Source: Clostridiales bacterium Firm_09 (GTDB taxonomy: Bacteria; Bacillota; Clostridia; Christensenellales; DTU072). From it: DNA of 64,000 nt. Shown piece by piece: positions 1 to 64,000 of this stretch. The stretch is taken from contig LVAO01000004.1 in assembly GCA_001604065.1 (NCBI GenBank), positions 1-64,000 on the forward strand, written 5' to 3'. Position numbers and translations under genes: made by a program. The notes beneath the pieces are model-generated. The model was not told where the DNA came from. It saw only the letters and a program-made list of their open reading frames with translations, and did not search any database. Every line of letters starts with the position of its first letter. Within the stretch, counting starts at the first letter, position 1.

Positions 1-142
1 CACAATAGGAAGGCCTTTTTTTGCGCAACCGTCGCCGTCTGCGGCGACCTTGCGACTTATGTCATTTATTATACACGCGCAAAGACAAATCGACAAGCAA
101 TAGCAAAGAATAGGTTTATTTTATCCTTCCATACTAGTTCTG

Positions 143-2377
143 ATGAAAAAGAAAAAAGCCGTAAAAACCATTTTATTTTTCGTCTCTGTCCTGCTGATAA
201 GTGCTTTTCTCAGCGGCATTGCCGCATTCCTGTTCATGACACGCGGAGTAAGACTGGATGCAAAAGCATTTGAAGACCCTGTTGCGAATCTTATCATGCT
301 TGACGCAAACGGTACGGAGATAGAATATGCATCTTCATTGAAGGTATTTTCTGAGTCCGAAGACATCAGCGACAACATCAAAAAAGCGTTTGTAACGGTG
401 GAGGACAAACGCTTTTATAAGCATCACGGGCTGGACTATATACGCATTGCCGGAGCGGCAGTGCATGATATCAAGGCCGGAGCCATCAAAGAAGGCGGCT
501 CAACCATCACGCAGCAGCTTGCGAAGAATGCCATCCTCACCAATGATAAGACATTGGAAAGAAAACTGAAGGAAGCAAAACTGGCTTATCAGATAGAAAA
601 AAAATACGACAAAGAAGAAATACTGACGATATATCTCAATACTATTTATTTCGGCAACGGCATATACGGAATCACCGCTGCCGCCGACAGGATATTCAAT
701 AAGACACCCGCAGAGATCACATTGCCCGAGGCCGCCATGCTTACAGGCATCGTAAGAAATCCGGGCAGGTATTCTCCCCTGATATCAAAAGAAAAAGCAG
801 AAGAAAGGATGAAGCATGTCCTCGCTGTCATGAAAAAGGAAGGCGTTATTGCGGAACAAGAATATAATGAAGCGCTGCAATACCATTTTACCATGCCGCC
901 TGTGGAGAAGGCCGATAACAGCTATCCGAACGCGGCAATCGATGAGGCGGCTAGGCTGCTGGGTATCGGTGAGAAAGAGCTTTTGTCCAAGAATTATACC
1001 ATCATTACCTATCTTGACAGAAATATGCAAAAGCTGGCGGAAAAAGCAATAAAAAGCGAAGAACTGGCTCCGGAAAAAGGTTGCGAAAGACTGATTCTTA
1101 TTGCGGATAATCGGACGGGCGGCATCACCGCATACAGCTCAAATTTCAGTTTTTCTCCGTTTGCGCTTTACCGCTCTCCCGGATCTGCCATAAAGCCGAT
1201 ATTCGTCTATGCGCCGGCATTGGACGCGGGATATATCACTCCCGCAACCCCGGTTCTGGATGAAAAAACCGATTTTGACGGTTATGCCCCGGACAATTAC
1301 GGCGACAACTATGCGGGTTGGACAACAATACGTCAGGCGGTAAAAGCCTCCAGCAATGTCGTCAGCGTCAAATTGGCCCGCGAAATGGGTATTGATTATC
1401 TGAAGTACCGCGCTAAGGATTTTGGATTGACGCTGGCAGCCGAGGACGGTCTGAGCGCGGCGCTCGGAGGTCTGACGGAGGGTGTGACGCCTGTCGAGCT
1501 TACCACGGCCTATATGACGCTTGCGCGCGGAGGCGATGCAAAGTCTGCGGGTTTTGTGCATGAAATCCAAAAAGACGGCAAAATCGTATACACCCGCGAA
1601 ACCGATGGCAAGCGCGCAATTTCACAAGAAGCTTCTTATCTGATGACCGATATGCTGATAGACACCGCAAAATACGGTACCGCACGCAAACTTGCGACGC
1701 TTCCATTCGAAGTCGCCGCAAAAACCGGCACGGTGGGCGTAAAGAATACGGATTACAACAGCGACGCATGGAACATGTCCTATACTTCGGCAAATACCGT
1801 CTGCGTATGGTACGGGAGTGTCTCGAATACGCAGGCAACGCTTTTGCCAAGCGCGATTACAGGCGGATCCTATCCCACGTTATGCGCAAAATACATTTAT
1901 GAAAACCTGTCAAAGCCTGATCCATTTGACGTTCCCGACGGTATCATCGCCGTTGATGTGGACACCTATGCAACCAATATTGAACATAAGCTGCTGATTG
2001 CAGGAGAAACAACTCCCATAAAGTACAGATGTTCCGAGCTCTTCAATGAACGGGTCGGGTTGCCGGAAATTTCTACTGTTTTCGACCGCGCGATCCCTTC
2101 CGACTTGCATGCAGAGATAAACGAGAATAATCAGGTGGATATTTCTTTCTCCCTTTGTCCGGGCTTCCGGTATGTATTGAAAAAACAAACGGGAGAAGGA
2201 GACCTGATACTTGCAGAATACTGCGACAATGAGAAAGGATTCTTTACGGACGCCTTTCCCTCCTTCGGACTGAATATCTATTATATTTCTGTATACGATC
2301 CCGAGGGTGAAATGCTGGGAGAAAGCAGCAAGGTATCCGCTCTCAATTTCACTCTGCCGGAAATGCCGCCGATCTGA
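143..2377 (+). CDS. Penicillin-binding protein 1A-type bifunctional transglycosylase/transpeptidase
   Basis: N-terminal TM; GT51 motifs (EDKRFYKHHG, GGSTITQQLAKN); transpeptidase SPGSAIKP, SSN and KTGT-like motifs. Confidence 0.95.
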   Translation: MKKKKAVKTILFFVSVLLISAFLSGIAAFLFMTRGVRLDAKAFEDPVANLIMLDANGTEIEYASSLKVFSESEDISDNIKKAFVTVEDKRFYKHHGLDYIRIAGAAVHDIKAGAIKEGGSTITQQLAKNAILTNDKTLERKLKEAKLAYQIEKKYDKEEILTIYLNTIYFGNGIYGITAAADRIFNKTPAEITLPEAAMLTGIVRNPGRYSPLISKEKAEERMKHVLAVMKKEGVIAEQEYNEALQYHFTMPPVEKADNSYPNAAIDEAARLLGIGEKELLSKNYTIITYLDRNMQKLAEKAIKSEELAPEKGCERLILIADNRTGGITAYSSNFSFSPFALYRSPGSAIKPIFVYAPALDAGYITPATPVLDEKTDFDGYAPDNYGDNYAGWTTIRQAVKASSNVVSVKLAREMGIDYLKYRAKDFGLTLAAEDGLSAALGGLTEGVTPVELTTAYMTLARGGDAKSAGFVHEIQKDGKIVYTRETDGKRAISQEASYLMTDMLIDTAKYGTARKLATLPFEVAAKTGTVGVKNTDYNSDAWNMSYTSANTVCVWYGSVSNTQATLLPSAITGGSYPTLCAKYIYENLSKPDPFDVPDGIIAVDVDTYATNIEHKLLIAGETTPIKYRCSELFNERVGLPEISTVFDRAIPSDLHAEINENNQVDISFSLCPGFRYVLKKQTGEGDLILAEYCDNEKGFFTDAFPSFGLNIYYISVYDPEGEMLGESSKVSALNFTLPEMPPI

Positions 2378-3542
2378 CTTCGGCGCCTGCGATTGCCTCG
2401 GCAATCAGCGCTTCGATATCCAGTTTGCTTTCATAACGCTCAACTTCAGATAATTTGGGGTGAATAACCGGATTTTTGGGCAAAAACACCGTACAGCAGT
2501 CTTCATACGGACGGATGCTGATGTCAAAAGTACCGATTTTTTTTGCTATCTCAATGATTTCTTCTTTATCATTGCCAATGAGGGGACGGAATACGGGCAT
2601 TTTAACTACCGAATTCGTTGCATTGATGCTCTCCATTGTCTGACTTGCGACCTGACCGAGACTTTCGCCGGTGATGAGCGCACCGCATTTTTTATCTTGC
2701 GCGAGACGCTCCGCAATACGCATCATGAAGCGGCGCATGATGGTAATCATAAACTCCTGCGGGCAGTGTTCATGAATCGCATACTGGATTTTTGTAAAAG
2801 GAACCACTGTCAATTCGATAAAAGGCACGTAAGGGCGCAGCATCTCTGTCAGATCCACAACCTTTCGGAGCGCGAGTTCGCTTGTATAAGGGAAGCTGTG
2901 AAAATGTACGCAGCAGACGGTAACACCGCGTCTTCCCATTTTATAAGCCGCAACAGGGCTGTCGATACCGCCCGACAAAAGCAGCATGGCGCGGCCGGAG
3001 CAACCCGACGGCAATCCCTGGGCGCCCGGAATCACCTCATAAAAAACATACGACCAACCATCCTCTCGGATGTCCACACAAAGCTCAAAATCATACCGGA
3101 ACAGATCCACTTTGCGTGCAGGCACGCGCTCAAGCATGTCTCCTCCGATTTCTGCGGCAATTTCCATTGATTTTTTTGGGATTTTCTTGTCTGCGCGGCG
3201 CACAGTCACACGGAAGGTTCCTTGTTCGGGCGCCATCATGGAGGCGATTTCTCCGATTTTTTTCAGATCCGTCCTGATTTTTACCGCCGGGCTGAGACTG
3301 TGAATTCCAAAGACTTTGGTCAGTCTTGAGAGAATCAGATTTTTGTCCGCCGGGTCAAAGTCCTCAACAAAAAAACGGCTTTGCGATTTGACAAACTTGA
3401 AGCGTATGCCGAACAAGGCCGCTTTGATGTTTTTGATAAGAAGAGACTCGAAATAATAACGATTATTCCCCTTAAGAAACAATTCGCCGTAGCGTATCAA
3501 AATGGTGTTCGGCTCAGCTGCCATATCTTGATAACTCCTCAT
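2349..3542 (-). CDS. thiI: tRNA 4-thiouridine synthetase ThiI
   Basis: THUMP-like N-terminus, SGGIDSPVAAY P-loop, adjacent to nifS-like gene. Confidence 0.95.
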   Translation of the reverse strand: MRSYQDMAAEPNTILIRYGELFLKGNNRYYFESLLIKNIKAALFGIRFKFVKSQSRFFVEDFDPADKNLILSRLTKVFGIHSLSPAVKIRTDLKKIGEIASMMAPEQGTFRVTVRRADKKIPKKSMEIAAEIGGDMLERVPARKVDLFRYDFELCVDIREDGWSYVFYEVIPGAQGLPSGCSGRAMLLLSGGIDSPVAAYKMGRRGVTVCCVHFHSFPYTSELALRKVVDLTEMLRPYVPFIELTVVPFTKIQYAIHEHCPQEFMITIMRRFMMRIAERLAQDKKCGALITGESLGQVASQTMESINATNSVVKMPVFRPLIGNDKEEIIEIAKKIGTFDISIRPYEDCCTVFLPKNPVIHPKLSEVERYESKLDIEALIAEAIAGAEVRSAAFPAE

Positions 3543-4644
3543 ATATTTTTTTGTATGCTGCGCAAAACGCCAGGGCTTCTTCCTGCGTGTTGTATCTTCC
3601 GAAACTCAGACGCACGATTCCGTCGACATATTTACCCTTGAGACCCAGGACTTCTGCGATACGGCGGCTTGCCTTGGCCGAAGAACACGCGCTGCCGGTG
3701 CCGACCAGAATACCTTCGCGATTTAACGCATGAAGCGTGACTTCACCGCGGAGCTTATCCGATGCAAAAGTCAGAATGTAATCGGAAGACGGTTCTCCCG
3801 TAAGGAAACGAATGCCCTCCGCTTCGGACAGGAATCTTTTTATAATCTGTTTTATTGCAGACATGTTTGTTGATAAAGGTATCCTGTTTGCAGTATAATA
3901 GGATACCATATCGGAAAAGGCGATAATCGCGCCCACATTCTCCGTAGAGGAGCGCAATCCCTCCTCCTGACCGCCGCCATAGACGATCGGATTCAGATGG
4001 ACACCTTTTCTGACATACAGAGCGCCGCAGCCCTTGGGTGCGTTAAGCTTATGTGCGCTTAAAGAATATAAGTCTACGCCGGAATCGGTAAGGTTTACCG
4101 GAATTTTGCCGAGCGCCTGAACGCCGTCGCTGTGAAAGATTGCAGAAGGATTGGCCGCCTTGGTGAGCGCGCAGAGCTTTCTGATGTCATTGATTGCTCC
4201 GGTTTCGTTGTTGACATGAATGATTGACACAAAAGACACGGTTTCATCCAGCAGCATGCGGAAGGCGTCCTCGTCCACCCTGCCGCAGCCATCCACCGGA
4301 CAAAGGCAGACTTCAAAACCACGGCGTTTAAGCTCCATTGCGCTGTTATAGATTGCAGCATGCTCCGCTGCGGATACAATCACCTTGGATTTGTTGGGCT
4401 TTCGTGTTCCGAAAACCGCCAGATTGTCGCTTTCGGTTCCGCCTGAAGTAAAAATTATTTTTCCTTCTCCGCCACCGGCCGCCTTCAGAATACGGTTGCG
4501 TGCCGCATCCAGCTCGATTTTTACCTCTACCGCCTCATGATAAACCGAACTGGGATTAAAGTACTGCCTGTCCGCATAGCGGATGAGAGTATCAATGGTT
4601 TCTTGGCTGCATCTTGTTGTTGCGGCATTGTCAAAGTAAATCAT
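3514..4644 (-). CDS. Cysteine desulfurase (NifS/IscS family) partnering ThiI
   Basis: YFDNAATTRCS, HSDGVQALGKIPV, SAHKLNAPKGCGALYVR PLP motifs; active-site region GTGSACSS. Confidence 0.95.
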   Translation of the reverse strand: MIYFDNAATTRCSQETIDTLIRYADRQYFNPSSVYHEAVEVKIELDAARNRILKAAGGGEGKIIFTSGGTESDNLAVFGTRKPNKSKVIVSAAEHAAIYNSAMELKRRGFEVCLCPVDGCGRVDEDAFRMLLDETVSFVSIIHVNNETGAINDIRKLCALTKAANPSAIFHSDGVQALGKIPVNLTDSGVDLYSLSAHKLNAPKGCGALYVRKGVHLNPIVYGGGQEEGLRSSTENVGAIIAFSDMVSYYTANRIPLSTNMSAIKQIIKRFLSEAEGIRFLTGEPSSDYILTFASDKLRGEVTLHALNREGILVGTGSACSSAKASRRIAEVLGLKGKYVDGIVRLSFGRYNTQEEALAFCAAYKKIYEELSRYGS

Positions 4645-4646
4645 AA

Positions 4647-7025
4647 TTATCCTTTTTTGCTGCGGAGCGTCACAATCGTCGCGCCTCTGCCTCCTTCGTC
4701 ATATCTTCCGTCACGGATGCTTTCGACTCCCGGATGGCTGCGGAGCCGATTCTGTACGGTTTCGCGCAGCTTGCCTGTTCCGTAGCCGTGAATAATGCGG
4801 ACTTCGCTCAGACCGGACATCATCGCTTTGTCCATATAGGCATCGAGATTGGCGCCCGCCTCCATTGCTGTCTGACCGATCAGATTGATTTCGGGCGAAA
4901 AACTCTCGTTGCGCAACGCTCCCGCGGCACGTGGGATGGATGGAATGCCGACAGGCGCCGGTCCGGCATTCTTTCTGGATTTCAATTTAAGAAGATCATC
5001 CAGGCAGAAGTTGCTGCTCAGCTTCCCAAGGCGGACAGAAGCAGTATTTTTAAGACGGTTGATGCTCTGTACGTCGCCCTCCACCTTGAGCGGTCTGACC
5101 AGGACACGGTCGCCTTCGTTGATTTCTCCGTTTTCCTCTTCGCCGAACCCGAGGAATTCATTGTCTTCTTCAACAACGTATTTCGTCATCGATTTGCGGA
5201 GTCTGCGGGCTTCAAAAAGATTCTTTTCGCTGGGGTCCTCCAGAAGCTTTTTGATGGCATCAACAATTTCGTTGACCTCCTCCATTGCCTCTTCCACCAT
5301 CCTTCTGGTCTCTTTTTTTACGTTCGCGTTCAATTTTTCCCGCTGTACAAAAAGCCTGTCGCGCTCCGCCTGCACATTTTTGAGGGCTTCTTCGGCTTCT
5401 TTCCGGACGAGTGCGGTGCGTTCTTCGTTTTCTGCCGCCCTGCGGCGGGCAAGCTCCATAGACCCCAGCAGGTTTTCGAACTGCATTTTGCCCTCCGATA
5501 TCCTGCCGCGGGCATTATCAATGATCTCTTTTTTAAGACCCAGCTTTTCTGCAATCACAATTGCGTTGGAGGCGCCCGGGGTGCCGATCATCAGCCGAAA
5601 GGTGGGGCTGTACGTCACAGGATCAAAGTCCATGCTGGCATTTTCGATGCGGTCGGTCACCACGGCATATTCCTTGAGTTCATTATAATGGGTAGTGACG
5701 ACGGCTTTGGCACCGCTCATTCTTATAAATTCTGCAATGCTGACGGCAAGCGCCGCACCTTCGGCTGGGTCCGTACCCGCACCCAGCTCATCCAGAAGAA
5801 TCAAGGATTTATTGCTCATCCTGTTGACAATGTCAATGATGTTCGCAATATGGGAAGAAAAGGTAGAAAGATTCTGTTCGATGCTTTGCTCGTCGCCGAT
5901 ATCGCAAAAAACATTGTCGAACATGGATAATTCCGCTTCCTGCGCCGGTACAAACAGCCCGGACAACGCCATTGCTTCAAAAAGCCCGATCAGCTTGAGC
6001 GTCACCGTCTTGCCGCCCGTATTAGGTCCGGTAATAAAAAGCAGATCAAAATTCTTGCCCAGACAGACATCGGTCGGAACCACCCGATCCGCAGGGATAA
6101 GAGGATGCCTGCCCTTGACGATATTGATGATGCCTTTGTCATTGATGAAAGGCATTTTTGCCTTGATCGCATTGGCATAAACCGCTTTGGCAAAAATGAC
6201 ATCCAATCTGGTCATAGATGCAAAACTGTCCGCAAGAAGACTGCCGACATCGGATATACGCAATGTAAAATTCTTAAGAATACGTTCAATCTCGTGTTCT
6301 TCTTCCAGAAGACAGGTTTTGAGGTCGTTATTGAGTTCGACGATCGCCATCGGTTCTACATAATAGGTCTGTCCGGACGCACTCTGGTCGTGTACAAGTC
6401 CGGGTACCGAAGAACGGTATTCTGCTTTGATGGGAATGACGTAGCGGTCGCCGCGTACGGTAATGATGTTGTCCTGAAGATATTTTGAAAAGGCCTGATC
6501 GGTGATATAGCTGTTCAGCTTGCTTTTGATATCCTCGCCCGTCTTGCGTATTTTCTGACGTATGGCGCGAAGCTCCGGTGAGGCATTGTCGCTCATTTCG
6601 CTCTCAGAAAGAATCGAACGGTCGATGTCCTCTTCCAGCGTTTTGTTGATGTATATCCCTCCGGCAATCGCACGGATGCGATGGATATCGTTGTCCGGCA
6701 CCTTGTCGATGGCGGACTGCGCCGTTCTGCCGGCTTTAAGCAGTTTATAAATCTTAAGAATTTCACCCATTGAAAGCACGGAGAGAACCGAAGCTTTTTC
6801 CAGCTCTGCACCGATATCATCAAAGGCAAAACCGATATTGACCGAATGTTGAAAGAGGATTCTGTCCGCCTCGCCGACCTCCGCAAGCCGTTCTTTCACC
6901 TCGGAAATGTTTTCTGCAGGCGTCAACGCGCGTATCGCTTGCCGCGCCGGAGCGGAAGAAGCGTATCCGGCTGCAGTCTGCAGAATTTTTGCATATTCGA
7001 GTGTTTTGAGCGTTTTTGCATCCAT
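4647..7025 (-). CDS. mutS2: Endonuclease MutS2
   Basis: Walker A GPNTGGKTVTLK, LLDELGAGTDPAEGAAL, C-terminal Smr domain (IIHGYGTGKLRE). Start set at ATG 7025 (TAATG overlap with pheT stop) rather than the longer ORF. Confidence 0.95.
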   Translation of the reverse strand: MDAKTLKTLEYAKILQTAAGYASSAPARQAIRALTPAENISEVKERLAEVGEADRILFQHSVNIGFAFDDIGAELEKASVLSVLSMGEILKIYKLLKAGRTAQSAIDKVPDNDIHRIRAIAGGIYINKTLEEDIDRSILSESEMSDNASPELRAIRQKIRKTGEDIKSKLNSYITDQAFSKYLQDNIITVRGDRYVIPIKAEYRSSVPGLVHDQSASGQTYYVEPMAIVELNNDLKTCLLEEEHEIERILKNFTLRISDVGSLLADSFASMTRLDVIFAKAVYANAIKAKMPFINDKGIINIVKGRHPLIPADRVVPTDVCLGKNFDLLFITGPNTGGKTVTLKLIGLFEAMALSGLFVPAQEAELSMFDNVFCDIGDEQSIEQNLSTFSSHIANIIDIVNRMSNKSLILLDELGAGTDPAEGAALAVSIAEFIRMSGAKAVVTTHYNELKEYAVVTDRIENASMDFDPVTYSPTFRLMIGTPGASNAIVIAEKLGLKKEIIDNARGRISEGKMQFENLLGSMELARRRAAENEERTALVRKEAEEALKNVQAERDRLFVQREKLNANVKKETRRMVEEAMEEVNEIVDAIKKLLEDPSEKNLFEARRLRKSMTKYVVEEDNEFLGFGEEENGEINEGDRVLVRPLKVEGDVQSINRLKNTASVRLGKLSSNFCLDDLLKLKSRKNAGPAPVGIPSIPRAAGALRNESFSPEINLIGQTAMEAGANLDAYMDKAMMSGLSEVRIIHGYGTGKLRETVQNRLRSHPGVESIRDGRYDEGGRGATIVTLRSKKG

Positions 7026-9406
7026 TATCTCAGTCTGGCCCCGATAGTCGACAAGGCGTCCAGAATGCCGCTGACAACGGCATTGACATCCTCGTCTTTC
7101 AAGGTTCTTTCTTTGCTCTGGCAAATAAGCTTGATCGCAACGCTTTTTTTGCCTTCTTCCACCTGATCGCCCGTATAGACATCAAACACATACGAATCGA
7201 TCAGAAGTTCCCCTCCGCTGGCGCGGACAGTCTTAAGAAGCTCTGCCGCTTCTGTTCTTTTGTCGCAGAGAACCGCAATATCCCTTTCCACCGCGGGATA
7301 TCTGGAATTGACTTTGAAAGGAAGCCCGGATCTGGCGTGGTCAAGAAGATATTCTTCGTCCAATTCGGCAATATACAAACGTTTGTCCACGTCGTAATTT
7401 GCAGCGACCAGATCGTCGACCTCGCCCATATACCCTATCACAGAGCCCTCCGGAGCAACTATGATTGCGCTGCGTCCGGGATGAAGGTAGGGTTTGCTTC
7501 CGCGAATAAAATCCGCATCGATGTGAAGCACGGCAAGAAGGTCCTCAAGAATGGATTTGAAGCCGTAAAAGTCGTCATTGAGTGCGCCCAGGCAAAGGGT
7601 ATTCTTTTCTATCGGAAGTTCCGTGAGCGGCAATGCTTTGGGAAGATAGGTTTTTGCCACCTCAAAAAGTCTCACAGCCTTGTTCCCTCTTTGGAAATTG
7701 GTTGCCAGCGTCTTTATCATGCTGTGCGCAAGCGTGGTGCGCATGATGCTGAAATCTTCTCCCAACGGATTGTTAATCTTGACCGCTTCACGAAGCGGAT
7801 CCTCCGAGGGAAGACGCAAGAGGTCAAATATTCTGGGACTGACAAAAGAATATGTGACAATTTCGGACATACCCTTGGCTAGCAGGATATTCTTGATTTT
7901 GTCCGCAAATTCCTGACGCTTGGTCTTGCCGCCCGCGGCAGTCTTGCCTTCCATCAGCTCCGGCCTGATGTGCGAATACCCGTAGATGCGTATCACTTCC
8001 TCCGCGATATCGTTTATGCCTGCCATATCTTCCCTGTACGGAGGAATTTCGGCAACAAGCATTTCTTTTTCTTTATTGACTTTGAAGGTAAGGGATTTGA
8101 GAATTCCAAGGATGTTCTGTTCGGGCACATTGATGCCAAGTATTCTCTCTATATCTTTAACCGAGAATACTATGCGCTTCGTCTCCGGCCGGACGGGAAA
8201 GCTGTCGAGTGTTCCGCCGACAATTTCACCCCAGCCGTACTCTGAGATGAGTGCAAGCGCGCGGCGAAGCCCGGCATCCTGCGACCAGAAGTCAACACCC
8301 TTCTCAAAACGTGCGGAAGAATCCGAACGCAGGTTCAGACTTCTTGACGTTTTTCGGACATTATCACGGGCAAACCTTGCAGACTCAAAGACAACGGCAG
8401 TGGTGTCAGGCAGGATGGAATAATTCTTCCCGCCCATAATGCCGGCTATCGCCATGGGTTCTTTTCCGTTTGCGATAACCAGATTGTCCCTGCCGAGCGT
8501 ATAGGTTTTGTCATCGAGACAGACAATTTTTTCTTCTTCCTCCGCACGGCGTACGGTGATTTTCGAGTCGGCAATCATTTTCAGGTCAAATGCATGCATG
8601 GGCTGGCCGATCTCATAGAGCACATAATTTGTGATGTCCACTATGTTATTGATCGGACGAAGGCCCACCGCGCGGAGCCTGTTCTGAATAAGTTCCGGCG
8701 AAGGGCAAAGCCGTACATTTTTTACGACTTTTGCCATATAACGCGGACAGAGATCGGGCGCAAGGTTGCTGAGCGCAACATAGGATGCAATGTCTTCTTT
8801 ATTCTCTTTATAATCAAAATTGAGCGGTTTCAGGGGCGCGCCGGTTGCCGCAGCCACTTCGCGCGCGATGCCGTAGATGCTGTTCGCATCAATCCGGTTG
8901 GCGGTAATGCCCACGTCCAGCACGATTTCATCTTTGCCTAGAAGCTTGTTGACATCCTCACCCACCGGTGTGTCCGGCAAAAAGACAAGCACACCTTCTT
9001 TGTCTGCGCCGGGATATTCTGTAATGCCAAGCTCCTCCATTCCGCAGAGCATGCCCGCGGAAGCCACTCCCCGAAGCTCGCCTTTTTTGATTCGGACGCC
9101 GGTCGCCAGCATGGCGCCATCCAGAGCTACGGGAACGATGTCGCCCTCTTTGACCGTCGTTGAATTGGTGACCACCTGCAGGACGCCCTGCGCCTTGCCG
9201 GTATCCAGCGTTGCAACCTTCAGCCTGTCCGCCGAAGGGTGTTTTGCAAGGGCGACGACCCTGGCGCTGACAACATTTTTTACGTTTGCCGCAAGATCGA
9301 TGATTTGTTCTATTTCAAATCCGCAGGAAACCAGCTTTTCTGCAAGCTCCGCGGGAGTCAGGTCAAATGACACATATTCTTTCAGCCATTTTATCGGTAT
9401 CAGCAT
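7025..9406 (-). CDS. pheT: Phenylalanine--tRNA ligase beta subunit
   Basis: tRNA-binding domain, B3/B4, B5 and FDX-ACB domains recognisable; adjacent to pheS. Confidence 0.97.
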   Translation of the reverse strand: MLIPIKWLKEYVSFDLTPAELAEKLVSCGFEIEQIIDLAANVKNVVSARVVALAKHPSADRLKVATLDTGKAQGVLQVVTNSTTVKEGDIVPVALDGAMLATGVRIKKGELRGVASAGMLCGMEELGITEYPGADKEGVLVFLPDTPVGEDVNKLLGKDEIVLDVGITANRIDANSIYGIAREVAAATGAPLKPLNFDYKENKEDIASYVALSNLAPDLCPRYMAKVVKNVRLCPSPELIQNRLRAVGLRPINNIVDITNYVLYEIGQPMHAFDLKMIADSKITVRRAEEEEKIVCLDDKTYTLGRDNLVIANGKEPMAIAGIMGGKNYSILPDTTAVVFESARFARDNVRKTSRSLNLRSDSSARFEKGVDFWSQDAGLRRALALISEYGWGEIVGGTLDSFPVRPETKRIVFSVKDIERILGINVPEQNILGILKSLTFKVNKEKEMLVAEIPPYREDMAGINDIAEEVIRIYGYSHIRPELMEGKTAAGGKTKRQEFADKIKNILLAKGMSEIVTYSFVSPRIFDLLRLPSEDPLREAVKINNPLGEDFSIMRTTLAHSMIKTLATNFQRGNKAVRLFEVAKTYLPKALPLTELPIEKNTLCLGALNDDFYGFKSILEDLLAVLHIDADFIRGSKPYLHPGRSAIIVAPEGSVIGYMGEVDDLVAANYDVDKRLYIAELDEEYLLDHARSGLPFKVNSRYPAVERDIAVLCDKRTEAAELLKTVRASGGELLIDSYVFDVYTGDQVEEGKKSVAIKLICQSKERTLKDEDVNAVVSGILDALSTIGARLR

Positions 9407-9417
9407 AAATATTCTCC

Positions 9418-10440
9418 TTATCTGAACTGTCTGAGGATGCGGATGTCATTATCAAACAACAGCCGCATGTCGGGTATGCCGTATCGGATCATGGTAGCCC
9501 GCTCGACACCCATGCCGAATGCAAAGCCGGAGTATTTTTTGCTGTCGATTCCGGAACATTCCAATACGGCGGGATTGACGACACCCGCGCCCAAAAGCTC
9601 AATCCAGCCTGTGCCCTTGCATAATCTGCAACCCTTGCCGCCGCACATCGCGCAGCTCAGATCCACTTCTACGCTGGGTTCGGTAAAAGGGAAAAATGAG
9701 GGGCGAAGGCGGATTTTGGTCTCTTGCGAAAAGAATTTTTTTGCAAACTCTAAAAGAATCCCCGTCAGGTCGCTCAACGTCACATGTTCGTCAATGACAA
9801 GCCCCTCCACCTGCTGGAACATGGGACTGTGTGTCGCGTCGTCATCCGGACGGTAGACTTTACCGGGACAAATGATGCGGATAGGAGGTTTCTGGGTCTC
9901 CATCACATGCACCTGCACGGCAGAGGTCTGCGTGCGGAGCAGGATTTTATCATTGATATAAAATGTGTCCGCGCTGTCGCGCGAAGGATGATCGGCCGGA
10001 ATATTGAGCGCGGTGAAGTTGTAGTATTCATAATCGATTTCGGGACCGTCCTTGATTTCGAAACCCATGCCGGTAAAAATATTGATGATATCATTCTTGA
10101 CAACAGACAGCGGATGCAGAGCGCCATACTCCGTATATGGCTTAGAAAGCGTGACATCCAATGTTTCTTTGGCAATCCGGAGCTCTCTTTCTTTTTTTGC
10201 CAGGTTTTCTTCTGCCATTGCAAATGCCGCTTCCAGTTCTGCGCGGATATCGTTAAGAAGCTTGCCTGCCGCGGGTTTTTCGGCCGGAGGCACATTCTTT
10301 AGCTCTCTCAAAAGCAGCGTCAGCGCGCCGCTTTTGCCGAGAAAGCGCACTTTGGCTTCGCCGAGCTTTTGTGAGTTTGCCGCTTCCGAAATCGCGGCGG
10401 CACACTCCCGTCTGATAGATGAAATCTCTTTTTCCAACAT
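9418..10440 (-). CDS. pheS: Phenylalanine--tRNA ligase alpha subunit
   Basis: GPEIDYEYYNFTALNIPADHPSRDSADTFY, FAFGMGVERATMIRYGI class II motifs. Confidence 0.97.
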   Translation of the reverse strand: MLEKEISSIRRECAAAISEAANSQKLGEAKVRFLGKSGALTLLLRELKNVPPAEKPAAGKLLNDIRAELEAAFAMAEENLAKKERELRIAKETLDVTLSKPYTEYGALHPLSVVKNDIINIFTGMGFEIKDGPEIDYEYYNFTALNIPADHPSRDSADTFYINDKILLRTQTSAVQVHVMETQKPPIRIICPGKVYRPDDDATHSPMFQQVEGLVIDEHVTLSDLTGILLEFAKKFFSQETKIRLRPSFFPFTEPSVEVDLSCAMCGGKGCRLCKGTGWIELLGAGVVNPAVLECSGIDSKKYSGFAFGMGVERATMIRYGIPDMRLLFDNDIRILRQFR

Positions 10441-10565
10441 GATCTTTCTCCCGATGTGAGATGAATTGCATCAATTATATCACTCAGGGAAACAATTGGC
10501 AAATCAATACCAATAGTATGGCAGATTGAAGCCGATCAAAAACCAGAATAAAGCGGATTGGGGCG

Positions 10566-11249
10566 TCAGTTGTTGAGCGAAAGAATATCAAAGATGCTGT
10601 TGCTCAAATCATCCGTCTGCATGCCGCCGATATAAGTATCCGGCACGCGTCCGACGATGATATCTTCGGCTATAATGATATCCGTCATAATGATGCAGTC
10701 TTTCGCCTTCAGAGGAATGACAAGATTGACCTTAGCCGCAACACGGAGAAGCAGTCTGTGAATGGTCTGATTGATGCCTTTGTTATAATAAAACGAATCC
10801 CATTGGGTAACGGCGTTTCCGATCGGCATGATATTTATTTTTAAGACCGGGCCTCTATCGGCAAGAACCGAACTGCCCAAAAAAGCGCCGACATGCAGGT
10901 CAATCTGCATATCTTTCAGATCATTGAGCGCGTCCTGTATCTCTATCTGGGCAAACGCCATCAGCTGATTGATGCTTGCGGTATTGGCTTTTATCAGAAC
11001 AACTTCGCCATCGTTATTTTTTTCATAAGTATAAAAATCTTCATAAAAAGACCGAAGCTCCAGAATGCGCTTGATGGCCTGATTGATGATATTATTGACA
11101 TAATTTTCGGCCTGAACTTCAGAAATTTCTACTATAAGTGGATAAGAAATGCGGTTGAAATAAGTATAAATACCGGCCAGCACGGCCAGAACCAATATGA
11201 CAGTCAAAATTTTTTTGCATTTTTTTTTGTCAATAACCGATATCAGCAT
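10566..11249 (-). CDS. yunB: Sporulation protein YunB family
   Basis: N-terminal TM, conserved IGNAVTQWDSFYYNKGINQTIHRL and late-domain pattern typical of YunB. Confidence 0.8.
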   Translation of the reverse strand: MLISVIDKKKCKKILTVILVLAVLAGIYTYFNRISYPLIVEISEVQAENYVNNIINQAIKRILELRSFYEDFYTYEKNNDGEVVLIKANTASINQLMAFAQIEIQDALNDLKDMQIDLHVGAFLGSSVLADRGPVLKINIMPIGNAVTQWDSFYYNKGINQTIHRLLLRVAAKVNLVIPLKAKDCIIMTDIIIAEDIIVGRVPDTYIGGMQTDDLSNSIFDILSLNN

Positions 11250-11284
11250 ACATATAATATATGCTCGTTTTGCACGGAATGAAA

Positions 11285-12160
11285 CTAAACCAGGACAGAA
11301 TCTTTTTTTGCAAGCTCTTCTTGAAAGATTTGTTTCATTTCAATGGCATCCTCTGCCTGCGTCCCGTCCGATTCGCTTATAATATAGGGCGAAAAACCGT
11401 AGCCTGCAAGAACTTCGGCAAGCGGACGGAATTCCGGGCCGTACTTGGTATCCTCGAATGTAAGATGATACAGTTCGCCTTTTGCGCCATAGGATATCTT
11501 GCTGAAGTGGATGTGCATTCGGTCAACTTTTTCATAAGGCAGATTATCAAGCATCTTGCAAATTATAGTATTATAATTTGCAGCACTTTTTAGAATACCT
11601 TGTTCTCTCGCATTGATATGTCCGAAATCGATGCAGGGAAAAAACATCTCTGACAATCCGCATAACTCTATCACCTCATCCACAGTGCCTATCTGCCCCA
11701 GTTTGCCCATGGTTTCGATGCAAATCTTGATTCTTCCCGCGTATTCGGAGTCATTCAAAGCATGCGCCAGCTCGGTGAAATTCTTTTTTGTATAGGCAAA
11801 GGCTTCTTCGCGGGAGAGTTTGCCCTGGCTTGCCGGATGAACAACGACTCTGTTGCCTCCGAACTGTACGACTTTGCGTATGCTCTGATGAATATAACCG
11901 ATGGATTTGCCGATATTGTCTTCTTCGGTATTTGCAAAATTGATATAATACGGAGCATGCGCAGTCAATTCGATTCCTGCTTCGGCAAATTTTTTTCCGA
12001 TGGCAAGTGCGGTTTCTGAAGGCAGCGTTACGCCACGGCCGAAGGAATATTCAAAAACATCAATCCCGCGTTGTTTGCACCATAGGGCTGCTTCTTGCGT
12101 ATTGGTGTGACCTTCTGCATAAAAACTGCTGCTGTTGCCCGCCACGCCGAATTTAATCAC
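11285..12160 (-). CDS. Endonuclease IV-like / xylose-isomerase-like TIM barrel protein
   Basis: ELTAHAPYYINFAN, CIETMGKLGQ, CIDFGHINARE AP-endonuclease-2 motifs; likely GTG start at 12160 overlapping the ribF stop. Confidence 0.75.
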   Translation of the reverse strand: MIKFGVAGNSSSFYAEGHTNTQEAALWCKQRGIDVFEYSFGRGVTLPSETALAIGKKFAEAGIELTAHAPYYINFANTEEDNIGKSIGYIHQSIRKVVQFGGNRVVVHPASQGKLSREEAFAYTKKNFTELAHALNDSEYAGRIKICIETMGKLGQIGTVDEVIELCGLSEMFFPCIDFGHINAREQGILKSAANYNTIICKMLDNLPYEKVDRMHIHFSKISYGAKGELYHLTFEDTKYGPEFRPLAEVLAGYGFSPYIISESDGTQAEDAIEMKQIFQEELAKKDSVLV

Positions 12161-13025
12161 GCAATACCTCCTCAATGTCTTTTTCGATCTGGCGCCTGAG
12201 CGCCGCGGCGTTCGCAAAACGGACGATTTCTCGTATTTTTTTAGAAAAAATGACGGTAATTTCTTTGCCATACAGATTGCCGCTGTAATCCAGAATCAAA
12301 GTTTCGATTGTGGGCTTGTCCATGTCAAAGGTGGGCTGTCCTCCCACATTCGTCAGCGAACGGTACCGCACGCCTTCTGCTTCGGTCACGGTCTGATAGA
12401 CGCCATAAGCGGGAAGCAGTTTCTCACGCATAATGTCCAGATTGGCAGTCGGAATGCCGAATTTACTGCCGTCGCCCCTGCCATGCACCACAGCGCCTGC
12501 GCAAAAATACTCCTTTCCCAATAAGCGGTTCGCTTCGGGAATATTGCCCTCCGAAAGCAGTCTGCGGATGGCGCGGCTGGAAACCTTGTTGCCGTCCTCT
12601 GTCATAAATGTCTTTGCAGTATGTAAAGAGATGCCGGATTCTTCACAGAAACGCTTCAGATCCGTGCAATTGCAAGAAGCGCCGCATCCGAATGTATAAT
12701 CCTCTCCGCATACAATGTCCGTGACATCGCCCGCACCGACAAGTTCTCGAAAAAAATCTATGCCGCTTTGTGCAAAACGTTCCTGAGTCGACTCAAAGAC
12801 TCTGATGCATGGGACACCCAATTCCGCCAGAAGCATGCGCCTTTCTTTAAGGGTATAGATTTCTTTTATTTCATTTTTTTTCAATTGGTCAAAAAAGGCG
12901 TCATCAAATGTTGAAACGCATAATTGTGCTCCCGTCTTGTTTGCGATTTCCTGAGCCTCCGCAATCAAGGCGCGGTGGCCGATATGAATGCTGTCAAAAA
13001 AACCTAAAGCGAGAACCTTTTTCAT
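12153..13025 (-). CDS. ribF: Bifunctional riboflavin kinase/FAD synthetase
   Basis: ALGFFDSIHIGHRALI nucleotidyltransferase; GRGDGSKFGIPTANL kinase motif. Confidence 0.93.
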   Translation of the reverse strand: MKKVLALGFFDSIHIGHRALIAEAQEIANKTGAQLCVSTFDDAFFDQLKKNEIKEIYTLKERRMLLAELGVPCIRVFESTQERFAQSGIDFFRELVGAGDVTDIVCGEDYTFGCGASCNCTDLKRFCEESGISLHTAKTFMTEDGNKVSSRAIRRLLSEGNIPEANRLLGKEYFCAGAVVHGRGDGSKFGIPTANLDIMREKLLPAYGVYQTVTEAEGVRYRSLTNVGGQPTFDMDKPTIETLILDYSGNLYGKEITVIFSKKIREIVRFANAAALRRQIEKDIEEVLRD

Positions 13026-13026
13026 A

Positions 13027-13899
13027 TTATATCAACCTTGTCCTGACGTTCAGTACGCCATTATCATTAAAAGCTATGCCGATCAGTTTGTCTTCTATAT
13101 ACAGAGCGAATGGATTGTCCGGCATTCCCTCCGCGCATACTTTTATGCCGTTCAGAATCTTTGCAGATAGCTTCGGAGGTGCGTTGAACCGCGGAAACAT
13201 TCTGCAGGCTTCTTCCAACGTGACCAGTTTGTCCGAAATTCCTTCTTCTTCCAATTGCATCAAGGTATAAGCATGGTCCAGGGTAAACATGCCGCTTTGT
13301 TCTCTGCGGATGTAACGCATATATCCGTACGTACCGACGGCCGCAGCCATGTCGCGCACTATACTGCGTATGTACGTGCCCCCTCCGCATGTGATGCGAA
13401 AAGAAAATACGCCCTTTCCGATTTCTTCAAGTAAATCTATCGAATGAATTTCTACCTTTTCCGGCTTGAGCAAAACATTTTCGCCTTTGCGCGCCAGTTT
13501 ATACGCACGTTCTCCGCCAATGACTTTGGCACTGAATGCGGGTGGAATCTGATCCACCTTGCCTGTCAGAGACGGCAGGACAGCGAGAATGCTGTTTTTG
13601 TCGGGAACAACGCCGCATGCATGAATCACCTTGCCGGATGCGTCCAACGTATCCGTTTCACTACCGAAGACAAACTCCGTATAATATACTTTTGTTTTAT
13701 CCGAAAAATACTCAAAAAGGCGCGTGGCTCGGCCCAATGCGACAGGCAATACACCTTCTCCATCGGGATCCAATGTACCCATATGTCCGATTTTAGAAAA
13801 TTCCTCACCGGAAGCGCGCAGAAGATGTCTGAGTCTTGCCACTGCTTGAAAGGAGGTCATTCCTCCCGTTTTGTTCAGATTGATGAATCCGTTGAGCAT
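13027..13899 (-). CDS. truB: tRNA pseudouridine(55) synthase TruB
   Basis: GFINLNKTGGMTS, KIGHMGTLDPDGEGVLPVALGRATRL. Confidence 0.95.
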   Translation of the reverse strand: MLNGFINLNKTGGMTSFQAVARLRHLLRASGEEFSKIGHMGTLDPDGEGVLPVALGRATRLFEYFSDKTKVYYTEFVFGSETDTLDASGKVIHACGVVPDKNSILAVLPSLTGKVDQIPPAFSAKVIGGERAYKLARKGENVLLKPEKVEIHSIDLLEEIGKGVFSFRITCGGGTYIRSIVRDMAAAVGTYGYMRYIRREQSGMFTLDHAYTLMQLEEEGISDKLVTLEEACRMFPRFNAPPKLSAKILNGIKVCAEGMPDNPFALYIEDKLIGIAFNDNGVLNVRTRLI

Positions 13900-14876
13900 G
13901 CCGCGCCCCCGCCGGCTTTCAATGCCGTTTCGCAGGTTTCCAGAAGCTTTTTTATACCCTCCTGATAATCACCGAAGATTCTGCATCCGCTTGCATTGAA
14001 ATGTCCCCCGCCTCCGAAGACGCCCGCAATCGCACCGGCGTCTATGCCGTCCTTGGTGCGGATGCCTACTTTGTATACGCCGGGCTCCGCCTGAGAAACA
14101 GATACAGCAATCTTGACCTCAACAATGTCAATCACTTTATTGATAATGCCTTCGGTATCCTCCAAAGATGTTCCTGTCGCGGCAAAATCCTCCTCCGAAA
14201 AGGTAATGATGCCGACACGGTTATCGAAATAAAATTGGGTTTTGGACAAAACAAGATTGGTCAGACGGAAAACGGATAATTTTACATCCTTAGTCAATTT
14301 GCGGTTGAGGGTATAGATATCGACGCCGTATTCCGCAAGCTCCGAAGCGATGCGCATGGTTTCCGACGTAGTAGACTGGTAGGTCATTGCGCCCGAATCC
14401 GTGATAAGTCCGGCATACAGAAGTGTGGCGACATTATAATCGATATATTTTTTGTCGAATTCCTTGAAAAGTTTATAAAGAATCTGTGTTGTCGAAGCGG
14501 CCTTAGGCTCCAGTATCATTGTTTCGACAAAAGGTGTATTGTTGAGATGATGGTCAATGCAAATCCGGTCGTCGCTTTTCAGAAATTTCTTATAAGACTG
14601 CGGACCCAGTCGTGAGGGAGCCGCACAATCAACGGCGATGGCAAGATCATACGACTTGAGTGAATCGCGGTTGATGACCTCCGTATAAGGCAAAAAACGC
14701 AGATTGTCCTTGAACTTGTTTCCTTCTTCTACAAAACAGTGGACAATCTTGCCCGCATTGGTAAGAAAGGCATAAACGGCAAGCGAAGAAGAAACACAAT
14801 CGCCGTCGGGATTGATATGCATGAATACCGAAACAGTATGCGCTGCATGAATTTTTTTGATTGCGGTCTCGTACAT
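13875..14876 (-). CDS. nrnA: DHH/DHHA1 phosphoesterase, NrnA-like oligoribonuclease/pAp phosphatase
   Basis: HINPDGDCVSSS, ICIDHHLNN, GGGGHFNASGC; start at ATG 14876 preceded by AAGGAAAC. Confidence 0.9.
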   Translation of the reverse strand: MYETAIKKIHAAHTVSVFMHINPDGDCVSSSLAVYAFLTNAGKIVHCFVEEGNKFKDNLRFLPYTEVINRDSLKSYDLAIAVDCAAPSRLGPQSYKKFLKSDDRICIDHHLNNTPFVETMILEPKAASTTQILYKLFKEFDKKYIDYNVATLLYAGLITDSGAMTYQSTTSETMRIASELAEYGVDIYTLNRKLTKDVKLSVFRLTNLVLSKTQFYFDNRVGIITFSEEDFAATGTSLEDTEGIINKVIDIVEVKIAVSVSQAEPGVYKVGIRTKDGIDAGAIAGVFGGGGHFNASGCRIFGDYQEGIKKLLETCETALKAGGGAACSTDSSI

Positions 14877-14895
14877 GGTTTCCTTTATAAACAGA

Positions 14896-15279
14896 TTATT
14901 TATTTTCGTCAACGGGAGCCGTTGTTTCTTCGGGCGGAAGATGGAGATCTTTGAGAATCTTATCGATTTTGTATCCGTATTCAAAGCTGTCATCCAGTTC
15001 GAACATCAGTTCCGGCACCGTGCGGATACGCAGTCTGGCCGAAAGTGAGCTTCTCAAAAATCCCGCGCAGGAGCGAAGCGTCTTGAGTACGGTTGTTTTG
15101 TCCGGATCCATAATGCTGACAAACACCTTTGCGTATCGGAGATCCTGCGTTGTCTTCACTTTGGTGACGCCGATCATCGCACCTTCAAGGCGCGGGTCCT
15201 TGACGCCATAATTCAGAAGCATTGACAGCTCCTTCTGAATTTCGGCATCCACCCTTTCTGTTTTGATGTTTTTCGTCAT
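14896..15279 (-). CDS. rbfA: Ribosome-binding factor A
   Basis: RVDAEIQKELSMLL, VTKVKTTQDLRYAKVFVS; between nrnA and infB. Confidence 0.93.
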   Translation of the reverse strand: MTKNIKTERVDAEIQKELSMLLNYGVKDPRLEGAMIGVTKVKTTQDLRYAKVFVSIMDPDKTTVLKTLRSCAGFLRSSLSARLRIRTVPELMFELDDSFEYGYKIDKILKDLHLPPEETTAPVDENK

Positions 15280-15299
15280 CTTACTTCCTCATACAGAAT

Positions 15300-18053
15300 T
15301 CATTGTTCTTTGATCGTACTGAAGGATTCGATGATATCGCCTTCCTTCAAATCGTTGAAATTGTCCAAACCGATACCGCACTCAAAGCCGGAAGTCACCT
15401 CTTTTACGTCATCCTTCAGACGTTTTAAGGAAGAAATCATGGTATCACAGACAACCGTATTGTCACGAAGCACTCTGGCGTTTGCATTGCGGACGATTTT
15501 TCCGTCTTTGACCATACATCCGCCGATGGTGCCGACACCGCTGATTTTATAAATGACGCGGACTTCAGCCCTGCCGATATACTGCTCGCGGAACTTGGGA
15601 GCAAGCATGCCTTTTATGGCATTTGTGACATCGTCGATCGCATCATAGATAATCCGGTAAAGCCGGATGTCCACATTATTCTGTTCGGCGAGCAATTTTG
15701 CATTGCTGTCCGGACGCACATTGAACCCGATGATGATTGATTTGGTCATGTCCGCAAGCAGCACGTCAGATTCATTGATGGCGCCCGCAACGGCATGAAC
15801 AACATTGACCTTGACCTCTTCGTTGGAAAGCTTGAGCAGGGATTCTTTGATGGCCTCGACAGAACCCTGCACATCGGCTTTAATTATAAGGTTCAGGGTT
15901 TTCAGCTTGCCTTCCGCAATGATTTTTGACATATCCTCCAAAGATATCTTGCCCATGCCGTCCTTTTGCACTTTTAGCTTGGCTTGCCGCTCGTCCGCAA
16001 TCTGCTTCAGGAATTTTTCGTCGCTGACAACCATCAACTGATCGCCAGCATCCGGCACTTCCTGCAAACCGAGAACAGAAACCGCCATAGACGGCCCGGC
16101 TTTTGCAACGTTCCGGCCCTTGTCATCCTGCATCGCGCGAATTTTGCCGGTTACGGAGCCTGCGACAACAAGGTCCGATATCTTTAATGTGCCGTTCTGC
16201 ACAAGAACCGTGGCAACAGGGCCTTTGCCTTTATCCAATCTGGCTTCGATTATGGTACCCTTGGCCGAGCGGTTGGGATTGGCCTTCAGTTCAAGAATTT
16301 CGGCAGATACCAGAATGGTATCCAGAAGGTCCGGTATGCCTTGACCGGTTTTTGCAGAAACTTTGACTACGGGGATGTTGCCACCCCAATCCTCCGGAAC
16401 CAATCCCTGTTCTGTCAGTTGGGTCAATACTCTGTCCGGATCAGCCCCCGCTTTGTCAATCTTATTGACTGCAACGATGATGCCCACTTTGGCAGCCTTT
16501 GCATGGTTGATTGCCTCAATCGTCTGGGGCATAATACCGTCATCTGCGGCAACGACAATAACAACGATATCGGTTACATTGGCACCTCTTGCCCTCATCG
16601 CAGTAAAGGCTTCGTGGCCCGGAGTATCCAGGAAGGTGATGGGCGAACCGTTAATCACAACGGTATACGCGCCGATATGCTGTGTAATCCCGCCGGCTTC
16701 TCCGGCGGCGACATTTGCCTTGCGGATATAGTCCAGAATTGATGTCTTGCCGTGGTCAACGTGACCCATAATGGTGACAATGGGCGGACGCGGCTTCAGT
16801 TCTTTATCATCATCAACGGACTCCTGAACATGCTGCGCAATCAGTTTTTCTTCTGATGTTTCGGTACGTTGCAGTTCGAGCGTGACGCCCAGTTCTCCGG
16901 AGACAAGGTCTGCCGTATCATAATCGATGGTATCATTGATTGTTTTTATTATGCCCAGAAGGAAAAGTTTTTTGATGATTTCGACACCAGTTTTGCCAAT
17001 CTTTTCACTGAGCTCCTTGATTGTGATATGATCCGAAGTCAAAACAGCGTGGTCAATCACTGTAGCGGTCTGAGGTACAAACTGCTGCTGCTTCTTTTTA
17101 TCGCTGACCTTGCGGGTGCGGATAATTCGGGTATTTTCGTTGCCATACTCATCAAAGGTCATGTATTCTTCAGGCTGCTCAAACCCTTTTTTAATCAACT
17201 TCTTTTTGCTGAGACCTTTCTTGTCCATATCGGAATTGGCAGCGACAGCCGAAGAATGAGTCTTATCCTGACCTTTTTTCTTTGCCCATTCTTTTGCGGT
17301 TATGTCGGGAAGAACAGGAGGCAGGACTGCGGGTCGTTGCCCGAATGCCGGACGGGACGGATATCCTGCACCGGTTCCGGGACGGGCGGCTGTATTGCCG
17401 GATGTGCTTCCGGCTTTCGAACCGGATAAAGGACGCGCAGCGGAGGAAGCAGATGCATTATTCTTTTTTTGTCTGTTTTCTTCTACGGGCGGCACATAAA
17501 TGCGTATAACGGGTTTTTCTATCACCGGTTTTTTGGCCTTGGCAAAGAGAGGCGCATGAATCTGCTGACGGATTTTGTCTTCGATCTGAGAAGAAGACGT
17601 TGGTTCCGGGACAGATTCTGCGGGTTTCTCTTCTGTTTTTTGTTGTGCGGCGGTTGGAACGGGATTCTCTGTCCGCGCCACCGTTTCGGCAGGCTTTTCT
17701 TCCGGCGCAGGCAAGGATACCGATGCTTCGGGCATCTGCACAGGGGCTTCTACTTTTTTCTGAGGTTTGAGAATCAAGGGCTCTTCCAATGCTTTTTTAA
17801 TGAGTTCCTCATTTTCTTTCAACTGGCGTTCTTTCTCCTGCTGAAGGCGAATACGTTCGTTTTCCCTCTCTTCCCGTTCCCGTTTTTCTTGATAAAGAAC
17901 CTCTTTTTTCGCCGAAAGACGTTTTAGAACGTCTTCAATACGTTTCCGCTGCGCCGAGATCGCATTCTGAATCTGCGGAATATGCTCCGTTGCAAAACTC
18001 CCGATGGTTTTGATGCTGCCGAGAGAGTTGTCTGATCTTTTGGGTTCACTCAT
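15300..18053 (-). CDS. infB: Translation initiation factor IF-2
   Basis: [33 protein letters not shown]; charged N-terminal extension. Confidence 0.97.
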
Positions 18054-18376
18054 GAATTGCTATTCTCCTTCATGCTGTCTGTTGTCAGATTAATGATTGC
18101 TTTTGCAAGGTTCGGCTCGCTTATCCCGATGGCCTTGCAGGACGGCTTGGAAATATGCTTGCCAAGCTCGGCTATTTCTATCAGCGGTATCCGCAGTGCA
18201 AGACATCTTGCATCCAGTTTCTTCCGCGCATTGGGACTCAGCGCAGGGTCCGCGAGGACAAGTCTTATTCTGCGGACGAAGATTCCATCCGTGCCGATGA
18301 CTGCTTTGCCCGCCCGGATGGCAAGTCCCGTATACGCAGCAATTTTATTGATTGCTTCTTGCGGCAAGCCGCTCAT
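18050..18376 (-). CDS. ylxQ: L7Ae/L30e-family protein YlxQ
   Basis: L7Ae-like small protein between rnpM and infB. Confidence 0.8.
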   Translation of the reverse strand: MSGLPQEAINKIAAYTGLAIRAGKAVIGTDGIFVRRIRLVLADPALSPNARKKLDARCLALRIPLIEIAELGKHISKPSCKAIGISEPNLAKAIINLTTDSMKENSNS

Positions 18377-18608
18377 AGACTTCCTCTTTCACGTTTGTTT
18401 TGAAACTGCGGTTTGCACCTTTTTTTTTGATGAAAGACCTGATGCAATCTCCCTCTTTGCAAACGTAGCAGCCTCTCCCCTGCGCTTTACCGGATTCGTC
18501 CACCTCGATGTTTCCGTCCGCATATTTTACAATGCGCAGAAGCTCCGCCTTCGGAAGCCTTTTATGGCATACCGTGCAACTTCTGAGAGGAATCCAGCCT
18601 TTGCTCAT
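18345..18608 (-). CDS. rnpM: RNase P modulator RnpM (YlxR, DUF448)
   Basis: RSCTVCHKRLPKAELLRIV, GRGCYVC; start at MSKGWIP (18608). Confidence 0.88.
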   Translation of the reverse strand: MSKGWIPLRSCTVCHKRLPKAELLRIVKYADGNIEVDESGKAQGRGCYVCKEGDCIRSFIKKKGANRSFKTNVKEEVYERLAARSNQ

Positions 18609-18612
18609 ATTC

Positions 18613-19731
18613 TTATTGTTCTCCCGACTCTTTGAGCGCGCGTGCGGTTTCGGCCTGACCGTCAGCACCGTCGCTGTTTTCAAGCTCACTCATCACTTCG
18701 CTGTAGGGCTTGACATCAATGCGGTAATTGGTCAGCCTTGCGGCCAGCCTTGCATTCTGTCCGTTCTTTCCGATGGCAAGCGACAGCTTGTCATCCGGAA
18801 CGACTACTTTGGCATGCTTTTCTGCTTCGTTCAGCTGCACCATGAGAACCTTCGCGGGGCTTAAGGCTCTGGCAATATATTCTGACGGATCATTGCTGTA
18901 TTGAATGATATCAACTTTTTCTCCATTCAGTTCTGCGACAATCGCATTGACACGGACCCCTTTTGCGCCGATGCATGCACCGATGGCATCCAGATTGGGA
19001 TCTTCGCTGTATACAGCCATTTTTGTGCGGTAACCGGCTTCGCGGACAATATTTTTGACTTTCACAAGATTGGAGCGCAGCTCGGGCACTTCGATGTCAA
19101 ACAGCTTCCGCACAAATCCCGCGCAGCTTCTGCTGACGACAACTTGTGAACCCTTGACGTTATTGCGGACTTTTTTCACATACACCTTGATCTTATCGTT
19201 GACCTTCAGCTTTTCTCCAAAAACCTGATCGGACAAGGACATCACGCCTTCAATCTGGCTGCCGATTATTTCTACATAGATATTGTTCGGCTCAACCCTG
19301 CGGACGATTGCCTGCATCAGCTCTCCTTCTTTATCGGTCATTTCGCTCTGAGCCTGTTCCCTCCTGGCTTCGTTGATACGCTGCATGATGACTTGTTTTG
19401 CGGTCTGGGCAGCGATGCGCGAAAGCGACTTCGGAGTAACATCTTCTCCTATCAGTTCGCCGATTTGGGCATCCGGTTTGATTTCCCTGGCTTCTTCCAA
19501 AGAAAGCTCGTTATCCTCCTGCGGTTCGCCTTCGACAACCTTATGATAGGCATAAAATTTGATGGTCGCTTTTTCTGGATTCAATTTGACAGCAATGGAA
19601 CGGCTTTCTCCGGTTTCCTTTTTGAAAGCAGTGGCAAGTCCCGCTTCTAGCGAGCTCAGAAGCATCTCTTTGTCGAGCTTCATTTCTTTTTCCATCTGAT
19701 CGAGAGCCAGGAAAAATTCTTTGTTTATCAT
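18613..19731 (-). CDS. nusA: Transcription termination/antitermination factor NusA
   Basis: NusA N-domain, S1, KH motifs (IGKNGQNARLAARLT). Confidence 0.96.
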   Translation of the reverse strand: MINKEFFLALDQMEKEMKLDKEMLLSSLEAGLATAFKKETGESRSIAVKLNPEKATIKFYAYHKVVEGEPQEDNELSLEEAREIKPDAQIGELIGEDVTPKSLSRIAAQTAKQVIMQRINEARREQAQSEMTDKEGELMQAIVRRVEPNNIYVEIIGSQIEGVMSLSDQVFGEKLKVNDKIKVYVKKVRNNVKGSQVVVSRSCAGFVRKLFDIEVPELRSNLVKVKNIVREAGYRTKMAVYSEDPNLDAIGACIGAKGVRVNAIVAELNGEKVDIIQYSNDPSEYIARALSPAKVLMVQLNEAEKHAKVVVPDDKLSLAIGKNGQNARLAARLTNYRIDVKPYSEVMSELENSDGADGQAETARALKESGEQ

Positions 19732-19815
19732 TTTTTGGGGATCCTCCGATTGAATATTTGTTTGGTCCGGCAGCCGTTTTGTGAGAAGACTGCAACGATT
19801 GCCATTGTTTATGAA

Positions 19816-20283
19816 TTATTTCAGCTTTCCGAAATCAATATAAGGGAAAAGCTTTGCCCCTTCTCGGACGAAGGTCTGTTTTGCCGTCTTGACAAGAAGA
19901 GTAAAGGTATCGCGGTCATAGCCGATCAACGTTCCGACAATCTTCTTCTTTTTGCCTTCTGAAGAATTTGTCTCGACGCAGGTATTCATCGCTCTTCGGA
20001 AGTCATCGTTCGTAATGATCGGCCTGTCTAGCCCGGGAGAAGAAACGTTTAACGAATATGCCGCGCCGTTTGTAATATCTTCGGCTTCCAGCGGAGCGTC
20101 AAGCGCCTCGCTGACTCTGACACAATCATCCAGGGTAATACCGCCTTGTTTATAGATATAGATCGTGATCGTATCGGCTTTGTTGACATATTTGCACTCT
20201 ATATCCACCACTTCGTAACCGAGCGACTCTACAATCGGCGTCAGAAGTTCTGATGCGCGCTCTTTGACTCTGTTGTAATCCAT
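19816..20283 (-). CDS. rimP: Ribosome maturation factor RimP
   Basis: VDIECKYVNKADTITIYIYK, LNVSSPGLDRPI; start ATG 20283 with GGAGGG RBS. Confidence 0.93.
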   Translation of the reverse strand: MDYNRVKERASELLTPIVESLGYEVVDIECKYVNKADTITIYIYKQGGITLDDCVRVSEALDAPLEAEDITNGAAYSLNVSSPGLDRPIITNDDFRRAMNTCVETNSSEGKKKKIVGTLIGYDRDTFTLLVKTAKQTFVREGAKLFPYIDFGKLK

Positions 20284-20289
20284 CAACCC

Positions 20290-20335
20290 TCCAAAAACAA
20301 GTTGAGAGCGGCGGGCTGCCACTCTCAACATCGAA
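20290..20335 (-). promoter_or_regulatory. Stem-loop leader upstream of rimP (rimP-leader-like)
   Basis: minus strand GTTGAGAG(TGGCAGCCCGCCG)CTCTCAAC, 20301-20329, just upstream of the RBS; position matches the rimP leader described in Firmicutes. Confidence 0.55.
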
Positions 20336-20456
20336 GACGTATTCAGTAACAATATATTAGCATAACAGGAATACTTATGCAAGCATTCTGAAAGAAATAG
20401 TTTTCAAAAAAGGCAAAAATTTGCGAGAAACAGGAAGCAGTGTCTAGAATTATTTA

Positions 20457-21371
20457 CTATTTTATTTTCCCACGCAGAAATTCAAGAGCTTTTCGGAAGA
20501 TTTCGGGAGGCTCCGCCTCAAAAACAAGACGATCGCCCGTAGAAGGATGCGTCAGCTCCAGCCGCACGGCATGAAGCAATTGCCCATGAGAATCGAATTT
20601 ATCGCAGCCTCCGTACAACGTGTCTCCCGTAACAGGATGATGGATGTAGGCGGCATGAACACGAATCTGGTGTGTCCGTCCGGTAAACAGCTCAAATTCT
20701 GCCAAGGTATGGCTTCCGAACCGCTCCAGAACTTTATATGCCGTTTTTGCATGGCGACCGCCTTCCATTACCGCCATTTTTTTGCGATCTTTGGGCGAAC
20801 GGTCGATGGGCTGCTCAACGATGCCGCAATCCTCTTTGATGTTGCCGTCAAGAATTGCCCAATAATAACGTTTTGCGCTTTTTTCTGCAATCTGCTTTGC
20901 AAGACTGTTATGCGCGGCATCGTTTTTTGCAATCACAATCAAACCCGAAGTGTCTTTATCCAACCTGTGCACGATTCCGGGGCGAATCACTCCGTTAATG
21001 GAAGAAAGATCTTTTATATGATACAGCGCTGCATTGACAAGCGTGCCGTTCGGAGAACCGGGCGCCGGGTGGGTTACCATGCCGCGCGCTTTATTGATGA
21101 CGGCAATATCGTTGTCCTGATAGAGGATATCGATGAGAAGATTTTCGGGCCGTGCTTCCAGCACCTGTGGCTCACCCGAATCAATTTGCACGCTTTCGCC
21201 GCCTTTCAAAAAGAAACCTGCTTTGGTAACCGTCGCACCGTCAACCATGACGGCACCTTCTTGGATGAGATTCCTGATTCGCGAACGTGTTAAATCTTCG
21301 ATTTCACTTGACAAAAAAACATCCAGGCGCAAGGCTGCGTCTTCTGGTGACGCTTGAAGAAAATACTTCAT
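20457..21371 (-). CDS. RluD-family 23S rRNA pseudouridine synthase
   Basis: S4 domain, GIVHRLDKDTSGLIVIAKND, GRTHQIRVH. Confidence 0.93.
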   Translation of the reverse strand: MKYFLQASPEDAALRLDVFLSSEIEDLTRSRIRNLIQEGAVMVDGATVTKAGFFLKGGESVQIDSGEPQVLEARPENLLIDILYQDNDIAVINKARGMVTHPAPGSPNGTLVNAALYHIKDLSSINGVIRPGIVHRLDKDTSGLIVIAKNDAAHNSLAKQIAEKSAKRYYWAILDGNIKEDCGIVEQPIDRSPKDRKKMAVMEGGRHAKTAYKVLERFGSHTLAEFELFTGRTHQIRVHAAYIHHPVTGDTLYGGCDKFDSHGQLLHAVRLELTHPSTGDRLVFEAEPPEIFRKALEFLRGKIK

Positions 21372-21973
21372 TTTATGCGGGTTTCCGAAGGTTTTTTCTC
21401 CTCCGGCCTATAATAGAATATTACGTAAATAAGTATCAGGACAACTCCCACCGTCAGCCCGGAATCCGCCACGTTAAAAACGGCAAAATTGATCAGTTCA
21501 AAATAAATGAAATCCCGTACATACCCCAAAGTAAACCGGTCTATAAGATTCCCGATGCCTCCGGCAATAAGAATCACCAGTCCCACGCGAAGCCATCCGT
21601 TACGGTTTTTGAGCGAAAAAATCATAAAAACCGCCACAAAAAACAGCGTAACAACCGAAACGACAGACAATATGTCGGTATGTCCTTGAAAAATCCCGAA
21701 AGAAGCCCCCGTATTCTGTACCGGTGTCAGACGCAGCACTTCCTTTATAATGATGATATCTTTGCCGGATGCCACCATTCCGCCGTATACATAACGCTTG
21801 GTGAGCAGATCCGCAGCGAGAAACAACAAAATAAAAGCAACTTCGATGCCAAGGTAGCCGAATGCCTTTTGAAGCGACAATCCTTCAAATTGCCTTTTGA
21901 CAAAAACCCCGCAATCGGATATTATTTTGGATACAGCCTTACGTTTCATAAAAACAGTATACAATATTGCCAT
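21368..21973 (-). CDS. lspA: Signal peptidase II (lipoprotein signal peptidase)
   Basis: TPVQNTGASFGIF, GGIGNLIDRF, FNVADSGLTVG; 4 TM; start may be the internal Met at 21949. Confidence 0.93.
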   Translation of the reverse strand: MAILYTVFMKRKAVSKIISDCGVFVKRQFEGLSLQKAFGYLGIEVAFILLFLAADLLTKRYVYGGMVASGKDIIIIKEVLRLTPVQNTGASFGIFQGHTDILSVVSVVTLFFVAVFMIFSLKNRNGWLRVGLVILIAGGIGNLIDRFTLGYVRDFIYFELINFAVFNVADSGLTVGVVLILIYVIFYYRPEEKKPSETRIK

Positions 21974-21991
21974 CCGTCAAATCAAGGCATT

Positions 21992-23020
21992 TTAATTAGG
22001 AAGCATCCAATCCACATAAATCCCGTAACCTCTCGTCGGATCATTGATAAAAACATGGGTTACGGCACCAATCAGTCTTCCGTTCTGGACAATCGGAGAT
22101 CCGCTCATACCCTGGCATATTCCGCCGGTTTTTTCCAGCAGAACAGGATCGGTCACATGGATCACCATGCTTTTATCTTCGGCGATATTCTGATGAACCG
22201 CTTTGACAATCTCTATTTCGAATTTCTGAGGCTCCGTACCGTCGATTGTCGTATAAATGTATGCGGCACCCTGCCGGACAGTGTCCCGGCTTCCCAGCGC
22301 GATAAGCGGACGTTTATCGAATAAAGCATCCTCGGATATGCCGAAAACACCGGAAAATATATTTTTTTCCAGCGTACCGCATATGGGATCCATGCGTCTG
22401 AAAGTACCCCGGAGTTCTCCGGCCTTGCCCGCCTCTCCTTTTACAATGCCCACAATGCGCGCGTCATATAAATAACCTTTATTATAATAGGACTTCCCTT
22501 TGGAAAACTCATCGAATATCGGATGCCCCAATCCTCCGAAACGTTTGTTGTCCGCACGCACATAGGTGAGAGTACCGATACCCGCTATTTCATTTTTTAC
22601 AATAATCCCCAACTTTTTCTTGTTTTCCAGTATATCAACCAACGGTCTGACCATTACTTCCGATTCGACGCCATCCCGCCTTATTACCAGTCTGACATTA
22701 TCCTCTTTACAAGAGTTGACGATTCTTCCCACATCCTCTGTCGAATCCACCTGATATCCGTTTATGCTTATCAACAAATCTCCCGGCTGAATAAGCTCCG
22801 TACCTTCGGCTTTCTTTGTGCCTTCGCGGGTAATAATCAGCCTTGTTTCCGTAATAATAAGGTGATCGCTTGCGGCGACCAAACCGATAGGCGTACCGCC
22901 GAGATATACTGAATCCAGATTGCCGTATGCTTCCGCAAACCCGACACTCTGCAAGACAGGCAAAAAAAACAGAACACTTGCCAAAAGCAGCAGCAACAGA
23001 ACCTTATACGTTTTTCGCAT
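21992..23020 (-). CDS. spoIVB: SpoIVB peptidase (S55)
   Basis: PDZ-like segment and C-terminal GICQGMSGSPIVQNGRLIGAVTHVF; downstream of recN. Confidence 0.9.
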   Translation of the reverse strand: MRKTYKVLLLLLLASVLFFLPVLQSVGFAEAYGNLDSVYLGGTPIGLVAASDHLIITETRLIITREGTKKAEGTELIQPGDLLISINGYQVDSTEDVGRIVNSCKEDNVRLVIRRDGVESEVMVRPLVDILENKKKLGIIVKNEIAGIGTLTYVRADNKRFGGLGHPIFDEFSKGKSYYNKGYLYDARIVGIVKGEAGKAGELRGTFRRMDPICGTLEKNIFSGVFGISEDALFDKRPLIALGSRDTVRQGAAYIYTTIDGTEPQKFEIEIVKAVHQNIAEDKSMVIHVTDPVLLEKTGGICQGMSGSPIVQNGRLIGAVTHVFINDPTRGYGIYVDWMLPN

Positions 23021-23131
23021 GAAACAACACCGCCTTTCAACAATTAGTTTTTGAAAGGAATGTATATTTATCGAAGATTTGAATGACAGCTTTTGGAATA
23101 TAGTATTCTAAATTAAGGTATTTTTGTAATA

Positions 23132-24844
23132 CTATGAAAGTTTTTGCGATTTCTTATATGCATCGGCCCATTTTTTCATTTCTTTTGCGTTTTCTAAGCC
23201 GCTTTCACTCTTTTCGATTGAGCCTGCAAGCCGCATGATCTCTTTCAGTGAGGCCTCTTCGTCCAACGCTTCGACAGAAGTCAGAGTCTTGCCGCCAATC
23301 ACGTTTTTTTCAATCAGATAATGGGTATCGGCCATGGACGCCAATTGCGGGAGATGCGTCACCGCCAAAACCTGCCGCGTTTTTGCAATGTTATATAGCT
23401 TGCATGCCACCACTTTTGCAATTCTGCCGCTGATACCGCTGTCGATTTCGTCAAAAACCAGCGTATCAATATCCTCCAGTTCTGCTGTAATATTCTTTAA
23501 ACCGAGCATAAATCGGCTCATTTCACCGCCGGATGCGATTTTTGAAAGAGGTCTGAGCGGTTCGCCTTTATTGGGGCTGATCATAAAGCGTACGGCATCC
23601 GCTCCGTTCTCATGCAAATGCGAAGAGAATGTTTCATCTTCTGCGGGATAATCAAAGTCAACGGCAAAGGTGCTTTCTGCCATACCGAGGTCCGTCAGAT
23701 TTTTTATGATTGCGGCCGAAAATGCCGCGGCATCTTCGGATCTTACGGCATGAAGTTCTTTTGCCAGCTTTACGGCAATGCTTTTTTGAATTTCTATTTT
23801 TTCCTTAAGCATCCCGATACGTTCTGCGGCACTCCGAAGAACGGCAAGTTCTGAAGAAGCTTTTTCTGCGTACGTCTCGATTTCTTCGACGGTCGATCCG
23901 AAGCGGCGTTTCAGTTTTCGTATTTCTTCGATGCGTTTTTCGATTGTTTCCATTTTTGAAGGATCAAAAGCGCTGTTTTCCAGCTCTCTTTTTAATGTAT
24001 CCGAAATATCGGCGAGTTCTATTTTTGCGCTTTCGAGCCTGCCGGACAAATCTGCATAACTATCGTCATAGGAAGCTATTGCGTTCAGTTCTTTTATGGC
24101 CGAATGAAGAGAAGGATTTGCTCCAAAACCGCCGTTATCGCCGTCCAGCAATGCGACAGCCGCGCTCAGACCATTCAGAACTTTTTGTGAGTTATAAAAC
24201 TTTGCCCGTTCTTTGATAAGTGATTCTTCTTCGCCTTCCCGAAGATTCGCCTTTTTGATTTCGTCAAGCTGGAATTCCAGAATATCTATTTTCCTGTCGC
24301 GTTCTGCCGCATCCGGAAAGGCGGAAAGCTCCCGTTCGGCCTCCTTCAATTCGGCAAAGCTTTGACGGTATTTTTCTTTCAGAATGGATGTTCTGTGGGA
24401 AAAATTGTCCAATATTCTGATATGGTTCGATTCGTTAAGAAGCGCCTGATTTTCATGCTGAGAGTGGATATCGACCAGCAGCGACATCATATTCTTCAAA
24501 AAAGAAAGATTGACCAGAACACCGTTGACACGGCAGTCTCCCCTGCCGTTCTCGTTCATGGTTCGGCGGACAATGATTGTATCTTCTTCTTGGATACCGT
24601 TCTCAAGAAGCAGCTGTGAAAGTCCGGGATTATGGACAGAAAATACAGCTTGCACGCTTGCCGTCGATTCGCCATGACGGATCAGCCCTCTGTCCGCGCG
24701 GTCGCCAAGGACAAAGTTGAGACTGTCGATGATTATCGATTTGCCCGCACCCGTTTCTCCCGACAGGATATTGAGTCCGGGACCAAATTCCAGACTCAAT
24801 TCACTGATAAGAGCGATATTTTTAATATGAAGGGAAAGCAGCAT
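23132..24844 (-). CDS. recN: DNA repair protein RecN
   Basis: SGETGAGKSIIIDSL, SGGEMSRFMLGLK, VFDEIDSGISGRIA. Confidence 0.96.
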   Translation of the reverse strand: MLLSLHIKNIALISELSLEFGPGLNILSGETGAGKSIIIDSLNFVLGDRADRGLIRHGESTASVQAVFSVHNPGLSQLLLENGIQEEDTIIVRRTMNENGRGDCRVNGVLVNLSFLKNMMSLLVDIHSQHENQALLNESNHIRILDNFSHRTSILKEKYRQSFAELKEAERELSAFPDAAERDRKIDILEFQLDEIKKANLREGEEESLIKERAKFYNSQKVLNGLSAAVALLDGDNGGFGANPSLHSAIKELNAIASYDDSYADLSGRLESAKIELADISDTLKRELENSAFDPSKMETIEKRIEEIRKLKRRFGSTVEEIETYAEKASSELAVLRSAAERIGMLKEKIEIQKSIAVKLAKELHAVRSEDAAAFSAAIIKNLTDLGMAESTFAVDFDYPAEDETFSSHLHENGADAVRFMISPNKGEPLRPLSKIASGGEMSRFMLGLKNITAELEDIDTLVFDEIDSGISGRIAKVVACKLYNIAKTRQVLAVTHLPQLASMADTHYLIEKNVIGGKTLTSVEALDEEASLKEIMRLAGSIEKSESGLENAKEMKKWADAYKKSQKLS

Positions 24845-24845
24845 A

Positions 24846-25295
24846 TCAGTCCATCAGCGCCTTGAATTGTGCAATGATTTCGGGCACTTTTTTTTCATCT
24901 CTGCAAATAACCAAAAACGTATCATCCCCTGCGATTGTACCGACGATATCGGGAATTGCTATCTCATCCACAAGCGCGCTTGCGGCATTTGCTCCGCCCG
25001 ATATTGTTTTAATCACTATAAAATTATTGACATAATCGATATTGACTACAGACTGGTGAAAGATGGTTTTCAGTTTCATCAGCTTGGGATACAGCGGCTT
25101 GATATAATGGGCTCTGGCCTTGCCTCCGGTTTCTTTGACCAACCCCAATTCTTTGATATCACGTGATATCGTAGCTTGCGTCACCTTGAAGCCGCAAAGA
25201 TTGAGCGCTTCCATAAGTTCATGCTGTGTTTCGATATCCCGGGAAGCGATAATTTCCAAAAGCTTTGTTTGTCTGAGTTCCCTGGTCATATGCAT
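24846..25295 (-). CDS. argR: Arginine repressor ArgR
   Basis: ATISRDIKELGLVK wHTH and GDDTFLVICRDE C-terminal. Confidence 0.93.
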   Translation of the reverse strand: MHMTRELRQTKLLEIIASRDIETQHELMEALNLCGFKVTQATISRDIKELGLVKETGGKARAHYIKPLYPKLMKLKTIFHQSVVNIDYVNNFIVIKTISGGANAASALVDEIAIPDIVGTIAGDDTFLVICRDEKKVPEIIAQFKALMD

Positions 25296-25305
25296 ACCTC
25301 CATAA

Positions 25306-26142
25306 TCAGTTCAGCGAATTCATTTTCGCCAGCAGTTTTGTATAATAATCGTATCTCTTGAAACGAATGAATTCGGCAGTCAAATCCGAGCGGCGCACAC
25401 GTATGACGCCTCCCTCCGGCACCGGACAAACATCTTCACCGTCTATATTGAGATTGGCATAATCTTCGGTACCGATGAGTTCTAAGGATACCTCACTCTC
25501 ATCCGAAACGATATAGGAACGATTGTTCAGGCCATGAGCGCAAATGGGACTGATGACCATTGCTTTTACTTCCGGTGCGACGACCGGACCGCCTGCGGAT
25601 AAAGAATAAGCGGTAGAACCGGTCGGCGTGCTGACAATCAGACCGTCCGCTTTATAATGATTGAGGATGCTGCCGTTGACGCTGACCCGGAACTTCAGCA
25701 GTTTGGTATGCGGCCCTCTTGCGAGGACGGCTTCGTTGAGTGCATGATAGGTATCTCCTCTGTAGCAGATTTCAAGCAGCGCGCGAGGTTCTGTTTTGTA
25801 TTCGCCTTTTTCAAGCTGTCCTATGGCAGAAAGAAGTTCCTGGATATTGTCAAATTCGGACAGAAACCCGAGATTGCCGAGGTTTACTGCCAAAATGCGT
25901 GCGCCTTTGCGGGCGCAGGTTTCTGCGATATGCAAAACGGTTCCGTCACCGCCGAAAACCGCAATGATTTCGGCTTTGGAAGCCATCTCTTCCTTTGTAC
26001 AGAGAGGCGCGTCGATTCCACAGGCCTGCATCTTTTTGGATATTAAAACCTGATGCCCTCTCTTTTTCAATGCATCGGCAAAAGTTTTTGCCGCGGCTCC
26101 GCCGATGTCACGTTCTAAATTGGAATAAATACCGATTTTCAT
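25306..26142 (-). CDS. nadK: NAD kinase
   Basis: FGGDGTVLHIAE; TPTGSTAYSLSAGGPVV. Confidence 0.95.
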   Translation of the reverse strand: MKIGIYSNLERDIGGAAAKTFADALKKRGHQVLISKKMQACGIDAPLCTKEEMASKAEIIAVFGGDGTVLHIAETCARKGARILAVNLGNLGFLSEFDNIQELLSAIGQLEKGEYKTEPRALLEICYRGDTYHALNEAVLARGPHTKLLKFRVSVNGSILNHYKADGLIVSTPTGSTAYSLSAGGPVVAPEVKAMVISPICAHGLNNRSYIVSDESEVSLELIGTEDYANLNIDGEDVCPVPEGGVIRVRRSDLTAEFIRFKRYDYYTKLLAKMNSLN

Positions 26143-26301
26143 AAGTTACCTTTCAAGGCTATATTATACAGCATAATTCATGGCAATTCAATAAGACAAA
26201 TGTATATTATCGTCGACATGCGCATAAAACAATGCCCGGATCCCGACGAAAATGCTGTCCTCTTTTCGGATTGCAAAACAAATGGACCGAACCACCGAAA
26301 A

Positions 26302-27036
26302 CTATTGCAGCGCCATGCAATGGATAAAATATTCCTGATTCTTTTCCGCAAAGGGGTGCGGCGCTTTGATTGTGCCCGATACGGACAATCCCAGGTCTGT
26401 GCAGAACGTCTGGATCTCCTTTACGATGCGTTCCCCTGACGATTTATTCAGAAGTATCCCCTCCTTATTCAGAGCGGCTTTCCCGACTTCAAATTGTGGT
26501 TTGATAAGCGCAACGATGGAAGTCAGCGGTTTGACAAACTGCATTACGGCAGGTAAAATCAATTTGAGCGAAATAAACGACACATCGATCACAATCAGGT
26601 CTGCCTTTATCCCGATGTCCTCAAACGGGAGATAGCGCGCGTTCCGTTTATCCCGTATGACGACACGGGGATCGCATTGAAGATGCGGGGGAAGGGCGCA
26701 CGCACCCACATCAACCGCAAATACTTTCGCAATGCCTCTGCGAAGCAGAACATCCGTGAAACCGCCGTTGCTTGCACCGATATCGATGGCTGTTTTGCCT
26801 TCGCACGAAATATGAAATTGCTCCAATGCGTCATTGAGCTTGATGCCTCCCAAAGAAGCAAAATCGTCGCCTGCCGCGATTTCCACCTTCGTGCCGGGCA
26901 TGACAAGCTGAGATACTCTGGCCGCCGGTTTGCCGTCCAGAGTTACTTTGCCCAGCTTGACAAGGTTTGCCGCATGGGTTCTGGAGCGGGCATATCCATT
27001 CTGAAATAAAAACAAATCCAGCCGGACACCGCTCAT
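26302..27036 (-). CDS. tlyA: TlyA-family rRNA methyltransferase (YqxC)
   Basis: S4 domain plus FtsJ-like DIGASNGGFTDVLLRRG. Confidence 0.93.
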   Translation of the reverse strand: MSGVRLDLFLFQNGYARSRTHAANLVKLGKVTLDGKPAARVSQLVMPGTKVEIAAGDDFASLGGIKLNDALEQFHISCEGKTAIDIGASNGGFTDVLLRRGIAKVFAVDVGACALPPHLQCDPRVVIRDKRNARYLPFEDIGIKADLIVIDVSFISLKLILPAVMQFVKPLTSIVALIKPQFEVGKAALNKEGILLNKSSGERIVKEIQTFCTDLGLSVSGTIKAPHPFAEKNQEYFIHCMALQ

Positions 27037-27671
27037 TTTTTTTCAAAAACAGAGAGCATTCTCCCTGTCAGCAGAATAATATCTTTGGAATGACGTATCG
27101 CGATATTCTTGAAGATGGCTTTGCCGCCTACGGTTACCGCACAGACAATGCTCGAAAACAATATCGAAATCCAAAAACTGAGCCGGTCGGCCGAAGTCAG
27201 TGTAATTTTGATAACGATAGCGAGGGTGCAGGATCCGCTGACTATGCCGCAGATATCCCCTAAGACATCGCAACAGATGCTGCTTACCTTGCCGGAATTT
27301 TTGACGAGCCTGATTGCCATACGGCTGCCTTTTATTTTCTTTGCCGCCATGGACAAAAGCGGGGCAAGTTCGCAGGAGGTTGCCGCAACACCGATGGCAT
27401 CAAAGATGACGCTAAGAACAATCAGCAGAAGCAGAAGCATGAAAGCCACCGAAATATGGGCTGTTGATGTCGTGATTTCGGATAAAAATGAGAAAAAAGC
27501 GGACAAAACAAAAGTGATTATCGTGATATTGATAATCCATATAGTCAGCTTATTCTGTCTGGTGTCGGATTTTTCGCGCCAGACATTGCCGGAAACCTCT
27601 GCAGAATTCATTTTCCCGCGTCCGTCCGCTTTGATACTCAAAGGTGTTTCCGCGTCTTTTTTGATCTTCAC
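27033..27671 (-). CDS. oap: OLE-associated protein (OAP) candidate: ~4-TM membrane protein with DxxxD motif and DUF21/CNNM-like core
   Basis: Four hydrophobic segments; FDAIGVAATSCELAPLLSMAAKKIKGSRMAIRLVKNSGKVSSICCDVLGDICGIVSG with DVLGD (DxxxD); GTG start at 27671 with GAGG upstream; immediately downstream of the large structured ncRNA and overlapping tlyA. Confidence 0.8.
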   Translation of the reverse strand: MKIKKDAETPLSIKADGRGKMNSAEVSGNVWREKSDTRQNKLTIWIINITIITFVLSAFFSFLSEITTSTAHISVAFMLLLLLIVLSVIFDAIGVAATSCELAPLLSMAAKKIKGSRMAIRLVKNSGKVSSICCDVLGDICGIVSGSCTLAIVIKITLTSADRLSFWISILFSSIVCAVTVGGKAIFKNIAIRHSKDIILLTGRMLSVFEKK

Positions 27672-27756
27672 AACAACCTCAGAATCGTGGTTATAATCTC
27701 TTTTTCTGCTGTCTGCGGTTTCCCGCGTTGCCTATTCTGAAAAACAGAATAAAAAA

Positions 27757-28325
27757 ATGGTGGTAAAGATTGAGTAAACCTTGCGCCATCAGGTTCGGTA
27801 GGATTTCCCAACGTTGTACTTGCCGTCGCCGAACAAGCAGTTTCCTTTTGAACAACGTCAAGCCGGATTGCTCCATAGCTTAACCGAATCGCCACTTAGT
27901 GCACACTATAATCCTCAATCTTTGCAGTCTAGAAATTTTCTTTCTCGGAACGGATACAACCTATCCTCTTTTGCAACCGGGGTTTCAAGGGCAAGGGGCG
28001 AAGCATCTGCGCAGATGCATCAGCCTGATTCACCTATTCACACCAGCCACTCAAGGCAAGCTACTCTGCACACAGCTATTGTTTACCGCATTGCAGGTTT
28101 TATCCCAATCAGTAGGCCTTTCGGCCAACCGGAGAGGGTCTCCACGGTAAATGGGTCGATTCCTTCATGCCGTTGAAGGCCGCCCATATACCTTAACTCC
28201 CAGCATCAGCCCCGATTTGGGCAATCAAAGCCAACACAAGAAACTTCATCGATATGCTCTACGACGGTATTTTATCTCCGTCCTCGATTGCATCGTATCC
28301 GACTAGAATACTGTACCACCAATGG
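27757..28325 (-). ncRNA. ole: OLE RNA (Ornate Large Extremophilic RNA) candidate
   Basis: ~565-nt non-coding gap between ispA and oap. Terminal 8-bp helix TGGTGGTA (28314-28321)/TACCACCA (27758-27765). Helices 27914-27923/27765-27774 (10 bp), 27883-27888/27794-27799, 27852-27858/27811-27817, 28145-28151/28082-28088. GGCC-GAAA-GGCC tetraloop hairpin at 28115-28126. Own promoter. Synteny as known for OLE loci. Confidence 0.85.
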
Positions 28326-28330
28326 CCAAC

Positions 28331-28359
28331 ATTATAGCATGTTTCAGGCATTTTCGCAA
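28331..28359 (-). promoter_or_regulatory. Sigma-A-type promoter for the OLE-like RNA
   Basis: minus strand TTGCGA (28359-28354), 17-nt spacer, TATAAT (28336-28331); predicted start ~28323-28325, at the base of the terminal helix. Confidence 0.75.
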
Positions 28360-28396
28360 GTATTTGCAAAATAAGTTGTCTTTTGGATATATTTCA

Positions 28397-29272
28397 CTAA
28401 ATCAGTCTATGCGAAAGCGTTTCCGTATATTCCCGCAGGTTCTCCAATCTGCCGGCCGAAGCTGTTGATAATTTATCAAAAATCGATTGGCAAATGCGAT
28501 TTTGCTTTGCAATTTCTTCAAGAGTATCTTCTTCTCCGTACAGCGAAGGAAAGGTTGTCTTGCCCTTATCTCCACCTGCGCGGAAATCAAGCAGATCGTC
28601 GACCAATTGAAAAACGAATCCGATGGCAAGCCCCAACCGCTCTATATCATGGAGATAGGGAGAGTTGGCCGCTATATACGGAACTGTGACAGCCGCCTGA
28701 ATCAGTGCTCCTGTTTTTAAGGTATCGATATGAATAAGTTCTTTTTTATCCGGGTTCCGGATAGTAAACTCCGCCGACTGCCCGCCCACCATACCGCGTA
28801 CACCGGCAGCTCTGGAAATTGCGTAAGCCGCGGGCACCAATGCCGAATCTTTTATACAGGCCTCCAACAGAATCTCATGTCCGAGATTGAGGAGCGCGTC
28901 GCCTGCAAGCATCGCTATCGCTTCGCCGTATACCTTATGGACGGTCGGTCGTCCCCTGCGCAGATCATCATTGTCCATGCATGGCAGATCATCATGGATG
29001 AGAGAATAATTATGGATGCATTCCAGCGCGCAGGCAAGCGGCAATATACGTTTGCGCGGGATATCTGCGGCATCTGCCGCAAACAACATCAACACGGGCC
29101 TCACACGCTTTCCGCCTCCGTTCACCGCATATTTCATTGCATCAAGCAAAACAGGATCGGTATTGCCTTCCAACGCCTGAAAATAAACCGGAAGCGCTTC
29201 TTCAATTTCCTGCAAAGCCAGACTAACGGAGTTTTTCATCATCCAATTCCAGTTCAAGACGCTCTGCCGCAT
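28397..29272 (-). CDS. ispA: Farnesyl/geranyl diphosphate synthase
   Basis: GGGKRVRPVL, LIHDDLPCMDNDDLRRGRPTVHK, GFVFQLVDDLLDF; start may be an internal Met overlapping xseB. Confidence 0.95.
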   Translation of the reverse strand: MRQSVLNWNWMMKNSVSLALQEIEEALPVYFQALEGNTDPVLLDAMKYAVNGGGKRVRPVLMLFAADAADIPRKRILPLACALECIHNYSLIHDDLPCMDNDDLRRGRPTVHKVYGEAIAMLAGDALLNLGHEILLEACIKDSALVPAAYAISRAAGVRGMVGGQSAEFTIRNPDKKELIHIDTLKTGALIQAAVTVPYIAANSPYLHDIERLGLAIGFVFQLVDDLLDFRAGGDKGKTTFPSLYGEEDTLEEIAKQNRICQSIFDKLSTASAGRLENLREYTETLSHRLI

Positions 29273-29441
29273 CTTTCAGAAGCTCCAGCCTGCCTTTACC
29301 CTCTTTAATGCCCGCAAGACAGATTCTCGCGGATTCTATAGCTTCGTTAAAAAGGGCCAGACTGTCGTCAATGGACAGCGTTTCGTTTTCCAACCTGGCT
29401 ACAAGCGCGTCCAATTTTTCGATTTCTTTTTCAATATTCAT
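29223..29441 (-). CDS. xseB: Exodeoxyribonuclease VII small subunit
   Basis: MNIEKEIEKLDALVARLENETLSIDDSLALFNEAI; between xseA and ispA. Confidence 0.92.
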   Translation of the reverse strand: MNIEKEIEKLDALVARLENETLSIDDSLALFNEAIESARICLAGIKEGKGRLELLKDAAERLELELDDEKLR

Positions 29442-30637
29442 AGTGTCTCCTTGTATTCGGTAGATAATACCTCCGCATCCAGCGTACCGTCTGCTCCATA
29501 CAGGCGAAAGATGTCGCCGCACACCAGATCTCCTATCCTGCGGACGTCTTTACCATCCTTCATCGCGCGAAAATAGCCTTTTTGTAAAAGTGCTGCCGGA
29601 TTCAGTGCGGACAACTTCGCCAAAAGCGACTCTGTCCTGCGTTCTGCAAGCGTCATACGGGCATCGGCAAGACGCATTGCTTTTTGTGTCCGCAAAGCGA
29701 TTTTTTGCGCATAAGCATTGAGTCTCGACGAACAGATATGCCGCACATCTCTTGTACGGCTCTTCACTTTCTGATACAGCGCGTCGGTACGCAAGGACAC
29801 CATTGCGCCCGCACGGATGGTTTTTTCTACAATCTGTTCTGCAAGTTCTTTCGCATTGAACGAGAGCATTTCTGCTGCGGCGGTGGGGGTCATAGCGCGG
29901 GCATCCGCGGCAAAATCGCATAAAGAATAATCCGTTTCGTGTCCCACGGCACACACAGTCACCGTACGCATATTGCCGACAGCGCGTACTGTCTTTTCAT
30001 CATTGAACGGCATAAGGTCTTCAGAAGAACCTCCGCCTCTTGCAAGAATAATTGCGTCAAATCCTTGCGTGTCGGCAAGCCTCAAACCTTCACAAATGGC
30101 GTCCACTGCGCCCTCTCCCTGTACCGGAACATTGATGCAGGTCAAATCGGTAATTTTGTTGTTTTTGCGGAAGGTCCGCACGATATCGTAGATGACCGCT
30201 CCCGACAAGCTGGTGACTATACCGACTTTTAGAGGAAATCTTGGCAGCGGACGCTTTCTTGCGGCATCAAAAAGACCTTCTCCGGCAAGACGCTGACGCA
30301 GCTTTTCCAGTTCCGCAAACAATTTTCCTTTTCCGAAGGGTTCGATTCTGTTTACCACAAAGCTGAGCTTGCCGCCTTTTTGGTAATACTCCGGTGAACC
30401 GAACAACAGAACCTGTTCGCCTTCGGCCGGCAGATAGCTGCTCTTTTTGAAATGAAAAAAGCACGCAGCAATCTGCGCGCCTTCATCCTTGACGGTAAAA
30501 TACAGATGGTTGCCCGCAATTGAAAGCCCGGACACTTCACCCATTACCGGGATGTTTTGAAGAAGTTCTTCTGCGGCAATGGTACGGTAGAGGTAGTAAT
30601 TCAGTTCGGATACGGTAATATAATTTTTAGTTTCCAT
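29438..30637 (-). CDS. xseA: Exodeoxyribonuclease VII large subunit
   Basis: OB fold; LARGGGSSEDLMPFNDE; CAVGHETDYSLCDFAADARAMTPTAAAE; start at METKNYI. Confidence 0.95.
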   Translation of the reverse strand: METKNYITVSELNYYLYRTIAAEELLQNIPVMGEVSGLSIAGNHLYFTVKDEGAQIAACFFHFKKSSYLPAEGEQVLLFGSPEYYQKGGKLSFVVNRIEPFGKGKLFAELEKLRQRLAGEGLFDAARKRPLPRFPLKVGIVTSLSGAVIYDIVRTFRKNNKITDLTCINVPVQGEGAVDAICEGLRLADTQGFDAIILARGGGSSEDLMPFNDEKTVRAVGNMRTVTVCAVGHETDYSLCDFAADARAMTPTAAAEMLSFNAKELAEQIVEKTIRAGAMVSLRTDALYQKVKSRTRDVRHICSSRLNAYAQKIALRTQKAMRLADARMTLAERRTESLLAKLSALNPAALLQKGYFRAMKDGKDVRRIGDLVCGDIFRLYGADGTLDAEVLSTEYKETL

Positions 30638-31475
30638 GTTGTTTGAGATATGCCGTAAGCGTATTGGCCATAAGCATCGCAATCGTCATGGGTCCTACCC
30701 CTCCCGGTACGGGTGTTATATACGAACATTTGGGCGCTACATGCTCAAAATCGACATCGCCGCATAGGCCCGTTTCATTTCTGTTGATACCCACATCGAT
30801 GACGACGGCACCTTCTTTGACCATATCCGCCGTAATCATTCTGGCTTTTCCGACCGCAACGACAAGAATATCTGCTCTGCGAGTAAAGTCTGCGATGTCC
30901 GCAGTACGGCTGTGGCATATGGTAACCGTCGCATTTCTTGACAGGAGAAGCTGTGCGATCGGTTTGCCCACAACGTTGGAACGGCCGACGACAACTGCAT
31001 TTTTTCCTTCCAGCGGGATATTATATTGGTCAAGCAATGCGAGGACGCCTTTCGGAGTGCAGGCTACAAGCTCCGGTCTCCCGAGATTCAATAAACCAAT
31101 CTGATAAGCCGAATAGCCGTCAACATCCTTGGCAACATCTATGCATTTCAGAATGGCATTTTCGTCATAACCGGCAGGCAGCGGCAACTGCACAAGGATG
31201 CCGTTGACATGTGGGTCATGGTTTAATTTTTCTATCAGCGAGATAATTTCTTGCTGCGGCGTGCCGTCAGGGTATCGGTACATCAGGGAAGCTATGCCGG
31301 CTTCTCGGCAGGCTTTCTCTTTGTTGGAGGTATAAATCATGCTTGCGGGATCCTCTCCGACAAGAATGACGGCAAGTCCTGCAGGGTCGCCGTATTTCTG
31401 AATTGCTTCGGCAAACCGGAGGGCAAGACCGGCGCGAATCTCCGCTGCGGTTTTTTTGCCGTCAATCAGCTGCAT
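30627..31475 (-). CDS. folD: Methylenetetrahydrofolate dehydrogenase/cyclohydrolase
   Basis: VQLPLPAGYDE, VVGRSNVVGKPIAQLLL, TPVPGGVGPMTIAMLM. Confidence 0.96.
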   Translation of the reverse strand: MQLIDGKKTAAEIRAGLALRFAEAIQKYGDPAGLAVILVGEDPASMIYTSNKEKACREAGIASLMYRYPDGTPQQEIISLIEKLNHDPHVNGILVQLPLPAGYDENAILKCIDVAKDVDGYSAYQIGLLNLGRPELVACTPKGVLALLDQYNIPLEGKNAVVVGRSNVVGKPIAQLLLSRNATVTICHSRTADIADFTRRADILVVAVGKARMITADMVKEGAVVIDVGINRNETGLCGDVDFEHVAPKCSYITPVPGGVGPMTIAMLMANTLTAYLKQHGN

Positions 31476-31887
31476 TTTTGCCCCTCCCTTCCAGCTCTTT
31501 ATTCACAGAGGATAAGATTCCGTTGACATACTGATGGCTTTTTTCGGTGGAATACGTCTTGACCAGCTCCACCGCTTCGCTTATCGAAACAGAATGCGGG
31601 ATATCTTTCATGTATTTCATTTCATAAATCGCAAGAAGAAGCGCTGCCAAATCAAGCTTGAAAATCCGGTGAAGGGCAAATTTATCCGAATATCGTTCTA
31701 TGATTGCCACAAGTTCCGGATATTTGTCTATCACTCCTCGATATACATTTTGGATATATTCATAATCCGATTCCGAAATATCGGCGCTCATAATCATTTC
31801 CAACGATTTAGGGTTTTCTTCGCCTAAAAAAAGATATTCATATATTAATTTATAGACGGCATCTCTTGCTTTTTTTCTGCTTAACAT
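31462..31887 (-). CDS. nusB: Transcription antitermination factor NusB
   Basis: NusB-like small helical protein, ISEAVELVKTYSTEKSHQYVNGIL; yqhY-nusB-folD synteny. Confidence 0.93.
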   Translation of the reverse strand: MLSRKKARDAVYKLIYEYLFLGEENPKSLEMIMSADISESDYEYIQNVYRGVIDKYPELVAIIERYSDKFALHRIFKLDLAALLLAIYEMKYMKDIPHSVSISEAVELVKTYSTEKSHQYVNGILSSVNKELEGRGKNAAD

Positions 31888-31904
31888 AATGTATGCCTCG
31901 TTTT

Positions 31905-32240
31905 TCAGATAAAATTGATATTGGACACATGAACATTGATTTTCTTGACTTCAAAACGCGTGCTTCCTTCTACATCCCGCTTGATGCATTCCTGCAGTGT
32001 ACAGACAACCTCCGGCACGCTGTAGCCGTAATCAACATTAATGTAAATATCAATAATGACCGTTTCTTCATCAATATAAACATGAACATTGCGATCCTTG
32101 AGCGCGGATAATCCGAAACGGTATTTTACCAGACCGAATTCCTGCGTAACTCCTTCTGTCTTTTTTATTGCATTATTGGCAATCGATGCAATAATGCTGC
32201 TGTATCGCGCCACAGCCTGCGGTTTGATGAGTTCTGACAT
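31905..32240 (-). CDS. Asp23/Gls24 family protein (YqhY-like)
   Basis: YSSIIASIANNAIKKTEGV; VYIDEETVIIDIYINVDYGYSVPEV; upstream of nusB. Confidence 0.9.
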   Translation of the reverse strand: MSELIKPQAVARYSSIIASIANNAIKKTEGVTQEFGLVKYRFGLSALKDRNVHVYIDEETVIIDIYINVDYGYSVPEVVCTLQECIKRDVEGSTRFEVKKINVHVSNINFI

Positions 32241-32266
32241 AATATCTCCTGAACGATTCTTGCAAG

Positions 32267-32366
32267 CTGCAGTTCATCAACAGCCCGGCGACTGCCGATA
32301 CAAGGTTTTGTGCACCTTTCCGTGGAGAAAGCTCGTTGACGGCATCGTATTGCTGAAAAACTGCAG
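32267..32366 (-). other. Candidate structured 5' leader RNA upstream of the yqhY-nusB operon
   Basis: Closing helix CTGCAGTT/AACTGCAG plus CAGCA/UGUUG, inner CGAUGCCG/CGGCAgUCG, hairpins CUUUC(UCCACG)GAAAG and ACAA(AACC)UUGU, forming a three-way-junction-like fold between promoter and RBS. Confidence 0.45.
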
Positions 32367-32381
32367 AAATATTACTTAATA

Positions 32382-32410
32382 ATAATATCTATTTCATAAG
32401 AAAAAGTCAA
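32382..32410 (-). promoter_or_regulatory. Sigma-A-type promoter of the yqhY-nusB operon
   Basis: minus strand TTGACT (32410-32405), 17-nt spacer, TATTAT (32387-32382); predicted ~135-nt leader to the yqhY start. Confidence 0.65.
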
Positions 32411-32469
32411 TACGATTCAATCAATCCCTTATCCTCGACAGCTCGCCAGGACAGCTTTTATGTTTCTTA

Positions 32470-35172
32470 TTATCTGAAATACCGGATGCCGTTTCCGAAC
32501 AACTGCAAATCATAATTTTCTCCGGCATTCAGCACGTCTGCCACTTTGTAGTTATGTCCTGCCGCTCCGAAGATTCTGCCGTCCGGCGAACACAGGGACT
32601 CTATCGCAGCGGTATTGCCTGACGGATTATACGGAGCGGACAATGCCGGCCCACCTTCAGGATCAATATATTGTGAACAAATCTGTTCTCCCCGGATTAA
32701 AGAAGCAAGTGCATTTTCTTCGACCGTCAGCCGGATGCCATTGCCCTGTGACAAGGCCGCAAAAACCGCACCCTCCCGGCAGGATGACAGCCAAGGAGAA
32801 CGCACTGAGGTTAATTTTGCACGGGCTATCCTCCCGAGCGGATGTTCATCCGTATTTCTGGTCAGAAGAAAGGATTGAGAGGTATTTTCCATATATCTTC
32901 CATAAGGCAAAAAACCCAGCTCAATCAGGCTGTAAAAAGCTTCTCCAAAAGCGAGAATCAAACCTTCCCTGCGATACAACAGTTCATGGATTGCATCCAT
33001 AACGACCGGTCGGGAGCAGAATTCTGTGATAATCTTTTTCATATCGGAATTCTTGTTGTACGCAGAAGAAAAAACAAGGATATCCGATTTTTCGATTCGT
33101 TTGCGTATTTCAATAAAAAAGTCACGCTCTCCCGGATTCAGAATATGGGCATCCACCGTTCCGCCGCATCCGATAAAGCTTCTTTCGATCCATCCCGCAG
33201 TTTGATCGAATACGGGAAGATAGACCACAGGAGAATATTTTTTTTGCCCGCTGTACAAATGCCCCGGCTTTCCATCGCCGGTCTGAATGATTGGCGCTTT
33301 CGGATTGAGGCAAGCCTGCCTGTCGTTCCGCTTGTGCATCTCGGATAACTTTACTTCTACTTCAGCCCCTTTGATCATTCCGCTTGCATCCGTAATGCCA
33401 AGATATTCCGATTCGATGCCGGACAATTCATTTATATCTTCTACACTTGCAATAAGGTCACCGTAACTGGGCTGTAGGATACCTGTATCTGCATTTGCAA
33501 GAGAAAACCCACAATTCTCCCCCAGACAGGATTTAATGATTTCGGACAATGCGCTTTGCTCTGCAGCGGATGCAGCCGTGATATTTCCGTTTTCGATATT
33601 GATGCTGACGGTTGTCAGGAGTTTCTTAAGATACTTAAAATCCGGCATTCCGTAAACATCTCTTTTCAAGGGAAGACGAAAAATCTTTTTTCCGGGTCGA
33701 TAGAGATTGGTAATAAGCTTATCCGTCTGCGCCACGCCGCCGGCAATAATATTCTTGATATTGTTGCCGGGCTCATTGGGGTCATTTGCAAACACGCCGC
33801 AAAACAAAGCGTTTCTGGCGTACATCACGCCAAGCCGATATAAAAATTCTTTGCCTTTATCTTTACCCGAATCCACATAGGGAAGATTGCAGTCTATACG
33901 GATGTGATTGGGCGCGACACCCGCCGCCACCAGCTTGCCCACGGCGGTCACAACCGAATAGACGCCTTCCAGAAACGGACTTTGAATAATGCCTTCAAAG
34001 CTTTGCGCCGACGTTAAAAAGGCCTTCTTGTCCTGTCGGACCGTACCGAATACCTGAGAAGGTGTCAATCTGTATTTCCCGCCATAAGGGATATAAACCA
34101 ATTTGCCGACATTGCTCAGATCCGTATCCTTTTCTTCCATGCGGGCTTCCGTATAGGCGGATACAATTGACCGTTTGGAAAGGCGTTTTGGCCCATGATA
34201 CGTGTCGATACCCAGAATATCGTGCATCATGGCATAATCAAACATTGTATATCCCAATAAAAAGGGAATCGGAAGATCCAGTACCCTCAGTCCTTCACAT
34301 TCGATTATGATATCCTTGCCGTTTGTTGTTTTTCCGATTTCAATATAGGAGTAACCGTATTTGTCCAGCACAGGACTCAGCCTTTTCAGACCTCCGCTGA
34401 TAAGTGCCGCCACAACTGCGGCGCGATCACCGACAAGCAGAGCGTCAAAAATTTCTTCTTTGGGATCAGAAAGTTTGCAGCCTGTGCCGATATCCGTCAA
34501 TGCCTTAAGTATCCCCCTTTCGCATATGGAGCATGCTGCAAAAGAATTCAGTTCATTGATCATAGAAAACGGAGCAATCTCCGGTGTCGGGATATCTGTG
34601 CGGGGTTTAAGAAATACCAGTTTTTTAAGAGCCTTCTTCGGTTTGTGTTTTTCTATATGATATCCCAGCGGTATGTTGTAAATACGGGAGAGAGAATTAA
34701 AAGGATTGACAACAAAAGAAGGTTGTGGTTCTTCCTCGTATGTTTTTTTTCGATCCGACTCACGCATAAGATAACAGCGGGCATAAACTGTGCGGACATC
34801 TTCAAGACATACGGGCCTATCGCTCCTTATTTCTTCCCGGAGCTGGTGATAGAGATTCAATGCAGCATGTGTATGAGGATTCCCGGAGATAAGCCCGAGT
34901 CTGCCGATACGCTCGGTTTCTCCCGCGCAGTCCAGTTTCCAAAAACCATCCAGTATCCGCAGTTCGAACAGCAATGGCTCACGATTCTCCTGCAAGAAAA
35001 ATTCTTTGACTTTTCTTCTCTTCTGAACTTCTGGAAAAATTGCGTGCAGATTGCAATAGGCATCCAGCTTTTGCTTGCTGAAACGCAAAAAACCCCGGAC
35101 TTCACGCAAGTCCGGCAGCTTTTTTTGCGACGTTTTGCCTCTGTTGTCTTTTTGTGAAAAAATCAGATTCAC
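32470..35172 (-). CDS. PurL (FGAM synthase)-derived protein lacking catalytic residues; putative pseudoenzyme
   Basis: Colinear similarity to clostridial PurL: SPFLEGVYSVVTAVGKLVAAG, RDVYGMPDFKYLKKLL, EGLILAFGEAFYSLIELGFLPYG, QICSQYIDPEGGPALSAPYNPSGNTAAIESLCSPDGRIFGAAGH; catalytic motifs replaced; GTG start abuts the upstream TAA stop. Confidence 0.8.
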   Translation of the reverse strand: MNLIFSQKDNRGKTSQKKLPDLREVRGFLRFSKQKLDAYCNLHAIFPEVQKRRKVKEFFLQENREPLLFELRILDGFWKLDCAGETERIGRLGLISGNPHTHAALNLYHQLREEIRSDRPVCLEDVRTVYARCYLMRESDRKKTYEEEPQPSFVVNPFNSLSRIYNIPLGYHIEKHKPKKALKKLVFLKPRTDIPTPEIAPFSMINELNSFAACSICERGILKALTDIGTGCKLSDPKEEIFDALLVGDRAAVVAALISGGLKRLSPVLDKYGYSYIEIGKTTNGKDIIIECEGLRVLDLPIPFLLGYTMFDYAMMHDILGIDTYHGPKRLSKRSIVSAYTEARMEEKDTDLSNVGKLVYIPYGGKYRLTPSQVFGTVRQDKKAFLTSAQSFEGIIQSPFLEGVYSVVTAVGKLVAAGVAPNHIRIDCNLPYVDSGKDKGKEFLYRLGVMYARNALFCGVFANDPNEPGNNIKNIIAGGVAQTDKLITNLYRPGKKIFRLPLKRDVYGMPDFKYLKKLLTTVSINIENGNITAASAAEQSALSEIIKSCLGENCGFSLANADTGILQPSYGDLIASVEDINELSGIESEYLGITDASGMIKGAEVEVKLSEMHKRNDRQACLNPKAPIIQTGDGKPGHLYSGQKKYSPVVYLPVFDQTAGWIERSFIGCGGTVDAHILNPGERDFFIEIRKRIEKSDILVFSSAYNKNSDMKKIITEFCSRPVVMDAIHELLYRREGLILAFGEAFYSLIELGFLPYGRYMENTSQSFLLTRNTDEHPLGRIARAKLTSVRSPWLSSCREGAVFAALSQGNGIRLTVEENALASLIRGEQICSQYIDPEGGPALSAPYNPSGNTAAIESLCSPDGRIFGAAGHNYKVADVLNAGENYDLQLFGNGIRYFR

Positions 35173-38100
35173 TTACCATGCTCCGGCCATGATTGCGGAT
35201 ACATCCAGGAGAATTTCTGATGTCTGCGGATGAACATAACGATTGAGATAAGCATTGCGAAGAAGCGGCGCAACATAAAGCACAGAACCAGAACTTATGC
35301 CGCTGAAGGCATTCAGCTCGATTTCTACAATCGTTTCCGCACGGATTTCTATGGATTTCAGATTCGCGCAGGCATTGAAAGCAAGGCTGCCTATCCTTTT
35401 TATTGCGCTGTCAAAACCAAATGTTATCGTTTCAAGCTGCAATGCGACAGCCTCCTGAGCAAACGCTTTGTCGGCGACCGTGCTGACGGAACTATCGATC
35501 ACAATAGACGTGACGCCGGACTGGTCAATATATCGGACAAGCACGTTGGCCAGAATAACTTGACCGGTACGGCCCGAAAGCCAACTTGTGCCATAGAAGG
35601 CATCTGCCCCGCAATGCTCAATATCATAAACAGCATCGGGATCCAACTCCAACGTTGAAAGTTTTGGCGATTCGTAAAATGCGCGTGACCCGATGTCTTT
35701 GAGCGAAGACGGCAGTTCTACAGAAACCAGATTGTCACATTCCCAAAATGCGCCTTTACCGATGGAAAGAATATTGGAGGCATCTTCAAAGACAACGCTT
35801 GCAAGACTGCCGCAAAGCGCAAACGCTTCTTGATTGATGCGTATTACCGAAGCCGGTATTGTCATCATGACGATACCGCCGTTTGCGGGACAACGGATGA
35901 GCGCAGCCATATCTTTTGTATAAAGCACTCCGCCTGAGACCGTAAAATAATCTGAAATGTTGTTGCGGATGATAAAGGATGTGATGCCGGTCAGTGAAGT
36001 GAAAGCGCCTTCTTCTATTGTCATCAGGCCGCTGCGGAGTTCTACTTCTCTTATATGGGAAACGCCGGCTGCGTTAAGTGCGTCGGCATAAACCGTCGTT
36101 ACGGGCAGTCCGTCATGCATGAGCGGTATGCGAAGCGTATCCTCACCTCCCACAGGATAAACATATCCCGAAACCGCATAGGCGTTTTGTCCCTCTATCA
36201 ATGTGTATTGGAGACCTTCGGAACCCGTTTCGTTGTCTATCCATTTGGCATAAAAAGTCAGATCGGAAGTCACCGTCAATACAGTGCCGATCAGGATTTT
36301 CGAACCTGCGCGATAGTCCTGACTTGTATACCAGCCGTCAAAACGTAAATCGAGTTCTTCTCCCGGAGCCTCCGGTACAAGCAGCACCAAAGGATTGACG
36401 GGAGAAGAAGTCAAGCTGTTTATATAAGCATTGGGATCAAAAGCCGTACCGTAATCGACGGTAAGAGGCAAACTGCTGCCGTACGTAATCTCATAAAAAG
36501 ATTTATGTTCGACTCCGTATTCGTAACTGACATTTTTATAGCGAATGATATGTTCGTTCGTGGTGACTGCCGCATAAAGAACGACATACGTCACATTATT
36601 TGCGATGACATAATTCTTCAGCTCCGTATAAAAATCCTTAGAAAAATCCCAGAGCGTTTTTGTATAATCATACCATTTGGTTGTGCCGTTATTGTATTGT
36701 GTCTGCCTGTATTTTTTGAAATCATATGCAGGTCTGGACGCCTGCGCGCCGGAAGAAACAGATTGGATCCAAATGGCATAGGCAGTAGAACGTTCATGAT
36801 TGACTTCGGGCGATATCGGGTCGATGACAGACTGCACATAGGGAAGATTGTAGCCGCTGTCCTCATTGATGGTATAAATAAGGTTTTGAGTATCGACAGT
36901 ATAATCAATCGTAAGATTATAATTGTCCGAACCGGCCAATGTATAATACGCGGGCATACAATAATAAACCGTGATATTCTTGGGCGTTGCTTTGAAATAC
37001 AGCGTGACGGACTGGGTGATGCGCGTATTGAAATCAAAAATCTTATCATTGTCGCGCGCTGCATTGGTATGCCATGTGCAGGTATAAACAAGCGGATTGT
37101 AAATCGCAGAAGAAATAACAATGGGAAGGACTTTTTCTCCGTATACGACGGTACGTATTATTGTGTCACCGTAACCGATGAAGTTGACCTGAAAGGATTT
37201 TGCAGTGTAGAATACAAAATACTCCTTGTTTTCGGTAACCGCAAGAGAAAAATTGGGATCCATGGCGACATCCGCCTGATACACCTTCCATATGGCATTA
37301 TACTTTAGGCTTTCGTTGACTTCTGTTGTGGAAGGATCATCCGGATAAAGAGGCGCTGCAGGCACCGTCGCAAGACGAGTATTATATTGCACCTCGATAA
37401 TTTGCTTATATTCTGAAGGAACCGCGGCGGCATTGCCATACTGATTGTACTGCTCTCTGGTGATGCTATAAAAAGTCAAGCTCATCATTTTGGCAGTGTA
37501 TTGAATATAGAACTTTTTCTGTGTCTTTATACCGGTAATGTTGGCGTACGGAAGCTCATCCTCCGTAGCAAAATCCATCCATTTCGCCGTATAAGCCGCC
37601 TCGGGATGCTGTGCATCATAAAAAACGGGGGGGATGTCGTCTCTTTGGAACGTGCCGTTGTACAGCACATCAAAACTTCTGTACACCGTCAGCTTGTCAG
37701 CCCGATAAAAAACCACGTTGACTTTATATTCTGTAAATTCGGCGTATACCGTTGTTCTTTCTGTAACGTTGGTATAGCTTCCGGAGCCGGATACCGTCCA
37801 GCCGGTGAACACATAGCGCACAGAGTTGAAGTCATAGGTGGAGCCGATAACATATTTTGTTGGCAGCACAGCAGATTTTCCGTATTCTATGATCTGTATG
37901 TTTTCGTATGCGCCGGTGATTGCGTTGATGAAACTTACCTCAAACGTGCGTTCGTCGCTCCATTGCGCATAAAAAGTGGTTACGACCGAAGAAAGAATAT
38001 AAGGATAATTTTGTGTGACGCTGAGTTTTGTGCCGGAACCGTTGGGATCCGTATACCAACCTTTGAACCGGAATCCGTCAAGCTTTGGAACAGGCAGTGA

Positions 38101-38589
38101 AATCAGTTTGTTGCCGACGAGAATCGATTCGTCGGCTTCCATAATGTTGGAGGCCACATCGTCAAAATACCCTCTCGCCGATGTGCCGTTTGCGCCCAAC
38201 AATTCATTGCAGTCAAAATAAACCTTATACACAACATCGTCTTGTCGGGCAGCGTTGACAATCACCTGAACGGGAAGTTTTTTATCTCTATAATTGATAA
38301 ATACGGTTTTTGCACCCTGAACTCTCAATTTGTTGATGTCCGCCGCAGAAAGCATGGTCTGGTCTGCATAAACTGTTTCCAATATATTGCCGGCATCGTC
38401 CACCACGGTAAATACGATTTTTGATAAATCGGGGTCCTTTCCCTCTTCAAAAACAAGATCGCTTGCAGAGGATACAAGTACAAGTCTGTCGCCGGATTGA
38501 TCTTCTGAAGTGCAGCCCGAAAGAAATGCGGCAAGCACCGCAACCAGAAGGATGGCAACCGGCAATAGCAATTTATACGTTCTTGTCAT
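35173..38589 (-). CDS. Large surface lipoprotein with InlB B-repeats and BspA/LRR_5-like C-terminal region
   Basis: Lipobox FLSGCTS; repeats such as FRFKGWYTDPNGSGTKL...TTFYAQW, LRFDGWYTSQDYRAGSKI..LTFYAKW; LRR_5-like IGKGAFWECDNLVSVELPSSLKDIGSRAFYES. Confidence 0.85.
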   Translation of the reverse strand: MTRTYKLLLPVAILLVAVLAAFLSGCTSEDQSGDRLVLVSSASDLVFEEGKDPDLSKIVFTVVDDAGNILETVYADQTMLSAADINKLRVQGAKTVFINYRDKKLPVQVIVNAARQDDVVYKVYFDCNELLGANGTSARGYFDDVASNIMEADESILVGNKLISLPVPKLDGFRFKGWYTDPNGSGTKLSVTQNYPYILSSVVTTFYAQWSDERTFEVSFINAITGAYENIQIIEYGKSAVLPTKYVIGSTYDFNSVRYVFTGWTVSGSGSYTNVTERTTVYAEFTEYKVNVVFYRADKLTVYRSFDVLYNGTFQRDDIPPVFYDAQHPEAAYTAKWMDFATEDELPYANITGIKTQKKFYIQYTAKMMSLTFYSITREQYNQYGNAAAVPSEYKQIIEVQYNTRLATVPAAPLYPDDPSTTEVNESLKYNAIWKVYQADVAMDPNFSLAVTENKEYFVFYTAKSFQVNFIGYGDTIIRTVVYGEKVLPIVISSAIYNPLVYTCTWHTNAARDNDKIFDFNTRITQSVTLYFKATPKNITVYYCMPAYYTLAGSDNYNLTIDYTVDTQNLIYTINEDSGYNLPYVQSVIDPISPEVNHERSTAYAIWIQSVSSGAQASRPAYDFKKYRQTQYNNGTTKWYDYTKTLWDFSKDFYTELKNYVIANNVTYVVLYAAVTTNEHIIRYKNVSYEYGVEHKSFYEITYGSSLPLTVDYGTAFDPNAYINSLTSSPVNPLVLLVPEAPGEELDLRFDGWYTSQDYRAGSKILIGTVLTVTSDLTFYAKWIDNETGSEGLQYTLIEGQNAYAVSGYVYPVGGEDTLRIPLMHDGLPVTTVYADALNAAGVSHIREVELRSGLMTIEEGAFTSLTGITSFIIRNNISDYFTVSGGVLYTKDMAALIRCPANGGIVMMTIPASVIRINQEAFALCGSLASVVFEDASNILSIGKGAFWECDNLVSVELPSSLKDIGSRAFYESPKLSTLELDPDAVYDIEHCGADAFYGTSWLSGRTGQVILANVLVRYIDQSGVTSIVIDSSVSTVADKAFAQEAVALQLETITFGFDSAIKRIGSLAFNACANLKSIEIRAETIVEIELNAFSGISSGSVLYVAPLLRNAYLNRYVHPQTSEILLDVSAIMAGAW

Positions 38590-38717
38590 AATGGCACCTG
38601 CTTTACAAAAATCTACACATCCAATATATCACTACAGACCATAAAAGTCAATATACAATATAAATGCGCGCATAAATATAATATATTATCAAGATTGCCA
38701 TAGGCCAGGTATGCGGA

Positions 38718-38756
38718 ATAAAAACGAAAAAATAAGGCGTCCGCCGGGACGCCTTA
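38718..38756 (-). terminator. Intrinsic terminator downstream of pnp
   Basis: minus strand AAGGCGTCC-CGGC-GGACGCCTT followed by ATTTTTTCGTTTTT. Confidence 0.85.
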
Positions 38757-38793
38757 CATCACATGGAATTCATTTCGGATCCATGAATCTTCA

Positions 38794-40878
38794 TTAATAT
38801 TTCTTGACCAACTTGAAGTCCACTCTTCCTTTCTCATCGATCTTGATGCACTTGACGCGCACCCTGTCGCCGATATTGACCACATCTTCCACCTTCTCGA
38901 CTCTCTTATTGGAAAGTTTGCTGATGTGAATCATGCCGTCCCTGCCGGGAGCATATTCGACAAAAGCGCCGAAAGCGAGGATGCGCGCAACGGTGCCGTC
39001 AAATTCATCATCAATTGCGGGTTCGAACACTATGGCATTGATGATTGACATTGCTCTCTCCGCTGCGGCACTGTCGGTTGCGGCAATGAACACCTTGCCG
39101 TCGTCGCTGATATCAATCTTGACACCGGTTTCTTCGATGATTTTGTTGATTACTTTGCCTCCGCTGCCGATGACATCGCGAATCTTATCCGGATCAATTA
39201 CAAAGGAAGTAATTTTGGGGGCATAAGGACTCATATTTTTGCGGGGAGCCGGCAGAACCTCAAGCATTTTTTCAAGAATCTGAAGTCTTCCTTGTCTTGC
39301 CTGTTCGAGCGCGGTGCGGAGAATCGTTTCATTGATGCCCTTTATCTTGATGTCCATCTGGATTGCCGTAATACCGTTTTTGGTACCCGCAACTTTAAAA
39401 TCCATATCGCCAAAGAAATCTTCGAGTCCTTGGATATCGGACATGATATGCAGCTTGTTGTTGACATCGTCCTTGATGAGGCCCATTGCAATGCCTGCCA
39501 CGGGAGCCTTGATCGGAACGCCGGCATCCATCAGCGCAAGGGTAGAACCGCAAACGCTTGCCTGAGAGGTAGAACCGTTGCTTGAGATAACCTCGGACAC
39601 CGTCCGGATGGCATACGGGAACTCTTCTTCTGAAGGAAGCACGGGCTCCAATGCTCTCTCGGCAAGCGCACCGTGTCCAATTTCTCTTCTCCCGGGTGTC
39701 TTGAGCGATTTGGCTTCGCCCGTGCTATAAGGAGGCATATTGTAATGGTGCATATATCTCTTGAAAACATCGTCATCGATGCCTTCAAGTTTCTGCACTT
39801 CGGAAATCGTTCCGAGCGTAGCGGTAGTCAGAACCTGTGTTTGCCCTCTCGTAAACACGGCGCTGCCGTGCACTCTCGGCAGAATGCCGACTTCGCACCA
39901 GATGGGGCGGATTTCTGTAAGCGTTCTGCCATCGGGACGGACACCCTTATCGGCAATCATAGCACGGACGCATTCTTTCTTCATTGCATACAACACGTCC
40001 GCGATGTCTCTGGCATTATCGGGATAGATATCAGCAAAGTGAGCAAAAATATCGGCTTCGATCTCTTCTTCTCTCTTCTCACGCTCTTGCCTGTCAAAAG
40101 TATCAAACATATAATTAACTTTGTCTTTTGCATATTCTTTGACAGCCGCTTCGATTTCTTCCGGTGCGTGATGGAATTCGATTTCTTTTTTGGGTTTGCC
40201 GACCTTTGCTTGAATTTCTTCAATAAAGGCAACAATCTTCTTTATTTCTTCGTGGCCAAAGAGAATGGCGTCCAGCATTTCTGCTTCGCTGATTTCGTTC
40301 GCACCGGCCTCAACCATCATGATTGCGTCCTTCGTTCCGCTTAAAAAAAGGTTGAGACGCGATCTGTCTCTTTGCTCGTTGTCGGGATTGATGACATATT
40401 TGCCGTCCACATAGCCAACAACAACCGATCCTGTCGGTCCGTTGAAAGGAATATCCGATATGGAAAGCGCAACCGAACTGCCAATCATACCGAAAACTTC
40501 GGGCGGGATATTGGTATCTACGGACAGAGCTGTCGCAACAACGGCGACATCGTTGTACAATCCTTTGGGAAATAAGGGACGTATGGGTCTGTCAATCAAT
40601 CTAGATACGAGGATTGCCTTATCGCTCGGACGACCTTCCCTCTTTTTGAATCCGCCGGGAATTTTGCCGACGGCATACATTTTTTCTTCAAAATCCACGC
40701 CAAGAGGAAAGAAATCCATACCCTCTCTTGGTTTTTTTGACATGGTGACGTTGGTCATGACGACGGTATCGCCGCATCTGATAAAGCATTCGCCGTTACT
40801 TTGAGAGCAGTAGCCGCCGATTTCCACACTGACTTCGCGGCCCCCTATTGTAGTCTTGAAAATTGTGCTTTCTTTCAT
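38794..40878 (-). CDS. pnp: Polyribonucleotide nucleotidyltransferase (PNPase)
   Basis: RPSDKAILVSRLIDRPIRPLFP, RREIGHGALAERAL, KH GSGGKVINKIIEETG and S1 domain; start at MKESTIF. Confidence 0.96.
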   Translation of the reverse strand: MKESTIFKTTIGGREVSVEIGGYCSQSNGECFIRCGDTVVMTNVTMSKKPREGMDFFPLGVDFEEKMYAVGKIPGGFKKREGRPSDKAILVSRLIDRPIRPLFPKGLYNDVAVVATALSVDTNIPPEVFGMIGSSVALSISDIPFNGPTGSVVVGYVDGKYVINPDNEQRDRSRLNLFLSGTKDAIMMVEAGANEISEAEMLDAILFGHEEIKKIVAFIEEIQAKVGKPKKEIEFHHAPEEIEAAVKEYAKDKVNYMFDTFDRQEREKREEEIEADIFAHFADIYPDNARDIADVLYAMKKECVRAMIADKGVRPDGRTLTEIRPIWCEVGILPRVHGSAVFTRGQTQVLTTATLGTISEVQKLEGIDDDVFKRYMHHYNMPPYSTGEAKSLKTPGRREIGHGALAERALEPVLPSEEEFPYAIRTVSEVISSNGSTSQASVCGSTLALMDAGVPIKAPVAGIAMGLIKDDVNNKLHIMSDIQGLEDFFGDMDFKVAGTKNGITAIQMDIKIKGINETILRTALEQARQGRLQILEKMLEVLPAPRKNMSPYAPKITSFVIDPDKIRDVIGSGGKVINKIIEETGVKIDISDDGKVFIAATDSAAAERAMSIINAIVFEPAIDDEFDGTVARILAFGAFVEYAPGRDGMIHISKLSNKRVEKVEDVVNIGDRVRVKCIKIDEKGRVDFKLVKKY

Positions 40879-41064
40879 GTTACCTCCTGTTTCCGTCCTT
40901 GGAAACGACATATATATTTTTTGTTTTGAAACCGAAAAAGAAAGAAATATGTATACGCAAAAAAATGCTGCCGGCGCCGTTGCTCTTCGCGGGGATCCGC
41001 TGTTGTTTTTTACCAACCGCTTATTATATAAAAGGTTCGTAAAAAATAACCCGGTTCCCCGTTG

Positions 41065-41095
41065 AAAGGGCTGCTCCCAGAACGGGAACAGCCCT
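41065..41095 (-). other. Strong rpsO-pnp intercistronic hairpin (processing site or attenuator candidate)
   Basis: AAGGGCTG-T-TCCC-GTTCT-GGGA-G-CAGCCCTT; not followed by an uninterrupted U-tract. Confidence 0.6.
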
Positions 41096-41106
41096 TGACG
41101 AAGGCC

Positions 41107-41370
41107 TTATTTTCTGATATTGAGCACCGAAATAATCGATCTGTAACGCTCGATGTCCAGGTCTCTGAGATAATTAAGAAGACTTCTTCTCTTGCCGACC
41201 ATTTTAAGGAGGCCTCTGCGTCCGTCATGGTCCTTGGGGTGCACGTTAAGGTGCTCGGTAAGCTCGTCGATGCGGGTAGTCAGCAAAGCAATCTGAACTT
41301 CGGGAGAGCCCGTGTCGCCCTCTTTGCGGGCATACTTGTTGATGACTTCTGTTTTTTTGACTTTGTCCAT
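41107..41370 (-). CDS. rpsO: 30S ribosomal protein S15
   Basis: [49 protein letters not shown]. Confidence 0.97.
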
Positions 41371-41487
41371 ATTTTACAACTCCTGTATGAGCTGATACGC
41401 CGTATACCCAGTAAAAATAATTCATCCTGACCGAGTATAAGGTATCGCTTTATAAATATAACAGATATGGTTTTTAATGTAAAGCGA

Positions 41488-42882
41488 TTACACCCCTTTT
41501 TTTGCCAGATAATCGTCCAGACCTTTGGCATTCGGCAGGCGTTCGATGCGGTTTTCGTCTTTATGGACATATTTGCTCATTGCGCCTGCGCCGGCAGACA
41601 AAACAGTCGTCGTCTCCTCCATATAGTCGATATTATACAGGCACTGCTTGCCCGGCAAACAATACCCCACATTTTCCAGATTGTCGGCCATGTTTTTCTG
41701 ACGGTACATATAGTATGGGAGATATCCTGCCGATTTAAGCTCCGCACGCGCAAAATCGACACATTTTTTTACAATTCCTTGCACGTTCTTCTCCATTCCG
41801 TCGTTTCGGAATACGGCGCCACGCTTGATAGAAAGCGTATGGATTGTGATATTCTCCGGACGCAGCGACAGCGTCTTCTTCAAACTGTCGGAAAAATCTT
41901 CAAAATCTTCACCGGGAAGTCCTGCAATCAGATCCATATTGATGTCAAAACCAAACTCCCTTGAGAGCGAAAATGCGAGATAAACCTGCTCCGGCGTATG
42001 CGCTCTTCCCAGTTCGCAAAGTGTCCGGGCCTTGAAAGTCTGAGGGTTGATGGAGATTCTTGTCACCCCCATGGAGGCCAGCATTTCCAGCTTTTCGCGG
42101 GAAAAGCTGTCCGGCCGCCCCGCTTCAACGGTAAATTCCACACCCGGCCGCGCCTGTGCCACTGGCTCCAGAATGGACTTCAATTCATCCGCTTCCAATG
42201 AAGTCGGAGTCCCGCCTCCGACATAGACAGCCCGCACGAAAAGATTTTCTTCCTTGATTTTTTTAAGGATTGCCGACAATTCTTCCCGCACGGCGGCGAT
42301 ATAGGCAGGTATTTTTTTGCGGACCTGCGAAAGCTCGGAGCTGATGAACGAACAATACCTGCATCGGGTGGCGCAAAAAGGAATATTCACAAAAATATCC
42401 GCGCTGTGCGGGTCCGTATCATAGTACCCCGACTGATTTGCGACGACTTCGGCAATGAGACGGGCTCTGTCGGGACTGACAAAAAAAGTATCCCGCAACA
42501 CTTCTTCCGGGTTCCCGTTATTTTGCATCAATTCATAATACAGCTTTGTAGGGCGTACTCCCGTAAGACTTCCGTAAGGAAGTTCCACCCCCGTAATCTC
42601 TTTGCACCAGTCATGCAATGCATTCTTGCAGAAACGTTTTGTAAGCTTTTTATAGAGCAGCCCTTCTTCATAAGCAATCGCAAGCTTTTCTTCCCGGACA
42701 ATCTTTTTTCCGACGCTGATGCCGACAAGAAAGCAATCCCTTTCCTGCCGCACGGTGAGATTCAATTCTTCGTCGGCTTCGGGCGATAAAACAATATAAG
42801 GAGCGTATGCCCGCACAATTTCGGGCACATCGTTAAGATAATCGGGGAGATCCGCGCTCCAACGGAATCGCTTACTGTTCAT
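41488..42882 (-). CDS. hemZ: Radical SAM coproporphyrinogen dehydrogenase-like HemZ
   Basis: FCATRCRYCSF 4Fe-4S motif; VYVGGGTPTSL; NLENVGYCLPGKQCLYNIDYMEE. Confidence 0.85.
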   Translation of the reverse strand: MNSKRFRWSADLPDYLNDVPEIVRAYAPYIVLSPEADEELNLTVRQERDCFLVGISVGKKIVREEKLAIAYEEGLLYKKLTKRFCKNALHDWCKEITGVELPYGSLTGVRPTKLYYELMQNNGNPEEVLRDTFFVSPDRARLIAEVVANQSGYYDTDPHSADIFVNIPFCATRCRYCSFISSELSQVRKKIPAYIAAVREELSAILKKIKEENLFVRAVYVGGGTPTSLEADELKSILEPVAQARPGVEFTVEAGRPDSFSREKLEMLASMGVTRISINPQTFKARTLCELGRAHTPEQVYLAFSLSREFGFDINMDLIAGLPGEDFEDFSDSLKKTLSLRPENITIHTLSIKRGAVFRNDGMEKNVQGIVKKCVDFARAELKSAGYLPYYMYRQKNMADNLENVGYCLPGKQCLYNIDYMEETTTVLSAGAGAMSKYVHKDENRIERLPNAKGLDDYLAKKGV

Positions 42883-42961
42883 TCTTATCCTTCATTTTAT
42901 CAACGTATCACAGATATCCTCAAGATGCCATGCGCGTTCCGCAAAAAAAACAGCGCTTATC

Positions 42962-43582
42962 CTAAAAAAACAAACCCGGAACATTATAAATTTTTTCTTT
43001 TTCCAGCGTCGTCTCTTCTCCGTGTCCGGGACAGAGAATATAATCCGACGGCAAAGCAAACAGACGACGTATTGAGGCACGCAGCATTTCTGAATTTCCG
43101 CCTTCCAGGTCGGTCCTTCCGTACCCGCCTCCGGCAAAGAGCGTATCGCCGCAGAACATGCAATTTTCTGCAATGTAGCAGCAACTGCCCGGGGAGTGGC
43201 CCGGCGTATGAATGACCCGGAACGTTATTCCGGCTTCGAAAACAGTCATGCCGTCTTCAACCAGAACGTCTGCTTTGCAGGGCGCGCAAGCGGCACCGAA
43301 TACATCGCTCAGATTTCCTTTTCCGGCAAGCATCCCTGCATCCGCAGTATGTATATATATTTTCGCCCCTTCATCCTGCCATGCCGCGGCATTGCCGATG
43401 TGGTCAAAATGTCCGTGCGTCAACAAAGCTGCGACAACTTTGAGGCCCTGCGATTCCGCAAAGGTTTTTATTTTGTCTTTACCGCGCGCAGGATCAATCA
43501 ATACCGCCTCATGGGCATGTTCAAGATAGACAAGGTAGCTGTCCGTCCGGAGCGGGCCGACAACAAAATTCTTTACGATCAT
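42962..43582 (-). CDS. MBL-fold metallo-hydrolase (glyoxalase II-like)
   Basis: [37 protein letters not shown]-type motif. Confidence 0.9.
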
Positions 43583-44775
43583 CCGGCAAGCCTCGCCGCA
43601 ATCGCCTCAAGAAAATCCGTTGTACAGACACCCTTGGCGGCAACACCGGGCATATCAAAAAGCCCGACCAGATCTTTGGTCATGATGCCGCTTTCGATGG
43701 TTGCGATGGTCGCTGCCTCCAGTCTGTCCGCAAATGCGGACAAATCCGCAAGGCTGTCCAGCTCCGCCCGTTTTTTTAATGCACCGCTCCAAGCAAAAAT
43801 GGTTGCAACAGGATTTGTCGAAGTCTGCTCGCCCGCCATATATCTGTAAAAATGCCTCGTTACGGTTCCGTGCGCCGCTTCATACTCATACTTGCCGTCG
43901 GGAGAGACCAGTACAGAAGTCATCATTGCAAGCGAACCGAACGCCGTCGCCAGCATATCGCTCATCACATCGCCGTCATAGTTCTTGCACGCCCACACAA
44001 AGCCTCCCTCGCTGCGTATGACCCGCGCAACCGCATCGTCTATCAATGTATAAAAATACTGAATTCCCGCTTCTTCAAATCGGACACGGAATTCGCTCTC
44101 GTACAGCAGCGCGAAAATATCCTTAAAACGGTGATCATAGATTTTGCTGATGGTATCCTTGGCAGAAAACCACAGATCCTGCTTTGTGCCGAGCGCATAG
44201 TTGAAGCAGCTTCTCGCAAAACTGATTATGCTTTTATCCGTATTATGGATAGCTTGTACGATGCCTCCGCCGGACAACTCTTTAACGAGTTTTCTTTCGC
44301 CGTCAGGCAAAACCAATTCTATCCTGCCGCCTTCCGGGACATAAGCTTCGACACCCGCATAGACATCGCCGTAGGCATGACGGGCAATCGTAATGGGCTT
44401 TTTCCAATTTGAAACGACCGGGCGAACACCGTTCACCAAAACAGGCGCACGGAAGACGGTACCGTCCAATATCGTGCGTATCGTACCGTTGGGAGACTTC
44501 CACATTTCCTTCAGCTTATATTCTTCCATACGCTGGGCATTGGGAGTAATGGTCGCGCATTTGACGCCGACGCCCAGACGCTTGATGGCTTCGGCGGCTT
44601 TGACGGTCACGGCATCCGAAGTCTTATCCCGTTCCGGCAGACCTAAATCATAATATTCTGTTTTCAAATCAATAAAGGGCTCAAGCAGCAGACGCTTAAT
44701 GTCTGCCCAGATGATGCGTGTCATTTCGTCGCCGTCCAATTCGACAAGCGGCGTTTTCATAGAAATTTTTGTCAT
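43579..44775 (-). CDS. icd: NADP-dependent isocitrate dehydrogenase
   Basis: [63 protein letters not shown]. Confidence 0.94.
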
Positions 44776-44823
44776 GTTGATCCGTCCTTTTGGTTGATGA
44801 TTGTGTCTGTTGTATGCTGTCCC

Positions 44824-45327
44824 TTATCCATCAATAGGTTTGGGATTAAGGTTTTCATATATGGTAAATGTCAGCGGATATCCGTTGGAAATTGTCCTGC
44901 CCACCTCTTCGACAAGCTTCCAATTATCCATTTTATCCAGATTTTCAAAAAATACTTCGGCACCGCCGTCGGCATCCACTTTGGTGACATAGGCTTTTTT
45001 GCAGTACGGCAGCATGGTTCTGTAAAACATCGCGCCGCCGACGATAAAAATGTCGTCGGAGCTGTAGTTTTGCAGTTCTTTCAGAAGTTCCGGCAGCGTC
45101 ATCAGCACCTTGCAATCCTCACGTGTAAAGACATCGCTCAGCACGATGTTGGTTCTTCCGGGCAGCGGCTTGCTGCCGGGAAAAGAAAGAAGCGTATTGC
45201 CGCCCATAACGATCACTTTGCCAAGCGTAATCCTCTTGAAGTATTGAAGATCTTCCGGCAAATGGAACAGCAGACCGTTTTTTTTGCCGATGCCCCAAAG
45301 CTTATCCACTGCGACGATTGCCTGCAT
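44824..45327 (-). CDS. folA: Dihydrofolate reductase
   Basis: AVDKLWGIGKKNGLLFHLPEDLQYFKRITLGKVIVMGGNT. Confidence 0.94.
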   Translation of the reverse strand: MQAIVAVDKLWGIGKKNGLLFHLPEDLQYFKRITLGKVIVMGGNTLLSFPGSKPLPGRTNIVLSDVFTREDCKVLMTLPELLKELQNYSSDDIFIVGGAMFYRTMLPYCKKAYVTKVDADGGAEVFFENLDKMDNWKLVEEVGRTISNGYPLTFTIYENLNPKPIDG

Positions 45328-46160
45328 CAGACCGCCACCTCCAGTTTTTTATACAAGGTATGGTATTGATAATTTTCCAAATCGAAATCTTCCACTTTGA
45401 AATCATAGAAGTTCTTGATGTCGGGATTCATCACAAATTTCGGGGCCGGGAAAGGCTCTTTTGCAAGCATTTCGCGAGCAATCGGGATATGCCTGTCATA
45501 CACATGCGCGTCCGCGATGACATGCACCAATTCTCCGGCTTTTAAGCCCGATACCTGCGCGAACATATGGAGTAGTACGGCATACTGCACAACATTCCAG
45601 TTGTTGGCGACAACCATGTCCTGTGAACGCTGGTTCAGAATACCGTTCAGCGTATCTCCCGAAGTAGAAAAAGTCATCGAATAGGCACAGGGATACAGCG
45701 CCATTTCGTGAAGATCCGCATGATTATAGATATTTGTAAGAATGCGGCGGGACTGAGGGTTATTCTTAAGGTCAAACAACACTCTGTCCACCTGGTCGAA
45801 TTCGCCTTCTTTATATTGATGCTTGACACCCAGCTGATATCCGTACGCCTTGCCGATTGTACCTTCTTTATCTGCCCATGCATCCCAGATGTGCGAGCGC
45901 AGATCGGCTACGCGGTTGGACTTTTTTTGCCAGATCCAGAGTATTTCGTCAATTGCATTCCTGAAGCCCGTCTTGCGGAGCGTCATCGCAGGAAACTCTT
46001 TGGTAAGGTCATAGCGATTGACAATGCAGAATTTTTTTATGGTATGGGCAGGCGTGCCATCCTCCCAGCGCGGACGGACGGCAAGCTCTTCGTCGGAGAA
46101 GCCGCTGTTCAGTATGCTGCTGATATTTTCTTTGAAAATGCAATCTGCTATACTCATCAA
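45327..46160 (-). CDS. thyA: Thymidylate synthase
   Basis: FPAMTLRKTGFRNAIDEILWIW, LYPCAYSMTFS, LNGILNQRSQDMVVANNWNVVQYA. Confidence 0.94.
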   Translation of the reverse strand: MMSIADCIFKENISSILNSGFSDEELAVRPRWEDGTPAHTIKKFCIVNRYDLTKEFPAMTLRKTGFRNAIDEILWIWQKKSNRVADLRSHIWDAWADKEGTIGKAYGYQLGVKHQYKEGEFDQVDRVLFDLKNNPQSRRILTNIYNHADLHEMALYPCAYSMTFSTSGDTLNGILNQRSQDMVVANNWNVVQYAVLLHMFAQVSGLKAGELVHVIADAHVYDRHIPIAREMLAKEPFPAPKFVMNPDIKNFYDFKVEDFDLENYQYHTLYKKLEVAV

Positions 46161-46173
46161 AACCTCCTCAATT

Positions 46174-49100
46174 TTACAGCGTGCTGATATCGATTAAATA
46201 AACGCCTTCGCCGCAGGACACATACGGCAGATTTTTATGCTTGGCGCTGTAAATAAACGCCCCGATGTCTTCGCTGTTGCAGACAACTTCTGCATAGACC
46301 CTGCCGAGATTCTTATAATAATCCAAAACAGCCGCCATTTCTGTTGTGGTGTCTGCTATAAGGTCATATCCGCCGCCGATTGATACGGAAGAATAATAAT
46401 TGTATACGCCTGCCGCAAGGTCCGCCACACCCGGCGTAGTCCAGTTGATGTATTCCGTACGGGGCTGTGACGCATAAGAAAATGCAGCTGCATCCGATAT
46501 CAGCAGCCATTGATGTCTCATCGCATAATATGTTGCCGTACCTGCGGTAAATCTCATGCGCGCCCAGGTTGCATCAACCACAAACCATTCGCCGTCAATT
46601 TTCACCTTGTTCCATGCGTGATTCTCGCCTGCCCACCCGGTTACTTCTTTGCATTCGATTCCCTCAATCATGCACATGAGCTTGAAGGCGCTTGCATATC
46701 CGTCACATACCGCAACCCTATTGCCGGCATTCCAGAAGACACCGTACAATGAGAAGCAGTCAAGACTCTTAATGATGCCCTCGACGGATTCGACAAGCTC
46801 GTTTTTGCTTGTAGCGCTGTCTTTTGCCGCAAGCAGCGCCGCTTCGAAATCTGCATTCCAGCCGTTTGCGTTCACCGCGGATAGGATTGCCGTCTTTGCC
46901 GAAGCCAACGACGGTGCGGCCGCGATGTCGTTCTGAAGCGCCATGATGTCCAAGGCGGCATTGTCATACGTAACATGGATAGCCAGCCATTCGTATATTA
47001 TAGCCACTTTCTGGTAATCGGTCAAATCATTATCAATGTAGAGTCCACAGATTTGGCGCGCCGCAAGATAAATATCTTCTGCGTCAGAACCGCCGTCGGG
47101 GAACGACGGCCTGACCCCATAGGGAAGGTTATCCAGTTCGTACACGCTGTCAATCAGTTCTGTACGGGACAGGCTGTCAATGGCAAAAGAAGTTTCGGGC
47201 ACCGCAAGCGGCATCAATGCGCTGCCGTCCGCCAGCGAATGCGCAGTCTGTCCTGTCGCGTACCTCTGATTCTGGTCACACCTCAATGTGAATTGGATTG
47301 TGGCAATCTGACCTGTCTGCGAATGAAAGTATCCATAATTATAAATAAAGCTCAGAGATCCGGCCGCATCGGTCAATGCCTCGTTGTCGAATGGAAATTG
47401 TTCACTGATATAAAATTTTTTTTGCACATAACCAAAGGGCTTGTCCGGATTGTCCTTAATCAGGTTGTCCTCATCCAGAGAAAGCTGGGCAAGATATGCA
47501 AATGCGGCATTCAGTTCGCTCTGATCGGCAATGTAGTAATCATAACGATAGCCGTTATAAGTAAAGGCATCCGATAAATAAGACAATGCCGGAGTCAGAA
47601 TGGGCAGCATAAAACTTCCTGTTTTGCCTGTTTCGTCGCATTTTACCTCCAAGGTATGCGTCACACTTTTTGCAAGGGCAGGGATTGAATCGCCGCTCAT
47701 GCAAGGCAGATACGGACCTCCGTCAATGCGATAAGAAAATGTCGTCGGCTTATCATAATCGCAATCAAACAGAATGGTGTATTCTCCCGGGTCAGAATCC
47801 AGATCCAATTTTACATGATACGGCGCGGCCTCGCTGTCGAAAACAGTCCCTTCTATGATTTCGGAAGCGCCGTCTTCATAAACAATCAGATAAGGGTATG
47901 TTCCGCCTTTTTTTGCGGTCAGATAGGATTCTTCTAGGACAATTATGCTTTCGGCAGCACGTATGCTGTAATCGTCCTCCGTAATGCCGCTCCCATGCAT
48001 CATGACAGCCGTCCGTGAAGAATTGTAATAAATGCTAAGGTCCCCGCCGGTGTTTTTATCATAGACAAAGCTGTTCGAAAATCCGAGAACCAGCGGAAAG
48101 CTTGCCATAATATATCTCCCCGTCGATTCAAACGTATAGGTCCCCGCAGGAATCCTGGCGAGATCCTCTGCGGACAGAGTAAGTGTTTTTTTGTCCGGAC
48201 TGTATGTCGCATCCACCGCAACGCTCACCGGGATTCCGCCGGCATCCAATATACGGAACGATACAACGTCAAACAAAAAGGAAACTTCGAAATCTTCGGA
48301 TGAAGAAAGATTGAAAAACTGCTCTTCATAGATTCCGTTGTTGAAGATCGCTCTGTTTCCGCACGTCCAGTTGCCGTCCCATCCCGACGGGATGTCATCG
48401 GCCGTACGCATAGAATACAGAACAATATCCGCCGATGCAGGAAACGCATTCGGACCGATATTCACAACCGAAAAGGGAATCACCGCTTCTTCAAGGCCGG
48501 TGCAGGATGCAAACGCGCCGCTTCCTATCGTCAAGACGGAGTTCTGTATAACTAAGGATTCGATGATATGCTCATTATGGCTTCCTGTAAAAGCAACAGA
48601 ACTCACGGGCCTGCCGTTATAGTACATCGCCAGGATGACTTCGGATTCGGAGCCATCATAGCCCGTTGCCCTGTAGGTATCCGCATAATCGCCGGCGGAG
48701 ATGTACTCATAAAGAACGCCCGGCGTGCCTTCCAATGCCCATGACGGTTCCAGATAAGTGTCCCCCGCGGTTGTATACAGCGCGCGGGGGATATACTGTA
48801 TTCCGCCTTGCCTCTTCCAATATGCGAGCAGTCCGCCGGCGCTGACATCGATGCTTGAAAGCTCAAGCGCATAGGGCTGGTTATAAAGCACTTCAAAATA
48901 GTAGCCGCTGGACTCGTCCGACAGGATCTCTGCGGTTGCCGAAACGGGAACATATCCGGCATCGATTGGAATACCAAGATAAATTCTGTATTTGTTGGGC
49001 AGGAAACGCGCAAAAAACTGCAGATCTGACGCGCCGATTTGCGCCGGAACGGCACCGTCCGCTGCATCGCGCCATCCTGTAAAAGTATATCCCGTTCTGG

Positions 49101-49515
49101 CAGGATCGGATGCGGGCAAGGGAATGCTGCTGCCTTCTGTCAATTCAAAAACCGCAAACAGCTCTCCGCCTTCTTCTGTATAATAGGAAGCCGTAACTCT
49201 TTTCAGCCAGCGCGCATAAAGCTTTACATTGCTGTTTACACCGGCCAGCGACTGCACCGTAAACGGACGCTGCCATATATCCTTGTCATAATACCAGTCA
49301 TCAAACACATAGCCGGATTTTGAAGGTTCCGGAGGCAGCGTGATTGTATTTGTTCCCGGAGTTACATTGATTGTATGAATCGCGTCGCCGTCCACATAGA
49401 AGGTGATGGAATAGCTTGAAGAACCGGAACCAAGAAAATCGCAGGAAGTCAATCCAATCATGACAAACACGAACACAGCGGTTATCAGAAACATCCATAA
49501 TCCTTTCTTTTTCAT
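46174..49515 (-). CDS. Large lipoprotein with InlB B-repeats and C-terminal transglutaminase-like domain
   Basis: Lipobox IGLTSCD; YVFDDWYYDK..VKLYARW and YTFTGWRDAADG repeats; VAVCDGYASAFKLMCMIEGIECKEVTGWAGENHAWNKVKIDGEWFVVDATWA (Cys/His/Asp); start at MKKKGLW. Confidence 0.85.
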   Translation of the reverse strand: MKKKGLWMFLITAVFVFVMIGLTSCDFLGSGSSSYSITFYVDGDAIHTINVTPGTNTITLPPEPSKSGYVFDDWYYDKDIWQRPFTVQSLAGVNSNVKLYARWLKRVTASYYTEEGGELFAVFELTEGSSIPLPASDPARTGYTFTGWRDAADGAVPAQIGASDLQFFARFLPNKYRIYLGIPIDAGYVPVSATAEILSDESSGYYFEVLYNQPYALELSSIDVSAGGLLAYWKRQGGIQYIPRALYTTAGDTYLEPSWALEGTPGVLYEYISAGDYADTYRATGYDGSESEVILAMYYNGRPVSSVAFTGSHNEHIIESLVIQNSVLTIGSGAFASCTGLEEAVIPFSVVNIGPNAFPASADIVLYSMRTADDIPSGWDGNWTCGNRAIFNNGIYEEQFFNLSSSEDFEVSFLFDVVSFRILDAGGIPVSVAVDATYSPDKKTLTLSAEDLARIPAGTYTFESTGRYIMASFPLVLGFSNSFVYDKNTGGDLSIYYNSSRTAVMMHGSGITEDDYSIRAAESIIVLEESYLTAKKGGTYPYLIVYEDGASEIIEGTVFDSEAAPYHVKLDLDSDPGEYTILFDCDYDKPTTFSYRIDGGPYLPCMSGDSIPALAKSVTHTLEVKCDETGKTGSFMLPILTPALSYLSDAFTYNGYRYDYYIADQSELNAAFAYLAQLSLDEDNLIKDNPDKPFGYVQKKFYISEQFPFDNEALTDAAGSLSFIYNYGYFHSQTGQIATIQFTLRCDQNQRYATGQTAHSLADGSALMPLAVPETSFAIDSLSRTELIDSVYELDNLPYGVRPSFPDGGSDAEDIYLAARQICGLYIDNDLTDYQKVAIIYEWLAIHVTYDNAALDIMALQNDIAAAPSLASAKTAILSAVNANGWNADFEAALLAAKDSATSKNELVESVEGIIKSLDCFSLYGVFWNAGNRVAVCDGYASAFKLMCMIEGIECKEVTGWAGENHAWNKVKIDGEWFVVDATWARMRFTAGTATYYAMRHQWLLISDAAAFSYASQPRTEYINWTTPGVADLAAGVYNYYSSVSIGGGYDLIADTTTEMAAVLDYYKNLGRVYAEVVCNSEDIGAFIYSAKHKNLPYVSCGEGVYLIDISTL

Positions 49516-49640
49516 CTTTCTCTCCGTCCTTGTTGTTTGGTTTAAGTTTACCATAATTCCCTATGCATGACAAGAACAAATAATTGTCTGCCGGTATGCA
49601 AGCGGAAAAATACGCCCAAACTTTGATTGCATAGAATCCG

Positions 49641-49669
49641 TTTACAGAGCGGAAGGGTTGTGTTATAAT
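49641..49669 (+). promoter_or_regulatory. Sigma-A-type promoter for the SF1 helicase gene
   Basis: TTTACA (49641-49646), 17 nt, TATAAT (49664-49669). Confidence 0.7.
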
Positions 49670-49695
49670 TCAGGATGTATTCATTGGAGGGGCCT

Positions 49696-52600
49696 TTGAA
49701 TCCGATATACAAAAAATACAAAGAACGTTTTATACAGATAAGCGGCAGAAACCGCAGTCTTTTCCTGCGCGATATTGTCAAAAAATACAGTTATGACATC
49801 GGAGCAGTGATGGAAACCCGTTCGGATACCGACGAATTTCTGGATTTCCTATGGCACGGCAGACGTTCTTTCACGCTGATGGACATGAAGATTGCCTCAA
49901 GAATGGCAAAAAACTGCGCTCCGGCAGAAGCAAATACCGTTGCGGCCGCCGTTGCGCCGGCAGAAACAGCCGGTAATGACGAAACGATAGAAATAAAAAC
50001 AAAAAAAGCGCGCAAGCCCGAAGCAGACAACATCTGCGAGACCCTGGCCTTGCAGCTCGGAAGTCTGCGCTATCTCAAGCGCGAAGAGGACGAACTGGAA
50101 AAAGAAACCGGCCGTGCCGAACTCTACATCGGTTATCCGTTTGTACTGGGCAGTCTTAATCCCGACACTCCCGTCTGCGCGCCTCTCATGTTGTTTCCTG
50201 CCATGCTGGAAATCGGAGCGGACGAAGCCGAAATCAGGCTGGTTCCCAACCAGCCGGTCATGCTCAACAAGGCATTCATTCTTGCCTATTCCAAAGAGAA
50301 GAATCTTGCGGTAGACAAACTGATTCAAGAATTCGATCCTCTTGCGGAGGACGCCTTTTCTACCGTCTGGGACGTTGCCGAATACCTGCAGAAAAACGGC
50401 TTCAGGCTGAACATCCAGAAAAGAAAGACTCTGATGCATTTTGAGCAGCCTCTCAGCTTCCCGTCAGAAATATTCGAAGTAAAAAATATGGCGGTCCTGG
50501 GGCGGTTTCCGCTTGCCAATTCGATTTACAACGATTATCTGGCTTTGGAGAAGGACAATCTTTCCACTCCGTCCATTCAGGCCCTTCTTTCCGGCAGACC
50601 GCAGGAAAATCCCGCACCGCTCAAGAAACTCTTTTTACGAACCAGAAAAACACCGCAAAACGACAGTTTTTATGAGATAAATGATCTGGATTTCGCGCAG
50701 GAAGGCGCGCTGGCCCAGATAGCAAAAAAAGATAATATCGTCATTTACGGGCCTCCCGGCACGGGCAAATCCCAAACGATTGTCAATATCATCAGCGACG
50801 CGCTTTGCAAAAACAAACGCGTGCTCGTTGTAAGCCAGAAACGCGCTGCGCTGGATGTCGTTTTCAACCGTCTCGGCCGATTGAACGATAAAGCAATGCT
50901 GATACCGGATCCGGAAAAGGAGAAACTTGCCTTTTTCGAGCGCCTGCGCACAATGCATGTAAAAAGCGCTTCCACGGATTATGACGAAACCAGCCGCCGT
51001 CACAAAAATGTCGAAATCGATATCAACCGCGAAATTGCCGTACTCCAGTCCATCAGCGACGCTTTGTTTACAGAAAGACCTTTCGGACTGACATTGCAGG
51101 AAATGTATGCGGCAAGCTACAATATCGGCCGCGAAAGCGATGACTACAAGCTGTATGAAAAAATGAAGCGCACCGGCATTCTGCGGCGGCGTTATCCCGA
51201 ACTGAAAGAAGATATCCGGCTCATCAAGGACAAGCAGCTTGATATTCTGTATCTGCGCCATCTGAATCTCGTCAAAGAAAACGAGATGATCGTTCACATC
51301 CTTCCCGACATAGATCTTCATAAGCTAAAACAGGCAAAGGTCTTCCTTGCCGATCTTCTCAAAAAAGAGCTTGTGCCGTTCAACACTGCGCGTTATCCTT
51401 ACAGCCGTTATCTGACCACCTTTTATCTTGAACAAGCCGTTGCCGATCGTGCTTCAATCAGACGTGTCGCCGACATTGTCACCAGGATGGAGCACCCCAC
51501 GCTTTCCGCCCTTCTGCAAGCATCGGCGTTCCCCCTCCTTTGGCCTCTGTATCCGTTTTTACGCATCCGATACGAAAACTATCGTGAAAATGTCAAAATC
51601 GACCTCCATATCGGCAAAGAAGCCCTGGAGAACTACGAGTCCGATTATAAGCTTCTTTCTTCCGTCCTGGACCAGAAGGGTTATGCGCTGGCAATCGGAG
51701 GACTGATCAACGGCAATGCCAATTTTCTCCGCAAGCTGCTTGACGCTTTGGACAACTATGTCGCAGTGCGCGATCTGAATACAGAAATTCTCAGCCTTTC
51801 TCCGCAGATACGGGAGCTGCTGGATTTTGCCTACGCAAATTCCGACGGAACCGCCGAAGGCTTCCGCATTGTGCTTGAAAAAATCATGCCGATACGAATT
51901 TATCACGAAATCGTTACCGATGACGGTACTGCGGACAAATTGCTTGCAAAGACCGTTGTTTTTGACGACCTCAGAAATCGCATCTCCGCATTGCAGGCCG
52001 ACAAGCGCGAGCTGTCCAGAAGCCTCGCCATGGACAGCTTTTCACGCGAATATGCAGAGTATTTCCGGACCTCTCCCGATGCCAAGGATTATCTTTACGA
52101 AATCCAGAAACAGCGCGGACTGAAGCCCATCCGCGTCATGTTTGAGCTTTTTGACAATTACCTCATGCGCCTCTTCCCCTGCTGGCTGCTCAGTCCGGAG
52201 GTTGTCAGCACCATACTGCCGCTCAAAACCGGTCTTTTTGATCTGGTTGTCTTTGACGAGGCAAGCCAGATATTCATCGAGTCCGCCATTCCCGCCATTT
52301 ACCGTGCCCAAAAAGTTGTGGTCGCCGGCGACAACAAGCAGCTCCGCCCCACTGCAGGCTTTGTCAGGCGCTATTTTGGGGACGACAGCCTTGCCAATAA
52401 CGGCATGGACCTGTCCACACAGGCGGCTCTTGAAGTCGAGAGCCTTCTGGATCTTGCGGCGGCGAGATATTATCCGGTGTATCTCTCCTATCATTACCGG
52501 AGCAATTATGTGGAGCTGATTGACTTCAGCAATGCCGCTTTTTATGAGAACAGGCTGCAGATTGCACCCAACATTTCAAAGAATTTTGAAAAAGCCCCCA

Positions 52601-53550
52601 TTGAGCGCATCAAGGTGCGCGGAATATGGCAGAACCGGCACAATCACGAAGAGGCCGTAACCGTCATCAAACTGCTGCGCACCATTTTTCGCGAACGCAC
52701 GGAGGGTGAAAGCATTGGCATTGTCACCTTCAACGTCGAGCAAAAAGAATATATCGAAGACCTTCTGGACGAAGAATGCGCGCACAACAAAACCTTCGCA
52801 AGGCAGCTTGAAAACGAAAAGAACCGCATCGTAAACGGCGAAAACATCGGTTTGTTTGTAAAAAATCTGGAGAACGTTCAGGGCGAGGAGCGCGACATCA
52901 TCATTTTCAGCATCGGCTATGCCAAAAATGAAAATGACCGCATCGTCGCCCAGTACGGTTCCCTTTCGGTGGAAGGCGGCGAAAACCGTCTGAATGTCGC
53001 CATCACCCGTGCAAAGAAGAAAATTTATGTGATTACCAGCATCGAGCCGGAAGAGCTGGACAAAGCCGAAACCACCAAAAACAACGGCCCCAAACTTCTT
53101 CGCAAATATCTCCAGTATGCACGCGCAGTTTCAGAAAACAACACCGCAGAAATAAGACAATTATTGCTCTCCATGCATTCCAGAAACTGCGAGATCGATC
53201 CTGTCGGCGCCTACGAACAGCAGATCAAAGCGGCGCTGGAAAAAGCAGGCTATGAAGTCGATATCAATCTGGGCAATACGGATTACAAGCTTTCATTAGG
53301 CATTTATGACAAAGAGCTCGGCCGATATGTTTTGGGCATAGAGTGCGATTATCAGGCGTTTCATAACAGCGAAAGCGTATTGGAGCGCGACGTGTACCGC
53401 TTCAAATTCTTCGAAATACGCGGCTGGAAGATTGTTCGCGTCTGGTCCAGAGACTGGTGGCTTTCGCCCGCAAAGGTGCTTGCCGATCTCATTGCAACCA
53501 TCGAAAAACAAAAAAAGGTCCTGCGCACAAAAATGCAGAAGGACGCCTGA
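49696..53550 (+). CDS. SF1 (DNA2/NAM7-like) helicase with C-terminal Vsr/MTES_1575-like nuclease domain
   Basis: Walker A YGPPGTGKSQTIVNII, VVFDEASQIF, VVAGDNKQLRPT, RLNVAITRAKKKIYVIT; C-terminal GIECDYQAFHNSESVLERDVYRFKFFEIRGWKIVRVWSRDWW. TTG start at 49696 after GGAGGGG preferred over ATG 49675. Confidence 0.85.
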   Translation: MNPIYKKYKERFIQISGRNRSLFLRDIVKKYSYDIGAVMETRSDTDEFLDFLWHGRRSFTLMDMKIASRMAKNCAPAEANTVAAAVAPAETAGNDETIEIKTKKARKPEADNICETLALQLGSLRYLKREEDELEKETGRAELYIGYPFVLGSLNPDTPVCAPLMLFPAMLEIGADEAEIRLVPNQPVMLNKAFILAYSKEKNLAVDKLIQEFDPLAEDAFSTVWDVAEYLQKNGFRLNIQKRKTLMHFEQPLSFPSEIFEVKNMAVLGRFPLANSIYNDYLALEKDNLSTPSIQALLSGRPQENPAPLKKLFLRTRKTPQNDSFYEINDLDFAQEGALAQIAKKDNIVIYGPPGTGKSQTIVNIISDALCKNKRVLVVSQKRAALDVVFNRLGRLNDKAMLIPDPEKEKLAFFERLRTMHVKSASTDYDETSRRHKNVEIDINREIAVLQSISDALFTERPFGLTLQEMYAASYNIGRESDDYKLYEKMKRTGILRRRYPELKEDIRLIKDKQLDILYLRHLNLVKENEMIVHILPDIDLHKLKQAKVFLADLLKKELVPFNTARYPYSRYLTTFYLEQAVADRASIRRVADIVTRMEHPTLSALLQASAFPLLWPLYPFLRIRYENYRENVKIDLHIGKEALENYESDYKLLSSVLDQKGYALAIGGLINGNANFLRKLLDALDNYVAVRDLNTEILSLSPQIRELLDFAYANSDGTAEGFRIVLEKIMPIRIYHEIVTDDGTADKLLAKTVVFDDLRNRISALQADKRELSRSLAMDSFSREYAEYFRTSPDAKDYLYEIQKQRGLKPIRVMFELFDNYLMRLFPCWLLSPEVVSTILPLKTGLFDLVVFDEASQIFIESAIPAIYRAQKVVVAGDNKQLRPTAGFVRRYFGDDSLANNGMDLSTQAALEVESLLDLAAARYYPVYLSYHYRSNYVELIDFSNAAFYENRLQIAPNISKNFEKAPIERIKVRGIWQNRHNHEEAVTVIKLLRTIFRERTEGESIGIVTFNVEQKEYIEDLLDEECAHNKTFARQLENEKNRIVNGENIGLFVKNLENVQGEERDIIIFSIGYAKNENDRIVAQYGSLSVEGGENRLNVAITRAKKKIYVITSIEPEELDKAETTKNNGPKLLRKYLQYARAVSENNTAEIRQLLLSMHSRNCEIDPVGAYEQQIKAALEKAGYEVDINLGNTDYKLSLGIYDKELGRYVLGIECDYQAFHNSESVLERDVYRFKFFEIRGWKIVRVWSRDWWLSPAKVLADLIATIEKQKKVLRTKMQKDA

Positions 53551-53583
53551 ATTATAAATAAAAAATTAAAAAGGAGAAAAACT

Positions 53584-54471
53584 ATGACCGTATTTTTCTG
53601 CGATACCGACAGTGAGCTCTGGTACGACAAAGCCGACGAGCTCGGACTCAAAAACATCATTCTGATGCCATACACAATCTGCGGAAAGGAATATTTTTAT
53701 GATTTCGGACGCAATTATGACTCCAAAGAATTTTTCCGTCTGATGCGGGAAGGAAACATCGCCATCACTTCCGCCTTGAATCCCGAGGACTACAAGAAAT
53801 ATTTTGAGCCTTATTATCAAAAAGGGGAAGATATTTTTTATGTCAGCTTTTCTTCCGAAATGAGCGGCACTTTCAAATATATGGATATGGCAGTCAAAGA
53901 ATTGTCCGCAAAATATCCCGGCGTCAAATTCACACGCTATGATACCAAGGGCATCAGCATGGGTGCCGGACTGTCTGTCATTGCCGCGGCAAAGATGTTC
54001 AATGCCGGCAAATCCGTAGAAGAAATCTGCGCCTACCTTGATCATCTGATTTATAAAGTCAATACTTTTGTCATTGTCGATGACCTTCAGTATCTCAAAC
54101 GCGGCGGACGTCTGTCCGCAATGTCGGCGCTCATCGGCGGCATCCTGAATATCAAACCCATTATCAAACTGACAAAAAAAGGCACGCTTATTCCCGCCGA
54201 CAAGGTACCCGGCAGGAACAAGGCGATTGCAAAAGTGACCGATCAGGTTCTTGCCGAAGCCGATATGCTTGACGAATACCCGATCGTCGTCCTTCATGCC
54301 GACTGTCCGAGCGATGCAGAACGCATCAAAGAAAAACTTAAGGCTGGTCTGCCGCAGGCAGAAATCTGGCTGCAGGATATCGGACCGGTCATCGGCGCGC
54401 ATTGCGGCCCCGGCACCATCGGCATCTGCTTCGTCGGGAAGGAGCGTCCGGATGCCCCCGCTGCGTCATAA
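53584..54471 (+). CDS. DegV family fatty-acid-binding protein
   Basis: FYVSFSSEMSGTFKYM, GISMGAGL, VDDLQYLKRGGRLSAMSALIGGILNIKPII. Confidence 0.93.
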   Translation: MTVFFCDTDSELWYDKADELGLKNIILMPYTICGKEYFYDFGRNYDSKEFFRLMREGNIAITSALNPEDYKKYFEPYYQKGEDIFYVSFSSEMSGTFKYMDMAVKELSAKYPGVKFTRYDTKGISMGAGLSVIAAAKMFNAGKSVEEICAYLDHLIYKVNTFVIVDDLQYLKRGGRLSAMSALIGGILNIKPIIKLTKKGTLIPADKVPGRNKAIAKVTDQVLAEADMLDEYPIVVLHADCPSDAERIKEKLKAGLPQAEIWLQDIGPVIGAHCGPGTIGICFVGKERPDAPAAS

Positions 54472-55450
54472 GGTTAATAAAAGCGTACCGTTCATTCTCC
54501 TCTTATGCCTATGGACGGCGGTTGCGCTGTCCGGATGTGCCGCGCGTACAGAAAACGTTTTTTTCAATACAGACTGCTGCATCGAAATAAACAGCTCGGG
54601 TGCGGCAAAAAAAGCCAAAGAAATCGAGAAGCTTCTGGAGCGTCTGGAGAGCCTTCTTTCCACCAGTGTCGCAGACAGCGATGTCGCCAAAGTCAATGCG
54701 GCTCCTGCGGGCGTGCCCGTCCATGTCGGAGAAGATTTTGCTTTGCTTTATACAAGAAGCCTTGCATTGCATCAGGCGCATCCTTCCTTCAATCCGTTCA
54801 TCTTCCCGCTTGTTGAATTATGGAAATTTTCTCCGGATACCTTTACCATGCATCCGGAGTCCATACCGGAGGAGGACGCCGTCGCAAGTTTATTGCCTTT
54901 GTGCAAGGCCGAAAATTTCTCCTTTGATGAACGGACGAATACCATCACAAAACGGAATGGCGGCGCAAAACTTGATTTCGGCGCGATTGCAAAAGGATAT
55001 GCCGCCGACCTTGCAGCGCAGACCGCAGAAAAAAATTATGTCGTCAACATCGGCGGCACACTCAAAACCGACAGAAGAATTTCTGTTGCCGTCACCTCTC
55101 CGCGCGGCTCGGGATACGCGGCATCTTTTATTCTCGACAACGGTGCGACTGCCACCAGCGGCGACTACGAGCGGTATTATATTTATAATGGCACAAGGTA
55201 TTCTCATATTCTGGATACAAGCGGCTATCCTGCCGGACTTCATGCCGACAATCCGATTATCAGCGTTACCGTTGTCGGCGCCGAAGCCTGGCTGTGCGAT
55301 GCATTGTCCACCCTTTTGTTCCTTGAAGGCGCGGCGCTTCGCGACGAAACAGAGAGCCTCGGCTATTCTGCCCTCATCCTTACCGAAGATACCTATTGCG
55401 TCATAGGAGACGTCCATTTTGACATCCTTGAACCGAGACAAGCGATCTGA
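54452..55450 (+). CDS. apbE: ApbE-family FAD:protein FMN transferase (lipoprotein)
   Basis: Lipobox ALSGCAA; LDFGAIAKGYAADLA, VNIGGTLKTD, YSHILDTSGYPA; start ATG 54452 after AAGGAG. Confidence 0.88.
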   Translation: MPPLRHKVNKSVPFILLLCLWTAVALSGCAARTENVFFNTDCCIEINSSGAAKKAKEIEKLLERLESLLSTSVADSDVAKVNAAPAGVPVHVGEDFALLYTRSLALHQAHPSFNPFIFPLVELWKFSPDTFTMHPESIPEEDAVASLLPLCKAENFSFDERTNTITKRNGGAKLDFGAIAKGYAADLAAQTAEKNYVVNIGGTLKTDRRISVAVTSPRGSGYAASFILDNGATATSGDYERYYIYNGTRYSHILDTSGYPAGLHADNPIISVTVVGAEAWLCDALSTLLFLEGAALRDETESLGYSALILTEDTYCVIGDVHFDILEPRQAI

Positions 55451-55850
55451 CGGCAAAAGTCTTCTGCCGCATTACAAACACTCCGGACCTTTTTCGCGGC
55501 TGGACATTGTTTTGCTTGTCCTTCTTCTGCTTGCCGCATCGGGTGCGGCGGCGTATGTTTATGCCGACCGTCCGGCAGGAGAGCGGGCAGAAATTTATAT
55601 TGAGGGCGAGCTTGTCGGCTCCTACCCTCTGGACGAAGAAAGAACGATTGCGTACGACTGCGGTATAACCGTACATATTCTTTCCGGCGCGGTCGCCGTT
55701 GCAGAAAGCGATTGTCCCGACCAGCTTTGCGTGCATATGGGATATATTTCAAAAGCGGGCGAACGCATCATCTGCGCGCCCAATAAATTTGTTGTCGTGA
55801 TACGCGGCAAAACAGAATATGACGCGGTAACCGGGAGGTCCCAGACATGA
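55419..55850 (+). CDS. NusG domain II-like extracytoplasmic protein
   Basis: N-terminal TM; VAVAESDCPDQLCVHMGYISKAGERIICAPNKFVV pattern; TTG start overlapping apbE. Confidence 0.85.
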   Translation: MTSLNRDKRSDGKSLLPHYKHSGPFSRLDIVLLVLLLLAASGAAAYVYADRPAGERAEIYIEGELVGSYPLDEERTIAYDCGITVHILSGAVAVAESDCPDQLCVHMGYISKAGERIICAPNKFVVVIRGKTEYDAVTGRSQT

Positions 55851-56365
55851 AAAATCAAAAACCGGTTTTCAATGTCAAAAAACTGGCCAGCACCGGAATT
55901 ACCTTGTCCGCCGCGCTCATCATCGGCATCGTAGAAAGCCTCCTGCCCCCTGTCATTCCGGTACTTCCCTTTTTGCGCATCGGATTCTCCAACATTGTCC
56001 TTCTGTTCGCGCTCATCGTGTTTGGGCCTCGTGAAGCATTTCTTATCGCCGCGCTCAAATCCGTATTGGTTCCGCTTTTTGTTGGCAATCCCGTCATGAT
56101 CGCATACTCTCTTCCTTCCGCGATTCTGTCTCTCGGCGTATCCGCTTCGCTTGCCTGCACAAAAAAACTTGGGCTGCCGCTCATCAGTACGATAAGTTCC
56201 CTCGTCCATAATCTGTCCCAGCTCTGCGTTGCGGCGTTGATGACCGGGACGGCGATTGTATTCGGCTATGCCCCCTATCTTATTTTTACCGGCACCCTCG
56301 CGGGACTTGCCGTTGGTCTGACAACCTATTTTGTCATCCGTGCTCTCCCGGATAATCTTGTATAA
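55847..56365 (+). CDS. Gx transporter family protein (HepS-like membrane protein)
   Basis: Multi-TM: LPFLRIGFSNIVLLFALIVFGPREAFLIAALKSVL; follows NusG_II gene. Confidence 0.82.
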   Translation: MKNQKPVFNVKKLASTGITLSAALIIGIVESLLPPVIPVLPFLRIGFSNIVLLFALIVFGPREAFLIAALKSVLVPLFVGNPVMIAYSLPSAILSLGVSASLACTKKLGLPLISTISSLVHNLSQLCVAALMTGTAIVFGYAPYLIFTGTLAGLAVGLTTYFVIRALPDNLV

Positions 56366-56419
56366 AATGCCCTATGCCGGAATGCTTCATGGCAGGTGCG
56401 ACAAAGGAATATCGATTCT

Positions 56420-57691
56420 TCATTCCTGATTCAGATTTTTCATATTCTTGTTGAAAGGCAGAAATTCATCCTCCGCCTCCCTGTCGTCGCAGGTGAAAAT
56501 GGTATCGATATTGATGCCGCGGCGAAGAACACCGAAGCCGTATTTCTTGCGAAGAATATCCACATGCCCTTCCAGCCGGGCATTTTTGCCGGGATCTTCG
56601 TCAAACAGGCTGGTCTGCACATAGCTTCCCGCGGGCTTCAGCCCAAAAGACGATACGGTAATCGTGCGGAGCGGCGGCTCGCAGGCAAAATCATAATTGG
56701 CTTTAAGCAGTTCCAGAGCGGCGGTCGCGATGATATAAGCGGAGTCCGTGGGAATCGGGAGCCGGCATTGCCGCGAAAAGCTGTCCAGGTGAACGCTGCG
56801 CATATTGACGGAAACACCTTCTGCAACCATATTTGCCTGACGCAGACGGAATCCGATCATTTCGCAAAGTGCAAAAATGACGCTTGCGGCATCATCGAGA
56901 TTGGTGACATCGGCGGGTGTCGTCGTACCGTTGCCGATGCTTTTGGGGATATGCCGTTCTGTATAGCATTTTACAGGTTCGGTATCCTCTCCACGCGCGG
57001 ACTCGCGAAGCTTAAGTCCCACCTTGCCGAACTTCCTTTCCATCAGCTCCGGTGACGCCATCGCAAGATCGCCTATGGTATGGATATTGAGCCGCGCAAG
57101 TTTTTCTGCCGTACTGTGCCCGACATAAATCATCTCTTCCGCAGGCAGCGGCCATACAACATATTTATAATTTTCACGGCTGATGACAGTGACGGCATCC
57201 GGTTTTTTGAGATCGCTGCCGAGCTTGGCGAATACTTTATTAAAAGACACGCCGACAGAGATCGTCAGGCCGGTTTCCGTTTTGACTTTCTCTTTGATTT
57301 CGTAAGCAGCCTGCTCTCCGCTTCCCCAAAGTTTTTTGCAACCGGTCAAATCAATCCAGCACTCGTCCAGACCAAAGCTCTCCACGTCCGGAGAAAAAGA
57401 GATATAAATATCGTGCAGAATTTCGCTGTATCGGACATATTCCGAAAACGTAGGCGGCACAAGAATCAGTCCGGGGCACTTCTGCTGCGCCTGCCAGACA
57501 GCATCGCCGGTTCTGATGCCTGCCTGTTTGGCAAGCATGCTTTTTGCAAGCACAATGCCGTGCCGTTTTTCGGGATTTCCGCAGACGGCGATAGCCTTGC
57601 CTTTCAGCGCGGGATTGAGTACGGCCTCTACCGAGGCATAAAAATTGTTGGCGTCGCAATGAAGAATGATTCTGTCCTTACTCTCCGCCAT
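56420..57691 (-). CDS. dinB: DNA polymerase IV (Y-family)
   Basis: ILHCDANNFYASVE, SFGLDECWIDLTG, GVSFNKVFAKLGSDLKKPD. Confidence 0.94.
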   Translation of the reverse strand: MAESKDRIILHCDANNFYASVEAVLNPALKGKAIAVCGNPEKRHGIVLAKSMLAKQAGIRTGDAVWQAQQKCPGLILVPPTFSEYVRYSEILHDIYISFSPDVESFGLDECWIDLTGCKKLWGSGEQAAYEIKEKVKTETGLTISVGVSFNKVFAKLGSDLKKPDAVTVISRENYKYVVWPLPAEEMIYVGHSTAEKLARLNIHTIGDLAMASPELMERKFGKVGLKLRESARGEDTEPVKCYTERHIPKSIGNGTTTPADVTNLDDAASVIFALCEMIGFRLRQANMVAEGVSVNMRSVHLDSFSRQCRLPIPTDSAYIIATAALELLKANYDFACEPPLRTITVSSFGLKPAGSYVQTSLFDEDPGKNARLEGHVDILRKKYGFGVLRRGINIDTIFTCDDREAEDEFLPFNKNMKNLNQE

Positions 57692-58265
57692 GGGACAGCC
57701 CCTCGGCCAGCATATCGACCTGGCAATATAAATCGCTCAATGAACCGTTATTTATTATGACGGCATCCGCGCGCTTCTCCGCTTCCTCTTCGCCGCGCTG
57801 CGCGTCAAGCATTTTTTCTGCCAATGCTCTGTCCACGCCGTCCCGGGCGCATATGCGCGCAAGACGTAGTTCCCGCGGCGCAACGACAGCCCATATGCGG
57901 TCAAACCGCAAAGCGTCTCCCAGCTTGTTCTCCATAAGAAGAGGGATCTCGACAAACACCGTCCCGCCTGCCTCCCGCACAGAACGTCCGATGCGCGCGC
58001 CGATCTCCGGATGCGCCAACGCATTCAATCTTTCTCTGCTCCGTGCGTCCGTAAAAATCCGCTTTTTCAGTTCATCTTTATTCAATATGCCATCCTTATC
58101 AAAACAATCCGGGAAGGCATTTTGGAGCTTTTTAAGATATTCTGAATCGCGAAGAAGTCCGCGGTTGACCGCATCCGCGTCAATCACGGTATAACCCAAC
58201 ATATTGAGTCTTTTGGAAACAGCGGACTTGCCGCTGCCGATTCCTCCGCACACTGCAATGATCAT
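57678..58265 (-). CDS. coaE: Dephospho-CoA kinase
   Basis: MIIAVCGGIGSGKSAVSKRL, IDADAVNRGLL; start overlaps the polA stop. Confidence 0.93.
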   Translation of the reverse strand: MIIAVCGGIGSGKSAVSKRLNMLGYTVIDADAVNRGLLRDSEYLKKLQNAFPDCFDKDGILNKDELKKRIFTDARSRERLNALAHPEIGARIGRSVREAGGTVFVEIPLLMENKLGDALRFDRIWAVVAPRELRLARICARDGVDRALAEKMLDAQRGEEEAEKRADAVIINNGSLSDLYCQVDMLAEGLSHGGE

Positions 58266-60862
58266 TCTACGGAATACCAATCCTTGCCGCTTTTCGCCTC
58301 CGCTATCAGCGGAACCTGAAGCCTGACCGCGTTCTGCATACATTCGACCAACAGTTTTTTGACTTCGGGAACCTCTTGTTCCGGCGCATCAAGAACTAAT
58401 TCATCATGCACCTGCAGGATAAGCTTCGCCTTATAACCGCCTTCCGCAAGCGCCTTGTGCACGTTCAGCATGGCGATTTTGATGATATCGGATGCCGAAC
58501 CCTGCAAGGGCATATTCATCGCGGCGCGTTCGCCGAAGCTTCTGATATTGCGGTTGGGCGACTTCAGTTCCGGGAAGAAGCGCAGCCGTCCTGCAAGCGT
58601 GCGGATGTAGCCCTTTTCTTTGGCGAACGCAACGTTTGTATCCATATATTTTTTGACATCGGGATAGGTCAGAAAATATTTTGTGATAAACTGGCGCGCT
58701 TCATAATTCGAAATTCCGGTATTTCTTGCCAAACCGAATCCGCTTATGCCATATATGATGCCGAAATTGACCGCTTTTGCGTCTCGTCTCTGCACCCTGG
58801 TGACTTCATTGAGGGGAATATCAAAGATTCTGGATGCAGTCAAGGTATGGATGTCGATGTTCTCGTTGTACGCTTTGAGAAGCTCCGGATCCCCTGAAAA
58901 ATGCGCGAGAAGCCGGAGTTCGATTTGTGAATAATCCGCGCTTACCAGCAGGTTGCCGGGCGACGGAACAAACATTCTGCGTATATTCCGCCCCTCTTCG
59001 TTCCGGATGGGAATATTCTGGAGATTGGGTTCGTTGGAAGAAAGCCTCCCTGTTGCCGTCAGACATTGGCGGAAGACCGTATGCACCCTGCCGCTCTTGG
59101 GGTCGCGGACGGCGCGCATGCCGTTGATGTAGGTGGACATCAGCTTGGAAAACATGCGGTACTTCAGTATCTCTTCCACTATGGGATGTTCCAGCTCTTC
59201 AAGAACGCCGGCTGCGACAGAATAGCCTGTCTTCCCCTTGGTCATTCCTGCCGGTCTGAGCCCCAGTTTATCAAAAAGAATAACCGAAAGCTGCTGCGGT
59301 GAATTGATGTTGAAAACCTCTCCCGCCATGGCAAAGATTTTTTTCTGAAGCAGATTCAGCTCTTCCGTGTATCGGTCGCTCAGCTCGCGGAGAACGGTTT
59401 CGTCGATCATGAAACCGGCATTCTCCATATCAAACAGCACGCTGACAAGCGGAAGCTCGATTTTTGCGTACAAATCCGTCAATGACCATTCCTTTAATTT
59501 TTCATCCGCCGTTTCATTCAGACGGAACGCAGCCGCGGTGCATACCTCGCTGCCGCCGAAGCCGGAAGCAAGTTCCGTCAGGCTCGCCGGCACGCGATTG
59601 ACATCAATAAGGTAATATTTGATAAGCAGATCCTCATAGGGAGGCCGGATTTCTATGCCGTATGCGGCAAACCTGTGCATCAAGGCCTTGACATCAAATA
59701 CGATTTTCTGCGCATCGCTCTCCATGACAGATCTGAAACAGCATACAGCTTCATCAGAATTGATCCCCGGATCCAACAGACTCTGGGCGGGTTCAATAAA
59801 ATATTCTGTTCCTTCGTTCAATGCAAAGCGGATGTCCGAACCGATTTCAAGAGAAATCTTATCTATTTTATTGCCCAGTATTGCTTTCAGCTCATCCATG
59901 CTGTTGATTTTCACACGGTTTGCCGCAAAAGGCTTGCCGTTGCAAGCAACGGGCGATGCATCTTCCGGCAAAGCTTGTCCGGAGAGGATCTGCGCCTTGG
60001 GTGCGGCATCTTTGCCCGATTTACGGAAGCGTTCTGCAAGAGAACGGAACTCATAGCGCGCCAGAAGCGCAAAAAAATCCTCGTTGTATTCGTTGCCGAA
60101 AGCCAGCTCTTCCAACCCGCAATCAAGCGGCACATTGGTATTGATGGTCGCAAGCCGTCCGGAAAGATAAACCAACTCTTTGTTTTGGAGAAGCTTATCC
60201 TTGAGCCGGCCCTTGATTTCTTCGATATGAGCATAGAGATTGTCCACGGACCCGAACTGTTCGAGAAGCGCAAGCGCGGTTTTTTCTCCGACACCGGGAC
60301 AGCCCGGTATGTTGTCCGAACTGTCGCCCGCCAGTGATTTGTATTCAATAATCTTTTGCGGAGTCAGATTCTCTTCCGCCAAAGATTCAAGATTGTATAC
60401 TTTGATATCGGTCACGCCGCGTCTGGTGTGAAATACAACCGTATTATGGTCAACCAGCTGCAGAACGTCCCTGTCGCCGCTCACGATTATTGTATCGCAA
60501 TCAAAACGCTTGCCGAACGTGCCGATGATATCATCCGCCTCATAGCCTTCTTTTTCAAGAATCCTGATGTTCATTGCTTTCAGGATTGTTTTCAGAATGC
60601 CGACCTGCGACGCAAGTTCTTCCGGCATCGGCTTGCGCGTCGCTTTGTACCCGTCATACATGCCGTGACGGAAAGTGGGCGCCCTAAGGTCAAATGCCGC
60701 GCCGATATGAGTGGGTCTGTGCTCGCTTATCAGTCTGGCCAGCATGGACAAATAACCGTATACGGCATTGGTATATTGCCCGTCCCGCGTTGTCATCGGC
60801 GGGATGGCGTAGAATGCCCGGTTGATCAGGCTGTTGCTGTCCAGAAGAATGATTTTTGTCAT
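58262..60862 (-). CDS. polA: DNA polymerase I
   Basis: 5' nuclease domain; DYSQIELRLLAHFSGD, RRDAKAVNFGIIYGISGFGLA, LQVHDELVLDAPE; degenerate 3'-5' exonuclease region. Confidence 0.96.
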   Translation of the reverse strand: MTKIILLDSNSLINRAFYAIPPMTTRDGQYTNAVYGYLSMLARLISEHRPTHIGAAFDLRAPTFRHGMYDGYKATRKPMPEELASQVGILKTILKAMNIRILEKEGYEADDIIGTFGKRFDCDTIIVSGDRDVLQLVDHNTVVFHTRRGVTDIKVYNLESLAEENLTPQKIIEYKSLAGDSSDNIPGCPGVGEKTALALLEQFGSVDNLYAHIEEIKGRLKDKLLQNKELVYLSGRLATINTNVPLDCGLEELAFGNEYNEDFFALLARYEFRSLAERFRKSGKDAAPKAQILSGQALPEDASPVACNGKPFAANRVKINSMDELKAILGNKIDKISLEIGSDIRFALNEGTEYFIEPAQSLLDPGINSDEAVCCFRSVMESDAQKIVFDVKALMHRFAAYGIEIRPPYEDLLIKYYLIDVNRVPASLTELASGFGGSEVCTAAAFRLNETADEKLKEWSLTDLYAKIELPLVSVLFDMENAGFMIDETVLRELSDRYTEELNLLQKKIFAMAGEVFNINSPQQLSVILFDKLGLRPAGMTKGKTGYSVAAGVLEELEHPIVEEILKYRMFSKLMSTYINGMRAVRDPKSGRVHTVFRQCLTATGRLSSNEPNLQNIPIRNEEGRNIRRMFVPSPGNLLVSADYSQIELRLLAHFSGDPELLKAYNENIDIHTLTASRIFDIPLNEVTRVQRRDAKAVNFGIIYGISGFGLARNTGISNYEARQFITKYFLTYPDVKKYMDTNVAFAKEKGYIRTLAGRLRFFPELKSPNRNIRSFGERAAMNMPLQGSASDIIKIAMLNVHKALAEGGYKAKLILQVHDELVLDAPEQEVPEVKKLLVECMQNAVRLQVPLIAEAKSGKDWYSVE

Positions 60863-62061
60863 GATTTGGTCTTCTTTGCTTTTAATTCAAGTTTCATGTC
60901 TCCGGGTCGGATCCATCCGATTTTGCGCAACAGTTCGGATAAGGCAAGTGAAATGATTGCAGGAATGACAAACATAAGCAGGAAAATGGCGAGCGCAAGC
61001 ATCCACCAGCTTAAATCCGTTGTCGCTTCTATTGCGCCGAACACACCTACCAGACCGGAGGTTCCCATACCGCCTCCGCTGGCATTGCATTTCAGCTTGA
61101 AAACTACCGTCGCGAGAGGACCCACCACCGCAGAGGCGACCGTCGGAGGAATCAATATCGCAGGGTTTCTCATGATATTTGGGATTTGCAGCATGCTGGT
61201 ACCCAAACCTTGCGCAATAAGACCCGCAACGCCGTTTTCCCTGTAACTGGATACGGCAAAACCGACCATCTGCGCCGCGCAGCCGACTACGGATGCGCCG
61301 CCCGCCAGAAGAAGCATCGGATTATCCTGGTTGGCAAGGGCAATCGATACCCAGATGGCCGCACTGGACGTCGGCATTGTCAGTATCAGGCCCATCACGA
61401 CGGCAATGACGATGCCCATCACAAAAGGGTTCCACTGCATGGAAGAGGCAATGCCATCCGAAAGCAGAACAATCGCTTTATTTACATACGGTGTAACAAA
61501 ATAAATCAGCAGACCGGACAGCAGCATTGCGGTCAGCGGAATCACAACAATATCCAATCCCGTTCTGCCGGAAATGAGCGTGCAGATTTCGCATACGACA
61601 AGCGCTGCGACATAAGCGCTTACGGGATTGCCGATGGCTGCAAGATTAATCTCGGCAAACATGTTGCCTTTTGCGCCGATGAAGCCTGCCGCCATGCAGC
61701 TGAAGATGGTCAGTTTGTCCGCTTTGAGCATATAAGCGATGCCTGCACCGATGCCTGCACCCATCAGGACCTGGGCAACCTTGCCCACCATAATGATAAA
61801 TTTTCCGATCGGAGCAGCTTCACCGACCAGCTTACCAATCTGCACAAGGATGGTGCCCGCAATCAGCGTAGCAAACAATCCCAGCGCCATGCCCGTAAAG
61901 GCGTCGATAAACCAACGCTTGGCCAGCCTTGCAACGATATTGGATTTTTTTGGCGAGTTCTGCGGCTCTGCCGGCATCAAGCCCTTCTCTTCGGAATTCT
62001 GCATGTTCTTTTTTACGTACTGTTTGTACAAAGCCTTTTCTCTTACTGACTGTCCGTTCAC
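60859..62061 (-). CDS. PTS-like sugar transporter IIC component (PTS_EIIC_2 type)
   Basis: ~10 TM segments; GGASVVGCAAQMVGFAVSSYRENG, GMGTSGLVG. Confidence 0.8.
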   Translation of the reverse strand: MNGQSVREKALYKQYVKKNMQNSEEKGLMPAEPQNSPKKSNIVARLAKRWFIDAFTGMALGLFATLIAGTILVQIGKLVGEAAPIGKFIIMVGKVAQVLMGAGIGAGIAYMLKADKLTIFSCMAAGFIGAKGNMFAEINLAAIGNPVSAYVAALVVCEICTLISGRTGLDIVVIPLTAMLLSGLLIYFVTPYVNKAIVLLSDGIASSMQWNPFVMGIVIAVVMGLILTMPTSSAAIWVSIALANQDNPMLLLAGGASVVGCAAQMVGFAVSSYRENGVAGLIAQGLGTSMLQIPNIMRNPAILIPPTVASAVVGPLATVVFKLKCNASGGGMGTSGLVGVFGAIEATTDLSWWMLALAIFLLMFVIPAIISLALSELLRKIGWIRPGDMKLELKAKKTKS

Positions 62062-62079
62062 GCTGAGTCTCCTTTTATG

Positions 62080-63222
62080 TTATGTATGGATATTATTGAT
62101 TGCCTGAAACAGATTTTTCTGTGTCAGATTCTTTTTGTCCTTGATTGCTTCTCCGTCCGTATTGGCCGCCTGAAGGCACAGCGCTTTGAAGAAATCCGAA
62201 AACTTGTACAGGCGGAACCGCTCTACGCCGTAAATTTCGGCATAAGGCTCAAGCCATTTTAAGAATACATCGGCAAGATTCGTATCCGCATTTCCGACTG
62301 CTTTCGCAAGCGCAAGAAGAATTTCGCGCTTGGTTCCGTTGATGCCGAGGATTGCCGACAGCGCCGAAAATACCGTATAATCCTGTTTCTCAAGCGCCGC
62401 AAGCACTTCACGGTCATCCGCCGGATACAGATAGTACCGCATCCCGTCAAGCCTCTCCAACCGGCGCAGGCAGTCATAATAGCCCAGGCGCATATTGTAT
62501 TGAATATGGTCCGTGGAGAAATCCAGCGTCTTGCCGAGCGGTTCCGAAGGGTTGATATACGTGATTTTCACACTCTGGTCGATCACCTTGCGGTGCGGCA
62601 TAGAACTCATGGTGCGCAGCGCTATTATATTGTCAAAACCCTTGCGGATCAAAGGGTTGATGGGCAGATTGTCATAGATTCCGCCGTCCATATATTTTTT
62701 ACCGTTGATAGGTTCTCTACGGAAAGCGGGAAAATAGGCGCTTGCTATCACATAATCTTTGACGGTTCCAGGCGGCATATCTTCTTTGAAGATTTCGATC
62801 GGCGTCCAGCCATCGCTGATGTCGACGGTCACAATACCGAACTCACACGGCGAAGCGCGCAGCTTGTCCTCATTGATGTATTGGTTCAACAGACTGACAA
62901 ACTTATCCGTGGACAGGCCTTTTTCGGATACGACACGTTTCAATTCGCTCCAGATATATTTCAGCGCGCTGACATCGGTCTTTTTTTCGCGGAACCTTGC
63001 CAGATAATATTCGTCCAATCCGAGCGCAGCCGAAGGCGACATGTTGTTCCATAACTGATACAGGAGAGGAAAGTCCCCCTGCGCGACCATCACGCCGTTA
63101 ACCGCCCCGATCGAAGTGCCCATGACGCCTTCAAAGCAGTATCCTTTTTCGAACAGCGCCTTGAGCGCGCCCACATGAAATGCGCCCTTTGCGCCTCCGC
63201 CTTCTAAAACAAGTCCTTGCAT
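62080..63222 (-). CDS. Patatin-like phospholipase family protein
   Basis: LEGGGAKGAFHVGAL, GTSIGAVNG, YMDGGIYDNLPINPL (DG of Ser-Asp dyad). Confidence 0.92.
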   Translation of the reverse strand: MQGLVLEGGGAKGAFHVGALKALFEKGYCFEGVMGTSIGAVNGVMVAQGDFPLLYQLWNNMSPSAALGLDEYYLARFREKKTDVSALKYIWSELKRVVSEKGLSTDKFVSLLNQYINEDKLRASPCEFGIVTVDISDGWTPIEIFKEDMPPGTVKDYVIASAYFPAFRREPINGKKYMDGGIYDNLPINPLIRKGFDNIIALRTMSSMPHRKVIDQSVKITYINPSEPLGKTLDFSTDHIQYNMRLGYYDCLRRLERLDGMRYYLYPADDREVLAALEKQDYTVFSALSAILGINGTKREILLALAKAVGNADTNLADVFLKWLEPYAEIYGVERFRLYKFSDFFKALCLQAANTDGEAIKDKKNLTQKNLFQAINNIHT

Positions 63223-63223
63223 G

Positions 63224-64000
63224 CTATTTTATGACCATCCGGAATTTGAGCGTATGCGCGCGGCGGGGCAGTATTTTGTATTGTTGCTTTGTCATCGCGA
63301 TTGCCGGGATATCGCCTCCTACGCCGCGCTGTTTTCCGTCGATGTTGACGGTAAGATAATCCAGATTTTTGAGTTCATGCAGATGCCTGGCGTTATCCAG
63401 CATTTCCAGCGAATACGGATGAACACTTGCCTCAAAGGGCTTCTCCAATGCAAGAATTTCTATCGATCCGCCCACGTTGAGCATCCTCATTTCGGTATGG
63501 TTGCCGTTCTCCTGCGGATACAGATAATCATGGAGAAAGTCCTCCGCGACACCCTCATATTTTTTAAGAACGGCTGCGGTCGCCCTGTCGCAGTAATTTT
63601 CAAAAGGACCTTTGCCATAGAAGCTCATGCCGTCGATGCCTTCGCGCAGCGCAAAGGTAAAACCATAGCGGACCAATTCTTTCTTGGGTGTGACGGTCAT
63701 TTCGACATCGAACTGTCCGTCCCCGTAGAATTTGTAAAGCGTTCTCAGCTCGCTGACATGCGGCATCTTCCAGGCTATCGCCACATTGACCGTATCGCGA
63801 TCCTTGAAAGCGTTAAAATGCACGGGCTTAAGAGAAAGCATTGCTTTTTTATACCGGTCTACACCCATATACCATTTTGCGAGGCGAAGCTTTACCTGCG
63901 GCATTCTGTCATTATCGATTGTCGCGCGGTGGAAACAGAGACGGAGCGGTTCTTTGAGTTTCTCTTCTCCTTTTTTGTCCAGACTGATAATCTCTCCCGT
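63224..64000 (-). CDS. Beta-galactosidase (GH2) C-terminal fragment, truncated by window edge
   Basis: MSFYGKGPFENYCDRATAAVLKKYEG..YPQENGNHTEMRMLNV typical of LacZ domain 5; reading frame appears to continue past the listed Met to the window end. Confidence 0.85.
   Translation of the reverse strand, partial: TGEIISLDKKGEEKLKEPLRLCFHRATIDNDRMPQVKLRLAKWYMGVDRYKKAMLSLKPVHFNAFKDRDTVNVAIAWKMPHVSELRTLYKFYGDGQFDVEMTVTPKKELVRYGFTFALREGIDGMSFYGKGPFENYCDRATAAVLKKYEGVAEDFLHDYLYPQENGNHTEMRMLNVGGSIEILALEKPFEASVHPYSLEMLDNARHLHELKNLDYLTVNIDGKQRGVGGDIPAIAMTKQQYKILPRRAHTLKFRMVIK

Follow-up and report, generated by a model that had tools for sequence, protein, structure and literature searches.

A full-length OLE RNA and its partner genes in an uncultured family of Clostridia, with palindrome switching at the putative dimer contact

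In the genome of Clostridiales bacterium Firm_09 (GCA_001604065.1, contig LVAO01000004.1), the end of ispA (28397) and the start of a membrane-protein ORF (27671) are separated by 725 nt, and the question raised by the locus is what this interval encodes. The window considered here is the whole 64-kb stretch analysed, positions 1 to 64,000 of the contig. A prediction made from the letters alone had claimed that the interval has no convincing coding capacity, and only short overlapping ORFs were indeed found in it; it had further proposed that the interval contains an OLE RNA, lying in an isoprenoid/recN operon beside the gene for its membrane partner. Few conserved bacterial RNAs that still lack a known biochemical function are as large as OLE. 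The gene order agrees with the proposal, ispA being upstream and oapA downstream within an isoprenoid/recN-type cluster in which spoIVB and nadK were identified by HMM, and recN and argR by ORF reading only (Table 1). The argR-like gene (24846-25295, minus strand) belongs to the same cluster as OLE, and ArgR is a candidate OLE-binding protein (PMC12265935). Elsewhere on the minus strand, 32470-35172 encodes a protein of 900 aa that resembles phosphoribosylformylglycinamidine synthase; its match to the PurL model is confined to the C-terminal half and, at 217 bits, is far below the cut-off of 1057.

Table 1. Position and basis of the features discussed, in window coordinates
Feature	Position	Strand	Basis or remark
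tlyA-type rRNA methyltransferase	26302..27036	minus	typical downstream neighbour; HMM
oapA, CNNM/DUF21 membrane protein, 212 aa, OLE partner	27033..27671	minus	Pfam CNNM, 30.6 bits; homologues; alignment A1
OLE RNA, full length	27744..28335	minus	Rfam positions 1-616; covariation in 43 orthologues
Seven-U run just 3' of the P1 3' strand	27751..27757	minus	shared with the Rfam consensus
OLE paired core	28321 to 27758	minus	
P9.3 hairpin tip GCAUCUGCGCAGAUGC, loop U-GCGC-A	28003..28018	minus	Rfam alignment; counterpart of OLE dimer bridge B3 (PMC12286853)
Promoter-like site TTGCGA-17-TATAAT, extended -10, sigma-70-like	28331..28359	minus	consensus match only
ispA, farnesyl diphosphate synthase	28397..29272	minus	typical upstream neighbour of OLE; HMM

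The covariance model of the OLE family (RF01071, gathering score 50 bits) aligned to the minus strand along its entire length of 616 positions, scoring 418.3 bits at an E value of 1.9e-119. The predicted extent, 27757-28325, was correct in location, the Rfam match being slightly wider (28335-27744), and the element so delimited is a non-coding stretch of 592 nt with covarying long-range helices, present as a single copy according to a search of the Firm_09 genome. The original prediction had itself named a decayed dxs gene or another class of RNA as the alternative. Nothing was found in favour of either, although dxs does take up the next operon position in some relatives (L055, L056). OLE was the sole Rfam family to reach its threshold in the 64-kb window and the changes in the region track RNA base pairing, so that this reading can be ruled out for all practical purposes. 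On the sequence evidence, the element is a genuine full-length OLE RNA, an ordinary member of a known family and not a new class.

The suggestion that it might be a divergent member did not hold. The RNA shares with the full-length OLE of Halalkalibacterium halodurans and Clostridium acetobutylicum the helices from P1 to the 3' end and the conserved nucleotides, one difference, relative to the RF01071 model, being a shortened P7 loop with a 9-nt deletion. It also has a conserved core in common with OLE variant 1 and variant 2, described in the TANB77 and RF39 clades (PMC11332333), but unlike these shortened forms it retains P7, P8, P9 and the GGCGAC-loop hairpin, and is therefore of the full-length type. 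The match to the full model and the presence of P7 to P9 rule out a divergent or variant form, and OLE is moreover common across the order: RF01071 found it in 47 of the 58 sampled relatives' genomes, the two other genus members in the sample among them. By OapA identity, the nearest named organisms are Candidatus Stercoripulliclostridium species (Clostridia). The locus places a full-length OLE and its partners in an uncultured family of Clostridia.

All the complementary segments of the original prediction exist where it placed them; GCAUCUGCGCAGAUGC was located at 28018-28003 and GGCCGAAAGGCC at 28126-28115. The value of the helices as structure was judged by counting pairs one by one on an alignment of 43 OLE orthologues. 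Strong covariation was obtained for four of the five long-range helices. For the closing helix P1 (28321-28315 with 27758-27764), pairing reaches 95%, and in six of its seven pairs both partners have changed; the helix 27888-27883 with 27794-27799 is 100% paired and covaries in 3/6 pairs; and that formed by 27858-27852 and 27811-27817 is 89% paired, all seven pairs covarying. The helix 27923-27914 with 27765-27774 stands in its inner eight pairs (97% paired, 8/8 covarying), the outer two (38% paired) being unsupported. The fifth, 28151-28145 with 28082-28088, was rejected as part of the OLE structure, since its strands are assigned by the Rfam model to P6 and P8, with which it would compete, and it is just 75% paired. 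Taken as a whole, the helix set gave a covariation score of 0.53, compared with 0.22 (sd 0.01) in shuffled alignments and at most 0.14 when the set was slid. Thermodynamic folding was only mildly unusual (z -2.4) and, folding energy by itself being weak evidence, the structural case is borne by the comparative data. Model match and covariation together show that the predicted fold of the window RNA is the published OLE architecture. The score of the window OLE is somewhat lower than the 501 bits of the best relatives, as might be expected from a decaying, non-functional remnant; however, given a match to the full model, helices preserved through compensatory changes, an undamaged oapA and a conserved L9.3 palindrome, a remnant is very improbable.

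The OLE of one relative (G009; L069:1057-1792) reaches 736 nt, its P7 and P9 region being enlarged. As read off the alignment, the near-invariant CAGUAUUCUAGUC / CUAGACUG are replaced in it by CGGCAAUCGGGUC / CCCGACCG; when the latter were paired by hand, three A-U or U-A pairs were found converted to G-C with both sides changed.

The useful additions made by the present locus and its relatives are a promoter-like site, operons that have oapA and lack OLE, and the exchange of palindromes where the dimer makes contact. The first of these, the promoter-like site, ends 9 nt upstream of P1. At 68 of the 91 non-redundant OLE loci (75%) a similar site lies directly 5' of the RNA, compared with 6.6% in a control of mononucleotide-shuffled sequences and 0-9% in bins farther upstream. 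As these sites abut the 5' end of OLE, the Rfam model probably takes in part of a promoter with its opening bases. In H. halodurans, the OLE cluster has been reported as one polycistronic transcript (PMC12265935). At the other end of the RNA no standard terminator was called, and the seven-U run just beyond P1 is a possible 3' end or processing region.

The ispA-OLE-oapA-tlyA context, as well as the OapB and bS21 genes elsewhere in the genome, are shared with the full-length OLE class. Of 44 loci, 42 carry an oapA homologue after OLE. One of the exceptions (L010) is a contig that stops 123 nt past OLE; in the other (L068, G046:C57) a short CNNM, OapA-like, match is located on a different contig (G046:C53), and hence the two genes may be unlinked in G046. 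In one locus (L063, G003), about 780 nt separate the start of oapA from OLE, the usual distance being 0-300 nt, and this interval may hold an insertion. No PDB sequence match was found for the window OapA. Alignment A1, in which the N-terminus of the 14th row is inaccurate, was used only as a search query and for OapA conservation. OapA has the CNNM domain in common with the Mg2+ exporters of the MpfA type, but differs from them in lacking the CBS and CorC domains and in adjoining OLE; MpfA was not found in the Firm_09 genome, whose assembly is 79% complete.

The nearly constant position of OLE directly 5' of oapA could also mean that the region is mainly a structured leader, regulating oapA in cis, rather than an independent RNA particle. 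Against it, P1 closes the whole 565-nt element from end to end, which exceeds the needs of a leader; in G046 the CNNM match falls on a contig other than that of OLE; and the OLE described in the literature is a stable, abundant RNA acting in trans within a particle (PMC12265935). A cis-acting leader is accordingly regarded as unlikely.

As for the remaining partners, an OapB homologue (L052:4114-4476) was located through its position between map and infA, the Pfam KOW search not having listed it, and its best solved match is OLE-associated protein B (7k9b, E 1.4e-13). OapC is encoded in about 45% of OLE species. The Firm_09 assembly gave no PF01248 match, but it is 79% complete and also misses the rpsL region, beside which an OapC homologue, an L7Ae-family protein, is encoded in the same genus; the OapC gene may thus lie in the missing part. 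The gene for bS21 is present. The window RNA differs from the full-length OLE class in lacking the CCUCCU anti-Shine-Dalgarno mimic, which was equally absent from P6 in 33 readable relatives, the P6 pattern being unreadable on 57 RNAs. This mimic is known from H. halodurans and does not define the family. In that species bS21 binds the CCUCCU motif in P6 (PMC12054373), and its absence suggests that bS21 binding may differ in the window OLE.

The reading preferred here, to which a probability of about 0.93 is given, is that the element is a functional OLE RNA. It would probably be produced both from its own promoter (28359-28331) and by read-through of the operon; its fold is the published OLE architecture. 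Gene content and the knowledge gained in other species suggest that two copies probably pair through loop L9.3, that OapA, encoded just downstream, would anchor the RNA at the membrane, and that OapB, OapC and bS21 would be further partners. By homology with H. halodurans, the resulting particle would aid adaptation to stress from cold, alcohol, Mg2+ and energy shortage or imbalance ("energy stress"). OLE dimers, attachment through OapA and a part in stress adaptation were all described in other species (PMC12265935, PMC11332333, PMC9723947), and it is by analogy with these that a membrane location and a stress role would apply to the window RNA.

Whether OapA needs the RNA is a question on which relatives with oapA and without OLE bear. 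In 11 sampled relatives no OLE was detected at E values up to 10. Four of these (G016, L053; G024, L054; G038, L055; G040, L056) have an oapA homologue in the usual slot, followed by tlyA or dxs, with ispA only about 30-90 nt away. In two GTDB loci (L087 and L107) ispA is likewise followed by oapA without OLE, and in another (L119) oapA has a different context; the short ispA-oapA spacing is found in six of the seven loci. An OLE missed beside these orphan oapA genes was sought with relaxed thresholds, and none was found. Fernando and Breaker found that OLE and OapA hardly ever occur one without the other, and suggested that sequences which were incomplete or had been missed may account for the apparent exceptions (PMC11332333). 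Since so narrow a gap is found in contiguous operons, OLE appears to have been cleanly lost and oapA kept; such operons argue for true loss of the RNA.

Palindrome switching at L9.3 bears in turn on whether OLE acts as a dimer in cells. In the cryo-EM structure, two OLE molecules form a kissing contact between their L9.3 loops via a palindromic tetranucleotide, with switches reported from GGCC to GAUC or AGCU (PMC12286853, main text). The inverted repeat GCAUCUGCGCAGAUGC picked out in the original prediction proved to be real, corresponding to the P9.3 tip in the Rfam alignment, and its loop is self-complementary, with the core GCGC instead of the GGCC common in the full-length class. The loop was surveyed in 119 OLE RNAs from relatives and GTDB genomes, a sample that includes genomes fetched twice (e.g. 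L021/L078 and L008/L080). Scored automatically, 106 of the 119 have a palindrome at the P9.3 tip; when misfolded cases were read by eye, the class being so assigned in about a dozen misfolded or borderline RNAs, a palindromic L9.3 was counted in 108 of the 118 RNAs that could be interpreted, while chance would give about 12-18% (calculated from 1 in 16 per tetranucleotide and two or three registers). The palindromes were GGCC (83), CGCG (19), GCGC (3) and AGCU (3), and the ten non-palindromic cases comprised GGCA (4), other sequences (3) and deletions of P9.3 (3). GCGC is limited to the genus of the window. CGCG and GCGC are palindromes beyond those named in the main text of PMC12286853, where GGCC, GAUC and AGCU only appear.

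On an OLE RNA tree built without the P9.3 region, only two changes are needed to account for the GGCC, CGCG and GCGC classes. With independent events so few and some loci duplicated, the switching supports, and does not prove, dimerisation in the cell. We consider it reasonably probable that the exchange among these palindromes in this clade is a natural case of compensatory evolution at a contact between RNA molecules, implying an OLE homodimer in living cells, and that retention of oapA after loss of OLE points to a role of OapA without the RNA. In two OLE RNAs of genus g3 (L058 and L060) and one of g7 (L066), P9.3, which forms the dimer arch, is deleted, and the L9.3 contact seems dispensable there.

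Follow-up and report, generated by a model that had tools for sequence, protein, structure and literature searches.

The window analysed here, a stretch of 64,000 nucleotides of DNA from a group of uncultured, gut-type Clostridia, carries a gene for a protein that is almost certainly a pseudoenzyme derived from PurL, deprived of every known catalytic site and held under purifying selection for a non-catalytic role. PurL is among the best-studied purine enzymes and, in bacteria, is regarded as a pure catalyst. In the order to which the window's genome belongs, however, PurL has been converted into a pseudoenzyme on no fewer than two occasions, and probably on more. A dead PurL under selection across a family, and a purine operon deleted around a dead purL, suggest that this large scaffold has another function. 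No description of a PurL pseudoenzyme from bacteria came up in literature searches, and a search on PurL moonlighting returned nothing relevant. A preliminary description of the window, made by eye, had already pointed to the pseudoenzyme; the lipoprotein partner, the membrane protein c2, and the independent conversions in other families were absent from it.

Identity and Predicted Fold of Pseudo-PurL

The gene, hereafter pseudo-PurL, occupies positions 32470–35172 of the minus strand as an intact frame of 900 codons, with a GTG start directly 3' of the stop codon of a lipoprotein gene. This is exactly the 900-residue, PurL-derived product without a frameshift announced in the preliminary description, and profile and fold searches gave strong matches to the same effect. 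The protein matches the FGAM synthase model TIGR01857 in two stretches with 217 bits (E = 2.6e-64), without reaching the equivalog cut-off of 1057 bits, and GATase_5 with 84 bits, the cut-off there being 27. In a Foldseek search of the PDB with an AlphaFold2 model (mean pLDDT 76.7, pTM 0.75), the best 26 matches were PurL or PFAS, at E-values of about 1e-31 to 1e-33, in agreement with the ancestry proposed earlier. In a library of viral folds, the top matches were the vFGARATs of gammaherpesviruses; the contig setting of the gene is bacterial, among housekeeping genes, and the gene is not encoded by a gammaherpesvirus. By sequence and fold, pseudo-PurL belongs to the PurL/GATase_5 fold superfamily, an assignment that speaks of homology, not function. 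None of the PADLOC models matched it, and a role as an anti-phage defence protein was rejected on this ground.

The same genome encodes an active PurL (G000:C8:9568-13287) of 1244 amino acids, which scores 1600 bits against TIGR01857 and has every motif present. About 60 bases into the pseudo-PurL gene, a terminator-like hairpin with a T run is found at window positions 35095–35115; it might lower the expression of pseudo-PurL relative to the lipoprotein, or be due to chance.

Loss of Catalytic Sites and Domains

With the genome's own active PurL as the reference, the glutaminase triad Cys-His-Glu corresponds to Gly743, Gln809, and Asn811 in the window protein. The former nucleophile elbow, EGLILAFGEAFYSLIELGFLPYG (32899–32967, minus strand), has AFGEAFYS in place of GICNGFQA, Gly743 standing for the catalytic Cys. 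The segment of the former His-Glu dyad, LSQGNGIR (32731–32754, minus strand), has exchanged SHGEGRF for SQGNGIR, with Gln809 in the position of the His and Asn811 in that of the Glu. The former auxiliary nucleotide site is occupied by GVFANDPNEPG (33766–33798, minus strand), in which ANDPNEPG replaces GGKDSMSG. All these replacements had been proposed beforehand from peptides that we found within 1–3 bases of the positions given for them; intact catalytic residues were looked for after proper alignment, and the residues stay lost.

Two other statements in the preliminary description needed revision. The alignment to PurL had been called gap-free; it consists of residues 356–900, about 29–34% identical, and a separate stretch at residues 20–133, the first synthetase half being shorter by about 160 residues. 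The N-terminal KNETHNHP segment is indeed absent, but the loss is not confined to it: the N-terminal PurS-like domain is also gone, and TGRDGxGGATGSS, CNDFGAGG (DFGAGG), and GGKDSMSG are likewise gone or deleted.

These losses extend to the relatives: in a motif alignment of the 23 members of the pseudo-PurL family with at least 30 active PurLs, no member retains any of the motifs. The triad is lost in every pseudo-PurL of the window's family in which the glutaminase region is present, and the ATP/FGAR motifs (KNETHNHP, TGRDGxGGATGSS, and DFGAGG) are absent or deleted in all of them. At the elbow, the Cys has become mostly Gly, and in a few cases Ala, and the Asn mostly Glu, with the adjoining residues conserved.

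A different kind of loss is seen in three otherwise complete PurLs of the window's family (G011 L068:914-4606, G014 L069:1-3669, and G015 L059:1382-5104), which have kept all synthetase motifs and lost the glutaminase residues, the Cys being replaced by Ala, Gly, and Asp, respectively, and the His motif also changed. Judging from these motifs, they are possibly ammonia-dependent FGAM synthases.

Conservation, Selection, and Phylogeny

A search with a profile of the paralogues (A1) found pseudo-PurL in 23 of the 40 genomes of the window's family, representing 8 of its 11 genera; outside this family, no genome in the order sample (n = 396 genomes) scores as high as a complete copy from the family. 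Complete copies have a frame open over 900–1036 codons, and the copy of G003 is truncated to 707 amino acids. Within the family, identity to the window protein is 20–42%.

Pseudo-PurL diverges much faster than active PurL, with a mean column identity of 0.27 versus 0.54. Selection was measured on relatives, the pair formed by the window genome and G001 being saturated: the Nei-Gojobori dN/dS is 0.07–0.12 for pseudo-PurL pairs with finite dS, values that are approximate because dS is 1.1–2.5, versus 0.065–0.116 for active PurL, taken from those pairs or similar ones. Relaxed selection, looked for in this way, was not found in the relatives. The earlier claim of a pseudoenzyme under selection is supported by the family alignment, the structure prediction, a dN/dS in relatives equal to that of active PurL, and a single conserved clade. 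The non-catalytic role proposed with it is almost certain; that this role is 'regulatory or structural' is something that we, too, can only infer.

Residues 481–610, the second AIRS-C-like half (33343–33732, minus strand), run counter to the remainder of the protein: column identity is 0.35 in pseudo-PurLs versus 0.31 in active PurLs, an extreme matched by only 16 of 859 circular windows. In addition, K517, Y590, D595, Y451, N530, and NPH98–100 are newly fixed in pseudo-PurLs and unconserved in active PurLs. The newly fixed residues and region 481–610 represent gained constraint, which is unlike a decaying gene, and this pattern of conservation makes residues 481–610 a candidate partner-binding surface.

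In a phylogeny that included the organism's active PurL, the pseudo-PurLs of the window's family form one clade (SH-aLRT 100) with long branches. A recent duplication of the PurL found in the same genome as the source of the clade, with the clade constrained to join the active PurLs of G000/G004, was weakly rejected (AU p = 0.037), and placements near G007/G015 or near the G005-type PurLs are indistinguishable (p = 0.32 and 0.24, respectively), long branches limiting the tree. The active PurLs of other family members (G023, G026, G013, and G019) fall in several separate places, which suggests that the purine operon has been horizontally replaced more than once. The absence of purL, purM, and purH from G003, G012, and G063 was set aside as a sign of purine independence, being at about chance level for incomplete genomes.

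The Lipoprotein Partner and the Layout of the Locus

The gene directly upstream of pseudo-PurL (35173–38589, minus strand) encodes a lipoprotein of 1138 amino acids with an LSGC lipobox signal peptide (identified by eye), InlB/Flg_new repeats, and C-terminal BspA-type LRR_5 repeats. A read-through fusion of the two products was rejected: the genes share a frame in the window but lie in different frames in most relatives. The next gene upstream is pnp, for polynucleotide phosphorylase (38794–41016, minus strand; named by eye from its sequence). Between pnp and the pair, a strong intrinsic-terminator-like hairpin of 11 pairs with a T run lies 3' of pnp (38732–38757, minus strand), followed by a promoter-like site, TTGACT-17-TATATT with a TG before the -10 (38623–38651, minus strand), which is a consensus match only. 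Together, the hairpin and the promoter-like site suggest that lipoprotein and pseudo-PurL would form a transcription unit of their own.

In 21 of the 23 genomes, pseudo-PurL is immediately preceded, within about 20 bases or with an overlap (mostly -4 to +17 nt), by a gene for a lipoprotein of ~1,100 amino acids. In G022, the two genes are at contig ends, in an arrangement consistent with the relatives, and in G009, pseudo-PurL has a different gene context and the lipoprotein is present as split pieces. The partner lipoproteins align end to end, with the lipobox Cys conserved, and, full-length, occur only in genomes with pseudo-PurL and in G002, a member of the window's genus that has kept the lipoprotein after rpsO-pnp and lost pseudo-PurL. 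The order pnp-lipoprotein-pseudo-PurL is common to G011, G017, and G014, from two other genera, and to G022 up to the contig end; G002 has the pnp-lipoprotein order alone.

In domain make-up (Flg_new and LRR_5 repeats), the partner is the same as surface lipoproteins of the BspA/InlB type, from which it is set apart as a full-length orthologous group of its own, one that is tied to pseudo-PurL. Related LRR/InlB-repeat proteins give 25–55 matches per genome in the window's family, without a PurL-like partner. The window also encodes a second large surface-type protein (46174–49554), which combines Flg_new and LRR_5 with a transglutaminase core, and, at 49675–53550, a helicase-nuclease of 1291 amino acids (DUF4011, AAA_11/12, MTES_1575). 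The latter is a relative of ProA and Hhe, two anti-phage proteins, but scores far below the cut-offs of both.

c2 and Other Conversions of PurL in the Order

In seven genomes of the window's family (G005, G006, G013, G014, G019, G059, and G062), pseudo-PurL is directly followed 3' by the gene of c2, a small membrane protein of ~170 amino acids related to DUF5673, whose Pfam cut-off is passed by the G294 and G390 copies. The predicted fold has three long helices and then a small beta domain, with only weak, PH/FERM-like matches in the PDB (E = 0.02). c2 also comes after pseudo-PurLs of other families (G294 and G076), as well as directly 3' of the active purL that ends purE-(C)-M-N-H-D-L operons in G007, G097, G070, and others; the position after active purL is the ancestral place of c2. 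All 44 genomes with c2 in the order sample (n = 396) have PurL or pseudo-PurL, versus 282 of 396 overall (hypergeometric 1e-7), without a single c2 on its own, in a co-occurrence that is phylogenetically non-independent, uncorrected for kinship, and partly a matter of operon co-inheritance.

In another family, two genomes of one genus, G294 and G311, are 94–96% complete and have neither purM nor a second PurL. Set against the sister genome G390, their gene order is unchanged apart from the deletion of purE, C, M, N, H, and D; what remains comprises the small gene k13, a purL that is catalytically dead, and c2 (in G311, purL and c2 are at two contig ends). The dead PurLs have 1023–1029 amino acids, no PurS domain, and elbow residues that differ from those of the window's family. 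They are 79% identical to each other, with a dN/dS of 0.22 at a dS of 0.60 over 1013 codons; for c2 of the same two genomes, dN/dS is 0.07. In the tree, these copies fall among the active PurLs of their genus, so the conversion was recent and took place in situ, and the retention of dead purL and c2 after the deletion of purE-C-M-N-H-D means that PurL was made a pseudoenzyme more than once in the order. Since a dead PurL is kept under selection in relatives that have otherwise deleted the purine pathway, PurL probably has a second, non-enzymatic job in these bacteria.

Further cases are G076, which has pseudo-PurL and then c2, and G249, with a degenerate full-length PurL adjoining parE-parC; both carry a second PurL, full-length in G076, and the tree is indecisive about one shared origin of these two and the window's family. 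Among high-quality genomes, PurL is found without purM in G051, G137, G294, and G311 only. Most genomes of the order without purM have also lost PurL, and the second function is therefore not universal. In G137, 99% complete and without purM, a PurL (L141:7720-11229) has intact glutaminase motifs and dead synthetase motifs, the opposite of what is seen in the PurLs of G011, G014, and G015.

Possible Roles of Pseudo-PurL

The reading we favour, while granting it somewhat less than an even chance, is that pseudo-PurL is a non-catalytic scaffold or adaptor acting from the cytoplasm at the membrane, with an ancestral partnership with c2 and a coupling to the lipoprotein in the window's family. In general terms, it can be rationalized as follows. 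(i) PurL of this order would have an extra, catalysis-independent partnership with c2. (ii) Some lineages would have dropped the enzyme activity and kept this partnership. (iii) In the window's family, pseudo-PurL would have become tightly coupled to the exported InlB/LRR-repeat lipoprotein, so that both are made together, and would serve some complex or process at the membrane in which the lipoprotein takes part. (iv) In the window's genus, c2 would have been lost later, leaving the lipoprotein pair alone. The membrane location and a physical contact between pseudo-PurL and either c2 or the lipoprotein are inferences. The lipoprotein is predicted outside the cell and pseudo-PurL inside, which makes direct contact between these two doubtful; the window genome, G001, and G002 have no c2, so the role in the window species cannot need it. 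Against an adaptor role, G002 keeps the lipoprotein without pseudo-PurL, and the G009 pseudo-PurL lies in another context. A broader proposal is more speculative still: PurL of the whole order may have a catalysis-independent envelope function through c2, and in one family also through a surface lipoprotein, which would explain its repeated conversion into a pure scaffold, once by deletion of the purine operon around purL.

The main rival to the adaptor is a regulatory partner that tunes active PurL or another purine enzyme. Dead paralogues often regulate their active relatives. Most genomes with pseudo-PurL also carry an active PurL on which it could act, and the vFGARATs, which bind host PFAS and redirect it, provide a viral precedent (PMC5691659). 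However, G294 and G311 have no other PurL to regulate or recruit and no purM, four family genomes (G002, G007, G008, and G021) have an active PurL without pseudo-PurL, the gene adjoins the lipoprotein and not purine genes, and pseudo-PurL diverges far more rapidly than the supposed partner, all of which makes such a regulator unlikely.

We give an equally small chance to a cytosolic factor for the targeting or folding of the coupled lipoprotein before or during export, or for the regulation of its expression. The almost constant adjacency of the two genes, tightly spaced in 21 of 23 genomes, would suit such a factor, as would the joint presence or absence of both genes except in G002 and G009, but the pseudo-PurLs of G294, G311, G076, and G249 have no such lipoprotein next to them, the many LRR/InlB-repeat proteins of each family genome do without a PurL-like partner, and G002 has the lipoprotein alone.

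Improbable, to a greater degree, is a neofunctionalized enzyme with a new catalytic or ligand site, for instance around the G-E-G that replaces the elbow Cys-Asn. The change of Cys to mostly Gly and Asn to mostly Glu between conserved neighbours, and the existence of residues conserved in pseudo-PurLs alone, could be read in this way; on the other hand, we noticed no group of conserved polar residues such as typically marks a new active site, the ATP/FGAR motifs were deleted rather than remodelled, and the elbow is different in G294 and G311. Finally, a decaying pseudogene whose stop codon is yet to come, for which fast protein evolution, the truncation in G003, and the loss in G002 could be cited, was rejected as extremely improbable given the low dN/dS in relatives, including the G294/G311 value at unsaturated dS, the frames open across 8 genera, and the gained constraint at residues 481–610. 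For a further function of the PurL scaffold, the gene order of G390 and G294 and the neighbouring c2 offer a direct, testable entry point.

Comparison with Known Systems

With the large-type FGAM synthase PurL (TIGR01857; StPurL, 1T3T), the window protein has a common fold over the linker, the second synthetase half, and the glutaminase domain. It differs from PurLs of the StPurL type in having no PurS-like domain, in the ~160 missing residues, and in the loss of the catalytic and auxiliary-nucleotide motifs. In the Zincore complex, SEPHS1 plays a non-catalytic role. This member of the PurM/AIRS superfamily is a fold match to pseudo-PurL and sits within a protein complex (9hjt); unlike pseudo-PurL, it is a single AIRS unit in a human nuclear complex and has no glutaminase domain.

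The nearest known case to the bacterial pseudo-PurL is that of the gammaherpesvirus vFGARATs. These proteins (EBV BNRF1, KSHV ORF75, and MHV68 ORF75A-C) derive from PurL/PFAS and act through protein contacts, some being enzymatically dead; those of KSHV and MHV68 are no longer active as enzymes and bring cellular FGARAT to RIG-I (PMC5691659). Like the vFGARATs, pseudo-PurL is a PurL homologue that has lost its catalytic residues and is kept by selection, as measured on its relatives. Unlike pseudo-PurL, the vFGARATs are viral tegument proteins of separate origin, with host immune targets and no link to a lipoprotein or c2. As gammaherpesviruses have also made PurL a pseudoenzyme, unrelated lineages have exploited the same scaffold.
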